From assembly GCF_003387615.1 (NCBI RefSeq), contig NZ_QUNS01000002.1, forward strand, positions 372,001-436,000: a stretch of 64,000 nt of DNA, read 5' to 3'. This stretch comes from Tenacibaculum gallaicum. Its GTDB lineage: Bacteria > Bacteroidota > Bacteroidia > Flavobacteriales > Flavobacteriaceae. A program made the translations under genes and the position numbers. Below are positions 1-64,000 of this stretch, piece after piece. Numbering within the stretch: the stretch's first letter is position 1; the number at the start of each line of letters is the position of its first letter. Under the pieces are notes generated by a model. It had not been told where the DNA came from. It made no database searches and saw nothing but the letters and a program-made list of their open reading frames with translations.

Positions 1-271
1 AAACAGTTTTCTTTTTGTATAAAGGATTAGCCCAATACAATCCATTTTGTTTTACTGTACCTACATACTTTCCAAAGAATAATAAGACTTTAGAGGAGTT
101 AGGGTTTACTAAAATAAAACCTAAAGCTAGTATCAAAGCAAGAATGCTAATAGGTAAATAAACTGGGGTCTCGTTTTTTATAGATAGAATAATTCCTGTA
201 ATAAAAAGAATAAGAACTATAAAAAACATTACATATCCGTTTGCTGGTTTGATGATTTTTTCTGCTTTCAT
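1..271 (-). CDS. SPFH/band 7 domain protein, N-terminal part (cut by window edge)
   Basis: Ninety codons of the amino end are present; the rest lies left of the window. The ATG is at 271 on the minus strand. The protein starts MKAEKIIKPANGY, has two hydrophobic segments (about residues 14-32 and 40-58), then ILVNPNSSKVLLFFGKYVGT and NGLYWANPLYKKK. This is the typical start of the SPFH (stomatin/prohibitin/flotillin) membrane scaffold family in Bacteroidota, whose members oligomerise at the inner membrane. The conserved 'NxSKVLLFFGKYVGT' segment is the main support. The cellular role of this subfamily is not settled, and the SPFH core itself is mostly outside the window. Confidence 0.8.
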   Translation of the reverse strand, partial: MKAEKIIKPANGYVMFFIVLILFITGIILSIKNETPVYLPISILALILALGFILVNPNSSKVLLFFGKYVGTVKQNGLYWANPLYKKKTV

Positions 272-393
272 GTTTGTTTTATTTGAATTGATATTAAAAT
301 GATATCACAAAGATATAAATTAAATTTTGATATTTCCAAATTTTTGAGCAAATATTTTATAATTTAGCACTTGATTTTTAACATATAACATTC

Positions 394-1182
394 ATGAGAA
401 CAAATTTTTTAATAGTAATAACTACTTTGTTAGTAAGTGTTTCATCTATAGCAAATAATGAAGATGTATGGGGACCAACAGGACACAGAGCTACAGGAAA
501 AATAGCTGAGAAACACTTAACAAAAAAAGCTAAAAGGAAAATAGAAAAATTACTACAAGGTGAAAGTTTAGCATTTGTATCCACTTATGCTGACGAAATA
601 AAATCTGATAGAAAAAAATATGGGAAGTTTTATACTTGGCATTATGTAAATATGCCATTAGATGCTCGTTATGAAGAAACCGAGAAGAATCCAAAAGGAG
701 ATATGATTACAGGTATAGTGCAATGTATGAAAGTCTTAAAGGATGAAAATAGTTCAACAGAGGATAAGCGTTTTTATTTAAAGATGTTAGTGCACTTAGT
801 AGGTGATTTACATCAACCTATGCATGTTGGACAAAAAGAAGATTTAGGAGGCAATAAAATTCAAGTTCAATGGCATGGAAAAGGTTCTAACTTACACAGA
901 GTATGGGATGAGGATTTAATTAATAAGTGGGATATGAGTTATGTTGAACTTGCTGATAATGCTAGAGATTTATCTAAAGAACAAGTTAAACTAATTCAAA
1001 AAGGGAGTGTTGTAGATTGGTTGCATGATACACATAAAATTACTAAAGAAATATATAAGTCAGCTGAGGTAGGAGAGAATTTACGCTATCGTTACTCGTA
1101 TGTATATTTTCCTGTAGTTAGGGAACAGTTACAAAAAGGAGGTTTACGTTTAGCTAAATTACTGAATGAAATTTTTTGTTAG
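394..1182 (+). CDS. S1/P1-family zinc nuclease, secreted
   Basis: 262 residues with a signal peptide (about 1-20). The mature protein begins near VWGPTGH; in the S1/P1 family an N-terminal Trp and the following His bind the trinuclear zinc site. Further zinc-ligand motifs are visible: the HYVNMPLDAR region, LVHLVGDLHQPMHVG and NLHRVWDEDL. The family cleaves single-stranded DNA/RNA and releases 3' ends of nucleotides. A role in scavenging nucleic acids in the periplasm or outside the cell is inferred. It stands alone and is followed by a strong terminator at 1209. Confidence 0.9.
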   Translation: MRTNFLIVITTLLVSVSSIANNEDVWGPTGHRATGKIAEKHLTKKAKRKIEKLLQGESLAFVSTYADEIKSDRKKYGKFYTWHYVNMPLDARYEETEKNPKGDMITGIVQCMKVLKDENSSTEDKRFYLKMLVHLVGDLHQPMHVGQKEDLGGNKIQVQWHGKGSNLHRVWDEDLINKWDMSYVELADNARDLSKEQVKLIQKGSVVDWLHDTHKITKEIYKSAEVGENLRYRYSYVYFPVVREQLQKGGLRLAKLLNEIFC

Positions 1183-1208
1183 TACAACAAATAAAAAATA
1201 ATAAGAAG

Positions 1209-1240
1209 AGCTCGGAAATTGTATTTCCGAGCTTTTTTTC
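1209..1240 (+). terminator. intrinsic terminator after the S1/P1 nuclease
   Basis: Perfect 11-bp stem AGCTCGGAAAT / ATTTCCGAGCT (1209-1219 and 1223-1233), loop of 3, followed by a T run. Confidence 0.9.
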
Positions 1241-1310
1241 TTGTTAATATTTAGTTAATTCTATCTTTTTAATATGATAAACAGTTAATTTTGAGAGAAA
1301 TCATTTTAAA

Positions 1311-1811
1311 ATGCTTAGAAATAAATACTTGCTCATATTTATATTAATTGCTGTTTTCAGCGGATCAATAGCAAAAGCTCAGGTTAAAAACAGTAAGATA
1401 ACTACATTAAATTACGAAGAATTAAAACCATTTTTACATAAAAATAATGATAAAACTTATGTAGTTAATTTTTGGGCTACGTGGTGTATGCCCTGTGTAA
1501 AAGAATTACCAGCTTTTGAAAAACTTTATCAAAAATATAAAAATAAAGATGTTGAGGTTGTTTTGGTAAGTTTGGATTTTTCTAAGCAAATAGAAACGAA
1601 TCTTATACCATTTATACAAAAGAAAAAATTACAATCTAAAATACTTCATTTTGAAGATTCAAATGAACAATTTTGGATACCTGATATTGCTAAAAATTGG
1701 TCTGGAGCTATACCAGCTACGTTGATTTACAATTCCAACAAAAGAAAATTTTATGAACGAACTTTTAGCTATAAAGAGTTACAAAACGAATTACAAACCT
1801 TTTTAAACTAA
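1311..1811 (+). CDS. TlpA-like periplasmic thioredoxin
   Basis: 166 residues: signal peptide (1-23, ending AKAQ) and a thioredoxin fold with redox motif WATWCMPC (Cys59 and Cys62) in VVNFWATWCMPCVKELPAF. TlpA/ResA-like proteins reduce or exchange disulfides of exported proteins or cytochrome c partners; the partner is not known here. A -7-like TAATTTTG lies at 1286-1293. Only 7 bp separate it from the next gene, a second thioredoxin-fold protein, so the two are probably co-transcribed. Confidence 0.88.
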   Translation: MLRNKYLLIFILIAVFSGSIAKAQVKNSKITTLNYEELKPFLHKNNDKTYVVNFWATWCMPCVKELPAFEKLYQKYKNKDVEVVLVSLDFSKQIETNLIPFIQKKKLQSKILHFEDSNEQFWIPDIAKNWSGAIPATLIYNSNKRKFYERTFSYKELQNELQTFLN

Positions 1812-1818
1812 ATAATTT

Positions 1819-2439
1819 ATGAAGACATTTAAAATAATACTAATGTTATTGGTAGTTGCAACAATTTCAGCATTTACTAATGATAACTCCAGAGGTTATA
1901 AAGTAGGAGATGAAGCTTCGGACTTTGCATTAAAAAATATAGATGGTAAAATGGTTTCCTTAGCAGATTATAAAGAAGCGAAAGGGTTTATTGTCGTTTT
2001 TACATGCAATATGTGTCCGTACTCTGTAGCTAATGAAGATAGATTAATCGCTTTAGATAAAAAGTATAAAAAGAAAGGGTTTCCTGTAGTAGCCATTAAT
2101 CCGAATGACCCAGAAGTATCGAAAGGAGATAGTTATGAGGCAATGAAAGTACGTGCTAAAGAAAAAGGTTTTACATTTCCATATTTGTTTGATGAAGAAC
2201 AAAAAGTATATCCCAAATACGGAGCAACTAAGACTCCTCACGTGTATGTATTGAATAAAAAGAATGACAAATTAATTGTTGAGTATATTGGAGCTGTAGA
2301 CGATAGTTCACGCAATGAAGCAAATGTAAAAGAACGTTTTGTTGAAAATGCTGTAGATGCTTTGTTAAAAGGAGAAAAACCAACAAAAACTGATACAAGG
2401 GCAATAGGTTGCACAATTAAAGATAAAAGAAGTTGGTAA
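1819..2439 (+). CDS. thioredoxin-fold redoxin (AhpC/TSA-like), exported
   Basis: 206 residues with a signal peptide (about 1-19). A redoxin domain follows: GDEASDFALKNIDGKMVSLADYK, then VVFTCNMCPYS with the pair Cys63-x-x-Cys66, and a cis-Pro region KTPHVYVLNK. The 'CNMCPY' variant is typical of a Bacteroidota periplasmic redoxin family related to thiol peroxidases. It is the second gene of a two-gene unit with the TlpA-like protein, which suggests joint handling of periplasmic thiols. The substrate is unknown. Confidence 0.85.
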   Translation: MKTFKIILMLLVVATISAFTNDNSRGYKVGDEASDFALKNIDGKMVSLADYKEAKGFIVVFTCNMCPYSVANEDRLIALDKKYKKKGFPVVAINPNDPEVSKGDSYEAMKVRAKEKGFTFPYLFDEEQKVYPKYGATKTPHVYVLNKKNDKLIVEYIGAVDDSSRNEANVKERFVENAVDALLKGEKPTKTDTRAIGCTIKDKRSW

Positions 2440-2465
2440 TTAACAAATAAAAATTTTAAAAAGAT

Positions 2466-2496
2466 AAATCTCGCGGATTATGCGAGATTTTGTCTA
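2466..2496 (+). terminator. intrinsic terminator after the thioredoxin pair
   Basis: Stem AAATCTCGC / GCGAGATTT (2466-2474 and 2482-2490) with a 7-base loop, followed by TTGTCTATT. Confidence 0.75.
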
Positions 2497-2553
2497 TTAG
2501 TATTATTTATTACCTAATTTTATAATCAATCGTAAAAAGAAACCAAGAAAATA

Positions 2554-5052
2554 ATGAAGAAATTATTACTATCACTACTGTTTATCAGTGCAACATTAAC
2601 GGCACAAACCATCGATTTGAATTATTACTTGCCTAAGGATGTTTCTTACAATCAAAATATTCCGACTCCAAAATCAGTTTTAGGACATGAAGTAGGGGAA
2701 TGGCATGTAACACATGATAAATTAGTGGAGTATATGAAAGCAATTGCGAAAGCTTCCGATAGAGTGGTACTTGAAAGCAGAGGAACAACCTATGAAGGAA
2801 GACCGTTAGTGTTATTAACAATTACTTCTTCTAAAAATCATCAAAATTTAAAAGAAATACGAGAGAATCATATAAAAGCAACAAACGATACTTCGGTAAA
2901 TGTGACTGATAACCCGATTGTGGTATATCAAGGTTTTTCTATTCATGGAAATGAAGCAAGTGGTTCAAATGCAGCCTTGGCAGTAGCTTATTATTTAGCA
3001 GCTGCTCAAGGACAAAAAATAGAGGAATTACTAAATAATTCAGTAATACTTTTTGATCCAGCAATGAATCCTGACGGATTACAACGTTTTGCATATTGGA
3101 CAAATACAAACAAGGCAAATAACATCAATCCTGATCCGAATGATAGAGAATATCACGAAGTTTGGCCAGGAGGAAGAACTAATCACTATTGGTTTGATAT
3201 GAATCGTGATTGGTTACCTGTGCAGTTACCAGAGAGTAGAGCTAGAGTTAAAACATTCCATAAATGGTTGCCTAATATTTTAACCGATCATCATGAAATG
3301 GGTACGAATTCTACGTTCTTTTTTCAACCAGGAATTCCGAGTAGAACGAATCCGCTAACACCAAAAATGAATCAAGAGTTAACAAAAGAAATAGCAACCT
3401 ATCACGCAAAAGCATTTGATAAAATTGGGTCAACCTATTATTCAGAAGAAAGCTTTGATGACTTTTACTATGGAAAAGGGTCAACCTTTCCAGATATCAA
3501 TGGAAGTATCGGAATTTTGTTTGAGCAAGGAAGTTCTCGTGGACATGCGCAAGAAAGTGAAAATGGAATACTAACTTTTCCATTTACAATTCGGAATCAG
3601 TTTACAGCAGCATTATCAACGCTGGAAGCTGCTAAAAACATGCGAGCTAAAATCTTACAATACCAACAAGATTTTTATAAAAACTCGAGGGGTTCAAAAA
3701 CGAATAAGGTTATTGTATTTGGTGATGAGAAAGATGCAATGAAAACAAATCACTTAGCTGAGGTTTTACAACGTCATCAAATTAAACTTCGTGAATTGAA
3801 AGAAGATTTTGTATCGAAAGGTAAACGTTTCAAAAAAGGATATAGCTATGTAGTGCCAATGAATCAAAAAAATCATCGATTGGTAAAAGCAATGTTTGAT
3901 GTACGAACTACATTTAAAGACAGCTTGTTTTATGATGTATCTGCTTGGACTTTTAATTATGCATTTGGAGTTGATTTTGCTGATAATGTTTCATTATCAA
4001 AAGCAGGAGATGAGGTGACTCAATTAAAATCAAAACAAGGAACAATTCAACAAAAAAGTAGTGTGGGATATTTATTTCCTTGGAATGAATATAACACTCC
4101 TAAAGCTTTAAATGCTATTTTAGAAAAAGGATTGCGAGCAAAAGTAGCGATGAAAAAGTTTGCAAACGATGGCAATTCGTATGACTATGGAACTATTTTT
4201 ATTCCAGCTCAGAATCAAAAAATAAGTGGAAATGAATTATTTGATTTCTTAGGAAAAGTAGCCAATGAAAATCATATTGAAATTAAAGGAGTATCTACAG
4301 GGTTGAACGAAGGAATTGATTTAGGAAGTAGAAATTTTGAAACTGTTAAAAAGCAAAAAGTAGCTATGTTAGTTGGAAAAGGAGTAACGAGTTACGATGC
4401 AGGAGAAATTTGGCATTTGTTAGATCAGCGTTACGATATAAAAATTACCAAATTAGATACCGAGTATGCTTCTAGAGTAAACTTTGATAAATACACAACG
4501 ATTATTGTTCCAAATAGTCGCTCACTTGATAAAAACTTAGTAGAGAAACTAAAAGTATGGGTTCGTAATGGAGGAGTGTTAGTCGGATATAGAAATGCGG
4601 TAAATTGGTTATCTAACAGAGGGTTTATTAATGTAAAGTTTAATAAAACTAAAATAGATTCTATTAATAATGTATCTTTTGAAAATCGTTCGTTACAATC
4701 GGGAGCGCAAGTAATAGGAGGAGCCATTTTTGAAGCAAAGATTGATCGCTCACATCCAATAAATTTTGGATATAAAAATGATAAAATAGCGTTATTCAGA
4801 AACACAAAACAGTTTATACAACCTGACGCGAAAAGTTATAACAACCCAATTCGGTACACTAACAATCCTTTATTGAGTGGTTATATATCTAAAGAAAACT
4901 TAAAAGAATTGAAAAACACCGTTCCGTTTAAAGTTCAGCGATTAGGTAGTGGAAGAGTAATTGTTTTTACAGACAATACCAATTTTAGAGGTTTTTGGTT
5001 TGGAACCAATAAACTACTGATGAATGCCATTTTCTTTGGAAAGTTGATGTAG
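2554..5052 (+). CDS. M14-family zinc carboxypeptidase, secreted
   Basis: 832 residues with a signal peptide (1-17). The M14 peptidase domain spans about residues 45-380: zinc ligands in SIHGNEASGS (His131, Glu134), third ligand in ILTDHHEMG (His246 or His247), and catalytic Glu324 in ILFEQGSSRG. A long C-terminal part (about 400-832) includes a glutamine-amidotransferase-like segment (VWVRNGGVLVGYRNA). This architecture is common for large M14 peptidases of Bacteroidota that process peptides in the periplasm or outside. No type IX sorting domain is visible. The exact substrate is unknown. Confidence 0.9.
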   Translation: MKKLLLSLLFISATLTAQTIDLNYYLPKDVSYNQNIPTPKSVLGHEVGEWHVTHDKLVEYMKAIAKASDRVVLESRGTTYEGRPLVLLTITSSKNHQNLKEIRENHIKATNDTSVNVTDNPIVVYQGFSIHGNEASGSNAALAVAYYLAAAQGQKIEELLNNSVILFDPAMNPDGLQRFAYWTNTNKANNINPDPNDREYHEVWPGGRTNHYWFDMNRDWLPVQLPESRARVKTFHKWLPNILTDHHEMGTNSTFFFQPGIPSRTNPLTPKMNQELTKEIATYHAKAFDKIGSTYYSEESFDDFYYGKGSTFPDINGSIGILFEQGSSRGHAQESENGILTFPFTIRNQFTAALSTLEAAKNMRAKILQYQQDFYKNSRGSKTNKVIVFGDEKDAMKTNHLAEVLQRHQIKLRELKEDFVSKGKRFKKGYSYVVPMNQKNHRLVKAMFDVRTTFKDSLFYDVSAWTFNYAFGVDFADNVSLSKAGDEVTQLKSKQGTIQQKSSVGYLFPWNEYNTPKALNAILEKGLRAKVAMKKFANDGNSYDYGTIFIPAQNQKISGNELFDFLGKVANENHIEIKGVSTGLNEGIDLGSRNFETVKKQKVAMLVGKGVTSYDAGEIWHLLDQRYDIKITKLDTEYASRVNFDKYTTIIVPNSRSLDKNLVEKLKVWVRNGGVLVGYRNAVNWLSNRGFINVKFNKTKIDSINNVSFENRSLQSGAQVIGGAIFEAKIDRSHPINFGYKNDKIALFRNTKQFIQPDAKSYNNPIRYTNNPLLSGYISKENLKELKNTVPFKVQRLGSGRVIVFTDNTNFRGFWFGTNKLLMNAIFFGKLM

Positions 5053-5151
5053 TGGTTTGTGTTTTTGTGTAGGTTTGATGGAGATTAATAGTACAATTAT
5101 AAATAACGACTTTAAAATTATCAGTTTATTGAAAATAAATCAGTAGTGTAT

Positions 5152-5200
5152 TAGCTGCTTAATTTTATATAAAAAAGATTAAGCAGCTATTATTTTATTA
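5152..5200. terminator. bidirectional terminator between convergent genes
   Basis: 12-bp stem TAGCTGCTTAAT / ATTAAGCAGCTA (5152-5163 and 5178-5189) with an AT-only loop and T-rich flanks. It sits between the ends of the M14 peptidase (+) and the DoxX-like gene (-). Confidence 0.7.
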
Positions 5201-5208
5201 GTATTGTA

Positions 5209-6183
5209 CTAGTTTTTATATTTATGAGTAATATTTAAATAAGTGTTTTTTCTTTTTCCAATTAAAATCAATGAATCATTTTTTAATTCATAGTTAAAAC
5301 TCAGTTCTATGGGTAACGTATTTTTTCTGGAGTTATAATATTCTCGAATATTACTCTTAGTTTCTTTAAGGTTTTCTTCTTTAATAGTCAATTTTTTTAA
5401 ACTATCTTGAATAAAGTTATAGGCTCTATCGGAGTAATGTTTTACTTTAAACTTTAATTTTTTGTTTTTATCATCGAGCTCTATTTTTCCATAATAAAAA
5501 TTATCAGATGTATCTCTAACCTTTATACTATTGTTAAATTCAATATAAAGTTTGTCAATTCTGGTTTTAGCGTTTCTTGGGGTAATTTCCCATACTCCAA
5601 AAAGCTCGTTTTTAACCATATATTCTTCTTTAAGGTTATTGATGTGTATATACCCGTATAGTATCATAGAAGGAATGATTATAAATTTTAACCAATAAAG
5701 AACTTTCATTTTAGCGGGTATTAATTCAGGAATAATACACTCTTTTGAAGTAGATTTTAAAAAATAGTTTGTCAAAGCTTTCCAATCTGAAAATAAAAGG
5801 AAGAACCCCATTATTGTCAATCGAATTGACATAGGTTTTGCACCATCAATTTCATAAAAGTAATTTATTAATAAAATATTCACCATAATACTTAGAAAAA
5901 GTATGACTCCAATGCGTTCAGTTTTTCTAAATAATAAGAGTAAAGCTGATGCTATTTGAGCGCCTGCGATGACTAATCCATAAGTTCTAGAATAACCATA
6001 ATAATGCCAAGTGAGCATCAAACCATTAAAGCTATTTACATTCTCATCAATGGTTGAAGAAAAACCTAAATTAAATTGTGTTTTAAGGATTTTAGCAAAT
6101 GCATAAGAAAACATTTGAAGGGCAATGTAGTATCTACAAAACACCCTCAATAGGTACAAAATATTCTTTTTCGAAAATGTCAA
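5209..6183 (-). CDS. DoxX-like membrane protein
   Basis: 324 residues. The first half has four hydrophobic helices (about 10-30, 65-85, 90-110, 120-140) in the pattern of DoxX/DoxD-like proteins, with YIALQMFSYAFAKILKTQF as the characteristic first helix. A fifth membrane segment (about 163-180) is followed by a hydrophilic C-terminal region of about 140 residues that I do not recognise. DoxX-like proteins are often linked to electron or thiol metabolism, but no specific function can be assigned. It is a single gene, convergent with the M14 peptidase. Confidence 0.65.
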   Translation of the reverse strand: MTFSKKNILYLLRVFCRYYIALQMFSYAFAKILKTQFNLGFSSTIDENVNSFNGLMLTWHYYGYSRTYGLVIAGAQIASALLLLFRKTERIGVILFLSIMVNILLINYFYEIDGAKPMSIRLTIMGFFLLFSDWKALTNYFLKSTSKECIIPELIPAKMKVLYWLKFIIIPSMILYGYIHINNLKEEYMVKNELFGVWEITPRNAKTRIDKLYIEFNNSIKVRDTSDNFYYGKIELDDKNKKLKFKVKHYSDRAYNFIQDSLKKLTIKEENLKETKSNIREYYNSRKNTLPIELSFNYELKNDSLILIGKRKNTYLNITHKYKN

Positions 6184-6370
6184 TTTTTTTGAATTTAAAT
6201 AGTTCTCAAATATATTGACATTTCTATATCACAACAAATAATTTTCTTTTAAAAACAGTTTGCTTGCATAAGTAGAATATTTTTTTTAAATAAACTTATG
6301 AAGTTATTAAAATAATTGTAACAAAATTTCAACCAACTCGTCTTTTAAGTATACTAACTAAAAAAGTACT

Positions 6371-6526
6371 ATGAGTTTATTAAGAGTTTTACTAGCAATT
6401 TTTTTTCCACCGTTGGCAGTGATAGGTAAAGGATGCGGATCTATTATTATAGTGTTTTTACTAACACTTTGCGGATGGGTTCCAGGAGTTATTGCAGCAT
6501 TAATCATATTAAATAACCCAAATTAG
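6371..6526 (+). CDS. YqaE/Pmp3-family small membrane protein
   Basis: A 51-residue ORF, MSLLRVLLAIFFPPLAVIGK...CGWVPGVIAALIIL. It has two membrane helices (about 3-19 and 23-46), and the FFPPLAV and CGWVPGVIAAL motifs are diagnostic of the Pmp3/YqaE (UPF0057) family. Members are proteolipid-like proteins of the plasma membrane linked to salt and membrane-potential stress. The ATG follows 'actaactaaaaaagtact'. The dyad at 6569 ends transcription. Confidence 0.9.
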   Translation: MSLLRVLLAIFFPPLAVIGKGCGSIIIVFLLTLCGWVPGVIAALIILNNPN

Positions 6527-6568
6527 TATTGTAATGTAACAATTTGGTGATTTGAAAATGTATCAATT

Positions 6569-6605
6569 AAAAACTCCAATTTGATGAAATCAAATTGGAG
6601 TTTTT
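6569..6605. terminator. bidirectional intrinsic terminator
   Basis: Near-perfect stem of 17 bp (6569-6585 and 6589-6605, core AACTCCAATTTGAT / ATCAAATTGGAGTT) with a GAA loop. A-rich and T-rich flanks serve both the Pmp3-like gene (+) and the phosphatase gene (-). Confidence 0.9.
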
Positions 6606-6649
6606 CAAAAGTCTATTTTTTTGCCTCTTTTTTCTCACCTCTAAAGTTC

Positions 6650-8287
6650 CTATTCAAGAACCTCTTCAATAATCTTTCCAGAACATCCGTTAGGGAATTC
6701 TATCTGTAATAAATTAGAAATCGTTGGAGCAATATCTACAATTTCGTATTTCTTTTTAGAAACACCTTGCTTAATTCCGTTTCCATAAAAAATCATAGGA
6801 ATATGAGTGTCATACGAGTATCCTGAACCATGCGTAGTTCCTTTTCTTGAACTACTAGCTATAGTTGACGGATTAGGGATCAAAATAACATCACCCGAAA
6901 ACTTTTGATTGTAACCATTTTGTAAAACATGTAAAATTCCGTTAGTAAACGTAGTAGTTTGCATGGTTCTAGCAGTTACCGATTTATAAATCTTTTTATG
7001 ATTAATTGCTTCATCCGCTATAGTTTGTGCTACGTTTTCATAGTCAAGGTTTAACTCTCTAATCTTATCTTTATTTAAGAAAACCTGGAAGTTAGAAACG
7101 TTTTCAATGATTTCATCCGATTTAAAATGCTTTACAGTAATTTCATTTAAAAAGTTTTTGAAAGCTACAGGCTTTACATAACCAGCAGGTATTTTTAAAG
7201 ACTCTAAATAAGAAGGAACTTGTACAGCAGCATGATCAGCTGTTAAGAATAATGTATAGTTGTCTTTTCCAACCTGAGTATCTAAAAACTTGAATAACTC
7301 TGCTAAATCTTGATCTAAACGTAAATAAGTATCTTCAATTTCTTTGGAAGCAACTCCGAATTGATGTCCAACATAATCGGTTGAAGAATAACTAACTGCT
7401 AAAAAGTCAGTATACTCAGATCTTCCTAAGTTTTCACCAATTATAGCCGCTTTAGCAAAATCAGTAGTGATAGAATTACCGGCTGGAATACCTTTTATAA
7501 TACTATAATTGTTATTACTCTTTCTTAAGGTTGGAATATCATGAGGAAACACAGGTCTTTCTTGTCCTTTAAAAGTAGCTTCAAAATCGTTGTCGTCTTC
7601 AATACTTTGTTTGTAGGTACTAATATCATATAAAGTTTCCCATGGTTTACTTAAGTATTCGTCAGCTTTTCCAGAAGCATTAAACTCTTGTACCCAAGTA
7701 GGCAATTCATTCAAATAAAAAGAAGAAGAAATCCATTGACCTTTATCACCACCATCAAACCAGTAAGCAGCATTTGCTGTGTGACCTGCTGGCAAAATAG
7801 CAGAACGATCTTTTATAGCAATACCAACGGTTTTACCATTCATGTTTTGCGCTAGTTTTAGCTGATCAGTAACAGTTGTAGTTAACATTCTATAAGGAGA
7901 TTTTTTACCTCCATCGCTATCATTACCAATAGTGTTGTAGTTATTATCATCAACACAATAAATAGATTTTTTTACATATTTATCGTACCAATAATTACCA
8001 ATAATTCCATGGTGTGTTGGTGTAGTTCCTGTGTAAATAGAAGTATGCCCCACAGCTGTGTAGGTAGGAATATAATTGTAGTGTGCATTTTCTAAAGAAT
8101 ACCCTTCCCTTAGCAAACGTTTAAAACCATCATTTCCATATCTATTAGCAAATCGAGTTAGGTAATCGTAACGCATTTGGTCAATAACAACACCAACTAC
8201 AAGTTTTGGTTTTTGAGTAGTTGTTTTTTTGTTAACAGAGCAGCTTGTTAAACATATTATGGCTGCTAAAAAAGCTATTTTTCTCAT
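6650..8287 (-). CDS. pafA: PafA-type alkaline phosphatase, lipoprotein
   Basis: 545 residues. A signal peptide with lipobox LTSC (Cys16) predicts an outer-membrane or periplasmic lipoprotein. The catalytic residues of the PafA family can be placed: Asp36 in VVIDQMRYDY, nucleophile Thr77 in TYTAVGHTS, Asn98 in IIGNYWY, Lys/Arg in IKDRSA, and metal ligands in FLTADHAAV and THGSGYSYD. PafA is a zinc-dependent, phosphate-insensitive phosphomonoesterase that releases phosphate from organic esters. It is monocistronic, with the terminator at 6569. The match to Elizabethkingia PafA motifs is from memory, but the motif set is complete. Confidence 0.92.
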   Translation of the reverse strand: MRKIAFLAAIICLTSCSVNKKTTTQKPKLVVGVVIDQMRYDYLTRFANRYGNDGFKRLLREGYSLENAHYNYIPTYTAVGHTSIYTGTTPTHHGIIGNYWYDKYVKKSIYCVDDNNYNTIGNDSDGGKKSPYRMLTTTVTDQLKLAQNMNGKTVGIAIKDRSAILPAGHTANAAYWFDGGDKGQWISSSFYLNELPTWVQEFNASGKADEYLSKPWETLYDISTYKQSIEDDNDFEATFKGQERPVFPHDIPTLRKSNNNYSIIKGIPAGNSITTDFAKAAIIGENLGRSEYTDFLAVSYSSTDYVGHQFGVASKEIEDTYLRLDQDLAELFKFLDTQVGKDNYTLFLTADHAAVQVPSYLESLKIPAGYVKPVAFKNFLNEITVKHFKSDEIIENVSNFQVFLNKDKIRELNLDYENVAQTIADEAINHKKIYKSVTARTMQTTTFTNGILHVLQNGYNQKFSGDVILIPNPSTIASSSRKGTTHGSGYSYDTHIPMIFYGNGIKQGVSKKKYEIVDIAPTISNLLQIEFPNGCSGKIIEEVLE

Positions 8288-8402
8288 TTTATTTTTTCAA
8301 AATTAAAACTCAAAGGTACATAAAAAGCAAGCTAAAACTTGTAAATAAGGCGATGAGTTAATGGTTTTTTAATACTTTAGCAAAAAAGAAAATATATTTC
8401 GT

Positions 8403-9146
8403 TTGATGAATTACATTGAGCATATAGGTAAATACTTTGTAATGCTAAAACAGGTTTTCTCTAAACCTCAAAGAGCAAGAGTATTCCGTGAAGCTTTGTT
8501 TAGAGAAATAGATGAGTTAGGGCATAAGTCGATAGGAATTATCGCTTTTATCTCATTTTTTATTGGAGGAGTAATTGCCTTACAAACCGCTTTGAATTTA
8601 GAAAGTCCGTTTATACCAAAATCATTGATTGGTTTTGCAGCAAAACGATCTGTTATTTTAGAATTTGCACCAACGTTTTGTTCTATTATTTTAGCAGGAA
8701 AAGTAGGCTCGTATATAACTTCAAGTATTGGAACCATGCGTGTTACCGAGCAAATTGATGCACTTGAAGTAATGGGGATTAACTCACTAAACTATTTAGT
8801 GCTGCCTAAAATAATAGCAACTGTTTTCTTTTATCCATTTTTAATAATTTTAGGAATGTTTTTAGGAATTTTTGGAGGATGGGTAGCTGGCGTTTTATCA
8901 GGATTGTTTTCAGGGGCAGATTATATTGCAGGAGTTCAATTAGATTTTGACCCGTTTTTGATTACTTATGCATTGATTAAAACAATAGTTTTTGCCTTTT
9001 TAATTGCTACGGTACCTTCATACCACGGATATTATGTAAAAGGAGGTTCGTTAGAAGTTGGTAAAGCAAGTACACAGTCGGTTGTGTGGACAACGGTACT
9101 TATTGTAATTGCAAACTATTTCTTAACCCAAATGTTATTAACCTAA
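8403..9146 (+). CDS. mlaE: MlaE-type ABC transporter permease
   Basis: 247 residues with five to six membrane helices and the MlaE/YrbE signature FAPTFCSIILAGKVGSYITSSIGTMRVTEQIDALEVMGI. In Gram-negative bacteria MlaE is the inner-membrane permease of the MlaFEDB phospholipid transporter between the inner and outer membranes. The stop codon overlaps the start of the ATPase gene (TAATG), so the two are translationally coupled. An MCE-domain partner (MlaD) is not in the window. Confidence 0.92.
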   Translation: MMNYIEHIGKYFVMLKQVFSKPQRARVFREALFREIDELGHKSIGIIAFISFFIGGVIALQTALNLESPFIPKSLIGFAAKRSVILEFAPTFCSIILAGKVGSYITSSIGTMRVTEQIDALEVMGINSLNYLVLPKIIATVFFYPFLIILGMFLGIFGGWVAGVLSGLFSGADYIAGVQLDFDPFLITYALIKTIVFAFLIATVPSYHGYYVKGGSLEVGKASTQSVVWTTVLIVIANYFLTQMLLT

Positions 9147-9910
9147 TGATAGAAGTAAATAATTTACATAAAGGCTTTAGTGGAGTTGAGATTTTAAAAG
9201 GAATTACAACCTCGTTTAAACCAGGAGAGACAAGTTTAATTATTGGGCAGAGTGGTTCTGGTAAAACAGTGTTTTTAAAATCATTAATTGGTTTGCATAG
9301 ACCCGAAGAAGGAACAATTGTTTATGATGGACTAGCTAATGTTGATATGACGATAGAAGATAGGCGTCAATTTCGACAAGAATTAGGAATGGTATTTCAA
9401 GGAAGTGCGTTGTTTGATTCACAAACAGTAGAAGAAAATGTAATGTTTCCTTTAAAAATGTTTACAAAGCAACCAGAAAGTGAAATGCTAGACAGAGTAA
9501 ACTTTGTTTTAAATCGTGTAAACTTAGAGAACTCGAATAAAAAATTTCCAGCAGAGTTATCAGGAGGAATGCAAAAGCGTGTGGCAATTGCACGGGCAAT
9601 TGTGATGAACCCTAAATATTTATTTTGTGATGAGCCTAATTCAGGATTAGATCCACAAACGTCTATTGTTATTGACAACCTAATTCAAGAAATTACTGAT
9701 GAATATCAAATTACTACAGTAATAAATACACACGATATGAATTCGGTGATGGAAATAGGAGATAAGATTGTTTTTCTAAAAAATGGAGTGAAAGCATGGG
9801 AAGGATCTCACAAAGAAATCTTCAAAACAGATAATGAAGCAGTGGTAGATTTTGTGTATTCATCCAACTTATTCAAAAAAGTTAGAAAAGCATATTTAAA
9901 TGATGTTTAG
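9146..9910 (+). CDS. mlaF: MlaF-type ABC transporter ATP-binding protein
   Basis: 254 residues from the ATG at 9146, which overlaps the permease stop; a longer upstream frame would lie inside mlaE and is rejected. Walker A GQSGSGKT (about 33-40), ABC signature LSGGMQKR, Walker B YLFCDEP and the H-loop NTHD are all intact. It energises lipid transport with MlaE. The ATPase directly following the permease is the usual Bacteroidota order. Confidence 0.93.
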   Translation: MIEVNNLHKGFSGVEILKGITTSFKPGETSLIIGQSGSGKTVFLKSLIGLHRPEEGTIVYDGLANVDMTIEDRRQFRQELGMVFQGSALFDSQTVEENVMFPLKMFTKQPESEMLDRVNFVLNRVNLENSNKKFPAELSGGMQKRVAIARAIVMNPKYLFCDEPNSGLDPQTSIVIDNLIQEITDEYQITTVINTHDMNSVMEIGDKIVFLKNGVKAWEGSHKEIFKTDNEAVVDFVYSSNLFKKVRKAYLNDV

Positions 9911-9977
9911 GTAACTTTCTGTTAATTAATGGGTAACAAAAAACACAAAAAAATTTTAAAATAAACTCAAAAAAAAG

Positions 9978-10008
9978 TTTGTGGGAACAATAAAAGCTTC
10001 TATATTTG
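9978..10008 (+). promoter_or_regulatory. Bacteroidota-type promoter of the tRNA-Lys/Tyr genes
   Basis: TTTG at 9978-9981, exactly 19 bases, then TATATTTG at 10001-10008, 34 bp before the tRNA-Lys. This matches the -33/-7 consensus TTTG/TAnnTTTG of the phylum. Confidence 0.85.
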
Positions 10009-10042
10009 CACCCGCAAACGCAGAAAAGCAAAAGCAAAAAAT

Positions 10043-10115
10043 GACCGGGTAGCTCAGTTGGTAGAGCATCTCCCTTTTAAGGAGAGGGTCCTGGGTTCGA
10101 GCCCCAGCCCGGTCA
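10043..10115 (+). tRNA. tRNA-Lys (TTT)
   Basis: 73 nt. Acceptor GACCGGG / CCCGGTC, D arm AGCTCAGTTGGTAGAGC, anticodon loop CTTTTAA with anticodon TTT at 10076-10078, and T arm CTGGG TTCGAGC CCCAG. CCA is not encoded. Confidence 0.97.
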
Positions 10116-10122
10116 CTAGTAC

Positions 10123-10152
10123 AGCTTCTCGATTTTACAGAGAAGCTTTTTT
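10123..10152 (+). terminator. hairpin with T run between tRNA-Lys and tRNA-Tyr
   Basis: Stem AGCTTCTC / GAGAAGCT (10123-10130 and 10140-10147) followed by TTTTT. It may partly terminate transcription or mark the processing boundary between the two tRNAs. Confidence 0.65.
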
Positions 10153-10162
10153 AAAAAGTTCT

Positions 10163-10245
10163 GGGGAGATTCCAGAGCGGCCAAATGGGACGGACTGTAA
10201 CTCCGTTGTCTTACGACTTCGCAGGTTCGAATCCTGCTCTCCCCA
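10163..10245 (+). tRNA. tRNA-Tyr (GTA)
   Basis: 83 nt class II tRNA. Acceptor GGGGAGA / TCTCCCC, anticodon loop CTGTAAC with GTA, long variable arm, T arm GCAGG TTCGAAT CCTGC, discriminator A. CCA is not encoded. Confidence 0.96.
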
Positions 10246-10246
10246 C

Positions 10247-10278
10247 AAAAACTCAATCATACCGATTGAGTTTTTTTG
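10247..10278 (+). terminator. intrinsic terminator after tRNA-Tyr
   Basis: Stem AAACTCAATC with GATTGAGTTT around a short loop (centre about 10261), followed by a long T run. Confidence 0.88.
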
Positions 10279-10359
10279 TTCTTGAGATAATTTTGTTTAA
10301 TCTTTTTTATTTTTAATTAAACAAAATATGTATTTTTGCTAGGCCTTAAATATTTTGAT

Positions 10360-12759
10360 ATGAGAAAAGTGTTGATACTCTTAGTTTTACTTCAATCGTT
10401 AGTGGGAATGTCTCAAAGCGAAGGAGAAATATCAGGGAAGGTTATCGATTCTAAAACAAGAGAAACACTTCCTTTTGTAAACGTTTTGGTTTATGGAACA
10501 CAAATAGGAACGGTGTCCAATGAAAAAGGAGAATTTATATTGCGTAATGTTCCTTTAGGTTATAATAAGGTACAAGCTTCGTTTGTAGGTTACAAAACGT
10601 TAATTTCTGATGAGTATTTAGTAACGAAAGATAATTCGCCTTATATAATTTTAGAGTTAACTGAAGATGCAGCACAGTTAAATGAGGTTCAAGTACAAGC
10701 ACCGCTATTTAAAGAATCTGTAGATAGTCCATTATCACTTCAAAGTTTAGGAATTGTTGAGATAGAAAAGAACCCAGGAGGAAACAGAGATGTGCTAAAA
10801 GTAATTCAGTCTTTGCCGGGAGTAGCATCGAATCCTGGATTTAGAAATGATATTATTATTAGAGGAGGAGCAACTTCTGAAAATAAATTTTATTTAGATG
10901 GAATTGAAGTTCCTGTAATAAACCACTTTCAAACACAGGGAGCTACTGGCGGACCTGTGGGAGTTATGAATGCAGATTTAATTCGTAAGGTAGACTTTTA
11001 TTCAAGTGCGTTTCCTGCCAATAGAGGTAACTCTTTAAGTTCTGTTATAGAATTTACTCAGAAGAGCGGAAATCCAACATCATTAAATACGAGAGCCACA
11101 ATTGGAACATCAGATGCTGGAATTACCTTAGATGGTCCATTGGGAGAGAATACAACCTTTATGTTTTCTGCTCGACAATCATATTTACAATTCTTGTTTA
11201 AGCTGATAAAACTCCCCTTTTTACCAACTTATAGTGATTTTCAAGTAAATGTTAAGTCGCAATTATCAAAAAATAGTGAATTATCAATAGTTGCTTTGGG
11301 AGCTATTGATGATTTTGAAATAAATAAAGAAGTAAACGATGGTGAAACAGATTTAGAAACCATTAAAAGAAATAAAGTTATTTTAAATTCAGTTCCTGTA
11401 AACAGTCAATGGAATTATACGGTAGGAGCAAGTTATAAGTATTTTGCTCCAAACTCAACACACTTGGTTGTGCTTAGTCGAAATGAATGGAAAAATAAGG
11501 CTGTAAAGTATTTTTTAAATGAAGAAATACCAGCAAACTTACTGTTAGATTACTCATCAAAAGAGATAGAAAACAAGCTGAGGTATGAAAACAGTTTTAA
11601 AAGTGCTAACAAGATTGATTTTAACCTAGGTTTTAATCTAGAAACAGCAAGATATACAAATAGTAACTATCAGAAAAATGTCAATTCAGATGGAGTAATT
11701 ATCTACGATTTTAATTCAGCCATAGACTTTGTGAAGTATGGAGTTTTCGGACAAGTATCGAAAAGATATTTAGATGAAAAATTAGGAGTTTCTTTTGGTT
11801 TTAGAATGGATGGAATTGATTATAATGCAACGATGAAGAATTCATCCAATCAGTTTTCACCGAGGTTGTCGTTGAGTTATAATTTATCTGAAAAATGGAC
11901 GGTGAGTTCTTCAGTAGGGCGCTATTATCAATTACCATCTTATACGGTATTAGGGTATAAGAATGATGTAGGTGAGTTTGAGAATAAAAAGGGATTGAAG
12001 TATATACAATCAGATCACTTTGTAAGCGGATTGAGTTATAAGCCTGGTACAAGCTCAAAAATAACTTTTGAAGGGTTTTATAAAGGATATAAAAACTACC
12101 CATTCTCAATAAGGAATCAAATAAGTTTGGCAAATCTAGGTGCTGATTTCGGTGTTATAGGAAATGAAGCCGTAAGTTCAACATCTGAAGGTAGAGCATA
12201 TGGATTTGAGTTATTAGCACAGAAAAAATCGTATAGTGGACTGTATGGAATAGCATCATATACTTTTGTGAGAAGTGAATTTAAAGATGCTCAAGGAGGC
12301 TATATTCCTTCAACATGGGATAACAAACATTTGTTAACAATTACAGCAGGAAAAAAACTAAAGAGAAATTGGGAAATAGGAACAAAATTTCGATTGGTTG
12401 GGGGGAAGCCTTATACACCATACGATTTAGATGCGTCTTCTTTAAAAGATAATTACGATGTGCAAAACGGAGGAATTTTAGATTATACCAAACTCAACAC
12501 GGAAAGATTAGATACGTATACACAATTAGATATACGTATAGATAAAACATGGTTCTTAAAAAAAGCAGCTATCAACCTGTATTTAGATGTTCAAAATATA
12601 TATGCTAGTAGTTCTAAACAGCAACCATTTTTATTGCCTATTGAAGATGGGAATGGAAGAGTAACAAATCCTAACGATAGTTCTAGGTATTTGTTGGAAG
12701 AAATAGAAAGTACTACGGGGAGAGCTTTGCCACGTATAGGAGTTATTGTAGATTTTTAA
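10360..12759 (+). CDS. TonB-dependent receptor with carboxypeptidase-like N-terminal domain
   Basis: 799 residues. The signal peptide is followed by a CarboxypepD_reg-like beta domain (about 22-110: GEISGKVIDSKTRETLPFVNVLVYGTQIGTVSNEKGEF), the plug (about 125-230: IQSLPGVASNPGFRNDIIIRGG and FYLDGIEVPVINHF) and a 22-strand barrel ending in F. It takes up an unknown substrate through the outer membrane with TonB/ExbBD. A TTG eight codons upstream is rejected because the -7-like TATTTTTG at 10331-10338 would put the transcript start after it. There is no SusD partner, so it is not a classical glycan SusCD pair. Confidence 0.9.
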   Translation: MRKVLILLVLLQSLVGMSQSEGEISGKVIDSKTRETLPFVNVLVYGTQIGTVSNEKGEFILRNVPLGYNKVQASFVGYKTLISDEYLVTKDNSPYIILELTEDAAQLNEVQVQAPLFKESVDSPLSLQSLGIVEIEKNPGGNRDVLKVIQSLPGVASNPGFRNDIIIRGGATSENKFYLDGIEVPVINHFQTQGATGGPVGVMNADLIRKVDFYSSAFPANRGNSLSSVIEFTQKSGNPTSLNTRATIGTSDAGITLDGPLGENTTFMFSARQSYLQFLFKLIKLPFLPTYSDFQVNVKSQLSKNSELSIVALGAIDDFEINKEVNDGETDLETIKRNKVILNSVPVNSQWNYTVGASYKYFAPNSTHLVVLSRNEWKNKAVKYFLNEEIPANLLLDYSSKEIENKLRYENSFKSANKIDFNLGFNLETARYTNSNYQKNVNSDGVIIYDFNSAIDFVKYGVFGQVSKRYLDEKLGVSFGFRMDGIDYNATMKNSSNQFSPRLSLSYNLSEKWTVSSSVGRYYQLPSYTVLGYKNDVGEFENKKGLKYIQSDHFVSGLSYKPGTSSKITFEGFYKGYKNYPFSIRNQISLANLGADFGVIGNEAVSSTSEGRAYGFELLAQKKSYSGLYGIASYTFVRSEFKDAQGGYIPSTWDNKHLLTITAGKKLKRNWEIGTKFRLVGGKPYTPYDLDASSLKDNYDVQNGGILDYTKLNTERLDTYTQLDIRIDKTWFLKKAAINLYLDVQNIYASSSKQQPFLLPIEDGNGRVTNPNDSSRYLLEEIESTTGRALPRIGVIVDF

Positions 12760-12829
12760 CACTTTTCAAGTTTAATACTCTTTTAAAAAGAGTAAATTGC
12801 TAGCTTAATTTATCATAAGATTTTTAAAT

Positions 12830-13942
12830 ATGAAAAAAATTCTATTAGGAGCAGCATTCACTTTTTTAAGTATAACTTCAAATTTAGCACAAGAATATCA
12901 GTTTTCTACAGTAAAAGATATTGAAGATACTGAAGTAAAAAGTCAAGGAAGAACAGGAACATGTTGGAGTTTTTCTACAACCTCTTTTTTAGAATCGGAA
13001 ATTATCAGATTAACAGGTAAAAACATTGATTTATCTGAAATGTATACGGTTCGTAACACCTATTCTGAGAAAGCAAATAATTACCTATATCGCCAAGGAA
13101 AAGCACAATTTAGCGAAGGAGGTTTAGCGCATGATGTAATTAACTCTGTAAAAAAATACGGATTAGTACCTGAGCAAGTTTTTACTGGTTTAGATTTTGG
13201 ACAGGACAGACACAATCATGCTGAAATGATTGCTGTGTTAAAATCAATGTTGGATGCTTACATTAAAAATCCAGCAGGAGAATTAAGTCCAAAATGGAAA
13301 CAATCAGTAGAAAGTGTTTTGGATGTGTACTTAGGAAAAAACAAAAAAGAGTTTACTTTTGAAGGGAAAAAATATACTCCTAAATCGTTTGCAGAATATG
13401 TAAAAATAGATCCTTCAAATTATGTAACGATTAGCTCTTTTGAACATGCAAAAAAATACGATCAATTCATTTTAAACATTCCAGATAATTTTTCAAACGG
13501 GGCATTTTATAATGTTTCTTTAGATGAATTGGTTGCAGTAACAGAAGAGGCAATTAAAAAAGGATATACAGTAGAGCTAGATTGTGATGTTTCAGAAAAA
13601 ACATTTTCATCAAAAAACGGAGTGGCTGTAATTCCTGCAAGTAGTACAGAAAATAAAAAAGCATTAACCGAAATAGTAGAAGAAAGAACAATCACACCAA
13701 GTTTACGTCAATCAGAGTTTGAAAATTTTAACACAACTGACGACCATTTAATGCATATCGTAGGTTTGGTAAAAGACCAAAAAGGAAATACTTATTTTAA
13801 AGTAAAGAATTCTTGGGGTAAAAACCAAGGAAACAAAGGGTATGTATATATGTCAGTTCCTTATTTTAAATTAAAAACAATATCTGTTTTATTACATAAA
13901 GACGCTGTTTCATCGAACTTGAAAAGTAAGTTAAAGATTTAA
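12830..13942 (+). CDS. C1-family cysteine peptidase (bleomycin hydrolase/PepC type), exported
   Basis: 370 residues with a signal peptide (1-20). Catalytic triad motifs: QGRTGTCWSFST (Cys45), DDHLMHIVGL (His) and KVKNSWGKNQG (Asn). C1B enzymes are usually cytoplasmic hexameric aminopeptidases. The signal peptide and shorter length (C1B enzymes are about 450 residues) indicate the exported Bacteroidota branch. It stands alone between a TonB receptor and a strong terminator. Confidence 0.88.
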   Translation: MKKILLGAAFTFLSITSNLAQEYQFSTVKDIEDTEVKSQGRTGTCWSFSTTSFLESEIIRLTGKNIDLSEMYTVRNTYSEKANNYLYRQGKAQFSEGGLAHDVINSVKKYGLVPEQVFTGLDFGQDRHNHAEMIAVLKSMLDAYIKNPAGELSPKWKQSVESVLDVYLGKNKKEFTFEGKKYTPKSFAEYVKIDPSNYVTISSFEHAKKYDQFILNIPDNFSNGAFYNVSLDELVAVTEEAIKKGYTVELDCDVSEKTFSSKNGVAVIPASSTENKKALTEIVEERTITPSLRQSEFENFNTTDDHLMHIVGLVKDQKGNTYFKVKNSWGKNQGNKGYVYMSVPYFKLKTISVLLHKDAVSSNLKSKLKI

Positions 13943-13986
13943 TAGCTTTTAAACATTACTATCCAGTTTGGTAGAACTTCAATAGT

Positions 13987-14031
13987 AAATAGAGGGCTTT
14001 GGACAATATTCCAAAGCCCTCTATTTTTTTG
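13987..14031 (+). terminator. intrinsic terminator after the C1 peptidase
   Basis: 16-bp stem with core AGAGGGCTTTGG / CCAAAGCCCTCT (arms 13987-14002 and 14011-14026), 8-base loop, T-rich tail. Confidence 0.9.
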
Positions 14032-14157
14032 TTTTGCAGCCAAATATGGTTTGCACTTACCTTAATAACCTACTGAAATTTCTGTATTTTTGAAACTCAA
14101 AAAAAATTGTTGCGAGTCACAACAAACATTTAACTTAAAATATATAAAAACTAACAG

Positions 14158-16659
14158 ATGAAATCCTTTTTTACTATTGCTTTATTATTATGTTGTATAA
14201 CTATAGCTAATGCTCAAAAAGATACACTTTGGTTAGATAAACACTGGAAAGAGACTAGTAAGGAGAATGCTTTTTTTTACCGAAGCCCTATACAAAAAGA
14301 AGGAAAGTTATATCGTATTAATGATTTTTATATAGATGGGACATTACAAATGACAGGACTTTCTAAGCGTAAAGATAGTATTTATTTGCAACAAGCTGTT
14401 TGGTACACTAAAGAGGGCAATCCTATAAAAAAAATAAGTTTTGATGATGAGCAACTAAAAGGAATATCTACTTACTATGCTAAAAGTAAAGATAAAAAAA
14501 CTACTATAGAAGTAGAAGAGGTTACCTATGAGAATGGAAAAGTAACAAAAACAATACGTTTTCAAGGAGATAAAAATGATATTCGTTATGAGTATTATTA
14601 TAATAAAGGAAGAACAACCAAAGAAATATACTATGGTAAAAAAGGAAAAAAAATAGGTCAGATAATTTATGACAAAAGAGGATATAGAGACGGGAAAAAA
14701 GTAAGCTACTATTATAGCCCGATGCGTGTTAAATCTATTACAGAATATGAACGAGGAAACCCGATTCTTACTCAATACTTTTATCGTAATGGAGTTACTC
14801 GTAATCGTTTTGATAAAAATACTTTAACAGAAACATTTTATGATGAACAAAATATCAAGTTAGGAGCTATACAATACAAGTATGAAGAAGAATCAAATTA
14901 TAAAGTTCCTTATGAAGGAAAAAAATATTTGTTTTTTTTTACAAAACCTACGATTGTAAAAAAAATAAGTACTTATAAGAAAGGATATTTAAAAAAGGCT
15001 AAAACATTTAATAAACAAGGGATTCTAATTAAAAAAGAAGAATTTGGAGATAAAAGGAATCTTGTTAAGATTATAAGTTACGATGATCAAGGTACTCAAA
15101 TAGGGGTATTAGAAAAAATAAATGATAAACTAGAAGGTAGAGTTGTAAAAAAGAAAGGTGGTAATAAGAAAGATATTACTTATAAAAGTGGAATAGCGCA
15201 AGAAGTAGTTGAATATTATAAAGATACTACATCTGTTTTTTCGCATTTAAAAGATTCAGAAATTACCTATTATGATATTTCTGGAAAGAAATTAGGAAAA
15301 CTAAGAGTAAAATTAAAAGAAGGATATTATAACTCTAGAGCTCTAGAAACAGGATATTATTCACCAACTCCTATTGAGGGGACTCTGTTTAATAAAAATT
15401 ACCAAAACAAAATTTCAGAAAAAGAAGTTTTTAAAGATGGAAAATTAGTAGAAAGAACTAAGTATGTTTATAAAGAAAATAACACTCTTTATAAAGAAAC
15501 AAAATTGTACGAAGATGAAAGATTATTAAAAATCATTAGCTACTACATTAATGGAGGAAAAAAAAGTGAGATAACTTATGAACCTAACTCGTACTTAAAA
15601 AAGTTAATAGGAGTTTATTATGGTAAGAAAGGAAAAGTTATTGCTAATTATAATTTCACTACTAAGACAGGAACAGAATACAAGTATTTTCATGAATCAG
15701 ATCAAATAGAAGCAATTACAGAGTTAGATAAAGGAAAACGCATAAAATCAAAAAGATATCAAAAAGTATATAAACAAGGAGGTAATGAATATGTTTTAAG
15801 GGAAGATATTGATGTTAATTTGGAAGCTAAATTTTACTCTGAGGAAGGAAAATTAATAGGACAAGCAACCTTTGTTAATCAAGAGCCTACAGGAGTTATA
15901 TACGATTATAAAGACCGAAGAGAAGTAAGTGTAAAAAATGGATTAAAGGAAGGAAGCTACCGAAAGTTTGAATACGACGAAAAAACTCTAAAGGAAACTG
16001 GGTATTATGTTAACGATAAAAAACACGGAACTTTTACGTATTATAGAAGAGGAAAAAAACAAAAAGAAGAAAATTATTACGAAAATAAAAAAGAAGGATA
16101 TACTATATATTATGATAAAAAAGGTAAAGAAATATCTCGATTATTATATAAAAATGGAAAACCCTTTGAAGGACAAAAGAATACTCTTTATGGAACTCAA
16201 AAAACATATAAAAATGGGGCTCTTGTAAAGAAAATAGAACAAAATAAAAATCAAAAAACAATTACCCAATATATATCAGAAAAAGAAACGAATACTACCG
16301 TTTACAATTTACAAGATCAGGTGCTATTAACATATATAGAAATAAATAATCAATTAGATGGTGAAGTTGTTCAATATAAAAAGAATGAACCTAAATATAC
16401 TGCAGTTTTCTCAAAAGGTAAATTAGTAACAGGGATGGTATATTTAAAAGCCAACTCCAGATATCAATCTGAAGTATATTTAAAAATGAGTAAAGAAAAT
16501 GAAATTATAACAATACAAACGTATAATGAGGAAGGAAAATTACTCTTTAAAGGAGAAATAAACCCTAGTTTATATAAAGAGTATTCTGAACAAATCTTAC
16601 CATATAAACTGGGAATTGGAGCAATAATCTACCATAACGATCTATTTATTTTAGAGTAA
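14158..16659 (+). CDS. large exported MORN-2/YwqK-like repeat protein
   Basis: 833 residues with a signal peptide ending IANAQ. The rest is dominated by short repeated beta-hairpin units such as YYDKKGKEISRLLYKNGKPFEG and FYSEEGKLIGQATFVNQEPTG, each about 20-24 residues with Y/F-Y-x-x-x-G-K. These resemble MORN_2 repeats of proteins annotated as YwqK-family antitoxins. That name does not imply a toxin here, and no toxin-like neighbour is seen. The repeats become irregular in the middle. Location is periplasmic or surface; function unknown. Confidence 0.7.
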   Translation: MKSFFTIALLLCCITIANAQKDTLWLDKHWKETSKENAFFYRSPIQKEGKLYRINDFYIDGTLQMTGLSKRKDSIYLQQAVWYTKEGNPIKKISFDDEQLKGISTYYAKSKDKKTTIEVEEVTYENGKVTKTIRFQGDKNDIRYEYYYNKGRTTKEIYYGKKGKKIGQIIYDKRGYRDGKKVSYYYSPMRVKSITEYERGNPILTQYFYRNGVTRNRFDKNTLTETFYDEQNIKLGAIQYKYEEESNYKVPYEGKKYLFFFTKPTIVKKISTYKKGYLKKAKTFNKQGILIKKEEFGDKRNLVKIISYDDQGTQIGVLEKINDKLEGRVVKKKGGNKKDITYKSGIAQEVVEYYKDTTSVFSHLKDSEITYYDISGKKLGKLRVKLKEGYYNSRALETGYYSPTPIEGTLFNKNYQNKISEKEVFKDGKLVERTKYVYKENNTLYKETKLYEDERLLKIISYYINGGKKSEITYEPNSYLKKLIGVYYGKKGKVIANYNFTTKTGTEYKYFHESDQIEAITELDKGKRIKSKRYQKVYKQGGNEYVLREDIDVNLEAKFYSEEGKLIGQATFVNQEPTGVIYDYKDRREVSVKNGLKEGSYRKFEYDEKTLKETGYYVNDKKHGTFTYYRRGKKQKEENYYENKKEGYTIYYDKKGKEISRLLYKNGKPFEGQKNTLYGTQKTYKNGALVKKIEQNKNQKTITQYISEKETNTTVYNLQDQVLLTYIEINNQLDGEVVQYKKNEPKYTAVFSKGKLVTGMVYLKANSRYQSEVYLKMSKENEIITIQTYNEEGKLLFKGEINPSLYKEYSEQILPYKLGIGAIIYHNDLFILE

Positions 16660-16905
16660 GTTTTAATTCATTTTGTTTTCAGGTTGTTAGAGTTTTTATG
16701 TTGAGTAACTAGCTGATAGTTATCTCTAAAATTATTAAATAAACATCGTAAATATTTTATCTAGTGCGGCTATTTTAAAGAAAGAGTACAAGTCTTTGAA
16801 ACAATATTATTTAAACAAACTACAGTAGTCTATTTCTCAGGATTTTTTTGCCTTTACTAATTTTTGAATTTTGTATCTTTCCGGAGTTAACAAAAGTCAA
16901 AATTT

Positions 16906-18354
16906 ATGGAAGAAAATAAACAAGAAGCAGCAGCAGAGCAGTCAAAGCAGGAGATACAACAGGACGCAAAAGGTTTATGGGAAAAGATAAAAAAGTTTAT
17001 TTTAGAATTACTCGACTTTAGAGATGATACAGACCAAGATGCTACAATAGAAGCAATAAAAAGCGATATTTCTTTTAAAGGAGCTACTGCATGGATTTTA
17101 ATCTGTTCTATTTTTGTGGCGTCTATCGGGTTAAATGCAAATTCAACAGCAGTAGTAATTGGAGCCATGTTAATATCTCCTTTAATGGGACCTATTTTAG
17201 GGGTAGGAATGTCAATTGCTATTAATGATATTGATACGTTACGAAAATCGTTAATAAACTTAGCAACTATGATTGTGTTGAGTTTGTTAACAGCGTTCTT
17301 GTTCTTTTTTATATTTCCACTTCGTGAAGAAACTTCGGAATTATTAGGAAGGGTAAGACCAGATATTCGAGATGTATTAATAGCCTTTTTTGGTGGTTTA
17401 GCATTAATTATTGCGCGAACTAAAAAAGGAACCATTGCTTCTGTAATATTTGGTGTTGCAATTGCAACAGCTTTAATGCCTCCTTTGTGTACTGCAGGGT
17501 ATGGTTTAGCAATAGGTAACTTTGACTACTTCTTGGGAGCAATGTATTTATTTACAATCAACACTATTTTTATTGCTTTAGCAACCTTCTTAGTGTTAAA
17601 GTTATTAGGATTTACTATGATTCGTTATGTAAATTCTGCTAAACGTAAAAGAATAGCTCAAATAGCATCTTTTATTGCCTTTTTGGTAATGGTTCCTGCG
17701 GTGTTTACTTTCGTGGGAGTATACAATGAAAGTGTAATTGATGCAAGCTATAAAAAATTCTTAAAGGCAAAAGTGTACGATAATCCTAATTTATGGTTAC
17801 AGCGTGAAAAACTAGAAGTTAAAAATAAAACGATAAGTTTATTTTTTAATGGTGATGTAAGTGATGCAACAGAGTCTTTTTTACGAAATGAATTAAAGGC
17901 CTTTCCTAAAATAGACTCTTATTCTTTAGTTATAAATGAAAATAAAGCTAAAAGTGTTGATAGGGTAGTGGATGCTTATGATAGAGCTGTAAAAGAACTA
18001 GATCAAAAGGATAATGTTATAAAAGGCTTACATATGGAGATTGATGATTTAAAGAGTACAATTTCTAATTTAAATCAAACAATTGAACAAGATGCTTTAT
18101 ACAGAGATAAGAATTCGATTCCTTTTAGTAAAATTAGTACAGAAGCTAAAATTCGATTTAATGATATAAAAGAAATGAGTTTAGCGAAAGTATTATCATC
18201 AAGCGATTTTATAAAAGTAGATACAACTACTGTAATTTCTGTAAAATGGAATGCAAAATTAAAAGACTCTATTATGGTAAAAAATGAACAAGAGCTAAGA
18301 ACTTGGATACAAAAAGAGTTTAAAACAGATAAAATTCAAGTAAGAAGAAAATAA
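16906..18354 (+). CDS. DUF389 integral membrane protein
   Basis: 482 residues. An acidic N-terminus (1-45) is followed by a six-helix DUF389 domain (about 60-270) with the family signature GLNANSTAVVIGAMLISPLMGPILGVGMSIA, ARTKKGTIASVIFGVAIATALMPPLCTAGYG, and a C-terminal soluble part with a coiled coil (about 360-400). Family function is not established. Monocistronic, with a terminator at 18368. Confidence 0.88.
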   Translation: MEENKQEAAAEQSKQEIQQDAKGLWEKIKKFILELLDFRDDTDQDATIEAIKSDISFKGATAWILICSIFVASIGLNANSTAVVIGAMLISPLMGPILGVGMSIAINDIDTLRKSLINLATMIVLSLLTAFLFFFIFPLREETSELLGRVRPDIRDVLIAFFGGLALIIARTKKGTIASVIFGVAIATALMPPLCTAGYGLAIGNFDYFLGAMYLFTINTIFIALATFLVLKLLGFTMIRYVNSAKRKRIAQIASFIAFLVMVPAVFTFVGVYNESVIDASYKKFLKAKVYDNPNLWLQREKLEVKNKTISLFFNGDVSDATESFLRNELKAFPKIDSYSLVINENKAKSVDRVVDAYDRAVKELDQKDNVIKGLHMEIDDLKSTISNLNQTIEQDALYRDKNSIPFSKISTEAKIRFNDIKEMSLAKVLSSSDFIKVDTTTVISVKWNAKLKDSIMVKNEQELRTWIQKEFKTDKIQVRRK

Positions 18355-18367
18355 AAACTTAAAAATA

Positions 18368-18397
18368 AAAACCGAGCTACTAGCTCGGTTTTGTTTT
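18368..18397 (+). terminator. intrinsic terminator after the DUF389 gene
   Basis: Stem AAAACCGAGC / GCTCGGTTTT around TACTA (18368-18392), followed by GTTTTTTG. Confidence 0.88.
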
Positions 18398-18479
18398 TTG
18401 ATTACTTGTTAGAGTATTCATAGTAAATAAGAGATTACTCTAATTACCATTTTATATGACACTATAATTTTAAAAAAGT

Positions 18480-19373
18480 CTACAGCTTATTGAAATATAA
18501 GCTCTTAATGATTCCATCAGAAAGCCCAATTTTAGGAACATATATTTTTCTTGCTCCACTCCATTTCATAGCAGAAAGATATATTTTTGTAGCAGGAATA
18601 ATTACATCAGCTCTATCAGGGTTTAAGCTTAATTCTGAAATTCGCTCTTGATAACTCATCTTTTTTAAGAATTGATATTGAGCATTAAGGTAGATGTATG
18701 AAATAGGCTTGCCACTATCTCTACCTGACATTTTAAACAATTTATTAATGTTTCCACCTGAACCAATTAAAGAAATGCGCTTGTAACTACTTGTGTTTTC
18801 TTCAATCCATTTTTGAACCTTTTTAAAAAGAGCTTTGTTTTCTGGTTTAGTGTTATTAAGTAAACGTACGGTACCTATTTTAAACGATTTAGAGTTAATA
18901 ATTTTCCCTTTAGAAAATAAGGTAAATTCCGTACTACCACCACCAACATCAACATATAAGTAGGTAGCGTCAGATTCAATTAATTGATTTAAATCAGTAG
19001 ATGAAATTATTGCAGCTTCTTTTTTACCATCAATAATATCAATTTTCACGTCAGTATTTTCTAAAATAGTAGCGGCAACCTCTTCACCATTTTCTGCCTC
19101 TCGCATCGCTGAAGTTGCACAAGCCTTGTACTTTTCAACACCATGAATTTTCATGATTAATTTAAAGGCTTGCATAGCATCAAGCATTCGTTGTGTATTG
19201 GCCTCTGAAATTTTTCCAGAAACAAAAGCGTCAGCTCCTAAACGAATGGGAACGCGAACTAAGGATGATTTTTTAAACTGTGGTTCTTTGTTTTTTTCTT
19301 CAATAACGTTGGCTACTAATAACCTTACTGCATTAGATCCAATATCAATAGCGCCGTACTTTTTTATCTTCAA
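18480..19373 (-). CDS. Ppx/GppA-family phosphatase
   Basis: 297 residues with the ASKHA-fold motifs of exopolyphosphatase/guanosine pentaphosphatase: GAIDIGSNAVRLLV (5-18) and YVDVGGGSTEFTLF, plus ATSAMREAENG. This is the short form containing only the catalytic domain pair; long Ppx enzymes have about 500 residues. It hydrolyses polyphosphate or pppGpp; which one cannot be decided. Third gene of a pdxH-sixA-ppx unit (11 bp after the sixA-like gene). Confidence 0.88.
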   Translation of the reverse strand: MKIKKYGAIDIGSNAVRLLVANVIEEKNKEPQFKKSSLVRVPIRLGADAFVSGKISEANTQRMLDAMQAFKLIMKIHGVEKYKACATSAMREAENGEEVAATILENTDVKIDIIDGKKEAAIISSTDLNQLIESDATYLYVDVGGGSTEFTLFSKGKIINSKSFKIGTVRLLNNTKPENKALFKKVQKWIEENTSSYKRISLIGSGGNINKLFKMSGRDSGKPISYIYLNAQYQFLKKMSYQERISELSLNPDRADVIIPATKIYLSAMKWSGARKIYVPKIGLSDGIIKSLYFNKL

Positions 19374-19384
19374 AATGTATTGAT

Positions 19385-19873
19385 TTATCTATGGTTTTTA
19401 GGGAACTCTACTAAAATAGTATTTCCCTTTTTAATATCTTTCCAGTGTTTCGTATCAAATTCTATTCCAACAACACCGCAAGTAGTTACATGTGCAATAG
19501 GCTTGTTTCCAAACTTATTTACAAAACTATTAATACCGTGGTCGTGACTAAATACTATTGCACTGTTAAAACTATCATCAAGAGCTTTTACAGTTTTTAC
19601 TAAATACCCATCACTAAAGCTATATAACTGACGCTTTATTTTAAGGTTGGATAAAGGGTATCCGAAATTTTCACAAAAAATAACAGCCGTATGAAGTGCT
19701 CTATTGGCACTACTGGAAAGAAATACATCGGGTCTTTTTATTTCTTCCGCTAGGTATTTAGATAAAAGATGTGCGTCGTTAATACCGCGTTCTTTTAATG
19801 GTCTGTCAATATCTTTAACGCTATCATAATTCCATGATGATTTTGCGTGACGAACGATATAAAGTGTTTTCAT
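19385..19873 (-). CDS. SixA-like histidine phosphatase
   Basis: 162 residues. The phosphohistidine motif is at the N-terminus (LYIVRHAKSSWN, catalytic His9), with second-site residues in AIVFSHDHGINSF. The length and the 'RHAKSSW' motif fit the SixA branch of the histidine phosphatase superfamily, which acts on phosphohistidine or small phosphoesters. It lies between pdxH (30 bp upstream) and ppx (11 bp downstream) and is probably co-transcribed. Confidence 0.88.
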   Translation of the reverse strand: MKTLYIVRHAKSSWNYDSVKDIDRPLKERGINDAHLLSKYLAEEIKRPDVFLSSSANRALHTAVIFCENFGYPLSNLKIKRQLYSFSDGYLVKTVKALDDSFNSAIVFSHDHGINSFVNKFGNKPIAHVTTCGVVGIEFDTKHWKDIKKGNTILVEFPKNHR

Positions 19874-19903
19874 TTAATTATAAAATACTATGTAAATATA
19901 AAA

Positions 19904-20551
19904 CTAAGGGGCTAAACGTTCAAGTTTCCAAGAAAAATCTTTTTGTAAAGTATACCTAATCCTGTCGTGCATTCTATTTGGACGTCCTTGCCAAAACTCA
20001 ATGGAAATAGGTTTTACTAAAAAGCCTCCCCAATGTTTAGGTCTTGGAATTTCTTTGTCAGCAAACTTTTTTTCAAAAGAAACTAATTTATTATCTAGTT
20101 CTTCACGGGAACTAACAACATTACTTTGGTCAGAAGCCCAAGCTCCTAATTTACTACCATCAGGTCGCAAGTCAAAGTATCCATCAGATAAATTCTCAGC
20201 AAGTTTCTCAGCTTTTCCTTTAATAATGATTTGTTGCTCTAAACCAGCCCAAAAAAAGGATAAACATACATGGTTGTTATTTAAAATAGCCTTTCCTTTT
20301 TCAGAATTATAATTGGTATAAAAAATAAAACCCTCCCAAGTGTACTTTTTTAATAAAACAACTCTGCTTTTTGGAAAGCCATCTAGCCCAATAGAAGCAA
20401 TTGTCATAGCATTGGCTTCATCTACCACCTCAGATTCAGTAGCAGTATAAAACCAATCTCTAAATAACTCAATAGGATTTTCAGGACAGTTTTTTTCTAG
20501 TAATTCTCTTTTTTCGTAAGACTTTCTATAGTCACTTAAATCGTGTGCCAT
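19904..20551 (-). CDS. pdxH: pyridoxamine 5'-phosphate oxidase
   Basis: 215 residues, the normal length. FMN-binding split-barrel motifs are visible: SRVVLLKKYTWEGFIFYTNYNSEKG and the C-terminal signature WGGFLVKPISIEFWQGRPNRMHDRIRYT. It oxidises pyridoxine or pyridoxamine 5'-phosphate to pyridoxal 5'-phosphate in the cytoplasm. First gene of a three-gene minus-strand unit. Confidence 0.95.
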   Translation of the reverse strand: MAHDLSDYRKSYEKRELLEKNCPENPIELFRDWFYTATESEVVDEANAMTIASIGLDGFPKSRVVLLKKYTWEGFIFYTNYNSEKGKAILNNNHVCLSFFWAGLEQQIIIKGKAEKLAENLSDGYFDLRPDGSKLGAWASDQSNVVSSREELDNKLVSFEKKFADKEIPRPKHWGGFLVKPISIEFWQGRPNRMHDRIRYTLQKDFSWKLERLAP

Positions 20552-20786
20552 TGTTGTTAATTTATACTATGTAAAAGTACAACTTTATAAAAAGTATTGT
20601 AGGTCTTACGTATTAAAATTTAGCAAGATTTGAATAATTAAAAGCAAGAAAGGTAAAATGAGGGTAGTTAAGTAATCTTAGTTTTAGTGTGCAAAACAAT
20701 TCATCCGTAAAATTATACAGTTGAGTGTTTCTTTTTGTGTTGAGGTTTAAAAAGGAAGCAGTTTTGTAGTGTCAAAAACGAACAAA

Positions 20787-22943
20787 ATGAAACATTTTTT
20801 ACTTACCATATGCTTTTTAATGCATGGATTATTAAGTGCACAAACAACTATTTCAGGCAAAGTAACCGACACTAAAGGTACTCCAATAGAAGGAGCAAAT
20901 GTATATTTAGAAGGAACATATGATGGGGCTTCATCTGATGAAAAAGGAAACTTCTCTTTTACAACTTCAGAAAAAGGAAAACAAAAATTGATTATATCTT
21001 TCATTTCGTTTGAAACATATAGAAAAGTGGGAGATGTTTCAATATTTAAAAATTTAAACATAGCACTTCGAGAAGATGTTAATACGTTAGATGCTGTTAC
21101 TATAAATGCAGGAACTTTTGAAGCAGGAGACAATGCAAAAGTAACAGCGTTAAAACCCTTAGATGTAGTGACAACAGCAAGTGCTTTGGGGGACTTTGTT
21201 GGTGCACTACAAACATTACCAGGTACTTCTTCGGTTAGCGAAGATGGTCGTTTGTTTGTACGTGGAGGAGAGGCAGAGGAAACACAAATTTTTATAGATG
21301 GAATTCGAGTATTTACTCCATATAGTCCTTCAGCTAGAAATATTCCTACTCGTGGACGATTTTCTCCTTTCTTATTTAAGGGAATTACATTTTCTACGGG
21401 AGGGTATTCAGCAGAGTACGGTCAAGCATTATCAAGTGTTTTACTATTAAATACGAATGATGAAGCAATAAAAGAAAAAACAGATATCTCGTTAATGACC
21501 GTTGGTTTAGGAGTGGGGAATACTCAGGTATTTGGGAAGAACTCACTAAGTGTAAATGCCTCCTATATTAATTTAGCACCCTATCAAAAATTACTTCCAG
21601 ATAGAAATACTTGGAACAAACCTGTACAGTCGTTAAGTGGAGAAGCTGTATACCGATTTAAGTTTGCTAACGAATCGATGTTGAAGTTGTATGGAGCTTA
21701 TAGCTATTCAGAACTTGATATGATTCAAGAGGATATTAACTATGATGATGGATTTCGTTTTGGACTAAAAAATAGAAACTTGTATTTCAACGGGTCATAT
21801 AAACAACATTTGGCTAATAACTGGACAGTTTCAGGGGGGGCATCGTTTACAAACGATCATTCAAAAATTAAAATATTTGAAGATAAAGTTGTAGACAATG
21901 AAAACTCCGCTCACTTTAAAGCAACATTAAAAAAACGGTTCTCAAATAGGTTTAAACTTAATTTTGGAGTAGAATATTTTGTAACCGATTTCAATGAAGA
22001 TTATACAAGTGAAACAAACGGGAATGCTATTTACGGATTCAATAATAATATTTTTGGAAGTTTTATTGAAGCAGACATCTTTTTTAGTAAAAAATTAGCA
22101 GCTAAAGTAGGGGTGCGTATGGAGAACTCAGAGTTGTTAGATGAGTTTACTATTTCTCCAAGAGCATCGTTAGCATATAAATCAGGGAAAAACGCTCAGT
22201 TTTCTTTGGCTTACGGACGTTTTTATCAAAATCCGAAAAATGAATATTTAAAATTCAATACGGAGTTTAAAGCAGAGAATACATCACACTTTATAGCGAA
22301 TTATCAGTACGTGAAAAATAAACAAATATTACGTGTAGAAGGGTATTATAAAAAGTATAAAGATTTAGTTAAGTACGATACCTATACAGCTTTACCATAT
22401 TCAAACTATTCAAATTTAGGAAAAGGCTTTTCTAAAGGAATTGATGTTTTCTGGAGAGATAATAAAAATATAAAAAACACGGATTATTGGGTGTCGTATT
22501 CGTTTTTAGATACTGAGAGAAATTATAAAAACTATGCTGTAAAAGCGACTCCTAATTTTGCGTCAAAACATAACTTGTCGGTAGTCGCTAAGCATTGGAT
22601 TGCAGATTGGAAAAGCCAAGTAGGAATGAGTTATAGTTTTGCTTCAGGAAGAAGTTATACCAATCCTAACAAAGGTGGGTTTTTAAATCAGAAGACTAAA
22701 AATTATAACTCCGTAAGTTTAAACTGGGCATACTTAATCAGTCAGCAAAAAATCTTGTATTTTTCGGTAAATAATGTGTTGGGGACACAAAATGTATTCG
22801 GATATAATTATAAGAATACGCCAAACTCAACGGGTACTTACCAACGACAAGCTATGATACCATCGGCGGATAGTTTCTTTTTTGTCGGATTCTTTTGGAC
22901 AATTAGTAATGATAAAAAAGACAATCAGTTAAATAACTTATAA
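20787..22943 (+). CDS. TonB-dependent receptor with carboxypeptidase-like domain
   Basis: 718 residues from ATG 20787. The signal peptide ends LLSAQ. A CarboxypepD_reg-like domain (about 20-105, SGKVTDTKGTPIEGANVYLEGTYDG) is followed by a plug (LGDFVGALQTLPGTSSVSEDGRLFVRGGEAEETQIFIDGIRVF) and a barrel. A GTG six codons upstream is possible but less likely. A DUF2141 protein and a TPR protein follow on the same strand, an order I associate with flavobacterial receptor units. Substrate unknown; no SusD-like gene. Confidence 0.9.
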   Translation: MKHFLLTICFLMHGLLSAQTTISGKVTDTKGTPIEGANVYLEGTYDGASSDEKGNFSFTTSEKGKQKLIISFISFETYRKVGDVSIFKNLNIALREDVNTLDAVTINAGTFEAGDNAKVTALKPLDVVTTASALGDFVGALQTLPGTSSVSEDGRLFVRGGEAEETQIFIDGIRVFTPYSPSARNIPTRGRFSPFLFKGITFSTGGYSAEYGQALSSVLLLNTNDEAIKEKTDISLMTVGLGVGNTQVFGKNSLSVNASYINLAPYQKLLPDRNTWNKPVQSLSGEAVYRFKFANESMLKLYGAYSYSELDMIQEDINYDDGFRFGLKNRNLYFNGSYKQHLANNWTVSGGASFTNDHSKIKIFEDKVVDNENSAHFKATLKKRFSNRFKLNFGVEYFVTDFNEDYTSETNGNAIYGFNNNIFGSFIEADIFFSKKLAAKVGVRMENSELLDEFTISPRASLAYKSGKNAQFSLAYGRFYQNPKNEYLKFNTEFKAENTSHFIANYQYVKNKQILRVEGYYKKYKDLVKYDTYTALPYSNYSNLGKGFSKGIDVFWRDNKNIKNTDYWVSYSFLDTERNYKNYAVKATPNFASKHNLSVVAKHWIADWKSQVGMSYSFASGRSYTNPNKGGFLNQKTKNYNSVSLNWAYLISQQKILYFSVNNVLGTQNVFGYNYKNTPNSTGTYQRQAMIPSADSFFFVGFFWTISNDKKDNQLNNL

Positions 22944-23055
22944 CGACAACAGTTCGGTCATTAAAAATAACGATTCGGTATTCTTTTTTATATAATTAAA
23001 GAAAATCAAGAGATATTTGAACTGTCAAAATAAAACCGATATCTCTAAAATAAAT

Positions 23056-23484
23056 ATGAAACACATGAAAAAAACAGTTTTAACAACAGTAATTTTATTT
23101 GGAGCTTTAACAATTATGGTAGCTCAAAACACACATACAATTTTAATTGATTTTAAAGGGATAAAATCAGATAAAGGAGCATTATATGTAGCGTTATACA
23201 ATAAGGAAAAAAGCTTTTTAAAAGAAGGGTATAAGGGAGAGATTGTAAAGATAAAAGATAAAAAAGCGACGGTTGAGTTTCGAGGCATTCCAGAAGGAAC
23301 ATATGCGGTTTCTTGCTTTCACGATATAAATAATAATAATAAAATGGATACAAATTTTATAGGAATACCAAAAGAACCAATAGGAATTTCTAATGATGCA
23401 AAAGGTTTTATGGGGCCTCCAAGATATAAAGAAGCCAAGTTTTTGGTAAATAAAGATATGTCATTAGAGATTAATATAAATTAA
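23056..23484 (+). CDS. DUF2141 exported protein
   Basis: 142 residues from ATG 23056 (23065 also possible; both precede the signal peptide). A hydrophobic signal peptide ends MVAQ. The body is the DUF2141 domain with GALYVALYNKEKSFL, EFRGIPEGTYAVSCFHDINNNNKMDTNFIGIPKEPIGIS and GPPRYKEAKF. The fold is an Ig-like beta sandwich. It lies 112 bp after the TonB receptor and before a TPR gene, so a periplasmic accessory role is inferred. Confidence 0.88.
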   Translation: MKHMKKTVLTTVILFGALTIMVAQNTHTILIDFKGIKSDKGALYVALYNKEKSFLKEGYKGEIVKIKDKKATVEFRGIPEGTYAVSCFHDINNNNKMDTNFIGIPKEPIGISNDAKGFMGPPRYKEAKFLVNKDMSLEININ

Positions 23485-23568
23485 TAAAAGATGGATTAAT
23501 TACTTGACAAGATATCAAATGAAGACAACCTGTTTTTCGTAGAGTAACAAACAATAAAAATTAGAAAG

Positions 23569-24195
23569 ATGAATAAAATAATAACACTTATATTACTTGT
23601 ATTTACAGTAAATATTTCGGCACAAACTCAATATGAAAGAGGAATGACTAAGGCCTTTGAGTTGTGGGGTGCAAATAAAACTACAGAAGCAGCTCAACTA
23701 TTTGAGCGAATTTCAAAAGCAGAAAAAGACAATTGGTTACCTCCATATTATGCAGCGACTATTGAAATTTTAGAAAGCTTTCAAATAAAAGAAGAAGCAA
23801 CGTTAATTGCTAAATTAAATAAGGCACAAGAATTTTTGGATACCGCGAAATCTATTTCACCTGAAAACCCTGAAATTTTGATTATTCAAGCATTATTACA
23901 TGTTTCATATATGGCTTTTGATGGACAGAAATATGGAATGACCATGTCGATGAAAAATGTAGGGCTGTATGAAAAAGCCTTGAAAATAGCTCCTAATAAC
24001 CCGAGAGTTATTTTAAGTAAAGCTGAATCAGATATGGGAGCAGCTCGCTTTTTTGGACAGTCTACAGCGCCCTTTTGTAATACTATCAAAAAAGCTATTG
24101 AGTTAGGTAAGAAAGAAAAAGTAAGCGAAAAATTTTATCCGAAATTTAATGTACAAAGAGCAGAACAGGTATTGAAAAAATGTATGAAGTCTTAA
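23569..24195 (+). CDS. exported TPR protein
   Basis: 208 residues. A signal peptide (1-18, NISAQ) is followed by helical repeats at about 25-60, 75-110 and 125-160 (FELWGANKTTEAAQLFERISKAEKDNWLPPYYAA, then AKSISPENPEILIIQALLHVS). The likely role is a periplasmic scaffold with the upstream DUF2141 protein and TonB receptor. Its last four bases overlap the end of the convergent SGNH hydrolase. Confidence 0.75.
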   Translation: MNKIITLILLVFTVNISAQTQYERGMTKAFELWGANKTTEAAQLFERISKAEKDNWLPPYYAATIEILESFQIKEEATLIAKLNKAQEFLDTAKSISPENPEILIIQALLHVSYMAFDGQKYGMTMSMKNVGLYEKALKIAPNNPRVILSKAESDMGAARFFGQSTAPFCNTIKKAIELGKKEKVSEKFYPKFNVQRAEQVLKKCMKS

Positions 24196-24869
24196 TATTT
24201 TTGTACTAACTGAACTAATAAATTAAAAGAATCTTCATCAGCTACCCATTTTTTATACTTTTTAAAAGGGAGTTGTTGGAGGTTTTTTGTTGGATGTAAT
24301 TGATGAAAAATAGTAAGTGTTGCTAAAAAACTACCTGTTGTAGAAGGATGGAAGTTATCTAGGCTGTATAAAGACTGTTTGTCTTTATAAGTGTTGTATT
24401 CTTTCCATATGCTACCCACAGGAAATAACAAAGCTTTGTTTTGTTTGGCGGCGAACTTATGATTTTCAATTACTTTATCAAAAGTGTGGTAATACCTAAC
24501 AGATGGCCATACCATAAAGTAACCAAGTTTGGGATTATATTGCTCACAAAGAGTTTTTATTGTTGCTCCGTCTTGTATTAGCATTCTTTTTCCTGCTGTT
24601 TGTGAGGAAGGGCCTTGTTGAATAATAACGTAATCAAACTGTTTTTTTGCCAGTAGTTTTTGAAGATTTCCGTCATTAATATGATCAATAATAGCATAAT
24701 TAGGAAAAGACAAGCTTTTGGTCTTTATAGTTATTCCGTGTTGTTTACCAATATATTCCAACATTTTAGGCATGTTATTCGTATAGGTTAAACTATTTCC
24801 AACAAACAAAATATGTTGTGCTTGCGCTGAAAATTGCAGAAAGAGAAGTAAGTAAAGTAGTTTTTTCAA
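24192..24869 (-). CDS. SGNH/GDSL-like hydrolase, exported
   Basis: 225 residues. Signal peptide (1-18), block I VGNSLTY with nucleophile Ser26, block III-like DYVIIQQGPSSQ, and a block V Asp/His pair in LDNFHPS. This indicates a serine esterase or acetylhydrolase acting in the periplasm; the substrate is unknown. Convergent overlap of 4 bp with the TPR gene and 19 bp after the ArsR-like gene on the same strand. Confidence 0.8.
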   Translation of the reverse strand: MKKLLYLLLFLQFSAQAQHILFVGNSLTYTNNMPKMLEYIGKQHGITIKTKSLSFPNYAIIDHINDGNLQKLLAKKQFDYVIIQQGPSSQTAGKRMLIQDGATIKTLCEQYNPKLGYFMVWPSVRYYHTFDKVIENHKFAAKQNKALLFPVGSIWKEYNTYKDKQSLYSLDNFHPSTTGSFLATLTIFHQLHPTKNLQQLPFKKYKKWVADEDSFNLLVQLVQKY

Positions 24870-24888
24870 AGAAGTTGATATTATATAT

Positions 24889-25509
24889 TTACACCTCTAA
24901 ATTTAACCTATTTTTTAATTCTATTCTTCCAATAGAGGTAATAATTACTTCTCTAGAGTTTGGTTTTTTACGTAACCAATCTTTTTTTACCATTATTTCA
25001 AGAAGAGACGCACCTAATGCTCCTGCAATATGGTGCTTTCTTTCACTCCAATCTAAACATTGATGAGCAAAAGAACGTTTTTTCTGTTGGATAGTATTAA
25101 TATTTACTCCAACTTCATTAAACCATTCTTTACCTGATTTCGTAACAATGTAATCTTTCTCAGAAATTATAATGATTCCATTATCTATTAAAGATGTTGT
25201 TATTTTTACACCAAGGCTACCTGCTAAATGATCGTAACAGGTTCTGGCATACGTAAAATCACTTAATTTGGGAGCTTTAATTTTCTTGTAGTCTTTATCG
25301 ATAGAAATTAAACCTGCCATCGCTTCTATGACTTGCGCAACTTCATCGTTGGCAAATTTAAAATAACGATGCCTTCCTTGTTTTTCAACAGATAAGATGT
25401 TTGCCGAAACCATTTTTTTTAAATGATTACTGGCCGACTGTAACGAAATATTAGCGCTTGCTGCCAATTCTGTAGCAGTATATGCTTTACCATCGAGTAA
25501 ATTCCACAA
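24889..25509 (-). CDS. ArsR-family winged-helix regulator, start uncertain
   Basis: 206 residues from a TTG at 25509. An HTH is visible (AYTATELAASANISLQSASNHLKKMVSANILSVEKQGRHRYFKF) and a long C-terminal region (about 80-206) ending in a His/Cys-containing segment (AHQCLDWSERKHHIAGALG) seen in larger ArsR-like proteins. In-frame homologous-looking sequence (VTTIEELEHQFSKVAAILG, then DKSRAII) continues upstream to 25599, directly after the in-frame stop of the DinB gene, with no ATG/GTG/TTG. The true start is therefore either a rare codon or hidden by a frameshift. Ligand unknown. Confidence 0.7.
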   Translation of the reverse strand: MWNLLDGKAYTATELAASANISLQSASNHLKKMVSANILSVEKQGRHRYFKFANDEVAQVIEAMAGLISIDKDYKKIKAPKLSDFTYARTCYDHLAGSLGVKITTSLIDNGIIIISEKDYIVTKSGKEWFNEVGVNINTIQQKKRSFAHQCLDWSERKHHIAGALGASLLEIMVKKDWLRKKPNSREVIITSIGRIELKNRLNLEV

Positions 25510-25599
25510 GATGATAGCGCGAGATTTGTCTCCTAAAATAGCAGCGACTTTACTAAACTGATGTTCTAATTCTTCGATAGTAGTAACTTTTGTGTTGTT

Positions 25600-26070
25600 T
25601 TAATCCCATATTAGAGGTCGTTTAACGCCAAGTGTTCTTAAATATCCTAACATTTGACCTGTATGAACAGCTTCGTGATACACCATTCTATTTAAATAAT
25701 CTCCTAATGTTTTGCTCTGACCTACCTCTTTTCGCTCTATTCGTATGTTCTCTAAATCTGCTTCATTAAGTGTCTTGATCATCTCCATAAAACTATTGCG
25801 GTATTGTTCAGCAAAGCTAAGCTCATTTTTTAAATCTGAGTAGGCCAAATCTACCCAAGGAGATTTATAATCACCTAAATCACCTCTGTTTTTAATAATT
25901 GTATGAAACAAATGTTCCCCTTCAAGCGTGTGTCTTATCATTTCGATTATAGAAAAAGCTTTAGTATCAGGTTTCCAAGTTAAAAATTCATCAGGAATAC
26001 CTTTCCACAGTTTTATACTTCGTCTTCTTGTTTCTGAAAAGTTTAATAATATATTCTCTATAGCGTTCAT
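25600..26070 (-). CDS. DinB-family protein
   Basis: 156 residues with a four-helix-bundle fold and the metal-binding histidines of the DinB/YfiT family in MIRHTLEGEHLF and MVYHEAVHTGQMLGYLR. Members are putative metal-dependent thiol transferases or stress proteins; the reaction is not known here. The downstream ArsR-like gene continues in the same frame after the TAA at 25600-25602. Confidence 0.87.
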   Translation of the reverse strand: MNAIENILLNFSETRRRSIKLWKGIPDEFLTWKPDTKAFSIIEMIRHTLEGEHLFHTIIKNRGDLGDYKSPWVDLAYSDLKNELSFAEQYRNSFMEMIKTLNEADLENIRIERKEVGQSKTLGDYLNRMVYHEAVHTGQMLGYLRTLGVKRPLIWD

Positions 26071-26169
26071 AGTTACTTATTGTTTATTTGAGTGTAAAAG
26101 TACATGACGATTTTATATCTTATTTCATTTTAAAATGAAACATGAAATTTTATCTATTGAAAATACTCT

Positions 26170-26224
26170 AAAAAACTAAATGCTTTTCTATAAACAGAGA
26201 AAGCTGTAAGAAAAGCATTTAGTT
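26170..26224 (-). terminator. intrinsic terminator of the ohrR-ohr-nitroreductase operon
   Basis: 16-bp stem AACTAAATGCTTTTCT / AGAAAAGCATTTAGTT (26174-26189 and 26209-26224), with TTTTTT on the minus strand after it. Confidence 0.8.
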
Positions 26225-26264
26225 GAGTGTTTTATTTTTTAATAAAACGGTGTTTATTGCTGTA

Positions 26265-26900
26265 CTATTTTACATCAATTACGAATTCATTTCTAGGAAT
26301 TCTAACTTTTTTCATTGGTTTAATCCAATCTTTTTCATCGTCGGCATAACCAATGTACATCAATGATACACTTTTTAAGCCCATTTTATCTAACTCTAAA
26401 ACTTCATCAACAATTTTATTGTCAAATCCTTCAGCAGGGCAAGTGTCTACTTTTAACTCTGCTGCTTGTGCTAAAGCCAACCCTAAAGCAATATAAGTTT
26501 GTCTTGATGTGTGTGCAAAATTAACTTCATCAGGAAGATCTAAATACACTTTTTTAAGCATGTCCGTATAGCTGCTAAATCTACCTTGAGGGAGTCCTCT
26601 TTCTTCTGTGGTAAAGTCGTATACTTTATCAATTCTCTCAGCAGTGTAATTATCCCAAGCAGCAAAAACTAACACATGTGAGCAGTCTTTCATTGAATCA
26701 GGATTCAAAGCTCCCTGTACTAATTTTTCTTTAACTTCTTGATTTGATATTGATATAATTCTAAATTGCTGTAAACCAGATGAGGTTGGTGCTAATCTAG
26801 CTGCTTCAATAATCTTTTCAATATTTTCTTCGCTTACTTTTTTATTTGGATTAAAAGCTTTTACTGCATGTCTCCAGTTAAGGTTTTCAATTAATGACAT
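26265..26900 (-). CDS. nitroreductase-family NAD(P)H oxidoreductase (NfsB-like)
   Basis: 211 residues, typical for the family. FMN contacts appear in the N-terminal region (NWRHAVKAFNPNKKVSE and RLAPTSSGLQQFRII); the C-terminal segment is GLKSVSLMYIGYADDEKDW. It reduces quinones or nitro compounds with NAD(P)H. It lies only 11 bp after ohr, so it belongs to the OhrR-controlled operon. A role in electrophile or peroxide stress is inferred. Confidence 0.88.
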   Translation of the reverse strand: MSLIENLNWRHAVKAFNPNKKVSEENIEKIIEAARLAPTSSGLQQFRIISISNQEVKEKLVQGALNPDSMKDCSHVLVFAAWDNYTAERIDKVYDFTTEERGLPQGRFSSYTDMLKKVYLDLPDEVNFAHTSRQTYIALGLALAQAAELKVDTCPAEGFDNKIVDEVLELDKMGLKSVSLMYIGYADDEKDWIKPMKKVRIPRNEFVIDVK

Positions 26901-26911
26901 TCTATTTATAT

Positions 26912-27334
26912 TTAATTATTTGTTGTATTTAATTTTACTTCAATATTACCTCTAGTTGCATTTGAATAAGGGCATACTTGGTGTGCTCTTTCAGTTAAGG
27001 CTTTTGCTTCTTCTAAAGAAACTTCAGGAATGTTTACATCTAATGCTACGGCAAGTCCAAAACCACCATTTTCTATCTGTCCGATACTTACCTTGGCGTT
27101 AACAGTAGTAATACCAGTGTTGATTTTAGATTTTTTAATGACTAGGTTCAAAGCACTGTCAAAACAAGCTGAATATCCTGCAGCAAAAAGCATTTCAGGG
27201 TTTGGATAATCGTCATTAGCTCCTCCCAGCGCTTTAGGGTGTCTAACGTCAAGTTCTAAAACTCCGTTTTCACTTTTTACATGTCCATTTCTTCCGCCAG
27301 TTGCTTTGGCGCTGATATTATAAATTGGTTTCAT
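26912..27334 (-). CDS. ohr: organic hydroperoxide reductase (Ohr/OsmC family)
   Basis: 140 residues with both catalytic cysteines of Ohr: Cys57 in AGYSACFDSAL and Cys121 in HQVCPYSNATRG. It reduces fatty-acid and other organic hydroperoxides in the cytoplasm using a dithiol (lipoylated) reductant. Its start overlaps the end of ohrR by 17 bp, so expression is tied to the regulator. Confidence 0.95.
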   Translation of the reverse strand: MKPIYNISAKATGGRNGHVKSENGVLELDVRHPKALGGANDDYPNPEMLFAAGYSACFDSALNLVIKKSKINTGITTVNAKVSIGQIENGGFGLAVALDVNIPEVSLEEAKALTERAHQVCPYSNATRGNIEVKLNTTNN

Positions 27335-27764
27335 CTTTTTTATTGATCTGATTTAAGATATGTTCTATTATATTTTTAAGTTCTGTTAATTTGTCGGCAG
27401 AAATATTTAATGAAGTCATAATTAGACTAGGAACACATGCTGCTTTTTCTTGTATGTTCTTTCCGTGTTCTGTTAAATTAATTTTTACGACACGTTCGTC
27501 CGTTAACTCTCTTTTTCTTTCCAGAAGTTTCTTTTGCTCTAACCTTTTAAGTAAAGGGGTAAGGGTACCACTATCTAAATTAAGTTTAGCACCTATTTCT
27601 GAAACATTTTGATCTCCTTCTTCCCATAAAACTAGCATTACTAAATATTGAGGGTATGTTAAATCTAGCTCTTTTAGTATAGGACGGTATAAACTAATAA
27701 CTTCTTTCGCTAGTGTATAGACTGGAAAGCATACTTGATTGGTTAATTTTAATTGTTCTGACAT
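27318..27764 (-). CDS. ohrR: OhrR, MarR-family organic peroxide sensor
   Basis: 148 residues from ATG 27764. The N-terminal sensor Cys12 lies in LTNQVCFPVYTL, the equivalent of the reactive cysteine of OhrR; a second cysteine (Cys110) is in EKAACVPSL. The winged helix (VSEIGAKLNLDSGTLTPLLKRLEQKKLLERKR) follows the usual MarR layout. Longer upstream starts would lie inside the leader and are not needed. The first gene of ohrR-ohr-nitroreductase, it probably represses its own promoter through the dyad at 27799-27822. Confidence 0.93.
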   Translation of the reverse strand: MSEQLKLTNQVCFPVYTLAKEVISLYRPILKELDLTYPQYLVMLVLWEEGDQNVSEIGAKLNLDSGTLTPLLKRLEQKKLLERKRELTDERVVKINLTEHGKNIQEKAACVPSLIMTSLNISADKLTELKNIIEHILNQINKKDETNL

Positions 27765-27784
27765 AATTGACTTAAATAACAATA

Positions 27785-27822
27785 CAAATATATTATACAA
27801 TTAAATTGTGCACAATTTAATT
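27785..27822 (-). promoter_or_regulatory. OhrR operator overlapping the ohrR promoter
   Basis: A perfect 24-bp palindrome at 27799-27822 (centre TTAAATTGTG|CACAATTTAA). On the minus strand a -7 element TATATTTG (27792-27785) lies 20 bases after a TTG inside the palindrome (27815-27813). The operator therefore covers the -33 element and spacer. The half sites TACAATT/AATTGT match the OhrR operator known from Bacillus. Confidence 0.85.
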
Positions 27823-27896
27823 ATTATAAAATTATGTGAAAATTATTTTAAGAATGTTAATTGAGGTTATAGATTGATGAATAAAATGACATCGCT

Positions 27897-28373
27897 TTAT
27901 TCCTTTACTCTATTTACTTGACAGTTATAGCATCCAGGTCTTGCGTTATGTATTTGTATATAAGAAACTTTAGAGTTGCTTAAAAATAATAGAACCTTAT
28001 TTCTTAAATCATCACCCTTACAAGTATCCATTTCCTGTATCATTCCATCATTATTATATCCTCTCAAAGAAAGATATCTATGGTTGAGAAATTTTGGAAT
28101 CTCATTAACTTCTAATTTTGGGGTTTTAGCATTTTTTCTCACAAAAATAGGCCCACTTGATTGATAAGGTGATTTAGTTTTGTGATGTTTAAAAGGTAAT
28201 AATATAACTTCTTCTCCTATTTCTGCATCTTGAAGACTTACTCTACAAGGAAAACCGGGGCTTTTATCTACTATCATTTTTACAATACTGTTAGATAAAA
28301 GTTCTTCTGTGTTTAAGTCAAATAAATGATTAAAGGTGTTTTCTATGGCTGAAATTCTAAAATTATGAGTCAT
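27897..28373 (-). CDS. DUF1203 protein
   Basis: 158 residues. Conserved DUF1203 segments: FPCRVSLQDAEIGEEVILLPFKHHKTKSPYQSSGPIFVR and a C-terminal IQIHNARPGCYNC. The family is uncharacterised and cytoplasmic. Single gene, with no clear partner; the nearest genes are regulators of stress responses. Confidence 0.85.
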   Translation of the reverse strand: MTHNFRISAIENTFNHLFDLNTEELLSNSIVKMIVDKSPGFPCRVSLQDAEIGEEVILLPFKHHKTKSPYQSSGPIFVRKNAKTPKLEVNEIPKFLNHRYLSLRGYNNDGMIQEMDTCKGDDLRNKVLLFLSNSKVSYIQIHNARPGCYNCQVNRVKE

Positions 28374-28593
28374 AATTTTTATTTTAAAATTGGTTTATAG
28401 TTTGTGATATTAGTTTTGAAAAATTACTAAAGGGTTGGGTTCTGTTTTAATATTTCGCATTGTGGAGTAGCTTTGATGATAATTCTCGTATAGTTTTATC
28501 ATCTTTTATCCTATACTTTTTGGGTATCCACATAATATTTTTATGCAAAAATTTCAAATTATGAAGAGGTTAACAATCAGATTCTTGCTCTAT

Positions 28594-29412
28594 TTATAGT
28601 TTTACAGATTCGTAACTATTTATTATTATTTTTCTATCTGCACTCCATCTATAATTTCCCATATTTCCATCACTTTTAATAACTCTATGGCAGGGAATTA
28701 AATAGGCAATAGGGTTTTTTCCAATAGCACTACCAACAGCTCTAACAGCCTTGGGGTTATTTATCATTTCGGCAATATCTTTATATGAAAGTAAATTTGA
28801 AGAAGGTATTTGAAGTAAGGCTTTCCAAACTTGAATTTGAAATGGAGTGCCTTGTAAATCTAAACTAATTGGAGTTGTGGGGATTTTCCAATTTTTGAAG
28901 TATTCTTGAACAAGTTTACTGTTACTTTGTAGTTCTTTAGTGAAAATTGCCTGATGATACTCAGACTTAATTTTTTCAAGACTTAAATCATCAAAAGACA
29001 AGTTACAAATCCCTTTTTCTGTTTCAATAATTATAGCACTTCCAAAAGGTGTTTCAATTTCTCCAAAATAGAACTTCAAATTTTTTCCTCTTTTTTGAAA
29101 TTCTCCTGGAGTACAAGCTTCTATTTTAATAAATAAATCATGCAATCTACTGTTTCCTGACAACCCAATATTATATGAGGTTTCCAAAGTAGACTGACCT
29201 TTTCGCAATAATTCTTTTGCTTTTTCTAATGTTACAAATTGAACATAATCTTTAGGACTAATACCAGCCCATTTTTTAAAGACTCGTTGAAAATGAAACT
29301 TACTTAAATTAACATGATTTGCAATTTCTTCTAAATTAGGTTGTTCTTCGTAGTGATCTTTGATGAATTTGATTGCTTTAGCAATTATATCGTAATGGTA
29401 TATATTTTCCAT
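28594..29412 (-). CDS. AraC regulator fused to O6-alkylguanine-DNA alkyltransferase (Ada-like)
   Basis: 272 residues. An AraC-type HTH pair occupies 1-105 (HVNLSKFHFQRVFKKWAGISPKDYV) and a methyltransferase domain 113-272 with the acceptor motif PCHRVI (Cys241) and the DNA-binding helix KAVRAVGSAIGKNP. It repairs O6-alkylguanine by irreversible transfer to Cys241. The N-terminal phosphotriester-sensing zinc domain of E. coli Ada is absent, so how the regulator half is activated is unclear. Confidence 0.92.
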   Translation of the reverse strand: MENIYHYDIIAKAIKFIKDHYEEQPNLEEIANHVNLSKFHFQRVFKKWAGISPKDYVQFVTLEKAKELLRKGQSTLETSYNIGLSGNSRLHDLFIKIEACTPGEFQKRGKNLKFYFGEIETPFGSAIIIETEKGICNLSFDDLSLEKIKSEYHQAIFTKELQSNSKLVQEYFKNWKIPTTPISLDLQGTPFQIQVWKALLQIPSSNLLSYKDIAEMINNPKAVRAVGSAIGKNPIAYLIPCHRVIKSDGNMGNYRWSADRKIIINSYESVKL

Positions 29413-29542
29413 ACTACAAAAGTCAATTCATTTTACTTAATTTTCAATCCGATTGTTGCTGTTTTGATAATGTTGCATGGCCTATTTGTACAAGATTAGT
29501 TGGTGTTTTTAGGCACCTAATTTAGCAAATACAAACTGAATA

Positions 29543-29590
29543 GAAAATCCGTAAGGATTTTCGTAAGTAGTCGGGAACAAGCAATTGCTT
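29543..29590. repeat. two dyads downstream of the HEPN gene
   Basis: GAAAATCC / GGATTTTC (29543-29550 and 29555-29562) and the palindrome AAGCAATTGCTT (29579-29590). Neither has a clear T run. They may act as weak terminators or mark an accessory-gene boundary; the 185-base stretch 29413-29597 holds nothing else. Confidence 0.45.
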
Positions 29591-29597
29591 ATAGTCT

Positions 29598-30563
29598 TTA
29601 TTGTGTGGCGTTTTTTAAATCATTTTTCAATCCCAAGTTAGCTAAAATTAATTGTATAGCTATTTTTCTTAAACAGTAAATTTGAGATTTCAAATCTTTT
29701 TCCTTTATTGAACTCACACTTCCGTGTGTTAGCTTATCACGAGTCTTTTTTAATCTTCCAAAAGAAAACCCAAAATCAGTAGGTTTGATATTGTTTAAGT
29801 TTAAAGTTTCTTCTAATGGACTTTTTAAGGGTTTTATTTCAATTTTATTAATTAATCCATTCCATTTATCTTTTAATAATTGACTTTCTTCACTATTTTC
29901 TAAGGTTTTAGAAATTAATTCAAATGCCTTATTAAAATTCTCTTCTTTTGATTTCTTAAATTCAAATTTTTCAATTTCTTGTTTGATATTGAAAATCTCA
30001 ATTATATTAAACAACAATAGAAATGAAGCGTTTAAATCAACTTCTCTAGAGTGCAAATAATTATTTATCGCTTTGTTAAATTTTTGTTCATTTTTTAGAT
30101 AGTTCGAGAACCAATCCGTTTTAAGTGTCTTTTGAATGTTATAATTCTTTTCTAAATGATAAAAAATTGTATTAAAAACAGAAACGAATGTTTTGTTGTT
30201 TGGCGATGTATCTCTAAAAATAAAAATTTGCTCCTCTGTTCTGAAAGTTAGTTTTTTACAAACAATACGAATTCCAAAACAAAATGATAGAAAATTACAT
30301 ATTATTTGAATTTTTCTTTTAGCGTTTTCAAAGTCAGCGTTTTCAAATTTATAATTGATAGTAGGTATTTTTTTGACTGTAAATTTTTCACTACCTCGTG
30401 TTTCATTATTTGTGAATTCCAGTTCAGGTCTAAAGGTCAAAGGTTCTGCATTGTAGTATTCAGACATTCCATCCATTCTAGAAATTGAGAATTCATTTTT
30501 GTTTTTGTAATTTGAAAAATATGAGTAAAATGTATTAACTACTTTTAATCCATTTTTATTCAA
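29598..30563 (-). CDS. Apea-like HEPN protein, main part (probably 5'-truncated by a stop)
   Basis: 321 residues from a TTG at 30563. The C-terminal HEPN-like helical domain (about 165-321) has the RxxxxH signature in KKTRDKLTHGS (Arg275, His280), typical of HEPN RNases and Apea-like proteins. The open frame continues upstream (DFQNSYFTIYVSKIALIFPN, then KHKEFINEGKAF) without a start codon to a TAA at about 30672. Beyond that the same frame carries the 82-residue ORF. I read the two as one gene split by a nonsense codon, but two genes remain possible. A defence role is inference. Confidence 0.6.
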   Translation of the reverse strand: MNKNGLKVVNTFYSYFSNYKNKNEFSISRMDGMSEYYNAEPLTFRPELEFTNNETRGSEKFTVKKIPTINYKFENADFENAKRKIQIICNFLSFCFGIRIVCKKLTFRTEEQIFIFRDTSPNNKTFVSVFNTIFYHLEKNYNIQKTLKTDWFSNYLKNEQKFNKAINNYLHSREVDLNASFLLLFNIIEIFNIKQEIEKFEFKKSKEENFNKAFELISKTLENSEESQLLKDKWNGLINKIEIKPLKSPLEETLNLNNIKPTDFGFSFGRLKKTRDKLTHGSVSSIKEKDLKSQIYCLRKIAIQLILANLGLKNDLKNATQ

Positions 30564-30671
30564 AAATGCTTTACCTTCGTTTATAAACTCTTTGTGTTTG
30601 TTTGGGAATATTAAGGCTATTTTGCTTACGTAAATTGTAAAATATGAATTCTGAAAGTCTGTTTGAAATGA

Positions 30672-30920
30672 TTAGGTCTTATAAATTCTACTCTTGTCAA
30701 GAAAAAGAGTAACTTCTGTTTCTAAAATTTCAAAATTATCCTCAAATAGTCCGTGTGAACCTTTTGACATCATAAAATGTCTGTCAATTTGAGAATTTGG
30801 CTTATTATCTATTATTTGGAAATACATTTCTTTGTCAGAAACGTACAGATGAGAATGAAAGATTTCAGATGAAATTTCAGTGTTTTTGAATTTTAAATTA
30901 ATACAGTAATATTCTTTCAC
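30672..30920 (-). CDS. 82-residue ORF, likely the N-terminal fragment of the HEPN gene
   Basis: A beta-rich sequence (YYCINLKFKNTEISSEIFHSHLYVSDKEMYF) with no recognised domain. It stops at TAA 30672-30674, and the downstream HEPN reading frame continues in phase immediately after that stop. N-terminal beta domains before Apea-like HEPN domains are common, so this is probably the amino end of a formerly single gene of about 440 codons. Confidence 0.5.
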   Translation of the reverse strand: MKEYYCINLKFKNTEISSEIFHSHLYVSDKEMYFQIIDNKPNSQIDRHFMMSKGSHGLFEDNFEILETEVTLFLDKSRIYKT

Positions 30921-31059
30921 TTAAGATTTTTTTTCAAATGAAACACAACTAGTTTATAAGCAGAATAAACTTACTATGAGACTTCTTTTATAATGAGGTT
31001 GAATGGAAGTTATAGCAATGTTTATTCTCTTCTCATTTATTGAGAACTAAATATAGTAA

Positions 31060-31088
31060 AAAATCCCAAGCTGTTTGCTTGGGATTTT
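31060..31088 (-). terminator. intrinsic terminator after the secreted nuclease gene
   Basis: Stem AAAATCCCAAGC / GCTTGGGATTTT (31060-31071 and 31077-31088). The same stem recurs at 47450 after clpC. Confidence 0.85.
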
Positions 31089-31135
31089 ATGGTATCAATA
31101 ATTATCTATTTCTGTAGTAGCTTCTTGTAAGCGTT

Positions 31136-33466
31136 TTATTCTTTTATAATTTTATAGGTAAGAGTTTTTTTCTTGGTTTTTACATCAATAAAATACAAGC
31201 CTTTAGGTGCTGATTTTAGATTGATATTAATGTTATTTTGTGTAGCGTTTTGTTGTAAAATAGTTTGCCCTAAAAAGTTTCGTACTGTATACGAAAAAGG
31301 AGTACAGTCTGCACAATTGATATTCACCATCTCTTTTGTTGGGTTAGGAAAAACCTTGAAGGTTGCAGCTGTTTGTAAACTGTTATCGGTTGTTTCAGAT
31401 ATTCTAGAAGCACTTCCCACAGATAAATTGATAACAGCACTCACACCTTTATGGTCAGAAGGCCATGGTAATTGGTTGGCTTCAAACGTGTCATTTTGGG
31501 TATTAGCAGTACTCGATACATTGTTAACATACGAAGCTTTTGGCCCCACAAGAGCAGCACTGGTTGCTGAAAGGGTAGCACCTCGGTAAAAAATATAATC
31601 AATACGATCTCTTTCGTCAGCTTCTGGTGTCCAGCTAGTGCTTCCAACACCCGTAGCTACAGAAGGCCACGTAATACCTGGGTTGGCAACTTCGTCAGGA
31701 TATACTGCTCTATAAGCATCCACAAAGCCATTATTTTCTAAAGATTTGGTGGTATGCCAAGGAAATACAACACCATGATGATCAAACATATTGGCTTGTC
31801 TTGAGGTCCAGTCTAAATGCGAAGGTTCGTTAAAATCTCCCAATAGAATCACTGGTCGAGTTTCATTTTTTACGTGATTGATAAAAGCAGCAATTTGCTC
31901 GTCTCTTTGTGAGCCTAAATTTTGTTCTGTAATTGCAGCAGGATCTGTAACAGGTTGCGGATCTTGGTTTACAGATCCTATTTTACTCCATCCACTGTAT
32001 GGTGAAGAGCCTCCACAGTTGTATCCTCTTGGAAGATAGGTAGCATAATAAGTATAGTCTAAATGTGCTGTAGCTACCACAACACTTTGTCCGTTAACAT
32101 CTACATCAAACACAGAAATAGCTCCTAAGTTTGTGCCCGATGAGGTAATTGGGTATTTACTAATGATAGAAACATCACCATAAGCATATCCTCTGTTATA
32201 ATTTAAGCCAATGGCCGCAAGGTTGTTTACAATTTTAGTGGTCCAATCACCCGTATAGTTTCTCACTTCGCTAAAACATACAATATCTGGATTTACTTCA
32301 GCAATCACATCTCTAATATAAGTCATTCCGTTAGGTACCGAAGTTCCTTCTTGCCAAATATTAAACTGTAGTACTTTAAGACTGTTTGTATTGCGTACGT
32401 TAACATAACCCGTTTTAGTAATCGTGTTACTTCCAGTAGCATTGGTAGCTGTTAATGTAACACTGTAAGTTCCTTCAGAAGGATATGTTATAGTAGGATT
32501 TTTAGCAGTACTCGTAGCAGGTGTTCCGCCTTCAAATGTCCAGTTCCAAGAGGTAGGAGTGTTGGTTGAGCTATCCGTAAAAGAAATTTGTTGTCCTGCA
32601 ATAACAGAAGACGTATTCGAGGTAAAATTAGCTACAGGAGCTCCTGTTTGAATTAAAGTACCGCTTATATTAATCTCCGCAGCTGAGGTGTAATCTCCAC
32701 CGTTAATATCTGAAGTGGCTACTAAACGTAGATATTGTCCTTGTTTTTTAGGGAAGCTAACGGTTTTTTCTGTTTGATTTGAAGCAAAAGTACCTGTTGC
32801 AACCGCTGTTCCCCAATTTGAAGGCGTATCACTTACATAAATTTTGTAGTCGGCAATTGTACCGTTGGTTCCTGTTTGGCGAGGTAGGTATTTTAGCTCA
32901 CAAATATTATAGATATCGTTTAAGTTAATTTGGATTTCATGTGGGTGCGTTGGTTGGGTAGCACTCCATTCGGTATGCCAAATAGTTGCTGTGTCACCAT
33001 CAAAAGCATTGGTTGCTACCCCATTTTCACCTGATGTTTCTTGGCTGTCAACATACTGTAAACTCCACCCAGTTTGTGAAATAGGAGGGCAGGTTGGAAT
33101 TTCAGTAGTAATCGTAAAACTCGAGGAAGCTAAAACAGTATATCCATCATTTTTTAAAAAATAGATATCATAAGTTCCTGTGTTTGGTAAACCTGATGAA
33201 AAGGTAATAGCACCATTCTTTAGCTTTTGAGTGGCGTTTTTTTGTCCGTTTACGTACAACCAATCAATGGAACTAACCAAACCAGGAGTATCACCTTGGT
33301 TATATATACCAATCCAATCTTTTGCATTGCTAGGACCGTCTGAAAAATTGATGGTAATAGCTTTGTTAGGAGCATAAGTTGTTTTTGAGGGGCTTACGCT
33401 TTGAGCGTGTAAATTAACAAGACTTCCTACTAATAAGAAGCATGCAAAAAAAATAGTTTTTCTCAT
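31136..33466 (-). CDS. secreted multidomain endonuclease/exonuclease/phosphatase protein with type IX sorting signal
   Basis: 776 residues. Order: signal peptide (1-22), Ig-like domain (about 25-120, DWIGIYNQGD), discoidin/F5-8C-like domain (about 130-270, GVATNAFDGDTATIWHTEWS), PKD domain (about 285-360, SWNWTFEGGTPATSTAKNPTITY), EEP catalytic domain (about 365-690) with NPDIVCFSEVR, VVATAHLDY, ILLGDFNEP and WPSDHKGVSA, and a C-terminal type IX secretion domain (VFPNPTKEMVNI...GLYFIDV). It probably degrades extracellular DNA or phosphoesters; nuclease versus phosphodiesterase specificity is open. Single gene with its own terminator at 31060. Confidence 0.88.
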   Translation of the reverse strand: MRKTIFFACFLLVGSLVNLHAQSVSPSKTTYAPNKAITINFSDGPSNAKDWIGIYNQGDTPGLVSSIDWLYVNGQKNATQKLKNGAITFSSGLPNTGTYDIYFLKNDGYTVLASSSFTITTEIPTCPPISQTGWSLQYVDSQETSGENGVATNAFDGDTATIWHTEWSATQPTHPHEIQINLNDIYNICELKYLPRQTGTNGTIADYKIYVSDTPSNWGTAVATGTFASNQTEKTVSFPKKQGQYLRLVATSDINGGDYTSAAEINISGTLIQTGAPVANFTSNTSSVIAGQQISFTDSSTNTPTSWNWTFEGGTPATSTAKNPTITYPSEGTYSVTLTATNATGSNTITKTGYVNVRNTNSLKVLQFNIWQEGTSVPNGMTYIRDVIAEVNPDIVCFSEVRNYTGDWTTKIVNNLAAIGLNYNRGYAYGDVSIISKYPITSSGTNLGAISVFDVDVNGQSVVVATAHLDYTYYATYLPRGYNCGGSSPYSGWSKIGSVNQDPQPVTDPAAITEQNLGSQRDEQIAAFINHVKNETRPVILLGDFNEPSHLDWTSRQANMFDHHGVVFPWHTTKSLENNGFVDAYRAVYPDEVANPGITWPSVATGVGSTSWTPEADERDRIDYIFYRGATLSATSAALVGPKASYVNNVSSTANTQNDTFEANQLPWPSDHKGVSAVINLSVGSASRISETTDNSLQTAATFKVFPNPTKEMVNINCADCTPFSYTVRNFLGQTILQQNATQNNININLKSAPKGLYFIDVKTKKKTLTYKIIKE

Positions 33467-33570
33467 GGGGGTTAATTATTTTGATGTTGTATGAATTCTT
33501 ATAGAATCTAATCTACAGAAATAGTTAATTGATTAAACATCAAATGTATAAACTAATCGTTTGCATGAGT

Positions 33571-33663
33571 GAAGAGAGCGTAAACAGTCTGTTAAGACAT
33601 TGTTATTTTTGTGTTTTAATGTTTTTAATGAAGTTTTTGTTTAAGTTAATTTACGCTCTCTTC
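33571..33663. repeat. 14-bp inverted repeat enclosing 65 bp
   Basis: GAAGAGAGCGTAAA at 33571-33584 and its exact reverse complement TTTACGCTCTCTTC at 33650-33663. It lies just past the end of the aldo/keto reductase gene. It could be a large hairpin terminator or the ends of a tiny remnant element; no target duplication was seen. Confidence 0.6.
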
Positions 33664-33675
33664 AAATGAAAAAGT

Positions 33676-34644
33676 TTAGCTTCTTTCATTTTTTTTATGC
33701 CCAGTAGCTAGTACCATTTCAGGAGATAAGTCTGTTATTTTTGCTCTCAACTCTTCTGTCATACTTATATCTAATGAAGCTAAAGCAGGTTTTAATTGTT
33801 CTAAATTACGAGCGCCAATTAAAGGTGCAGTTATTGCTTTGTGTGCTTTTACCCAGGCAATGGCAAGACTAACAGGGTTTAAGTTGTTTTGATTAGCAAA
33901 ATCAACATAACTATTAACTGTTTTATAGGTAATTTCATCATTATATCGTTTTTGATACATCGTGCTTTCAGCAAAACGACCTTCTTTTTTACCTGTTTTA
34001 TATTTTCCAGTTAGTAATCCTCCACCAAGTGGACTATAAGAGGTAACTCCTAATCCTTCACTTAATGCCATTGGTAATAATTCTGATTCGCATTGACGTT
34101 TTACTAAATTATACATGGGCTGAATAACAGAAATAGGAGTGTAGTTGTTTTGTTGTGTAACCGCAATGGCTTTCATTACTTGCCAAGCAGCAAAATTACT
34201 GAGACCTAAATATCGTACTTTTCCTTGTTTTACAAAATTGTCGAATGTAGCTAAGGTTTCTTCCAAAGGTGTGTTTTCGTCAAAAGCATGCGCATAATAA
34301 ACATCTATGTAGTCTGTATTTAAACGTTTTAAGCTATCGTCTAAGGCTTTTATTAAGTGCCCTCTTCCTAAGCCTCTGTTATTTACACCTTCTCCTGTAG
34401 GAAAATAGGCTTTTGTAGCAATAACTACTTCATCACGATGTTCATGTATTAGTTTTCCTAAAATTTTTTCAGAAGTTCCATTGTTGTATATGTTAGCTGT
34501 ATCAAAAAAGTTAATTCCTTTATCTTTTGCTGCTTGATATATGGCTTTTGAAGTTGATTCATCTGCTTCCCCTCCAAAGGTCATAGTACCTAGACATAAT
34601 GTTGAAACTTTTAATCCAGAGTTTCCTAAAGTTTTATATTCCAT
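33676..34644 (-). CDS. aldo/keto reductase
   Basis: 322 residues, a TIM-barrel NADP(H) enzyme. The catalytic tetrad is recognisable: Asp and Tyr in FFDTANIYNNG, Lys in VVIATKAYF, His in YYAHAFDENT. The cofactor region is VIQPMYNLVKRQCE through GVTSYSPLGGGLLTGKY. It reduces aldehydes or ketones; the substrate is unknown. Last gene of a four-gene minus-strand operon, 7 bp after the ATP-grasp gene. Confidence 0.92.
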   Translation of the reverse strand: MEYKTLGNSGLKVSTLCLGTMTFGGEADESTSKAIYQAAKDKGINFFDTANIYNNGTSEKILGKLIHEHRDEVVIATKAYFPTGEGVNNRGLGRGHLIKALDDSLKRLNTDYIDVYYAHAFDENTPLEETLATFDNFVKQGKVRYLGLSNFAAWQVMKAIAVTQQNNYTPISVIQPMYNLVKRQCESELLPMALSEGLGVTSYSPLGGGLLTGKYKTGKKEGRFAESTMYQKRYNDEITYKTVNSYVDFANQNNLNPVSLAIAWVKAHKAITAPLIGARNLEQLKPALASLDISMTEELRAKITDLSPEMVLATGHKKNERS

Positions 34645-34651
34645 CTTGTAG

Positions 34652-35461
34652 TTATATTATTGTATGTAAGGTGTTGGTAAAGTTGTTTAAAAAAAGGTTT
34701 TGAGAGTTTTTACTTGCACGTTGTAGTGATAAGAAAGGGTTTAAATCTTCTAGTTCAACAAGTAAAAGCGATCCATCTTTAAGTCGGCAAGCATCTACCC
34801 GAGTAATACCTTGAGATAGGGTATTCCATTCAATAAATTTGTTTGCAAACTCAAGGTCTTTTGAAGTTACGGCTATTTCTTCTAATTCCCATCGTTTTGA
34901 TTTATCAGGAGCATATAAAGCGTATTGAAATTCCTGATTGATATAATAAAATGATATTTCGTATTCAAAATTTACAAAAGGTTGTATAATTTTATTTTCA
35001 AGGTTTGTTCTTTCTAGTTCATTTTTATTTAATACTTCCATACCAATGGAATCTGCGCCATTTTTAAGTTTTACTATATACTGTTCAGGATTTCCTAATA
35101 ATGAAATATCAGAAATGTTTTCTACAGTTGGTATTACAGGAAAATTAAGTTGAGTTAACTCCATTAAATAGTCTTTACCTACCATATCTGCTTTTCCATC
35201 AAAAGAGTTAAAAGTATGTATGTTTTGTTTTTTAACTTCTGAAACAAAATTTTTGTAGTAAGTTTCGTAGCCTAAAACGGCTCCTGTATTTCTATAAACT
35301 ATAAAGTCTGCTATATGTAGGTTTTCAATAGCTTGTTGTGGGTGACCAATAATTATATTAAAATGTTTCTTTAGTTTTGAAATAATAAATAAGTCTTCTT
35401 CGTAATAATTTCTTCCGTTGGCTTTATAAAATAAATCAGTTATATATAAAATACGTTTCAT
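34652..35461 (-). CDS. ATP-grasp-like protein
   Basis: 269 residues. The N-terminal Rossmann-like part (1-90) is followed by an ATP-grasp core (LNFPVIPTVENI, then KLKNGADSIGMEV, KIIQPFVNFEYEISFYYIN, and the metal-site segment LLVELEDLNPFLSLQ). ATP-grasp enzymes ligate a carboxylate to an amine or thiol through an acylphosphate, as in RimK-like enzymes. The partner substrates are unknown. It lies 15 bp after a PhzF gene and 7 bp before an aldo/keto reductase. Confidence 0.72.
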   Translation of the reverse strand: MKRILYITDLFYKANGRNYYEEDLFIISKLKKHFNIIIGHPQQAIENLHIADFIVYRNTGAVLGYETYYKNFVSEVKKQNIHTFNSFDGKADMVGKDYLMELTQLNFPVIPTVENISDISLLGNPEQYIVKLKNGADSIGMEVLNKNELERTNLENKIIQPFVNFEYEISFYYINQEFQYALYAPDKSKRWELEEIAVTSKDLEFANKFIEWNTLSQGITRVDACRLKDGSLLLVELEDLNPFLSLQRASKNSQNLFLNNFTNTLHTII

Positions 35462-35476
35462 AGTTGTGTTTTTGAA

Positions 35477-36379
35477 TTAGATTTCTATTGTTGTTTTAAA
35501 AACAGGTACAGCGCTGCCTTTTATTTGTATTTTAGTAGGGATGTTTTTTGATGTTTCTACTCGAACAAAAATATCTCCCGAACGTTGCATTTTTTCACCC
35601 TGTCTTCCTGTAAATTCAAAAACACTTCCGTTAAAATTAATTATTTTGTTTTGAACCAAATAACCACCTAAAGGTCCATTTGCGTTCCCTGTTACAGGAT
35701 CTTCATGTATTCCAATGGCAGGAGCAAACATTCGTCCGTTTGTCAAAACATTTTTATTGTTAGGGTTTAGTGTAAACACGAAATAGCCATTGCAGTTTAT
35801 TTCTTCACTTAGTCTTTCTAAGGCATCCATATTTGGAGTTAGTTGATTGAGTTTTTCATTACTTTTAATACCAATCATTACTTTAGAATGACCAGTTGAA
35901 GCAATTTGAATAGGATATTTTTTATCTCTATCAGAACCTTGTAAACCCAGAGCATTTAAAAGTTTTTCAGTTGTAGTTACATTAAACTCTGGGCTTAATT
36001 CAAACTTACCTTGTGTCATAATAATTTGATAATTGGAGTTGTTTTTTACAACTTCAATAGGTAAAATACCAATACTGGTTTTCATGTTTAAAACACAAGA
36101 GTTTAATTGTTCTTCTAATGCCTTTACATAAATAGCAGCTATGGTTGCATGTCCGCAAATAGGAACTTCGGTTGTGGGAGTAAAATATCGAATGACTCCA
36201 TCATAATCTTTCGAGTTTGATGAGAGGATAAATGCAGTTTCAGAATTATTAAGTTCTCTGGCTATTAGTTGCATTTCTGTATCTGATAATCCGTCGGCAT
36301 TTACCATAACTCCAGCAGGGTTTCCTTTAAATTTTTCTGTAGTAAAAACGTCTATTTGATATGTGAGATATGGTTTCAT
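35477..36379 (-). CDS. PhzF-family isomerase-like protein
   Basis: 300 residues with a duplicated diaminopimelate-epimerase-like fold. Motifs: DVFTTEKFKGNPAGVM (N-terminal), catalytic Glu in ELNNSETAFI, VPICGHATIAA, and EDPVTGNANGPLGGYL. PhzF isomerises trans-2,3-dihydro-3-hydroxyanthranilate in phenazine synthesis, but most homologues are not in phenazine pathways, and no other phenazine gene is here. Second gene of the operon starting with the MDR dehydrogenase. Confidence 0.9.
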   Translation of the reverse strand: MKPYLTYQIDVFTTEKFKGNPAGVMVNADGLSDTEMQLIARELNNSETAFILSSNSKDYDGVIRYFTPTTEVPICGHATIAAIYVKALEEQLNSCVLNMKTSIGILPIEVVKNNSNYQIIMTQGKFELSPEFNVTTTEKLLNALGLQGSDRDKKYPIQIASTGHSKVMIGIKSNEKLNQLTPNMDALERLSEEINCNGYFVFTLNPNNKNVLTNGRMFAPAIGIHEDPVTGNANGPLGGYLVQNKIINFNGSVFEFTGRQGEKMQRSGDIFVRVETSKNIPTKIQIKGSAVPVFKTTIEI

Positions 36380-36390
36380 AAGAAGAATTT

Positions 36391-37392
36391 TTATAATGTA
36401 ATGCTAACTTTCCCCATGTGTTTAGCCTTTTTTAAGTAAGCAAAAGCTTCTAAAGTATCATCAAAAGCAAATGTTTTATCAATTACAGGATGAATTTCGT
36501 GCAATTGAAAAGCACGTAACATATTGTTATACATTTCTGTTGAACCTGTTTCAATACCTTGTATTCTTGCTGCTTTCATCATAATAGTTCCTGTATCTAT
36601 TACACCACTAGTACCATCAATAACACCTACCATACTTATTGTACCTTCACTTTTTACACATTGTAAAGATTGACTAATATGTGAACCTCCTACAACATCT
36701 ATAACTTGATCAACTCCTTTGTTATTGGTTAGTTTTAGTACTTCTTTAGTCCAGTTTTTAGTTGTTTTATAGTTGATGGTATGGTGAGCTCCTAATGCTG
36801 TTGCTTTTTGTAGTTTTTTATCACTACTTGAGGTTATAATAACTCGGTAACCAGCTAATTTTGCAAGTTGTAACGCGAATAAAGAAACACCTCCTGTGCC
36901 TATGAGGAGTATAGTATCGCCTAATTTTAGGTTAGATTGTTCTACTACAGAATTCCAAGCTGTAAGTGCTGCTACTGGTAATGTTGCTGCTTCTTCAAAG
37001 GATAAATAGTTAGGGAATTTATGAAGAGCTTTTTCAGGTAAGACTACATACTCAGCCATAATACCATCTCTGTCTGAACCTCCTAAAGATTCTTTTAGTT
37101 TATTAGCGTTTAGTTGTCCTGTTTCCCAATTGGGCAAAATTAAAGAGGTAACATTATCACCTTCTTTAAATTTAGTTACTGTATTACCTACTCTTACAAC
37201 CTTTCCAGCAGCATCGGAACCAGGAATTCTATTTTCGGTTGGTTTCCACTTTCCTGAACCTTCAGTAACAAGGATATCACGATAGTTTAATGAGATAGCC
37301 TTTATTTTGACTAATACTTCATTGGGTTTTATTTCAGGTATTTGTGTAGTTGTTACTTGTAACTTTCCGTTAGAGATTTTAAATAATTTCAT
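36391..37392 (-). CDS. NAD(P)-dependent medium-chain alcohol dehydrogenase (zinc-free quinone-reductase type)
   Basis: 333 residues. The GroES-like domain is at the N-terminus (NEVLVKIKAISLNYRDILVTEGSG, GSDAAGKVVRVGNTV) and the Rossmann motif is GTGGVSLFALQLAKLAGY. The cysteine cluster of zinc alcohol dehydrogenases is lacking. It reduces quinones or enones with NADPH. First gene of a tight cluster (11 bp to PhzF), about 90 bp after sigZ. Confidence 0.9.
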   Translation of the reverse strand: MKLFKISNGKLQVTTTQIPEIKPNEVLVKIKAISLNYRDILVTEGSGKWKPTENRIPGSDAAGKVVRVGNTVTKFKEGDNVTSLILPNWETGQLNANKLKESLGGSDRDGIMAEYVVLPEKALHKFPNYLSFEEAATLPVAALTAWNSVVEQSNLKLGDTILLIGTGGVSLFALQLAKLAGYRVIITSSSDKKLQKATALGAHHTINYKTTKNWTKEVLKLTNNKGVDQVIDVVGGSHISQSLQCVKSEGTISMVGVIDGTSGVIDTGTIMMKAARIQGIETGSTEMYNNMLRAFQLHEIHPVIDKTFAFDDTLEAFAYLKKAKHMGKVSITL

Positions 37393-37485
37393 CTGTTTTC
37401 TAATTTTATGATCACCGCCAGGGATGCTTTAAATGTACTTTTGTATTCGATAGACGGGAAGGGGAGAAAAAAGACGCAAAAAAAA

Positions 37486-38013
37486 TTACTCTAAGAAATC
37501 AATGATTTTACCGTTGTCATCGGTAATAACATTAGGGCAGTCTAAAATATCTTCTTTTAATAGGTTTTTGGCGCGTTGTACTCTTGATTTAGCTCCTGAA
37601 TAAGATATGTTTTTGTCTTGGGCGAGTTGTAATTGTGAATAATCTTTGAAAGAAGTAAGTAATATTGCTTCTTTATATTTTTCTGAAAGGTTACTTATTT
37701 TACCATTGATACAAGTAGAAAGTTTTGTATAGGTGTTATCTTCTTTAGCCTCTTCAGGAAATTCTATATCTGTATGACCTTCTTTTGAAGTTTGTTTTTT
37801 TCTGAAGTAGTCTAAAACTACATTTCTACATATTTGATATACCCAAGATGTTAGTTTAGAGGTGTCTTTAAGTGTGTCTATTTTTGTAAGAGCTTTTATA
37901 AAAACTTCTTGTAAGATATCTTTTGAGTCCTCTTCGTTTTTAACTCTACTTAAAATGAAACGATAAAGTTCTTGGTGAAGGTCATCCCAAAGTATTTTTA
38001 TGTCTTTGTTCAT
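37486..38013 (-). CDS. sigZ: sigma-70 family factor, SigZ-like
   Basis: 175 residues. Sigma region 2 (ELYRFILSRVKNEEDSKDILQEVFIKAL ... TSWVYQICRNVVLDYFRKK) and region 4 (LSEKYKEAILLTSFKDYSQLQLAQDKNISYSGAKSRVQRAK) are present. The CPNVI segment near the C-terminus fits the SigZ group. No anti-sigma gene adjoins it. It may control the operon downstream (93 bp away), but no SigZ promoter could be recognised. Confidence 0.85.
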   Translation of the reverse strand: MNKDIKILWDDLHQELYRFILSRVKNEEDSKDILQEVFIKALTKIDTLKDTSKLTSWVYQICRNVVLDYFRKKQTSKEGHTDIEFPEEAKEDNTYTKLSTCINGKISNLSEKYKEAILLTSFKDYSQLQLAQDKNISYSGAKSRVQRAKNLLKEDILDCPNVITDDNGKIIDFLE

Positions 38014-38139
38014 TTTAGTTCGTTTAAAATTATGGAAGTATATTCAAATTTACTACTTTTTTCATCAAGTTAAAAGCTATGTATAGTTTATTATGTGTTG
38101 AACAATAGGGGAACAAAATAGGAGAATGAAGAATAGTAG

Positions 38140-38763
38140 TTAATTATTAGTTTTTGTCTTTCTAAGCTCAATTTCCATTGCTCTTTTATAAAAGTCAGCA
38201 AATTTTTTTTCGTTGTACTTAACTCTCATGGCTGCTAAAACATCTGGTAAGCCTAAACTAAACCAATCCCAAAGCATGGTGTCAAAATTGTATTTATATA
38301 GTTGTTTTCCTATTTCGTTTCTTATTTGTGTGATTTCAGCAGTTGAAATACCATGTTCATTTAGTAGCTGGGTTGTCTTAATATTTTCTTCTGGGGTAGT
38401 AGCCGTATCTAGATAAGGTTCTAGTAACCAGTTCCAGTTTTTTGTTTCTTTAAAAGTAGCTATGTTGTTTCTTTCTGTAAACTCTTTAAGTGGCTTGGTA
38501 TGCTCTCTTGAAATAAATATAACTTCGTTATCAATTCTAATTAGTGGGGGATAGGATAGATAACAGATGGCTGTTATTTCTTTAGCTTTAATTTTTTTAT
38601 TTGGGAATACAGTTGAAGGTTTAAAAGGATATGCTAAAATTTCAATCTCAGTTTCTAAGATTTTAGCTTCTCCAATACCACAAATCATATTATTCATTTC
38701 ATAGTTTGTAGCTCCGAAAAAGGTGCCTTTTTTACTAAATATTTTCTTTAAAAACTTCAGCAT
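38140..38763 (-). CDS. protein of unknown function
   Basis: 207 residues, not recognised. The N-terminus is basic (LKFLKKIFSKKG). A PH-like beta-rich half (EIEILAYPFKPSTVFPNKKIKAKEITAICY ... PLIRIDNEVIFISREHTKPLKEF) is followed by a helical half with WNWLLEPYLDTATTPEE. No signal peptide or membrane segment. 17 bp separate its start from the end of the NTF2-like gene upstream on the same strand, so they are probably co-transcribed. Confidence 0.6.
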   Translation of the reverse strand: MLKFLKKIFSKKGTFFGATNYEMNNMICGIGEAKILETEIEILAYPFKPSTVFPNKKIKAKEITAICYLSYPPLIRIDNEVIFISREHTKPLKEFTERNNIATFKETKNWNWLLEPYLDTATTPEENIKTTQLLNEHGISTAEITQIRNEIGKQLYKYNFDTMLWDWFSLGLPDVLAAMRVKYNEKKFADFYKRAMEIELRKTKTNN

Positions 38764-38780
38764 TTTTGATTGGTTGAGTT

Positions 38781-39158
38781 TTACTCATTTAAGTCATTGA
38801 CTAACTTTCTAGAAATAACTGTGTCGTAAATTATTTTTAGCTTCGTTATTTTGTTTTCAGAATCAAGTTCAATAATATCAACAACATCAAACTCTACTTT
38901 TTCATTGTTTTTTAAAGTCCATTTATAGGTAAAGTAAAGAGCTAAATTATTTGAGTCATTCTGTTCAAAAATTCCTTTTTGGAAAAGTTCAGAATTAGAA
39001 GTGTCATTATTTAATTCACGATAAAATTCGTCAGCTTTTTTAACTCCATAGATAGGAGACTCAACAATTCCTTTATTACTAAACAAATCAATAACCTTTT
39101 CTATATTTCCGTTTTCTAGGTGTTCTAGATATTTTTTTGCTACTTCACTTTTATTCAT
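38781..39158 (-). CDS. SnoaL/NTF2-like protein
   Basis: 125 residues with the alpha-helical start and curved sheet of the NTF2-like superfamily: KYLEHLENGNIEKVIDLFSNKGIVESPIYG, LALYFTYKWTLKNNEKVEFDVVDIIELDSENKITKLKIIYD. Such proteins are small-molecule isomerases, hydrolases or ligand binders. No catalytic assignment is possible. Upstream partner of the unknown gene at 38140-38763. Confidence 0.72.
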   Translation of the reverse strand: MNKSEVAKKYLEHLENGNIEKVIDLFSNKGIVESPIYGVKKADEFYRELNNDTSNSELFQKGIFEQNDSNNLALYFTYKWTLKNNEKVEFDVVDIIELDSENKITKLKIIYDTVISRKLVNDLNE

Positions 39159-39369
39159 TGGTTCAAGGTTTATTTAAGGTTACATATACAGTTATTCTAA
39201 AGGTATGGTTTCTATTTTTATATAGTATAATGTGACTTTTACAAACTTGGTCAGTGTAACTACGAATATAAAAACAATCACTGCGAAAACAAACTACTTT
39301 TTACACAGTACTATCTACCGTATACATTTGACACTTGTAATTAATAATAAAACATTATATCAAACAAAG

Positions 39370-39969
39370 ATGGAAGAACAAGTTGCTATTTTAAAAAATG
39401 AGGATTATTCTTTTAGAGAACTTAACGGAGGCATTGCAATTTTAGATTATATAGGACAGTCAACTAGTGTTGTGATACCCGACTATATAAACAATAAACC
39501 CGTGATGTATATATTAAGGGAAGCTTTTGATGATAAAGGACTCAAAGCGGTGGTTTTACCAAAATTTCTAGAGTATATAGATGAAGATGCTTTTTATAAG
39601 AATGAAATTAAAGAGTTGGTAATTCCTTCAAAAGTTACAGAAATTAGAGGAGGGGCTTTTGGAAGAAATAAAATTGAAAAACTTATTATTGAAGCGCCAA
39701 TTACAACGATTCATATGTTTTGTTTTGTAGGAAATGCACTTACAAGTATAGATTTACCAGAATCAGTTACTACATTGTATAACGATTGTTTTGCAGAGAA
39801 TGATTTTGTTGAGCTTACGATTCCTGAGCACATAACAACCCTAGGGAGCGATTCATTTAAAGAGAACAAGAAGTTAAAAAAGGTAGTCTTGCCTCAAAAA
39901 TTAGAAGGTAGTATTACTGGAGCCTTTAGAGGATCAGATATTGATAATATTGATTTTGTGTTGTGCTAG
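39370..39969 (+). CDS. BspA-type leucine-rich repeat protein
   Basis: 199 residues from ATG 39370; an upstream extension of 46 codons in the same frame looks non-coding (Thr/Asn-rich, no signal peptide). Repeats of the LRR_5 type run through residues 45-195, e.g. LKAVVLPKFLEYIDEDAFYKNEIKELVIPSKVTEIRGGAF and SIDLPESVTTLYNDCFAENDFVELTIPEHITTLG. There is no export signal, so it is probably cytoplasmic. Function unknown. Terminator at 39991. Confidence 0.8.
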   Translation: MEEQVAILKNEDYSFRELNGGIAILDYIGQSTSVVIPDYINNKPVMYILREAFDDKGLKAVVLPKFLEYIDEDAFYKNEIKELVIPSKVTEIRGGAFGRNKIEKLIIEAPITTIHMFCFVGNALTSIDLPESVTTLYNDCFAENDFVELTIPEHITTLGSDSFKENKKLKKVVLPQKLEGSITGAFRGSDIDNIDFVLC

Positions 39970-39990
39970 GTAATATTAATTAGAGCTAAT

Positions 39991-40028
39991 AAAAACAGTC
40001 GCTTTATTAAGTTATAGAGACTGTTTTT
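39991..40028 (+). terminator. intrinsic terminator after the LRR gene
   Basis: Stem AAAAACAGTC / GACTGTTTTT (39991-40000 and 40019-40028), T-rich end. Confidence 0.75.
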
Positions 40029-40080
40029 TATGTTTAGTTGGTTACTAAGCTTAATTGTATTTAAAACAAGAATAGGTTTT

Positions 40081-40110
40081 AAAAAGAAAATAGCGAACCG
40101 AAGTTCGCTA
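40081..40110 (-). terminator. terminator of the small peptide gene
   Basis: TAGCGAAC / GTTCGCTA with CGAA tetraloop (40091-40110). On the minus strand it is followed by TTTTCTTTTT. Confidence 0.82.
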
Positions 40111-40120
40111 ATAAATTTAA

Positions 40121-40282
40121 TTACATTGGTTTTGGAACACACTTACAATTTTCATCAAACTCATGATCTTCATCACAAGGAAGCGGAAGGAAACGGCATT
40201 TAGTAGTTCTTATTCCTCCATTAATAAATTGTTGTTCCTGTTTGTTTAAAACAGCACCTAAGTTTGAAATGTTCTTTAACAT
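40121..40282 (-). CDS. 53-residue Cys-rich peptide with double-glycine-type leader
   Basis: The start ATG is at 40282. The leader part reads MLKNISNLGAVLNK then QEQQFINGG, matching the pattern LxxLGxxLxKxEQxxINGG of double-glycine leaders cleaved by C39 peptidase transporters. The predicted mature peptide is 30 residues (24-53), starting IRTTKCRFLPLPCDED and ending ENCKCVPKPM, with four cysteines (29, 36, 46, 48) and many acidic residues. A -7-like TAATTTTG lies on the minus strand at 40312-40305, and a terminator follows the gene. No transporter or modification enzyme is adjacent. Bacteriocin-like or signal peptide is inference. Confidence 0.68.
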   Translation of the reverse strand: MLKNISNLGAVLNKQEQQFINGGIRTTKCRFLPLPCDEDHEFDENCKCVPKPM

Positions 40283-40450
40283 AATTTTTGGTTTAAAATT
40301 TAATCAAAATTAGGTATAAATAAAAATGAAAGAACCTTTAAAACCGTAATAAAAGTAAGGTAAAACCCTATTTATAGGGGTTAACAGATGAAAGTATTTG
40401 AAACAAAATAAGAAGATATAATTACTTATAACAGTTGCTGTAGCCAGTAT

Positions 40451-41383
40451 TTATTTTGTCAATATCCAGTTTATTAGGTCTTTTTTGTCTACAATAGCCC
40501 AACTATGAGGATGTCGTTCACCATTTGCTCTATATCCTTTGTTAGTTGTTGGTATATACTCAACATTATTAAAACCTTTAGTTTTTAAACTCTCATATAG
40601 TTTTTTGATATAGAAAGCATTCATTTGTTCATAATCGCCCATTCTATTCTTTTTCCACCAAAGAGTATCGGGTTCTGTGTAAAGTCTAATCTTAGTGTTT
40701 TTTAGTTTCTTTATGTTAGAAATATTGTCTGTACTAGAGGTAAATACAGCTTTTTTCTCGTATTTTTTAATACTATTTTTAGGGTTGCCAAAGTTATCAC
40801 CTAATGTTTCTAATAGCCAAGTACTTTCTAGAATTGCAGGCTCTGAAAAGTTTCGTTCTATATTTTTTTCTGAAGACTTATACAAAGCAATCAAATCTAT
40901 TGGAGAATCTACTATAAATACTCCTTTTGGATCGATATAGAACTGTTTCTTCCCAACAATATAATTGCTTATTAAAAGACTAACAACTCCACCGCTAGAA
41001 AAGCCTCCAATAAAAATATTGTCAGTTGGTAATTGATTTTCTGTAATTATAGTTTGTAAACTTTTAGCAAGTTGTTGTTGTTCGTTTTCTTCAAGCCATA
41101 ATTTCTGATTAAGATTAGAAAGTATAACTGCAATATTATTTTTTCTAGCAATATCAAGAATTTTAAACTCTCTTTTAATGTCTTTAGCAACTTCTGGGTA
41201 GCCACCAAACAAAATTAAAACCGCCTTAACTTCTTTAGTTGGTTTATAAAGTTCGTAACCTTCTTTTATAAGCTCGGTAAACTCAAATTTTTCAGGAGTA
41301 ACTTGTTGTTTCTCTTGTTTACTCAGCTTACAGGAAACAACCACAATAAAAGCTAGAATTAATATTATTGTAAGTTTTTTCAT
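40451..41383 (-). CDS. alpha/beta-hydrolase-like lipoprotein
   Basis: 310 residues. A signal peptide with lipobox VVSC (Cys18) predicts a lipoprotein. The nucleophile elbow is in IFIGGFSSGGVVSLLISNY (GxSxGG). The strand before it, LILFGGYPEVAKDI, could form the oxyanion region, and a His appears in ANGERHPHSWA near the C-terminus. Esterase or peptidase activity is likely; the substrate is unknown. Single gene. Confidence 0.72.
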   Translation of the reverse strand: MKKLTIILILAFIVVVSCKLSKQEKQQVTPEKFEFTELIKEGYELYKPTKEVKAVLILFGGYPEVAKDIKREFKILDIARKNNIAVILSNLNQKLWLEENEQQQLAKSLQTIITENQLPTDNIFIGGFSSGGVVSLLISNYIVGKKQFYIDPKGVFIVDSPIDLIALYKSSEKNIERNFSEPAILESTWLLETLGDNFGNPKNSIKKYEKKAVFTSSTDNISNIKKLKNTKIRLYTEPDTLWWKKNRMGDYEQMNAFYIKKLYESLKTKGFNNVEYIPTTNKGYRANGERHPHSWAIVDKKDLINWILTK

Positions 41384-41472
41384 TTGTATTCAATGTTTTG
41401 CTAGGGGTAGTAATTTTGGTTAAGAGGTAGGCAAGAGTAAGTAATTACTTGTAACTATTGATATGAGGAGTA

Positions 41473-41973
41473 TTATTTTATAAGTGCTCCTACAAGAACA
41501 CCAATTAAACCACTTATAGAGCTAATCACTGGCACAACCCACCATCTACTATCTTTCTTATTTTCAAAAGCTCTTGTGTGCAAGTCAATTGCAACGGCTA
41601 TTAAAGATTGGACTTCTGAACTGTTTAAAGGTGACCTCGAAATTTTTTCTTTCGCCTCAGTAGCTGGTAAATTATTTATTTGGTCTAAAGTTATTTCTTT
41701 ATTTAGATCAACATGAAACCTTCTTTGTTTACTTCTCCTCCAAGCTAAAGAAACTTTTCCTTCATCACTATTAAATCTGAAAAATTCAGGATGCTCTTCA
41801 AAAACCTTTTTCCAATAAGCAAAATTAGATTCATCACCAGAAATCCTCATAGACCAACTTTTAAAGTCTAATTTATAAAACTTATAGATAGACATTACTT
41901 GAATAGCGGCTAGAACATCAGCTAAACGATTTTCATATTTAATGTATGGAGATTCATTTTTTGAGTGGAACAT
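41473..41973 (-). CDS. conserved protein of unknown function with C-terminal membrane anchor
   Basis: 166 residues. The N-terminal soluble part contains ENRLADVLAAIQVMSIYKFYKLDFKSWSMRISGD and WKKVFEEHPEFFRF; a single C-terminal membrane helix spans about 144-165 (VVPVISSISGLIGVLVGALI). I have seen similar proteins with 'RISGDxSxxxxWxxxFEEHPEFFR' as accessory genes without known function. It lies next to the Abi-like gene (150 bp) in the accessory region. Confidence 0.65.
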   Translation of the reverse strand: MFHSKNESPYIKYENRLADVLAAIQVMSIYKFYKLDFKSWSMRISGDESNFAYWKKVFEEHPEFFRFNSDEGKVSLAWRRSKQRRFHVDLNKEITLDQINNLPATEAKEKISRSPLNSSEVQSLIAVAIDLHTRAFENKKDSRWWVVPVISSISGLIGVLVGALIK

Positions 41974-42126
41974 TTTATTGTTGTTTTAATAAAGGTTATT
42001 AATTAGAAAGTTATAGCTAACAGTTCCATATGATTAAAAGTAATGGGTTCAAGTCTAATATTTTTTGACACTTATAACTCCAAGTTGACTCAGAAATAGT
42101 AAAAACTGTCGTAATTGCGGTTATAG

Positions 42127-42963
42127 TTATTCTACAAATTTTAGAATTAACCTACCAATTGAATTAACACAATCTCTGGTGAATTCAGCTAGCCATTTAT
42201 CAGAATCTTTATCAAAATGAGATTCACTAAAATTATTTCTTGCATTAGATATTGCGTTAGTAATGGTTCCAATTAAATTTAGCATTGGTTCTGGGAATTT
42301 TTTGTCAGTTTCAAGAAAACGAGCCTTTAAATCCTCTCTTACAATTTTAGAAATTTTTGATAATTCAGTTTCATCTTTTTGTGAAGGAACTTTTAAGAAA
42401 ATATACGTCTTGAAAATTCCTTCTAATGATGAATATGCATAGGTCAAAGTTAGATTAAACTCTTCGTTTCGGATTGACTCGTCCATCTTTCTTAGACATT
42501 CTTCAAGCTTGTCAGAATTGTCAATTATATTTGGTATTTCGAGTTTTGGAACGGCAGTTTTGTTTGTGCTATCTAATTTTTTAACATCCTCTATTATTGT
42601 AGTTGGACAGTTTAAAAGCTCTAAATCTTCTATTATTTCTGTTGTATCAAAAGGTTCATTAAGCCAAGTTGAAAATGTTATTAAAAAATCTCTAATAAAT
42701 AGATAAAACCGATTGTTGGCTTTTTCTATGAGATCATTCATTAATATGTTCAACGTATTAATTGAATCATATTTTTCATAATCCATTTCAAGAGAAATTA
42801 CCCTACGTGAATTCTTGACATGATTATAGGTGTTTCTCCAATATTCTTCTAGTCCAGCTTGAATTCTTAATCTTTTAAAATCTCTAGATTTAAGAAAAGG
42901 ACCAACGTTTATTTTTTTTAAGCTGTCAGCAAAGGGCTCAAGTATTGGTAGAGGGTCATTCAT
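42127..42963 (-). CDS. abortive-infection (Abi_C/HEPN)-like protein
   Basis: 278 residues. The C-terminal helical part (about 165-278) has the layout of Abi_C/HEPN domains: NLTLTYAYSSLEGIFKTYIFLK, then AISNARNNFSESHFD with an RN(x)5H-type motif (Arg242 to His249). The N-terminal half (1-150) is helical and not recognised. HEPN proteins often act as RNases in phage defence. No antitoxin gene is adjacent, so the defence role is inference. The GC-rich repeat array begins 152 bp upstream of its start. Confidence 0.6.
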   Translation of the reverse strand: MNDPLPILEPFADSLKKINVGPFLKSRDFKRLRIQAGLEEYWRNTYNHVKNSRRVISLEMDYEKYDSINTLNILMNDLIEKANNRFYLFIRDFLITFSTWLNEPFDTTEIIEDLELLNCPTTIIEDVKKLDSTNKTAVPKLEIPNIIDNSDKLEECLRKMDESIRNEEFNLTLTYAYSSLEGIFKTYIFLKVPSQKDETELSKISKIVREDLKARFLETDKKFPEPMLNLIGTITNAISNARNNFSESHFDKDSDKWLAEFTRDCVNSIGRLILKFVE

Positions 42964-43114
42964 TTATTTGATAGTTTTTACTAATTACGCACAACTCGTT
43001 ATATACTAAATTTTAGTTCTTTTACCCGATACAAAATGGAATATCATAAGATATAGCAATTTTATTAACACTCTCAAATATAAAAAAAGTAAGATAAAAA
43101 AGTGCAACTTTTTT

Positions 43115-43316
43115 ATCGGGTCGACACCCCAAGCCTAATCGGGTCGACACCCCAAGCCTAATCGGGTCGACACCCCAAGCCTAATCGGGTCGACACCCCA
43201 AGCCTAATCGGGTCGCCACCCCAAGCCTAAGGGGAGTGACACTCCCTCGGTAAGGGGAACGATGCTCCCCGCCTAAGGGGAGTGTTATTCACTGCCTAAG
43301 GGGAGCAACACCAAAC
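43115..43316. repeat. GC-rich tandem array of 23-bp hairpin-forming units
   Basis: Eight contiguous 23-bp units (43115-43298) and a partial ninth. Units 1-4 are identical, with core GGGTCGACACCC and end AAGCCTA. Unit 5 differs by one base in the loop (CGAC to CGCC). Units 6-8 are diverged (cores GGGAGTGACACTCCC, GGGGAACGATGCTCCCC and AGTGTTATTCACT) but keep the period and a dyad. The array accounts for part of the 566-base gap 42964-43529; the rest of that gap shows no gene. It is much richer in G+C than its surroundings. Confidence 0.9.
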
Positions 43317-43529
43317 AAGTAAAAAGGTAAAATATTCGTATTGTGTAGAAAAATGTTTGTTAGGTGTTGTGGTGTATAAAGAAACCATTTTAAAAAACAA
43401 ATACACCCCAAAGAGAAGTGTATTTAAGTGTAAAGTTTTATAAACAGTTAACTTAACAGCTAACAAAAGCACAGGTGGTGTTCTTGTTTGTTTCAATTTG
43501 TACCGTAAGTGAGAGTTGTGTAATTGTTT

Positions 43530-43751
43530 TTATACTAAAGGCTCTGCTTTAAAACCTTTACTTTTTACAATAGCAATTACTTCATCCGCAGTAATTCCTT
43601 TAGAACTTACGGTAAGAACTTTATCATCAAAATTAGTATCTACATTCCAATGACAAATACCTTCAGCATTGTCTAAATCAGTTTGAACTTTTGATACACA
43701 TCCTCCGCAGTTAAGGTTTGTTTTGAATTTTAACTCTTTATTGTTTTCCAT
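43530..43751 (-). CDS. heavy-metal-associated (HMA) domain protein, copper chaperone-like
   Basis: 73 residues with a ferredoxin-like fold and the metal motif NCGGC (Cys15 and Cys18) in KFKTNLNCGGCVSKVQTDLDNAEGI. It probably delivers Cu(I) to the P-type ATPase encoded next to it. It lies 156 bp after copA on the same strand, so it may be part of the same unit. Confidence 0.88.
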   Translation of the reverse strand: MENNKELKFKTNLNCGGCVSKVQTDLDNAEGICHWNVDTNFDDKVLTVSSKGITADEVIAIVKSKGFKAEPLV

Positions 43752-43907
43752 GATATTAAAAATTTATTTGTTATTGAATACTGCGAATTTCAGCACAACA
43801 GGTGTGTTTGTTGTTGTACAATTTTAAGATTGATTTGTGAGATTTACAGATTTACTTATTAAGTGAGATTTAAAACGTTCCGACACTTGCTAGTGCCGAA
43901 ACACTTG

Positions 43908-46325
43908 TTACTTTTTCCATTTTAATCGTAAACTATTGCTAACCACACTAACACTACTCATAGCCATAGCTGCACCAGCAATCATAGGGTTTAATAAGAA
44001 ACCATTAAATGGATATAAAATACCAGCTGCAATAGGAATACCAATAAGGTTGTAAATAAATGCCCAAAATAGGTTTTGTTTAATGGTAGCTACCGTTTGT
44101 TTTGAAAGCTTTATAGCTTGTGGTATTTTACTCAGGTCAGATGATATAATGGTCATTTTAGCAACATCCATTGCAATATCACTACCTTTTCCCATGGCAA
44201 TACTTACATCAGCAGTAGCTAGGGCAGTACTGTCGTTAATACCATCACCAACCATAGCAACGGTTTTTCCTTGTTGCTGTAACTCTTTTACAAAATCGGC
44301 TTTATGTTGTGGTAATACTTCAGCTTTATAATGTTGAATACCTGTTTCTTCAGCGATAGATTTTGCGGTAGCTTCGTTGTCACCCGTAAGCATGTATAAT
44401 TCAATATCCATAGCTTGTAGCTCCTTAATAGCTTGTACTGAGGTTTCTTTTATTTTGTCTGAAATAGCAAGTACAGAAAGTGCTTCCTTATTATTAGCAA
44501 ACCAAATAACTGTTTTAGCTTGTTTACTCCATTTGTTAGCTTGTTTTATAAGTTCGTCAGCTATGGAAATGTTGTTTTCAGCTAATAATTTCTTATTACC
44601 AACAAAAAAGGTTTCCTCGTTATAATCAGCCTTAGCACCTTTACCTGTAATACTGTCGAAATTTGTTAGTGTGGTAGTGGCAGTATCTCCTAAAAACTTT
44701 ACAACAGCTTCTGCTAATGGATGTTCAGATTTTTTCTCAATACTTAAAAGAATGTTTTTAGCGGTATCATTATTCTGTAACCAAGATATACCAGTAACCT
44801 CTGGTTTTCCTTCGGTAATGGTTCCTGTTTTATCTAAAATAATAGCGTTTACTTTTTTAGCAGATTCAAGGCTTTCAGCATCTTTAATTAAAATACCGTT
44901 TTCGGCACCTTTACCCACACCCACCATAATAGCGGTAGGGGTAGCGAGACCTAAAGCACAAGGGCATGCAATAACCAATACGGTGATGGCTGCTAATAAT
45001 CCTTGAACAACTCCGTTATCTCCACCTAAAATAAACCATATAATAAATGTAATAACAGCAATACTCATAACTACAGGTACGAAAATACTGGCGATTTTAT
45101 CAACTAATTTTTGTACAGGAGCCTTACTACCTTGTGCATCTTGCACCATTTTAATAATCTGAGCAAGCATGGTTTCTTTTCCAACTTTAACAGCTTTAAA
45201 TTGAAAACTTCCTTTCTGATTAATGGTTCCTGCAAATACTTTTTCATTTTCTTCTTTTAATACCGGAACAGGTTCACCACTTAACATGCTTTCATCTACA
45301 TACGAGCTTCCTGTAGTAACCATACCATCTACTGCAATTTTTTCTCCTGGTTTTACAAGAATAGTGTCACCTACGTTCACTTCTTCAATAGCAGTTTGCT
45401 TTTCCGTTCCGTCAGGTTGTATCACAATCACAGTTTTAGGCTGTAAACCCATCAATTTTTTAATGGCAGATGAGGTGTTTCCTTTGGCTTTTTCTTCTAA
45501 TAATTTTCCTAAAAGAATAAATGCAATAATAACTGAAGCAGCCTCAAAATATACATGTGCTTCTAATCCTCTAGATTCCCAAAACTTAGGAAATAGCATG
45601 TTAAATACACTAAATATATAAGCTATACCCGTACTTAAGGCTACTAGGGTGTCCATATTTGCAGAACGATGTTTGGCTTGTTTCCATGCATTGATAAAAA
45701 AGTCTTTACCAAACCATAGCAACACTGGGGTAGAGAAGGCCCACATAATAGGGTTGGCGTAAGGCATGTTCATAAAAAACATACCAATAACAACTACAGG
45801 TAATGAAAGTATTACCGACCACATGGTTTTGGTTTTTAGTTGCTTGAACTTCTTTTCATGAATAGCTTCGAGGGTTTCTTGTTGTTTGGTTTCCTCTTCA
45901 ATTAGCAAATCATAACCCGCACCTTGTACTGCTTTTTGCAATTTTGTAGCATTGGTCATGTTAGGAAGATATTCTACCGTTAAATTTCCGTTAGCAAAAT
46001 TTACCGAAGCATTTACTACACCTGGTTCGTAGCTAACAATACTTTCAGCACTTCCTGCACAAGAGGCGCAAGTCATACCTAATACTGGAAATACTTTTTT
46101 AACAGTGGTAACACCATAGCCAAGGTCTTTTATAGTAGTAACGGCGTTTGCAAGAACTTCTTCATTAGTAACCGTAATAGCAGCTCTTTGGTTGTTTAGT
46201 TCTACTTTGTGGGTTTCAATTCCCTCAACATGTGCTAGTCCTTTTTCAACGATTAAAGCACAGTGCTCACTTTCCACACCTTCTAGAGGTAGGTAAATGA
46301 TTTCTTTATTGTTATTTGTTGCCAT
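43908..46325 (-). CDS. copA: copper-translocating P1B-type ATPase
   Basis: 805 residues. Two N-terminal HMA domains: the first (about 8-72) is degenerate, with only EHC in place of CxxC; the second has MTCASC (Cys86, Cys89). Eight membrane helices are expected. The ion-site motif is CPC (454-456), the phosphorylation site DKTGT (Asp498), the hinge motif MVGDGINDSTALATADVSIAMG, and the SEHPLAEAV motif in the N domain. It exports Cu(I) from the cytoplasm. The regulator with its own HMA domain is 86 bp upstream. Confidence 0.95.
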   Translation of the reverse strand: MATNNNKEIIYLPLEGVESEHCALIVEKGLAHVEGIETHKVELNNQRAAITVTNEEVLANAVTTIKDLGYGVTTVKKVFPVLGMTCASCAGSAESIVSYEPGVVNASVNFANGNLTVEYLPNMTNATKLQKAVQGAGYDLLIEEETKQQETLEAIHEKKFKQLKTKTMWSVILSLPVVVIGMFFMNMPYANPIMWAFSTPVLLWFGKDFFINAWKQAKHRSANMDTLVALSTGIAYIFSVFNMLFPKFWESRGLEAHVYFEAASVIIAFILLGKLLEEKAKGNTSSAIKKLMGLQPKTVIVIQPDGTEKQTAIEEVNVGDTILVKPGEKIAVDGMVTTGSSYVDESMLSGEPVPVLKEENEKVFAGTINQKGSFQFKAVKVGKETMLAQIIKMVQDAQGSKAPVQKLVDKIASIFVPVVMSIAVITFIIWFILGGDNGVVQGLLAAITVLVIACPCALGLATPTAIMVGVGKGAENGILIKDAESLESAKKVNAIILDKTGTITEGKPEVTGISWLQNNDTAKNILLSIEKKSEHPLAEAVVKFLGDTATTTLTNFDSITGKGAKADYNEETFFVGNKKLLAENNISIADELIKQANKWSKQAKTVIWFANNKEALSVLAISDKIKETSVQAIKELQAMDIELYMLTGDNEATAKSIAEETGIQHYKAEVLPQHKADFVKELQQQGKTVAMVGDGINDSTALATADVSIAMGKGSDIAMDVAKMTIISSDLSKIPQAIKLSKQTVATIKQNLFWAFIYNLIGIPIAAGILYPFNGFLLNPMIAGAAMAMSSVSVVSNSLRLKWKK

Positions 46326-46411
46326 TTTTTTACTGTATTAATTGTACAATACAAAGTTGGCATTAAGTTAGAGAAAATTTATTGTGGAATTTTGGAATTG
46401 ATTTATAAGAT

Positions 46412-46972
46412 TTACACCTCGTCTAATGGTTTTCTTCTGTCTTTACGAATTTTTTTAAAGTGACTAGGCGTTAATCCTGTAACTTTTTTAAACTGATTGC
46501 TTAAATATGCTACGCTTGAGTAGTGTAAACGAAAGGCAATTTCGCTTAATGATAATTCATCGTAAACGAGTAATTCTTTCACCTTTTCTATTTTTTGAGC
46601 AATAAAATACTTTTCTATGGTAGTGCCTTCTACTTCAGAAAAAAGATTGGATAAGTAATTATAATCGTGATGTAGTTCGTTGCTTAATAGTTCAGATAGA
46701 TTGATTTTTGTTTCACTGTCTTGATGGTGTACCAAATTGATGATTAGGTTTTTAATCTTTTCAATAATGCGACTTTTTTTATCATCAATAATTTCAAAGC
46801 CTAAGTTAATTAGGGTTTTGTCTAAATGTTCTTTTTCTTCGGTAGTAAGCTCTTTTTTAAGTGTAACTTCACCTAATTTAATACTCTTTACACCTACACC
46901 TAGTTTGTCTAGCTCATTTTGAATGACCATAATACAGCGATTGCAAACCATGTTTTTAATAGTGAGTGTCAT
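46412..46972 (-). CDS. HMA-AraC fusion regulator of copper export
   Basis: 186 residues. The N-terminal HMA-like domain (1-70) carries MVCNRC (Cys10, Cys13); the C-terminal AraC-type HTH (about 95-180) includes LSEIAFRLHYSSVAYLSNQFKKVTGLTPSHFKKIRK. It probably senses copper directly with the Cys pair and activates copA. It lies upstream of copA on the same strand with 86 bp between them. Confidence 0.88.
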   Translation of the reverse strand: MTLTIKNMVCNRCIMVIQNELDKLGVGVKSIKLGEVTLKKELTTEEKEHLDKTLINLGFEIIDDKKSRIIEKIKNLIINLVHHQDSETKINLSELLSNELHHDYNYLSNLFSEVEGTTIEKYFIAQKIEKVKELLVYDELSLSEIAFRLHYSSVAYLSNQFKKVTGLTPSHFKKIRKDRRKPLDEV

Positions 46973-47034
46973 AGTGTTTTTAGTATAGGTGTTAGGTTTG
47001 CAAAGATAGAAATAAGGAATGTTTTTATTTTAAA

Positions 47035-47379
47035 TTATATCATCGACTTATTGCAATAAGTTGCTTTTTCAAAATCTCTAATATTGATTGAAATAATAGG
47101 AACTTCAGAAAACATTAACTTCAATTCAGTAATAATTCTTTCAGAAAGATTCTTTTTTTGAGAGGTAGAGCGTCCCTCCATAATATTTGCAAAAATGTGA
47201 ATAAAATCATCAGTTGTGTTTCCTGTGGTATAATGCTCAAAAGAGTTAATTCTTACTTTTATATCTCTTTTATCAAACAGGTCAGTTGATTCTGCTGTGT
47301 CATACACTTTCTGAATAATTTCTGCTGGTGTTTTGATTTTTATAATGTTTTTAGAGCAATCAATTACGAAATGTGGCAT
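47035..47379 (-). CDS. 5-carboxymethyl-2-hydroxymuconate isomerase-like protein
   Basis: 114 residues of the tautomerase superfamily (CHMI family). The mature N-terminal Pro2 is the catalytic base (MPHFVIDCS), with FIHIFANIMEGRS and SINIRDF downstream. In other bacteria it acts in homoprotocatechuate breakdown. No other pathway gene is nearby, so the real substrate is uncertain. Monocistronic, with no strong link to the copper genes or clpC. Confidence 0.85.
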   Translation of the reverse strand: MPHFVIDCSKNIIKIKTPAEIIQKVYDTAESTDLFDKRDIKVRINSFEHYTTGNTTDDFIHIFANIMEGRSTSQKKNLSERIITELKLMFSEVPIISINIRDFEKATYCNKSMI

Positions 47380-47449
47380 AAGTTATTTTCATCTAATTTA
47401 TAAGAAGGTGTGAGTAATTTATTTTTCTTCTTAAAGGTTATGGTGTAAT

Positions 47450-47480
47450 AAAAATCCCAAGCGTTTTGCTTGGGATTTTT
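47450..47480 (-). terminator. intrinsic terminator after clpC
   Basis: Stem AAAAATCCCAAGC / GCTTGGGATTTTT (47450-47462 and 47468-47480) with a GTTTT loop. It lies 3 bp after the clpC stop on the minus strand; the stem sequence is also used at 31060. Confidence 0.9.
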
Positions 47481-47483
47481 GTT

Positions 47484-50045
47484 TTATTGGTCTTCGTCTA
47501 TTTCGGTACGAGACTCTTTTGGTTTTTCACCTTTTTCTATTTTTATAATGAGTTTTTTGTCTTTCTCATTTAAATCCATAAAGATGGTATCACCTTCATC
47601 AAGTTTTGAGTTTACAATTTCTTCAGCTAATGCATCTTCAATGTATTTTTGAATGGCTCTTTTTAATGGGCGAGCACCATATTGTTTGTCAAAACCTTTA
47701 TCGGCAATATAATCTTTGGCTTTTTCGCTTAAGTTTAGTTTGTAACCTAAATCATCAATACGTCTTAGTAATTTGTCTAATTCAATATCAATAATCTTAT
47801 GGATGTCTTCACGCTCTAATGAATTAAATATTACAACATCGTCAATACGGTTTAAGAATTCAGGAGCAAACGATTTCTTTAAAGCACCTTCAATAATACT
47901 TTTAGCGTGTGCATCTTCTTGCTCTTTTTTAGAAGAAGTTCCGAAACCTACGCCACCACCAAAATCTTTTAGTTTACGAACTCCAATATTTGAAGTCATA
48001 ATAATAATGGTGTTTCTAAAATCTATTTTGCGACCTAAACTATCTGTTATATGTCCGTCATCTAACACTTGTAATAACATGTTAAATACATCAGGGTGCG
48101 CTTTTTCAATCTCGTCTAATAAGATTACAGAGTAAGGCTTACGACGTACTTTTTCTGTTAATTGTCCACCTTCTTCATAACCAACATATCCTGGAGGTGC
48201 TCCAATTAAACGAGAAATGGCAAATTTCTCCATGTATTCACTCATATCAATTCTAATTAAAGAATCGTCAGAGTCAAATAACTCACGAGCTAATACTTTT
48301 GCTAATTGTGTTTTACCAACACCAGTTGAACCTAAGAAAATAAAAGAACCAATAGGTTTATTAGGATCTTTTAATCCAACACGGTTACGCTGTATAGCTT
48401 TAACAACTTTGGTAACAGCTTCATCTTGACCAATTACTTTACCTTTTATTAATTGAGGTAATTCTGCTAAACGGCTACTTTCTGCTTCGGCAACACGATT
48501 TACAGGAATTCCTGTCATCATCGATACTACTTCAGCTACATTGTCTTCAGTAACAGTTTCTCTATGTAATTTAGAGTCTTCTTCCCATTGCTGTTGTGCA
48601 GACTCTAAAGCTGTTTCTATATTTTTTTCGTCATCACGAAGCTTTGCAGCTTCTTCATATTTTTGTCCGCTTACAGCTTTGGTTTTGCGTCCTCTAATTT
48701 CTTCTAATTTAGCTTCTAATTCTAAAATTTGTTGAGGAACCACAATGTTAGTAATATGAATTCTCGATCCAGCTTCATCTAAAGCATCAATAGCTTTGTC
48801 TGGTAAAAAACGGTCAGTCATATAACGATTTGTCAATTTTACACAGGCATCAATAGCCTCATCGGTAAAAGTTACATGATGATGTGATTCGTATTTACCT
48901 TTAATATTGTGTAAAATTTGTATCGTTTCTTCAACCGTAGTAGGATCTACAATTATCTTTTGAAAACGACGCTCTAATGCACCATCTTTTTCAATATTAG
49001 TTCTGTATTCATCTAAGGTTGTGGCTCCAATACATTGAATTTCTCCTCTTGCTAAAGCAGGCTTTAACATGTTAGAAGCATCTAATGAGCCTGTAGCGCC
49101 ACCAGCACCAACAATTGTGTGAATTTCATCAATGAAAAGAATAATATCGTCATTTTTTTCTAGCTCGTTCATCAGCGCTTTCATACGCTCTTCAAACTGA
49201 CCTCTATACTTTGTTCCAGCAACTAAGCTAGCTAGGTCTAAAGAAACAATACGTTTGTCAAATAAAATTCGAGATACTTTTCTGTCAATAATACGTAAAG
49301 CTAATCCTTCAGCAATAGCAGATTTACCAACACCTGGTTCACCAATAAGCATTGGATTGTTCTTTTTTCGTCTACTTAAAATTTGAGAAACACGCTCAAT
49401 TTCTTTCAAACGTCCTACAACAGGGTCTAGCTTTCCTGCTATTGCTAAAGCTGTTAAATCACGTCCGAAGTTATCTAAAACAGGAGTTTTAGATTTTTTA
49501 ACTTGCTTTCCTTTTTGAGACTGTTGCCCGTAAGGGTTTGACTTTTCGTCAGCAAATTCATCATCAGATGGTGTTTCTCCTATTGGTGAAATAAAAGTGT
49601 CATCATCTACGTGTAGTTCTTTGTACAAGTTTTTAGTTTGTTCATAATCTACATCATATTTTTGAAGTAGCTTTGTGGTAGGGTCGTTTTCGTTACGTAA
49701 AATACACAGCAACAAGTGTGCGGTGTCTATTGCGTTACTTTGATATAGTTTAGCTTCTAAAAACGTGGTTTTTATAGCTTTCTCTGCTTGCCTAGTGAGA
49801 TGTAAACTCTTCCTTTGAGGGCTTGTTATAGATGGAGTTGTAGGATTTAACTTTTCTAGTTTATTGCGCACTAAATCTAAATCAACATCAAAAGTTGTTA
49901 ATATTTCAATGGCTTTTCCATCCCCTTTCCTAATCAAACCTAACAAAAGATGTTCAGTCCCAATAAAGTCATGTCCTAGTCGTAAGGCTTCCTCTTTACT
50001 GAAAGTAATCACATCTCTAACCTGTGGTGAAAAATTATCGTCCAT
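47484..50045 (-). CDS. clpC: ClpC-type AAA+ chaperone, ATPase subunit of Clp protease
   Basis: 853 residues. An N-terminal repeat domain (1-150), first AAA+ module with Walker A GEPGVGKS and Walker B IILFIDEIHT, a UVR/coiled-coil middle region (KYEEAAKLRDDEKNIE) and a second AAA+ module with GSTGVGKT and ILLDEIEKAH. It unfolds proteins for ClpP degradation. The acidic C-terminal tail is variable. It is transcribed away from gyrA, and 308 bp of intergenic DNA hold both 5' regions. Confidence 0.96.
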   Translation of the reverse strand: MDDNFSPQVRDVITFSKEEALRLGHDFIGTEHLLLGLIRKGDGKAIEILTTFDVDLDLVRNKLEKLNPTTPSITSPQRKSLHLTRQAEKAIKTTFLEAKLYQSNAIDTAHLLLCILRNENDPTTKLLQKYDVDYEQTKNLYKELHVDDDTFISPIGETPSDDEFADEKSNPYGQQSQKGKQVKKSKTPVLDNFGRDLTALAIAGKLDPVVGRLKEIERVSQILSRRKKNNPMLIGEPGVGKSAIAEGLALRIIDRKVSRILFDKRIVSLDLASLVAGTKYRGQFEERMKALMNELEKNDDIILFIDEIHTIVGAGGATGSLDASNMLKPALARGEIQCIGATTLDEYRTNIEKDGALERRFQKIIVDPTTVEETIQILHNIKGKYESHHHVTFTDEAIDACVKLTNRYMTDRFLPDKAIDALDEAGSRIHITNIVVPQQILELEAKLEEIRGRKTKAVSGQKYEEAAKLRDDEKNIETALESAQQQWEEDSKLHRETVTEDNVAEVVSMMTGIPVNRVAEAESSRLAELPQLIKGKVIGQDEAVTKVVKAIQRNRVGLKDPNKPIGSFIFLGSTGVGKTQLAKVLARELFDSDDSLIRIDMSEYMEKFAISRLIGAPPGYVGYEEGGQLTEKVRRKPYSVILLDEIEKAHPDVFNMLLQVLDDGHITDSLGRKIDFRNTIIIMTSNIGVRKLKDFGGGVGFGTSSKKEQEDAHAKSIIEGALKKSFAPEFLNRIDDVVIFNSLEREDIHKIIDIELDKLLRRIDDLGYKLNLSEKAKDYIADKGFDKQYGARPLKRAIQKYIEDALAEEIVNSKLDEGDTIFMDLNEKDKKLIIKIEKGEKPKESRTEIDEDQ

Positions 50046-50211
50046 AAATTTATTTTCTGTCTCTGTAAAGTTAGTAAGTTTTTTTCTTAAAAATTACAAA
50101 AAAGATGCCAATAGTTTTTTACTGACATTCTGACGAGTAAAATAAGGTGTTTTAAAGTTTTTTTATCTTATAAAATTGTTAATAAATAACGATAAAACAG
50201 TTTATATATTT

Positions 50212-50243
50212 TTTGTGTAAAACTGAGGGTTGTAGTATCTTGC
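50212..50243 (+). promoter_or_regulatory. candidate promoter of gyrA
   Basis: TTTG (50212-50215), 20 bases, then TATCTTG (50236-50242), close to the TAnnTTTG consensus. It would give a 5' leader of about 105 bases. The rest of the gap 50046-50353 holds the clpC 5' region on the other strand, where I see no clear promoter. Confidence 0.5.
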
Positions 50244-50280
50244 AATGTTTTAGAAAGTGCAGAGAACTAGAAAGCATTTT

Positions 50281-50318
50281 AAAAGTGAGTTTTATCGAGT
50301 GTAAAATTCACTTTTTTG
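50281..50318 (+). terminator. terminator-like hairpin inside the gyrA leader
   Basis: 14-bp stem (50281-50294 pairs with 50302-50315, core AAAAGTGA / TCACTTTT, one G-T wobble) with loop TCGAGTG and a following TTTTTT. It lies after the candidate promoter and 36 bp before the gyrA ATG, so it could attenuate gyrA or end a short leader RNA. Confidence 0.65.
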
Positions 50319-50353
50319 ACGAAAATAAATACTAATATTTTAAAAGAAAATAT

Positions 50354-52855
50354 ATGGCAGATGGCGAAAAGTTGATCCCTATCAACATTGAAGAGCAAAT
50401 GAAGTCCGCATACATCGATTATTCAATGTCGGTGATAGTATCAAGAGCATTACCAGATGTAAGAGATGGTTTAAAACCAGTACATAGAAGAGTTTTGTTT
50501 GGTATGCATGAATTAGGAATTAAAGCTACTGGTGCATATAAAAAGTCTGCAAGAATTGTAGGAGAGGTATTAGGTAAGTATCACCCACATGGAGATACTT
50601 CGGTGTACGATTCTATGGTGCGTATGGCACAAGACTGGAGTGTACGTTATATGATGGTTGATGGACAAGGGAACTTTGGTTCTGTAGATGGTGATAGTCC
50701 AGCAGCAATGCGTTATACTGAGGTACGTATGCAAAAAATATCAGAAGAAATGTTATCTGATATTGAAAAAGATACAGTAGATCATAAATTAAACTTTGAT
50801 GATACGTTGCATGAGCCAACCGTATTACCAACACGAGTTCCTAACTTATTAGTAAATGGAGCATCAGGTATTGCAGTAGGTATGGCAACTAATATGGCAC
50901 CACATAACTTAACAGAAGTTATTAATGGTACTATTGCGTATATAGCTAATCGTGATATTGAAATTGATGAGTTAATGCAACACATCAAAGCACCTGATTT
51001 TCCAACTGGAGGAATTATTTATGGATATGATGGTGTAAGAGATGCTTTTCATACAGGTCGTGGACGTATTGTAATGCGTGCCAAAGCTACGATTGAAGAA
51101 GTAAAAGGTCGTGAGTGTATCGTTGTAACTGAGATACCTTATCAAGTAAACAAAGCAGAAATGATTAAGAAAACTGCTGACTTGGTAAATGATAAGAAAT
51201 TAGAAGGTATTGCTAGTATTCGTGATGAATCTGACCGTAAAGGAATGCGCATCGTTTATGTATTAAAGCGTGATGCAATTCCTAATATTGTTTTAAATAA
51301 ATTATTTAAGTACACACAACTACAAACATCGTTTAGTGTAAATAATATTGCACTGGTAAAAGGTCGCCCAGAGCAATTAAACTTAAAAGAATTAATTCAT
51401 TATTTTGTAGAACATAGACATGAAGTTGTTGTTCGTAGAACAGAGTTTGAATTAAAGAAAGCCGAAGCTCGAGCACATATTTTAGAAGGGTTAATTATTG
51501 CATCAGATAATATTGATGAGGTGATTGCAATCATCAGAGGTTCTTCAAATGCTGATGAAGCTCGTGAAAAATTAATTGAACGTTTTGAGTTGTCAGAAAT
51601 TCAAGCACGTGCAATTGTAGAGATGCGTTTACGTCAGTTAACAGGACTAGAGCAAGATAAATTACGTGCGGAGTATGATGAGATTATCAAAACTATAGCA
51701 GATTTAAAAGATATTCTTGCAAACGAGCCAAGACGTTATGATATAATCAAAGAAGAATTACTTTATATTAAAGAGAAGTATGGAGATGAGCGTCGTTCAG
51801 TAATTGAATATGCAGGAGGAGATATGAGAATCGAAGATATGATTCCTAACTCTAAAGTAGTAGTAACTATTTCGCATGCAGGGTATGTGAAGCGTACAAA
51901 CTTAGATGAATACAAAGTTCAGAATAGAGGAGGGCGCGGACAAAAAGGAGCGACGACTCGTAACGAAGATTTCCTAGAGCATTTATTTGTAGGTACTAAC
52001 CACCAATACATGTTGTTCTTTACCCAGAAAGGAAAAGTGTTCTGGATGCGTGTATACGAAGTTCCAGAAGGAGGAAAGAATACGAAAGGAAGAGCGATTC
52101 AGAACTTAATAAACATTGAACAAGACGATAAAGTAAAAGCATTCTTAGTAACAGGAGATTTAAAAGATGAAGATTACATCAATAATCACTTTGTTATTAT
52201 GGCTACAAAGCGTGGTCAGGTTAAGAAAACGCCTTTAGAACAATATTCACGTCCAAGAGCTAATGGGATTAATGCTATTACTATTAAAGAAGGAGATGAA
52301 TTGTTAGAAGCGAAATTAACGACTGGAGATAGCCAAGTAATGTTAGCGCTTAAGTCAGGAAAATCAATTCGCTTCGAAGAGGCTAAAACACGTCCAATGG
52401 GAAGAACAGCATCTGGGGTTCGTGGTATTACATTGTCACACGAAAAAGATGAGGTAATTGGTATGATAGCTGTAAATGATATGGAAAGTAATATCTTAGT
52501 AGTTTCAGAGAAGGGATATGGAAAACGTTCTAAGTTAGAAGATTATCGTATAACAAATCGTGGAGGTAAAGGAGTTAAAACATTGAATATATCAGAAAAA
52601 ACTGGTAATTTAGTAGCTATTAAAAATGTTGATAACTCTAATGACTTGATGATTATTAACAAATCGGGTTTAACTATTAGAATGGCAGTTGAAGACTTGA
52701 GAGTTATGGGTAGAGCAACTCAAGGTGTTAAGTTAATCAATATTAAAGATAATGATGATATTGCTGCGGTAGCAAAAGTTATGCATGAAAAAGACGAAGA
52801 AGAAAATGGCACAGAAATTGAAAATGAAACGAATGAAAGTCAAGAACAACAATAA
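50354..52855 (+). CDS. gyrA: DNA gyrase subunit A
   Basis: 833 residues. Catalytic Tyr121 in AAMRYTEVR, the breakage-reunion domain to about residue 480, then six beta-pinwheel repeats in the C-terminal domain (motifs such as [11 protein letters not shown], the GyrA box, and [10 protein letters not shown]). An acidic tail ([19 protein letters not shown]) ends the protein. In the quinolone pocket, residue 82 is Thr and residue 86 Asp (E. coli 83 and 87). It introduces negative supercoils with GyrB. A TPR gene follows 16 bp downstream. Confidence 0.97.
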
Positions 52856-52871
52856 ATAAACCATAACAAAA

Positions 52872-54110
52872 ATGAAAAAACAAATCTTAGCCCTTTCTTT
52901 AGGATTAATGTCGTTGGGGGCAATCGCTCAAAAATCAGAACTTAAAGCTGCTGAGAAGGCTATAAAAAAACAAGATTTTACTACAGCATTAAGTACCCTT
53001 AACGCTATTGAGGGTTCTTTAATGATGAACGGTGAAGATAAATATAAGTCTAAATTTTACTTTTTAAAAGGAAAGGCATTAGCAGCTAAAAAAGATTATA
53101 AAGAGGCAGGAGAAGCTTTGAATGCTTTATTAGCAATGAAAGAAAATAAGTATACTGATGAAGCTAAGCCTATCTTAAACCAATTGATTCAAGAGGTTTC
53201 AAAAAAAGCGGTTGATTTATATAATAATAAGAAAGACTATAAAAATGCAGCAGAAGATTTTTATTTAACATATGTATTAAGTCCTACGGATACTTCTTTT
53301 GCTTTTAATGCTGCGGTTTCAGCTACTCAGGCTAAAGACTATGATAAGGCTATTGAATATTATAGAGAGTTACAAAAAATAGGTTATACAGGTGTTGAAA
53401 AACAATATGTAGCTACAGACAAAGCTACAGGTAAGGTAGAAAGTTTTGGTAATGACAAAGCAAGAAGAGATTTAATGGTAAAAACAGGGAATTATGTAAA
53501 ACCTGAAGTTAAATCTTCTGACTCTAAATCAGCAACAATTGTTAAAAATGTAGCTTTAATTTTAAAAGAGCAAGGAAAAACAGATGAAGCTATTGCAGCT
53601 TTTAAAGATGCTCGTGCTTCTAACCCTAAAGATTTAAATTTAATTTTAAATGAAGCTCAGTTATATGTTGAGATGGGTAAAATGGATAAGTTTGGAGAGT
53701 TGATGAATGAAGCAGTAGCTTTAGATCCAGAAAACCCAACTTTATACTATAATTTAGGCGTTGTAAACTTTAACGAAGGTAGAATGGATGATGCTAAGAA
53801 GTATTATACTAAAGCTGTTGAGTTAAAGCCAGATTATGCTGATGCTTATATGAATTTAGCAGTAGTAGTTTTAGATAAAGAAAAAGCTATTGTTGAGGAA
53901 ATGAATAAAAACTTGTCAAATTTCAAGAAGTATGATGAGTTAGCAGCTAAGCAAAAAGAGGTTTACAAAGAAGCTATTCCATTTTTAGAAAAAGCTGATA
54001 GTTTAAACAGAAATGTAGAAACTGTTAAAACTTTAATGAATTTATATGAGGTTTTAGAAATGAGCGATAAAGCTTCAGAATATAGAGATTTATATCAATC
54101 AATGAAATAA
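52872..54110 (+). CDS. exported TPR protein downstream of gyrA
   Basis: 412 residues. A signal peptide (1-19, GAIAQ) is followed by about eight TPR units across 25-405, e.g. ALNAIEGSLMMNGEDKYKSKFYFLKGKALAAKKDYKEAGEALNAL and NPTLYYNLGVVNFNEGRMDDAKKYYTKAVELKPDYADAYMNLAVV. Probably a periplasmic scaffold. It lies 16 bp after gyrA on the same strand, so it is probably co-transcribed, an order I recall from other flavobacteria. Confidence 0.85.
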   Translation: MKKQILALSLGLMSLGAIAQKSELKAAEKAIKKQDFTTALSTLNAIEGSLMMNGEDKYKSKFYFLKGKALAAKKDYKEAGEALNALLAMKENKYTDEAKPILNQLIQEVSKKAVDLYNNKKDYKNAAEDFYLTYVLSPTDTSFAFNAAVSATQAKDYDKAIEYYRELQKIGYTGVEKQYVATDKATGKVESFGNDKARRDLMVKTGNYVKPEVKSSDSKSATIVKNVALILKEQGKTDEAIAAFKDARASNPKDLNLILNEAQLYVEMGKMDKFGELMNEAVALDPENPTLYYNLGVVNFNEGRMDDAKKYYTKAVELKPDYADAYMNLAVVVLDKEKAIVEEMNKNLSNFKKYDELAAKQKEVYKEAIPFLEKADSLNRNVETVKTLMNLYEVLEMSDKASEYRDLYQSMK

Positions 54111-54127
54111 GAAATTTATTTAAGTAT

Positions 54128-54163
54128 AAAAAAGCCGAAACTTTTAAAGTTTCGGCTTTTTTA
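54128..54163. terminator. terminator after gyrA-TPR, shared with the NlpC/P60 gene
   Basis: AAGCCGAAACTTT with AAAGTTTCGGCTT arms (about 54132-54158) and T-rich/A-rich flanks. It sits between convergent genes. Confidence 0.9.
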
Positions 54164-54182
54164 TGTAGTAAAGTTAAATAGT

Positions 54183-54956
54183 TTAATCAACTAAACGTTT
54201 AATAACTCTAAGTTTATGAGTGTGTTGTTGTGTATCAACATTATAAATGCCGCTATGATCTAATTTGTCAATACGAACTTTACCATGAGCATGTATAATG
54301 TTGTAGTCATTCATAATAATTCCAACATGAGTAATAATGCCTTCTTCATTATCAAAAAAGGCTAAATCACCTGGTTCGCTCTCTTCAATAAAACTCAATA
54401 CTTCACCCTGTGTAGCTTGTTGTTTAGCATCACGAAGTAAGTTGTATCCACATAATTTATATACAGTTTGGGTAAAACCAGAGCAATCGATTCCAAAAGG
54501 AGATTTACCACCCCATAAATACGGAACATTTAAGAATAAAAAAGCAGCTTCAACTATAGCAGATTTTGCTAATTTATTATTACACACTCTGCCCTCATAT
54601 AAAAAAGAGGTATTGTTAATATTGATCTTATTATTTTTAAACAGAGGAAGGCGAGCTCCCATAGGAATAGTGGTTAAATTACTATTATTATCGGTAATAA
54701 AATCGATTAATTCACCAGCATAGTGCTTTTTTTCTTTTGATAAAAGGATGTGTATTTCTTCTGAAATTTCTTCGTATTGTTTATTATCTATGTATCCTTC
54801 ATAGTTGTCGAAAGCTAAACGGATTTTACTCCATTTTTTAGATTTTTCTATAACTTCGAAGTGTTCACCAAAAACAACTTGATTAACCATTTCTGAAGCA
54901 TCAGAAGGTTCTAATCGAAGAGGAACAATACTTAAATTACAAATTCCAAAGGACAT
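54183..54956 (-). CDS. NlpC/P60 family peptidoglycan endopeptidase with SH3-like domains
   Basis: 257 residues. The first half (about 1-125) holds SH3b-like segments (VPLRLEPSDASEMVNQVVFGEHFEVIEKSKKWSKIRL). The NlpC/P60 domain (about 135-250) has the catalytic triad in GIDCSGFTQ (Cys), GIITHVGIIM (His) and HAHGK (third residue). It cuts D-Glu-mDAP type bonds in the cell wall. No signal peptide is evident, as in related cytoplasmic muropeptide-recycling enzymes. It lies 23 bp after the thiolase gene. Confidence 0.9.
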   Translation of the reverse strand: MSFGICNLSIVPLRLEPSDASEMVNQVVFGEHFEVIEKSKKWSKIRLAFDNYEGYIDNKQYEEISEEIHILLSKEKKHYAGELIDFITDNNSNLTTIPMGARLPLFKNNKININNTSFLYEGRVCNNKLAKSAIVEAAFLFLNVPYLWGGKSPFGIDCSGFTQTVYKLCGYNLLRDAKQQATQGEVLSFIEESEPGDLAFFDNEEGIITHVGIIMNDYNIIHAHGKVRIDKLDHSGIYNVDTQQHTHKLRVIKRLVD

Positions 54957-54979
54957 CTGCTAGTAGGGGCTTTAAAAAA

Positions 54980-56155
54980 TTAAACTCTTTCAATTACCAT
55001 TGCACTAGCACCACCACCACCGTTACAAATTCCAGCAGCACCAATTTTAGCATTGTTTTGTTTTAAAATAGAAGTTAAAGCAATAATAATTCTAGCTCCA
55101 GAAACCCCTAATGGGTGCCCTAATGAAACCGCACCACCATTTACATTTACCTTATCTGCTGATAAGCCTAAAATTTTCATATTGGCTAAACCAACTACAG
55201 AGAAAGCTTCGTTTAATTCAAAATAATCAACATCATCAATAGCGACTCCAGCTTTAGCTAAGGCCTTAGGTAGGGCTTTTGCGGGAGCTGTAGTAAACCA
55301 TTTTGGCTCGTGAGCAGCATCAGCATATCCTTTAATTTTAGCTAATGGGGTTAACCCTAATTCAGTAGCTTTTTCGGCAGACATTAATACTAAAGCAGCC
55401 CCACCGTCATTAATTGTAGAAGCGTTAGCAGCAGTTACTGTACCTTCTTTTGTAAATGCAGGACGTAAAGCAGGAATCTTTTCCATTTTCACGTTTTTAT
55501 ATTCTTCATCTTCTGAAAAAATAATAGGCTCACCACGACGTTGAGGTATTTCTACAGGAACAATTTCATCTGCAAATTTACCTTCGCTCCAAGCTTTTGA
55601 AGAACGGTTATATGATTCTACAGCAAAATTATCTTGGTCTTCTCTTGAAAATTTATACTCTACAGCACATTCATCAGCACAAACTCCCATAGCTACTTGC
55701 TCATAAGCATCTACTAATCCATCTTTTTGCATTCCGTCTTCCATTTTAATAGGACCGAATTTAGAACCTGTTCTGGCATGTTGGTAATGAGGAATCATAC
55801 TCATATTCTCCATACCTCCAGCAACTACAATTTCAGCATCACCTAAAGCAATTGTCTGAGCCGCTAACATGATAGACTTCATTCCTGATGAACAAACTTT
55901 ATTTACAGTAGTACATGGTACAGTATCTGGAATTCCAGAAAAAATGGCAGCTTGACGAGCCGGTGCTTGACCTAAACCTGCTGAAACTACATTTCCCATA
56001 AAAACCTCTTCAACCATTTCTGGTTTTAGGTTAATTTTATCTAAAGCTCCTTTAATGGCTACAGCACCTAATTTTGGTGCAGGTGTAGTTGATAATGTTC
56101 CTAAAAAACTACCAATTGGAGTTCTTGCAACCGATACTATTACTACTTCTTTCAT
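54980..56155 (-). CDS. acetyl-CoA C-acyltransferase (thiolase)
   Basis: 391 residues, the full thiolase length. Nucleophile Cys88 in TVNKVCSSG, NEAFSVV near the C-terminus, catalytic His in GHPLGVSGA, and second Cys in GICNGGGGA. Either biosynthetic (acetoacetyl-CoA) or degradative; sequence alone does not decide. It is upstream of the NlpC/P60 gene on the same strand, probably without functional link. Confidence 0.95.
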   Translation of the reverse strand: MKEVVIVSVARTPIGSFLGTLSTTPAPKLGAVAIKGALDKINLKPEMVEEVFMGNVVSAGLGQAPARQAAIFSGIPDTVPCTTVNKVCSSGMKSIMLAAQTIALGDAEIVVAGGMENMSMIPHYQHARTGSKFGPIKMEDGMQKDGLVDAYEQVAMGVCADECAVEYKFSREDQDNFAVESYNRSSKAWSEGKFADEIVPVEIPQRRGEPIIFSEDEEYKNVKMEKIPALRPAFTKEGTVTAANASTINDGGAALVLMSAEKATELGLTPLAKIKGYADAAHEPKWFTTAPAKALPKALAKAGVAIDDVDYFELNEAFSVVGLANMKILGLSADKVNVNGGAVSLGHPLGVSGARIIIALTSILKQNNAKIGAAGICNGGGGASAMVIERV

Positions 56156-56362
56156 GTGCTACTATTTGTTAATTTTTATTTATCCCAAAACTACAAACTA
56201 ACCAAAATAATAAAGTTGTTAAGTGCTTAATAATTATTTTACGACTATTGTTTTCGTGTATTGGGTGAATTGTATTAAGATTTGTTTTGCGAAAATAACC
56301 ATTTTATAATAAGTACTCAAATTATAGAGAAAGGTTATATTTACATTTTATAAACATCAAAA

Positions 56363-58405
56363 ATGAACGATTTAATTAATAGATTGTATAAGAATAACAC
56401 GATAATTTACAAAGTATTGTTGTTTCTAATTACAGTTACTGCCATAGTGTATTTATTTCCTAAAGGAGGACAGTTTAAATACGATTTTCCGCAAGGAAAA
56501 CCTTGGCAATATGATAATTTATATGCTCCTTTTGATTTTGCTATTCAAAAAACTTCTGAAGAAGTAACCGAAGAAAAAAAGGAGCTTGAAAATGGTTCAA
56601 AAAAATATTTTGTAGTTGATACATCGGTAAAAGCTGAGGTATTAAGTTTATTTACTAATGAAGTTACAAACCTTGACTCTTTATCAACTAGTGCGATTAG
56701 AGGTTTAATTAAAAAAGGAGAGAAGCTTATTGATAAAATATACTTGTATGGCTTTTTAGACGATGCAAGTAATGATAAAGCAAGCAGAGGAGATGTAGTA
56801 GTGTTACGAAAAGGGAACTCTATTGATGATGTTCCGTTTTCAAGGTTAATACAAACCAAAGATGTGTTAAGTTTTTTACGAACTAATACAGAAGATCTTC
56901 AGTATTACAAACAACGCTTACTTATAAACTACTTATCTAGCAATTTACGCCCTAATGTAACTTATGATTATAAATACAGCGAAAAGGAATTAAATGAACG
57001 TTTGCAAAGTATTTCTTATGCAAAAGGAAAAGTCTCAAAAGGAGAATTGATAATTTTAAAAGGAGATATTGTTGAAGGAAGAAAGTACAATGTTTTAAAA
57101 TCGTACGAAGTAGCATCGAGTTCTAGAATTTGGACAAAGTCTAATTATAACTGGATAGTTTTTGGTTATACCGTTTTAGTGGCTTTAGCATTACTAATGT
57201 TATTGCTCTTTCTTGAAAGATATCGATTTGAAATATTCAACGATAACAATAAAGTAACGTTTATCTTCTTTAATGTTTTTTTGATGATTTTTGTGCAGAC
57301 GATGGTGGTGAAGTATAATTCAGAGTATTTGTATGTTGTTCCACTAAGCATTTTGCCGATAGTACTAAAAGCTTTTTTTGATGCTCGATTAGGGCTGTTT
57401 ACCCATGTACTTACAGTGTTACTATTAGGGTTTATTGTACCTAATAGTTTTGAGTTTATTTATTTACACATAATTGCAGGAATCGTAACTATTTTAACTG
57501 TTTCAGAGTTATATAAACGAGCGAGTTTGTTCATGTCGATAGGACAAATTACGCTAATTTATATGGTAACTTATTTAGCTTTTTCTATTTTAAAAGAAGG
57601 AAATGCTGATAAAATAAATTGGATGTATTTTGGACTGTTTGCTGCCAACGGCTTATTGTCATTTTTAGCTGTGTTTTTTATTTATTTTTATGAAAAACTT
57701 TTCGGGTTAGTTTCTGATGTAACCTTATTAGAGCTTTCTAATACGAATTCAAAGCTATTAAGAGATTTAAATGAAAAAGCACCAGGAACATTCCAACACT
57801 CTATGCAGGTGGCTAATTTGGCAGAAGCAGCAGCGAATGAAATAGGGGCGAATTCTATGTTAGTACGAACAGGAGCATTGTATCATGATATAGGTAAAAT
57901 GGTAAATCCGATGTATTTTACCGAAAATCAATCCACAGGAGTAAATCCTCATAACGATTTGTTACCTGAAGATAGTGCACGCATAATTTTAGACCATGTA
58001 ATTAATGGAATTGAACTAGCAAAAAAAAATAAACTCCCCGATAGAATAATAGACTTTATCCGTACACATCATGGAACAAGTGTCACTTATTACTTTTATA
58101 AAAAAGAACAAGAAAAGAATCCAGATGTAGACATAAAAAAATTTCAATATCAAGGACCAATTCCATTTTCAAAAGAAACTGCTATTTTAATGATGTGTGA
58201 TGCAGCTGAAGCAGCTTCTAAGAGTTTAAAAAACCCAACAGCACAATCTATAGATAATTTAATTGATCGTATTGTAGACAAGCAAAAAAACGATAATCAG
58301 TTCATAAATTCTGATATTACTTTTAGAGAAATAGAAAAAATTAAAAAAATTATTAAGAATAAGTTAATGAATATCTATCACTTACGAGTTGAGTATCCAG
58401 AATAG
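56363..58405 (+). CDS. PgpH-like 7TM-HD phosphohydrolase
   Basis: 680 residues. One membrane helix (about 17-35), a 7TMR-HDED extracellular domain (about 50-265), seven helices (about 270-450) and a cytoplasmic HD domain (about 475-640) with HSMQVANLAEAA and ALYHDIGKM (HD pair), then GIELAKKNKLPDRIIDFIRTHHG. In Listeria the homologue PgpH degrades cyclic di-AMP; that activity is likely here but not proven. A tRNA cluster follows. Confidence 0.92.
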   Translation: MNDLINRLYKNNTIIYKVLLFLITVTAIVYLFPKGGQFKYDFPQGKPWQYDNLYAPFDFAIQKTSEEVTEEKKELENGSKKYFVVDTSVKAEVLSLFTNEVTNLDSLSTSAIRGLIKKGEKLIDKIYLYGFLDDASNDKASRGDVVVLRKGNSIDDVPFSRLIQTKDVLSFLRTNTEDLQYYKQRLLINYLSSNLRPNVTYDYKYSEKELNERLQSISYAKGKVSKGELIILKGDIVEGRKYNVLKSYEVASSSRIWTKSNYNWIVFGYTVLVALALLMLLLFLERYRFEIFNDNNKVTFIFFNVFLMIFVQTMVVKYNSEYLYVVPLSILPIVLKAFFDARLGLFTHVLTVLLLGFIVPNSFEFIYLHIIAGIVTILTVSELYKRASLFMSIGQITLIYMVTYLAFSILKEGNADKINWMYFGLFAANGLLSFLAVFFIYFYEKLFGLVSDVTLLELSNTNSKLLRDLNEKAPGTFQHSMQVANLAEAAANEIGANSMLVRTGALYHDIGKMVNPMYFTENQSTGVNPHNDLLPEDSARIILDHVINGIELAKKNKLPDRIIDFIRTHHGTSVTYYFYKKEQEKNPDVDIKKFQYQGPIPFSKETAILMMCDAAEAASKSLKNPTAQSIDNLIDRIVDKQKNDNQFINSDITFREIEKIKKIIKNKLMNIYHLRVEYPE

Positions 58406-58426
58406 GTAATTTTTTTATTAAAAAAG

Positions 58427-58458
58427 TTTGTAGAAACGTATATATAGTTATACATTTG
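58427..58458 (+). promoter_or_regulatory. promoter of the tRNA-Ser/Pro/Arg cluster
   Basis: TTTG (58427-58430), 20 bases, then TACATTTG (58451-58458), 40 bp before the tRNA-Ser. It is a close match to the consensus also seen at 9978. Confidence 0.82.
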
Positions 58459-58497
58459 CACTCGCAATTTTTAGTTCGCGTTTCGGCAAGAATTAAA

Positions 58498-58579
58498 GGA
58501 GAGGTGGCAGAGTGGTAATGCAGCAGCCTGCTAAGCTGTCATCCTTCGGGATGCCCGGGTTCGAATCCCGGTCTCTCCG
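58498..58579 (+). tRNA. tRNA-Ser (GCT)
   Basis: 82 nt class II tRNA. Acceptor GGAGAGG / TCTCTCC (one G-T pair), anticodon loop CTGCTAA with GCT, variable arm CATCCTTCGGGATG, T arm CCGGG TTCGAAT CCCGG, discriminator G. Confidence 0.95.
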
Positions 58580-58602
58580 CAATAAATTGCAGATGACCTA
58601 AT

Positions 58603-58677
58603 CGGGGTGTAGCGTAGCCCGGTCATCGCGCCTGCTTTGGGAGCAGGAGGTCGCAGGTTCGAATCCTGCCACCCCGA
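58603..58677 (+). tRNA. tRNA-Pro (TGG)
   Basis: 75 nt. Acceptor CGGGGTG / CACCCCG, anticodon loop TTTGGGA with TGG, T arm GCAGG TTCGAAT CCTGC. Confidence 0.95.
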
Positions 58678-58706
58678 CACTGTTTTCGTAGAAACATAAA
58701 AACTAC

Positions 58707-58780
58707 GGGCTCGTAGCTCAGCTGGATAGAGCACCTCCCTTCTAAGGAGGCGGTCATAGGTTCGAATCCTATCGGGCTCA
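58707..58780 (+). tRNA. tRNA-Arg (TCT)
   Basis: 74 nt. Acceptor GGGCTCG / CGGGCTC (two G-T pairs), anticodon loop CTTCTAA with TCT, T arm ATAGG TTCGAAT CCTAT. Confidence 0.94.
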
Positions 58781-58784
58781 CAAT

Positions 58785-58815
58785 AAGCTTCACTAGAAAT
58801 AGTGAGGCTTTTTTG
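58785..58815 (+). terminator. intrinsic terminator of the tRNA cluster
   Basis: AAGCTTCACTA / TAGTGAGGCTT around GAAA (58785-58810; one G-T pair), followed by TTTTTG. The following gap to 59146 (331 bases) is AT-rich, with no gene seen apart from the promoter element at 59088. Confidence 0.88.
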
Positions 58816-59087
58816 TTTTATAGATTTTTTTACAGTTCATACCTGATATTGTATAAAAAGTAATCTTATATTTTAGTCAATATCGGTGATTTATGTTTTT
58901 GATTAGTGTTTGATAAAATTAAAAGTCAGTATACTAAGGGCTAGAGTTATACTTTTAAGATAAGAAACCTTAGTGTTTTTATTGAGTATAATTGTTAATG
59001 TTGTGTTAATTAGCAAGATATGTATGTGTATGGTGTTGGTTTTTAGTTTGTTAATTAATAATGAGCTTTTATTCGAAAAAAGAAAAA

Positions 59088-59132
59088 CTACCCTTTTGTT
59101 TAGGTATTTCTTTTTTTGATAACTTATTTTTG
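59088..59132 (+). promoter_or_regulatory. regulon dyad 1 and -7 element before the ThiF gene
   Basis: CTACCCTTTTGTTTAG (59088-59103), a 21-base gap, then TATTTTTG (59125-59132), 14 bp before the ThiF start. One of three copies of the dyad in this locus. The usual TTTG at -33 is missing, so the dyad may replace it as an activator site. Confidence 0.72.
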
Positions 59133-59146
59133 TAATAAAATTAACT

Positions 59147-59902
59147 ATGATGAAACATAGGTATTCTAGAAATAGGTTATACTTAAATCCAAAAGAACAA
59201 GAGCTTATTAAAAGTTACCCAATTTTATTGGGAGGGGCTGGTATTGGAAGTATAATAGCTGAATGTGCATTGCGTTTTGGATTTGAAAATATAACTATAG
59301 TTGATGGAGATCAAGTAGAGGACTCTAACCTAAATAGACAAAACTATACTGAAGGAGACGTATCAATTAATAAAGTAGAGGCTATAAAAGTGAGGCTTGA
59401 GTCTATAAACAGTAAGGCAAATATTAAAATTCATAATTGTTTTTTAACAAGTGATAATGTTGAAGAGTATATAAAAGGGCATAAAATAGCGATTAATGCA
59501 TTAGATTTTTCTTCAGAGATTCCTTTGATTTTTGATGAAATTTGCCAAAAGATGGATATTCCTGTTTTACATCCATACAACTTAGGCTGGGGTGGCTTAG
59601 TGACAATTATTTCTCCTAAAGGATTATCGTTAAATTCTATTGCAAGAAAAGGGAGGGATTTTAATGAATTAAACGTAGTGGAGTATGTTTCTAGTTATAT
59701 GAGATTTTGGGGGGAACCTCAGGAGTGGTTAGAAGATATTATTGATAAATTTAAAAATGAAAGAGAAAAACTGTCACCTCCTCAATTATCAGTTGGCTCA
59801 TGGGTTGTAGCAGGGATGTGTACACACATACTTTTTAATATAACTACACAAAGGGAAGTTAAGAGCTTTCCTGAGTTTTATTTATCTTCATTAGAAGGTT
59901 AA
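59147..59902 (+). CDS. ThiF/E1-like adenylyltransferase in the NRPS locus
   Basis: 251 residues (ATG at 59147; a second ATG follows at once). The E1 Rossmann motif is GGAGIGS, with the key residues of the adenylation site in VDGDQVEDSNLNRQN and the Lys of NKVEA. The C-terminal third (about 165-251) is not recognised. The CxxC zinc pairs of MoeB/ThiF are not visible. It adenylates a C-terminal carboxylate of an unknown partner. It lies behind dyad 1, and its end is 2 bp from the end of luxR. Confidence 0.82.
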   Translation: MMKHRYSRNRLYLNPKEQELIKSYPILLGGAGIGSIIAECALRFGFENITIVDGDQVEDSNLNRQNYTEGDVSINKVEAIKVRLESINSKANIKIHNCFLTSDNVEEYIKGHKIAINALDFSSEIPLIFDEICQKMDIPVLHPYNLGWGGLVTIISPKGLSLNSIARKGRDFNELNVVEYVSSYMRFWGEPQEWLEDIIDKFKNEREKLSPPQLSVGSWVVAGMCTHILFNITTQREVKSFPEFYLSSLEG

Positions 59903-59904
59903 AA

Positions 59905-60663
59905 CTAAATTAGTTTATTATTAGTAGCATATACAATTGCTTCTGAAATATTTGCAACCTCTAATTTTTCAAACAACTTTCTTCTGTGAAATTTTACTGT
60001 ATCAGGAGAAACATACATTGTTTCAGCCATTTCATTAATGGTAAACCCTCTTACAGAGTATCTTAAAATTTCTTTTTCTCTATTAGATAACTCTATTTTT
60101 TCTTCTACTTTCCAGAAATCACCCTTCAAATCATATCTAAAAATTTTATTTTCACCTTTTTTAGATATTCTGATGTTTCCAGAGTTTTGTTCATTGGAAA
60201 TTGATATTATGCAAATAGCTTTCCATATTTTTCCTTCATTAGTTAGAAATAAAGGTGTGAGTTTCTGGTTAATTAAAAGTATTTTTCCTTCTTTATTTTT
60301 TAAATGAAAATCATAGGAAATAGAATGGTATATTCTCTCTTCAATAGGTATTTTTTCATAAAAATCAAAACCAACAGTATTTATTTTTAAAAGTAGCTCT
60401 AAATCTTCAGGTATTACATAATTAAAATAAAAAAGGTATCCCATCTCCTTAACCTCTTCTGCGGTATGGCCGCATAAAAAAAGAGGGTTTTCAGAAACGA
60501 ACTCAAAACCTTTTTTTTGATAATCAATTACATAAATACTTTTGTAAGTGGTTCTAGCAAAAGCTTTTATAGCCTCTGCGTAATTTGCAGTCTGTTTTTT
60601 ATCTTCATCAGAAACATTGTATACAGTGTTTCGTGATGAAAAAAAGTCATTCACGTCATTCAT
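59905..60663 (-). CDS. PAS-LuxR transcription regulator
   Basis: 252 residues. A PAS-like sensor domain (about 38-155: YKSIYVIDYQKKGFEFVSENPLFLCGHTAEEVKEMGY and LKNKEGKILLINQKLTPLF) and a LuxR-type HTH (about 188-250: LSNREKEILRYSVRGFTINEMAETMYVSPDTVKFHRRKLFEKL). It is not the autoinducer-binding LuxR type, so its ligand is unknown. It is transcribed away from the GNAT gene. It is the obvious candidate to bind the three dyads. Confidence 0.88.
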   Translation of the reverse strand: MNDVNDFFSSRNTVYNVSDEDKKQTANYAEAIKAFARTTYKSIYVIDYQKKGFEFVSENPLFLCGHTAEEVKEMGYLFYFNYVIPEDLELLLKINTVGFDFYEKIPIEERIYHSISYDFHLKNKEGKILLINQKLTPLFLTNEGKIWKAICIISISNEQNSGNIRISKKGENKIFRYDLKGDFWKVEEKIELSNREKEILRYSVRGFTINEMAETMYVSPDTVKFHRRKLFEKLEVANISEAIVYATNNKLI

Positions 60664-60773
60664 AGATTAGGGGGGGCTTAGACCCCAAATAAAGTAAATA
60701 ATTTAGTAATAAACAATACTTTTTTTCTAAATGTAACTCTATTCCTGCTTAGCCTCATGAATTCTTGTATCTA

Positions 60774-60819
60774 CTACTATTTTGTGTAGCGAGTTGGTGA
60801 CTTTAACTAGCTAGATTTG
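60774..60819 (+). promoter_or_regulatory. regulon dyad 2 and -7 element before the GNAT-fold gene
   Basis: CTACTATTTTGTGTAG (60774-60789), a 22-base gap, then TAGATTTG (60812-60819), 26 bp before the start. It lies in the divergent region between luxR and this gene, 111 bp from the luxR start. Confidence 0.74.
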
Positions 60820-60845
60820 AGCGTATAATAAAAAATATAATACTT

Positions 60846-61451
60846 ATGGAGAGTTATTTAGAAAGGTTGTCAACCAGTGAGGTGCTTAGTTTATCAAAAT
60901 TCGTAGTTGAGGAAAATTTCAATCATCATTTAGAATACAATGGAAAAATAACGATGGAAAAAGATATTTTATCAGTGTATCAAGAAGAAATAAAATACAT
61001 TGAAAGTTCTAAAATTTTTGTTTGTAAAGATGATAAGGGGGACATAACAGGAGCTATACGAGTTTTAAGATGGAATTATATAGATAAGTTACCAATTGAG
61101 AATATTTTTGGAATAAACCCTTTATTAATTGTAGAAGATAAAGAATTACACGAAATATGGCATATAGGACGATTTGCTATAAAAAAAGGGGGTAAAGATG
61201 TTAATTTGTTTAAAAAATTAATGGTCTGTGCAATATCTCCCATATGCAGTCATGAAGGTAATATAGCTTTTGCTGAATGTGATAGTAAACTATTACGAAT
61301 ACTTTTTTTATTAGGAATTAAACCTAAAATTGTAGGGAAGCCAATTAATTATTTAGGGTCGGAAACCATACCAGTAAGCTTACCTTATTGTGGTCTTATA
61401 GATTTTTACAAGAAAAATAAATGTTTAATCTCAGATAACAAGTTATTGTAA
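60846..61451 (+). CDS. GNAT-fold protein resembling autoinducer/N-acyl amino acid synthases
   Basis: 201 residues. The order of motifs fits the LuxI/FeeM branch of acyltransferases: DDKGDITGAIRVLR (62-75), EIWHIGRFAIKKG (103-115, cf. E-x-S-R-F of LuxI), AFAECDSKLLRILFLLGIKP (141-160) and GKPINYLGSETIPV (164-177). LuxI's catalytic Glu before SR is replaced by His, so an N-acyl amino acid or other amide product is as likely as a homoserine lactone. Located between luxR and the upxY-NRPS genes, with dyad 2 in front. A signal function is inference. Confidence 0.62.
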   Translation: MESYLERLSTSEVLSLSKFVVEENFNHHLEYNGKITMEKDILSVYQEEIKYIESSKIFVCKDDKGDITGAIRVLRWNYIDKLPIENIFGINPLLIVEDKELHEIWHIGRFAIKKGGKDVNLFKKLMVCAISPICSHEGNIAFAECDSKLLRILFLLGIKPKIVGKPINYLGSETIPVSLPYCGLIDFYKKNKCLISDNKLL

Positions 61452-61472
61452 TATTAGGTATGAAATTGAAAA

Positions 61473-61518
61473 CTACCCTTTTGTGTAGCTTTACACCTTT
61501 TTTTGAATACTATATTTA
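61473..61518 (+). promoter_or_regulatory. regulon dyad 3 and -7 element before the upxY-NRPS operon
   Basis: CTACCCTTTTGTGTAG (61473-61488), a 22-base gap, then TATATTTA (61511-61518). The best palindrome of the three (CTACnC / GnGTAG). It leaves an 80-base leader before upxY. Confidence 0.74.
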
Positions 61519-61551
61519 CGGCGTTCTAATTGAAAAATTAAATAAAATAAA

Positions 61552-61587
61552 TCCCTTGTGATAGGGAGAAGCGAAGCTGTGTTTCGC
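61552..61587 (+). promoter_or_regulatory. two leader hairpins upstream of upxY
   Basis: TCCCT / AGGGA (61552-61556 and 61563-61567) and GCGAA / TTCGC (61571-61575 and 61583-61587, 7-base loop), ending 11 bp before the ATG. They could recruit the antiterminator to paused polymerase or control translation. Confidence 0.5.
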
Positions 61588-61598
61588 AGTTGTATATT

Positions 61599-62120
61599 AT
61601 GATGAAATTTGATTGTGGCTGGTACGTATTATACGTTAAATCTTGTTGGGAAAAGAAAGTACATGAATCACTAAAGGAAATTTCTTTAGAGTCATTTTTA
61701 CCTCAAGTAAAAACAATTAGGCAGTGGAGTGATCGGAAAAAGGTTATAATGAAACCATTATTTCCTTCATATGTATTTGTATATATAAATTCATCTTTAG
61801 GGTTTCATAAAGCTCTTTCTGTAAATGGAGCTTTCTCTTACATTCGCTTTGGTAAAGAATATGCAAGAGTGCAGGAAAAAGAGGTTAATCAAATAAAGTT
61901 TTTAATTGGGGATGAAAATATTGATGGGGTAGAAGTAACTACACAGCGTCCTAAAGTTGGTGAAGTGAAAAAAATTACTTACGGTCCTTTAGAAGGGTTA
62001 GACTGTGAAATCATTAAAGTATCTAACCTTAATAAAATTATTGTACGGATAGACTCGTTACAGCAGAATATTATGGCAACAATTCCTTTGCATATCTTAT
62101 CAGAACCACGTATAAAATAG
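61599..62120 (+). CDS. UpxY-family (NusG/RfaH-like) transcription antiterminator
   Basis: 173 residues from ATG 61599; a TTG nine bases upstream is possible. NGN domain (about 1-105: GWYVLYVKSCWEKKVHESL ... LFPSYVFVYIN) and KOW-like end (about 118-170: GPLEGLDCEIIKVSNLNKIIVRIDSL). UpxY/LoaP-type proteins promote full transcription of long operons, classically capsule loci and in some bacteria NRPS/PKS clusters. It heads the operon carrying the PPTase and NRPS. Confidence 0.9.
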   Translation: MMKFDCGWYVLYVKSCWEKKVHESLKEISLESFLPQVKTIRQWSDRKKVIMKPLFPSYVFVYINSSLGFHKALSVNGAFSYIRFGKEYARVQEKEVNQIKFLIGDENIDGVEVTTQRPKVGEVKKITYGPLEGLDCEIIKVSNLNKIIVRIDSLQQNIMATIPLHILSEPRIK

Positions 62121-62170
62121 ATTAATATCTATTTTATCTAAAAAGGCTTTAACTATTAAATTTAAATAGT
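62112..62170 (+). other. two inverted repeats after upxY
   Basis: AAAATAGAT / ATCTATTTT with loop TAAT (62114-62135), covering the upxY stop, and ACTATT / AATAGT (62152-62170). Neither has a classical T run. They may attenuate entry into the PPTase/NRPS part of the operon, the step an antiterminator would relieve. Confidence 0.4.
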
Positions 62171-62288
62171 ATTTGTGAAATAAAGCTAAGTATATAAGAT
62201 TATTAATGTAGCTGTAAAAGAAGAGTGACTTTATATCCTTTCAGTTATCAAGAAACAGTTAAAATAAGCCTTAATTTATAACTAAGTA

Positions 62289-62948
62289 TTGCTTTTACTT
62301 TATTCTAAAATACAAGAAGTTAAACATGAAGATCTTTTAACGGCTTATTTAAGTTCTTTTCCAAGGAAATATAAAGAAAGACTTTTAAGGTATCAAAGAT
62401 GGCAAGACGTTCAATTATCCTTATTAGGACGATTGCTAATAAAAGAAGGTCTATCATACTTTGAAAAAGAAATAGATTTTAAAAAATTGATGTTTACAGA
62501 GTATGATAGACCTTATTTTAAAGATAACGACATACAGTTTAATGTTTCTCATTCAGGAGAATTAGTAGTTGTAATTTTTACAAATAAACTTGTGGATATA
62601 GGTATAGATATAGAGAAATCACATCCTATAAAAGTAACAGAGTTTAAGGAGCAAATGACTGGATATGAAGAGCAAAAAATATTTAATTCAGAGTGTCCTC
62701 AAGATGAGTTTTTTAAGTACTGGACACAAAAAGAAGCAGTTTTAAAAGCAACAGGAAGAGGGTTGTCAATTCCACTAGAATCATTTGAAATAAAAAACAA
62801 TAAAACTAGTGTTGAAGCTAAGACATTTTTTGTTTCAAAGATAGATTTGCAGAAAGAATATACATGTCATGTTTCTCAAAATAAGAAGTTTACTAGTGAA
62901 GATATTACAGTAAAAAAAATTGATATTAAAGAGTTTTTAGAGATATAA
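62289..62948 (+). CDS. Sfp-type 4'-phosphopantetheinyl transferase
   Basis: 219 residues starting at TTG 62289; an in-frame TAA lies at 62283-62285 and no ATG follows, so TTG must start the gene. Motifs: FNVSHSGE, IGIDIEK (Mg ligands Asp107, Glu109) and FKYWTQKEAVLKATGRGL (Glu149). It transfers phosphopantetheine from CoA to carrier domains, here probably of the NRPS that starts 50 bp downstream. Confidence 0.9.
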   Translation: MLLLYSKIQEVKHEDLLTAYLSSFPRKYKERLLRYQRWQDVQLSLLGRLLIKEGLSYFEKEIDFKKLMFTEYDRPYFKDNDIQFNVSHSGELVVVIFTNKLVDIGIDIEKSHPIKVTEFKEQMTGYEEQKIFNSECPQDEFFKYWTQKEAVLKATGRGLSIPLESFEIKNNKTSVEAKTFFVSKIDLQKEYTCHVSQNKKFTSEDITVKKIDIKEFLEI

Positions 62949-62998
62949 AAATAGGATTACTTCATAAAGAATTTTCATAAAAAGTTGTACATACTACA

Positions 62999-64000
62999 TT
63001 GGATACTATTAAAGAACAAATAAAAGAAGACTATTGGTCTCGAAAGGTTGAAAGAATTGGTGTTATAAATACTTTAAACTTTAAAGTAGATTCTAAAATA
63101 GAAGAGGTTATAAATTTAGAAAGAATATCATACTTTCTTAAAATTTCTAATTCTGGAGAGGCTGCAGAATATACAATTTTATTAAGTGTATTTAATGCTT
63201 TGTTAAACCGATATTTTGAAGTTAAAGGGGTAGTATCTACAACTAATTTAAAAGATGGGGCTTTGTTATTTGTTTTATCTACAGAAAATGGGACTAAATT
63301 TTTTAAAGAGTATCTCAATGAAGTTAAAAATGAAGTTCAGAAGGCTTATAAATATTCTAATGTTGAAATAGAGAACACTTTTGATAGTTTAGTAAAAAGC
63401 TCCCTTTATTCTTTTACTTATAATAGTTTAGATAGTGCTTCTAGCCTAATACAAACTCCTTTTAATTTACATATAGAGAAAACTAATCAAGGGTTATCTG
63501 TCAGAATTTTGTTTGATGAGGATTTTGTTAGCGAGAAAAAAGTTTATAGCTTTTTTAAATCTTTTGAAAACTGGTTGGTTAATTTAGAAAGTTATATTGA
63601 TAAAGAAATAAGGAGTATTCCACTGGTGTTTAAAGAAGAACGTTCTAAGCTATTAAAAGAACTCAATAATACTTCCTTAAAATACAACGAAAGTACAACT
63701 CTTGTTACTCTTTTTGAAAAACAAGTGTTTAAAAGCCCTAAAAAAACTGCATTTAAGTTTAAAGATGAAGAAATAAGTTATCAGTCATTAAATAATGAAG
63801 TTAATCGATTTGCGAGGTTTTTAATTCAAAATAAAGGAGTACAATCAGGAGATATAATAGGAATAAAGTTAAAAAGAAATGAAAAGCTATTAACAACAAT
63901 TTTAGGTGTTTTAAAAGTAGGAGGAACCTATGTGCCTATTGATATTAATTATCCTAAAAGTAGAATAGAATATATCCTAACAGATAGTAAGTCTAAATTA
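62999..64000 (+). CDS. non-ribosomal peptide synthetase, first 334 codons (cut by window edge)
   Basis: An open frame from TTG 62999 to the window end (in-frame TAA at 62978-62980, no ATG near). The first 205 residues resemble the C-terminal half of a condensation domain (EDYWSRKVERI ... SLYSFTYNSLDSASSL ... FNLHIEK) and lack the HHxxxDG half. An adenylation domain follows from about 230 (TLVTLFEKQVFKSPKKTAFKF, EISYQSLNNEVNRFARFL, and A2-like LKVGGTYVPID at 305-315). The specificity pocket is outside the window. The initiation module of a peptide pathway is inferred. Confidence 0.9.
   Translation, partial: MDTIKEQIKEDYWSRKVERIGVINTLNFKVDSKIEEVINLERISYFLKISNSGEAAEYTILLSVFNALLNRYFEVKGVVSTTNLKDGALLFVLSTENGTKFFKEYLNEVKNEVQKAYKYSNVEIENTFDSLVKSSLYSFTYNSLDSASSLIQTPFNLHIEKTNQGLSVRILFDEDFVSEKKVYSFFKSFENWLVNLESYIDKEIRSIPLVFKEERSKLLKELNNTSLKYNESTTLVTLFEKQVFKSPKKTAFKFKDEEISYQSLNNEVNRFARFLIQNKGVQSGDIIGIKLKRNEKLLTTILGVLKVGGTYVPIDINYPKSRIEYILTDSKSKL

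Follow-up and report, generated by a model that had tools for sequence, protein, structure and literature searches.

It was found that three copies of a 16-bp dyad in the window (the whole 64-kb stretch of Tenacibaculum gallaicum DNA analysed here) very probably serve as operators of the LuxR-type regulator encoded among them. As predicted from sequence, they would belong to an N-acyl-cyclolysine (ACL) quorum-sensing cassette, in which they would drive both autoinduction and a neighbouring NRPS operon of the peptide-antibiotic type. The locus is a member of the published ACL signalling system. It is placed there because of the title of a PDB entry, 9EGB, and a 2026 review (PMC13419125), which, in its available part, credits the N-acyl-cyclolysines of Bacteroidota to Linares-Otoya et al. 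(Nature 2025, 10.1038/s41586-025-09418-9). The sequence-only reading in which the dyads were noticed did not recognise thiF, luxR and gnat together as a known signalling cassette. The features are collected in Table 1.

Table 1. Dyads, promoter elements and genes of the cassette and its cargo operon (positions in the window)
Feature	Position	Strand	Remarks
Dyad 1, CTACCCTTTTGTTTAG	59088..59103	+	proposed AclR operator, thiF promoter
-7-like element, TATTTTTG	59125..59132	+	21 bp past dyad 1
thiF, aclA homologue (ATP-dependent cyclase, E1-like)	59147..59902	+	Pfam ThiF 1.5e-30; 94% to PDB 9EGB
luxR, LuxR-type regulator (putative AclR)	59905..60663	-	GerE DNA-binding domain, weak PAS match
Dyad 2, CTACTATTTTGTGTAG	60774..60789	+	proposed operator, gnat promoter
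-7 element, TAGATTTG	60812..60819	+	22 bp past dyad 2
gnat, GNAT-fold N-acyltransferase	60846..61451	+	proposed signal synthase (amino-acid N-acylation); FeeM-like homologues, model
Dyad 3, CTACCCTTTTGTGTAG	61473..61488	+	proposed operator, UpxY-PPTase-NRPS operon
-7-like element, TATATTTA	61511..61518	+	22 bp past dyad 3
NusG/UpxY-like antiterminator	61590..62120	+	first cargo-operon gene; Pfam NusG 1.6e-17; listed from TTG, probable ATG at 61599 or 61602
4'-Phosphopantetheinyl transferase (PPTase)	62289..62948	+	cargo operon; Pfam ACPS 1.1e-15; listed from TTG
Start of a 3331-aa NRPS	62999..64000, extends past window	+	3 condensation, 3 adenylation, 3 carrier domain matches

A ThiF profile matches the PDB entries 9EGB, 9EGC and 9EGD at 6e-145. 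A fold search led to the title of 9EGB, 'AclA from Tenacibaculum discolor in complex with substrate'; the ThiF model used for it has a middling mean pLDDT of 77.9 and served only to reach this title. By BLAST, the 9EGB protein is 97% identical to the ThiF of Tenacibaculum larymnensis (locus L072) and 94% identical to that of the window over 249 residues. A literature search for papers citing the 9EGB codes found none. Homology to AclA is no proof of the substrate. Oxazolone synthesis (PMC12856293 and PMC12479983, in their available parts) was also considered as the identity of the ThiF and GNAT pair, and was displaced by the 9EGB title and the ACL review.

The GNAT protein is a putative amino-acid N-acyltransferase of the FeeM/AHL-synthase-like kind, as judged from its homologues and a structure model. 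No Pfam family was found for the protein of the window itself at E up to 5. Among ten homologues, eight match the FeeM (N-acyl amino acid synthase) family, the best at 2.4e-5, and one matches the Autoind_synth (LuxI) family at 0.01. For the model (mean pLDDT 90.5), the closest solved structure is FeeM (Z 16.2, rmsd 3.0, 170 aligned), followed by LasI (14.8) and TofI (14.7). RpaI and BjaI (14.6-14.4) come next alongside general GNATs, which score just slightly under FeeM and LasI.

The regulator, which I take to be AclR, had been labelled PAS-LuxR. The LuxR half of this label holds, with a GerE domain, while the PAS half is weak: PAS_3 was found in 6 of 15 orthologues (best 4.1e-4), and the match in the window's own protein stands at 0.016. 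Five families match the window's protein at E up to 1, and 25 of 27 are listed for the 15 orthologues; no AHL-binding domain is among them. A receiver domain was likewise not matched in the window's protein at this threshold.

The three dyads are the sole strong copies in the window, and the gaps in Table 1 bear out the spacing of 21-22 bp first claimed for them. The pattern CTACYMTTTTGTKTAG has three exact matches in the 64 kb, which are the three dyads. When up to three mismatches are allowed, there are 10 matches against a shuffle mean of 8.4. Thus, the near-exact form alone is informative, and the case rests on conservation and spacing. A weight matrix built from 202 sites, the window's three included, gives the dyads 26.8, 21.3 and 20.7 bits, the top ranks in the window; the next-best place, excluding the reverse strand of the dyads, reaches 10.7 bits. 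This ranking agrees with the earlier claim that no full copy lies elsewhere in the window. Near position 5072, where a half-like match had been noted, the best 16-mer has five mismatches to the palindromic consensus and is therefore no site. Dyad 1 differs in having an imperfect arm (TTAG) as well as the 21-bp gap. By the site rule given below, the promoters of the window carry a single dyad each.

Is the dyad kept in other genomes? LuxR orthologues were found at 1e-20 in 17 of 299 genomes of the family, the window's genome included. A profile-guided scan of a public genome collection gave 220 stretches with a LuxR relative, and the best 80 of the 220 are the loci named here. They include Tenacibaculum, Kordia, Aquimarina, Flavobacterium, Zobellia, and others, and the nearest among these 80 is that of T. 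larymnensis (98% in LuxR). A gnat gene lies near luxR in 60 of the best 80 of 220 loci; thiF lies within the fetched stretch in 55 of those 60, and it is more than 6 kb away in 7. When the phylum was sampled evenly, the GNAT profile (1e-15) was found in 11 of 395 genomes and the ThiF profile (1e-35) in 12 of 395.

A site was called where the CTAC/GTAG arms have at most one mismatch and at least three of the four central bases are A or T, a rule set after inspection of the first ten loci. By this rule, a dyad lies upstream of gnat in all 61 loci (the window and 60 others), which are not independent trials, since they are mutually related and eight of them are the window or what seem to be genomes inspected before the rule was fixed. 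In the controls, 27 of 626 other genes of the same loci have a dyad, and 100 dinucleotide shuffles gave a mean of 2.74 and a maximum of 7 of 61. The dyads are kept with luxR across genera, the kind of conservation that had been named as support for the sites. By the same rule, a dyad lies upstream of thiF in 34 of 58 loci (absent in 24) and downstream of gnat in 43 of 60 (absent in 17). The arms hardly vary in the 202-site matrix, with G (75%) or A (25%) as the last base; C prevails at position 6, the centre is rich in T and A, and G stands at position 11 in 97%. Two genomes of another family in the same order (L193 and L194) keep the dyad between gnat and luxR. In L195, from another order of the class, no dyad was found under the strict rule, and a variant, TTACCCAATTGGGTAT, lies at the same 22-bp gap; this is one observation. 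A second, diverged gnat-thiF pair (L196), which has no luxR nearby, showed no dyad upstream.

The cargo behind the cassette varies between genomes while the gnat dyad stays. Among 39 post-gnat proteins scanned, examples are NusG-like genes, AraC, cNMP-binding and outer-membrane efflux proteins, HlyD, C39-peptidase ABC exporters, OMP beta-barrel, radical SAM, carbamoyltransferase, O-antigen-ligase-like proteins, and prephenate enzymes; several have no family.

The promoter geometry was measured from the gene-proximal dyad of 132 promoters (33 of thiF, 61 of gnat, and 38 after gnat). Of the 132, 98 have a TAnnTTTG in the 54 bp downstream of the dyad, and in 96 of these 98 it starts exactly 22 bp past the dyad. 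The two promoters with a 21-bp gap are those of thiF in the window and in L072. A conserved TTG or TTTG was sought in the 22-bp gap and was not found, in keeping with the earlier observation that the TTTG box at -33 is missing. In the region divergent from luxR, 54 of 61 cassettes have the dyad and TAnnTTT at gap 22 (7 do not), as do 15 of 18 loci with luxR alone; at other gaps from 14 to 32, the same pair was found in 0-4 of the 61 and 0-2 of the 18. The -7 element of Bacteroidetes starts at -11 or -12. Thus, the 22-bp gap would put the centre of the dyad near -41.5, close to the -41 first proposed, if this position of the -7 element applies. Among 70 pairs of adjacent dyads, 57 show a distance of exactly 38 bp, and many promoters would therefore have a second dyad near -79.5. 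Class II activator-dependent promoters combine an activator site near -41.5 with a degenerate -33 element, and the fixed gap to TAnnTTTG without a conserved TTG or TTTG is seen here at predicted class II-like promoters. The sequence evidence supports the operator layout well.

Operators by themselves do not give the sign of control. The dyads could instead serve repression: the LuxR protein, or some other regulator, would keep RNA polymerase off the promoter until the signal releases it. I consider this unlikely, because a repressor site need not hold one spacing, whereas the gap found here is fixed and has the class II activator layout.

How far the proposed operators reach was judged from whole genomes. 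Loose forms of the motif, either with up to three mismatches or with the arms only (CTACNNWWWWNNGTAG), were rejected as search tools, since shuffles or reversed controls give about as many matches and these forms do not discriminate. The strict form CTACHCTWWWGKGTAR discriminates where the loose forms fail: it occurs at 16 places over 14 LuxR-bearing genomes, 13 of them within the LuxR locus, against 7 matches of the reversed control, and it recovers one of the window's three dyads only. In the 3.42-Mb genome of the window, CTACNNTTTTGTNTAG has four exact matches, three being the dyads of the window, so that the genome scan that had been suggested finds the site rare. The fourth match, at C1:153486 on the minus strand, overlaps a 110-aa open frame at its end; among the open frames listed on that strand, the nearest starts some 645 bp behind the match. 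Dyads 2 and 3 are the two exact matches of the composite CTAC-8-GTAR-22-TAnnTTT in this genome (reversed control, two). With an extra G and one mismatch allowed, it has four, the other two being poor (reversed control, one). Since strict copies lie mostly in the LuxR locus and composite matches are few, the regulon looks essentially local, as far as such scans predict. Unlinked composites with near-perfect dyads were found in the genomes G259 (two), G248, and G383, and are candidate exceptions. The G248 composite and one of those in G259 precede genes resembling outer-membrane barrel proteins, as judged by eye from the N-terminus.

Eighteen luxR loci have neither gnat nor thiF nearby, and 15 of these solos keep the gap-22 composite, the others being L131, L133, and L147. 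The A/T filter on the dyad centre hides six solo operators (9 of 18 filtered versus 15 of 18 unfiltered). A GNAT homologue (1e-15) was absent in 16 of 17 solo genomes searched, whose completeness is not given; the remaining one has a weak GNAT-like match (3e-21) with three stops. These solos bear on the question of what binds the dyad. The LuxR protein is a putative binder, and a transcription factor encoded elsewhere might bind instead, the adjacent LuxR acting on something else. This is very unlikely, since the dyad is kept beside luxR even where gnat and thiF are not nearby (15 of the 18 solos), is retained in another family (L193 and L194) and, as a variant, in another order (L195), and its strict copies are rare elsewhere in LuxR-bearing genomes. 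In addition, its TAC/GTA half-sites suit binding of the GerE/NarL type.

The dyad after gnat often lies in coding DNA. In 28 of 60 loci it makes up the last 16 bases of gnat, the protein ending in YSLV, YSFV, YTFV, YTLV, or YPLV, and 22 of these 28 have a second dyad at -54, within the codons of an LPxxVV-like tail. Such cases would fit conservation of the GNAT C-terminus rather than of the DNA. In the window, L072, L082, L091, and L115, however, gnat ends earlier (in the window, dyad 3 lies 21 bp beyond it), and the non-coding dyad keeps the 22-bp gap to TAnnTTT. Thus, the DNA seems to be the conserved thing, and conservation as coding sequence is highly improbable. That the dyads arose by chance or composition, from T-rich DNA near AT-rich promoters, would agree with the shuffle-like frequency of the pattern at three mismatches, but is practically negligible in view of the rarity in genomes, the 61 of 61 gnat regions against their controls, the spacing in 96 of 98 promoters, and the gap-22 composites.

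The preferred reading, operators of an ACL-type LuxR regulator, can be compared with known systems. NarL/GerE response regulators share the GerE HTH and the TAC half-site, which is typical of GerE/NarL binding. The NarL operator has a 7-2-7 arrangement, whereas the half-sites here abut, and the protein of the window has no receiver-domain match at the threshold above. The lux system has a dyad near -42 and autoinduction. Its GNAT-fold synthase, LuxR-type regulator, dyad position, and, presumably, autoinduction are shared by the cassette of the window. In contrast, this cassette has a second enzyme (ThiF), its synthase is nearer to FeeM than to LuxI by the profiles of homologues, its regulator matches no AHL-binding domain, and its operator is 16 bp long with CTAC/GTAG arms. 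Neither an Autoind_synth synthase nor an autoinducer-binding domain in the regulator, as expected of a LuxI/LuxR member, was thus found in the window.

The likeness to the ACL system is closer. An AclA orthologue (the ThiF cyclase), an N-acyltransferase with a putative substrate, and a LuxR-type regulator, the putative receptor, with a GerE domain and a conserved neighbourhood, lie in one cassette beside a secondary-metabolite operon; no difference from the ACL system is known to me. Adjacent operons for secreted products, another ACL feature, are candidates for regulation by the dyads that precede diverse cargo downstream of gnat. The available parts of PMC13419125, PMC12565237, and PMC12561686 contain no description of an ACL operator. 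The OxzAB, TyzACB, and TrzAS oxazolone pathways, as given in the available part of PMC12856293, also combine an N-acyltransferase with a ThiF-like cyclase acting on an N-acyl amino acid. They differ in having a flavin-dependent oxidase as partner; by Pfam, no such oxidase is fused to the ThiF of the window. That part of the paper describes no LuxR operator and calls the function unresolved.

In the proposed mechanism, the GNAT enzyme would acylate an amino acid, possibly lysine, as in the published ACL system. In the system of Linares-Otoya et al., L-lysine is reportedly acylated, AclA carries out an ATP-dependent cyclisation, and AclR is the receptor; autoinduction is also reported, as is control over co-localised operons. 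ThiF/AclA may then activate the carboxylate with ATP and close the ring. The product would build up with cell density and bind the N-terminal domain of the LuxR protein. A LuxR dimer would bind the dyad near -41.5 and recruit RNA polymerase to a promoter with the -7 element TAnnTTTG and without a -33 box. Dyads 1 and 2 would raise thiF and gnat, which amounts to autoinduction, and dyad 3 would switch on the UpxY-PPTase-NRPS operon. The sites, their spacing and conservation, and the identities of the genes come directly from the analysis; I infer binding, activation (the sign of control), the structure of the signal, and the dependence on density.

A broader reading is tentative, and I hold it to be possible rather than probable. 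The ACL receptor family may read a fixed module (the 16-bp dyad, 22 bp, and TAnnTTTG), partly within the last codons of the synthase gene; the solos may be eavesdroppers on the ACL signals of neighbours; and ACL-controlled operons, unlinked ones too, might be findable throughout genomes from sequence alone. The module often has a second dyad 38 bp further upstream, and it occurs across genera and families; a single locus from a second order has a variant of it. It may also have spread with the solos. The repeat, unexplained before, can now be read as a control module of a signalling system recently discovered in Bacteroidota. From this module, signal-controlled operons could be predicted, here the NRPS cluster, and it may serve as a search pattern for operons under ACL control and for silent biosynthetic clusters, while receptors without a synthase may listen to their neighbours.

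In the LuxR solos, the 18 luxR loci with no gnat or thiF gene nearby, it was found that the promoter divergent from luxR, which consists of the 16-bp dyad proposed as the operator, a 22-bp spacer and a TAnnTTT element, is kept in L117, L120, L121, L127, L129, L130, L135-L138, L144-L146, L148 and L150. In five of the nine solos inspected, 331-613 bp separate this promoter from the next listed open frame (>80 aa), a gap large enough to hold a gene for a small peptide or an RNA. At L129, a nearby protein resembles a RiPP leader when judged by eye. The genome of L138, whose solo LuxR retains the operator, also carries a GNAT-like match (3e-21) at another locus, L230, interrupted by three stop codons.

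A leader element like CCATGTGACTGG..AGCGAAGCTATG is common to the window and to the cassette-related loci L072, L084, L086, L095, L111, L112 and L115, with 12 invariant columns among the eight sequences compared. It lies upstream of the first cargo gene, which is NusG/UpxY-like or of like size; among these eight, Pfam assigns it to NusG only in the window, L084 and L095. The element is possibly a recruitment site of the NusG paralogue.

The ThiF of L075 (T. discolor DSM 18842) is absent from the eight best matches to PDB 9EGB, the solved T. discolor AclA. The structure therefore probably derives from another T. discolor strain or from a second locus. Genome G383 has a second, diverged gnat-thiF pair at L196, with no luxR nearby and no dyad found ahead of it; the N-acyl compound that this pair yields may be a different one.

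Unlinked to the cassette, four operator-promoter composites were found whose dyads are near-perfect. Two of the four lie upstream of genes resembling outer-membrane barrel proteins, and all are possible targets of N-acyl-cyclolysine (ACL) signalling.

Coordinates of the leader element, the second gnat-thiF pair and the unlinked composites
Feature	Sequence	Position
Leader element	window	61553-61581
Second gnat-thiF pair (L196)	G383 C1:1018001-1036000	7949-9425
Unlinked composite	G259 C1	249148
Unlinked composite	G259 C24	169529
Unlinked composite	G248 C1	5547539
Unlinked composite	G383 C5	13659
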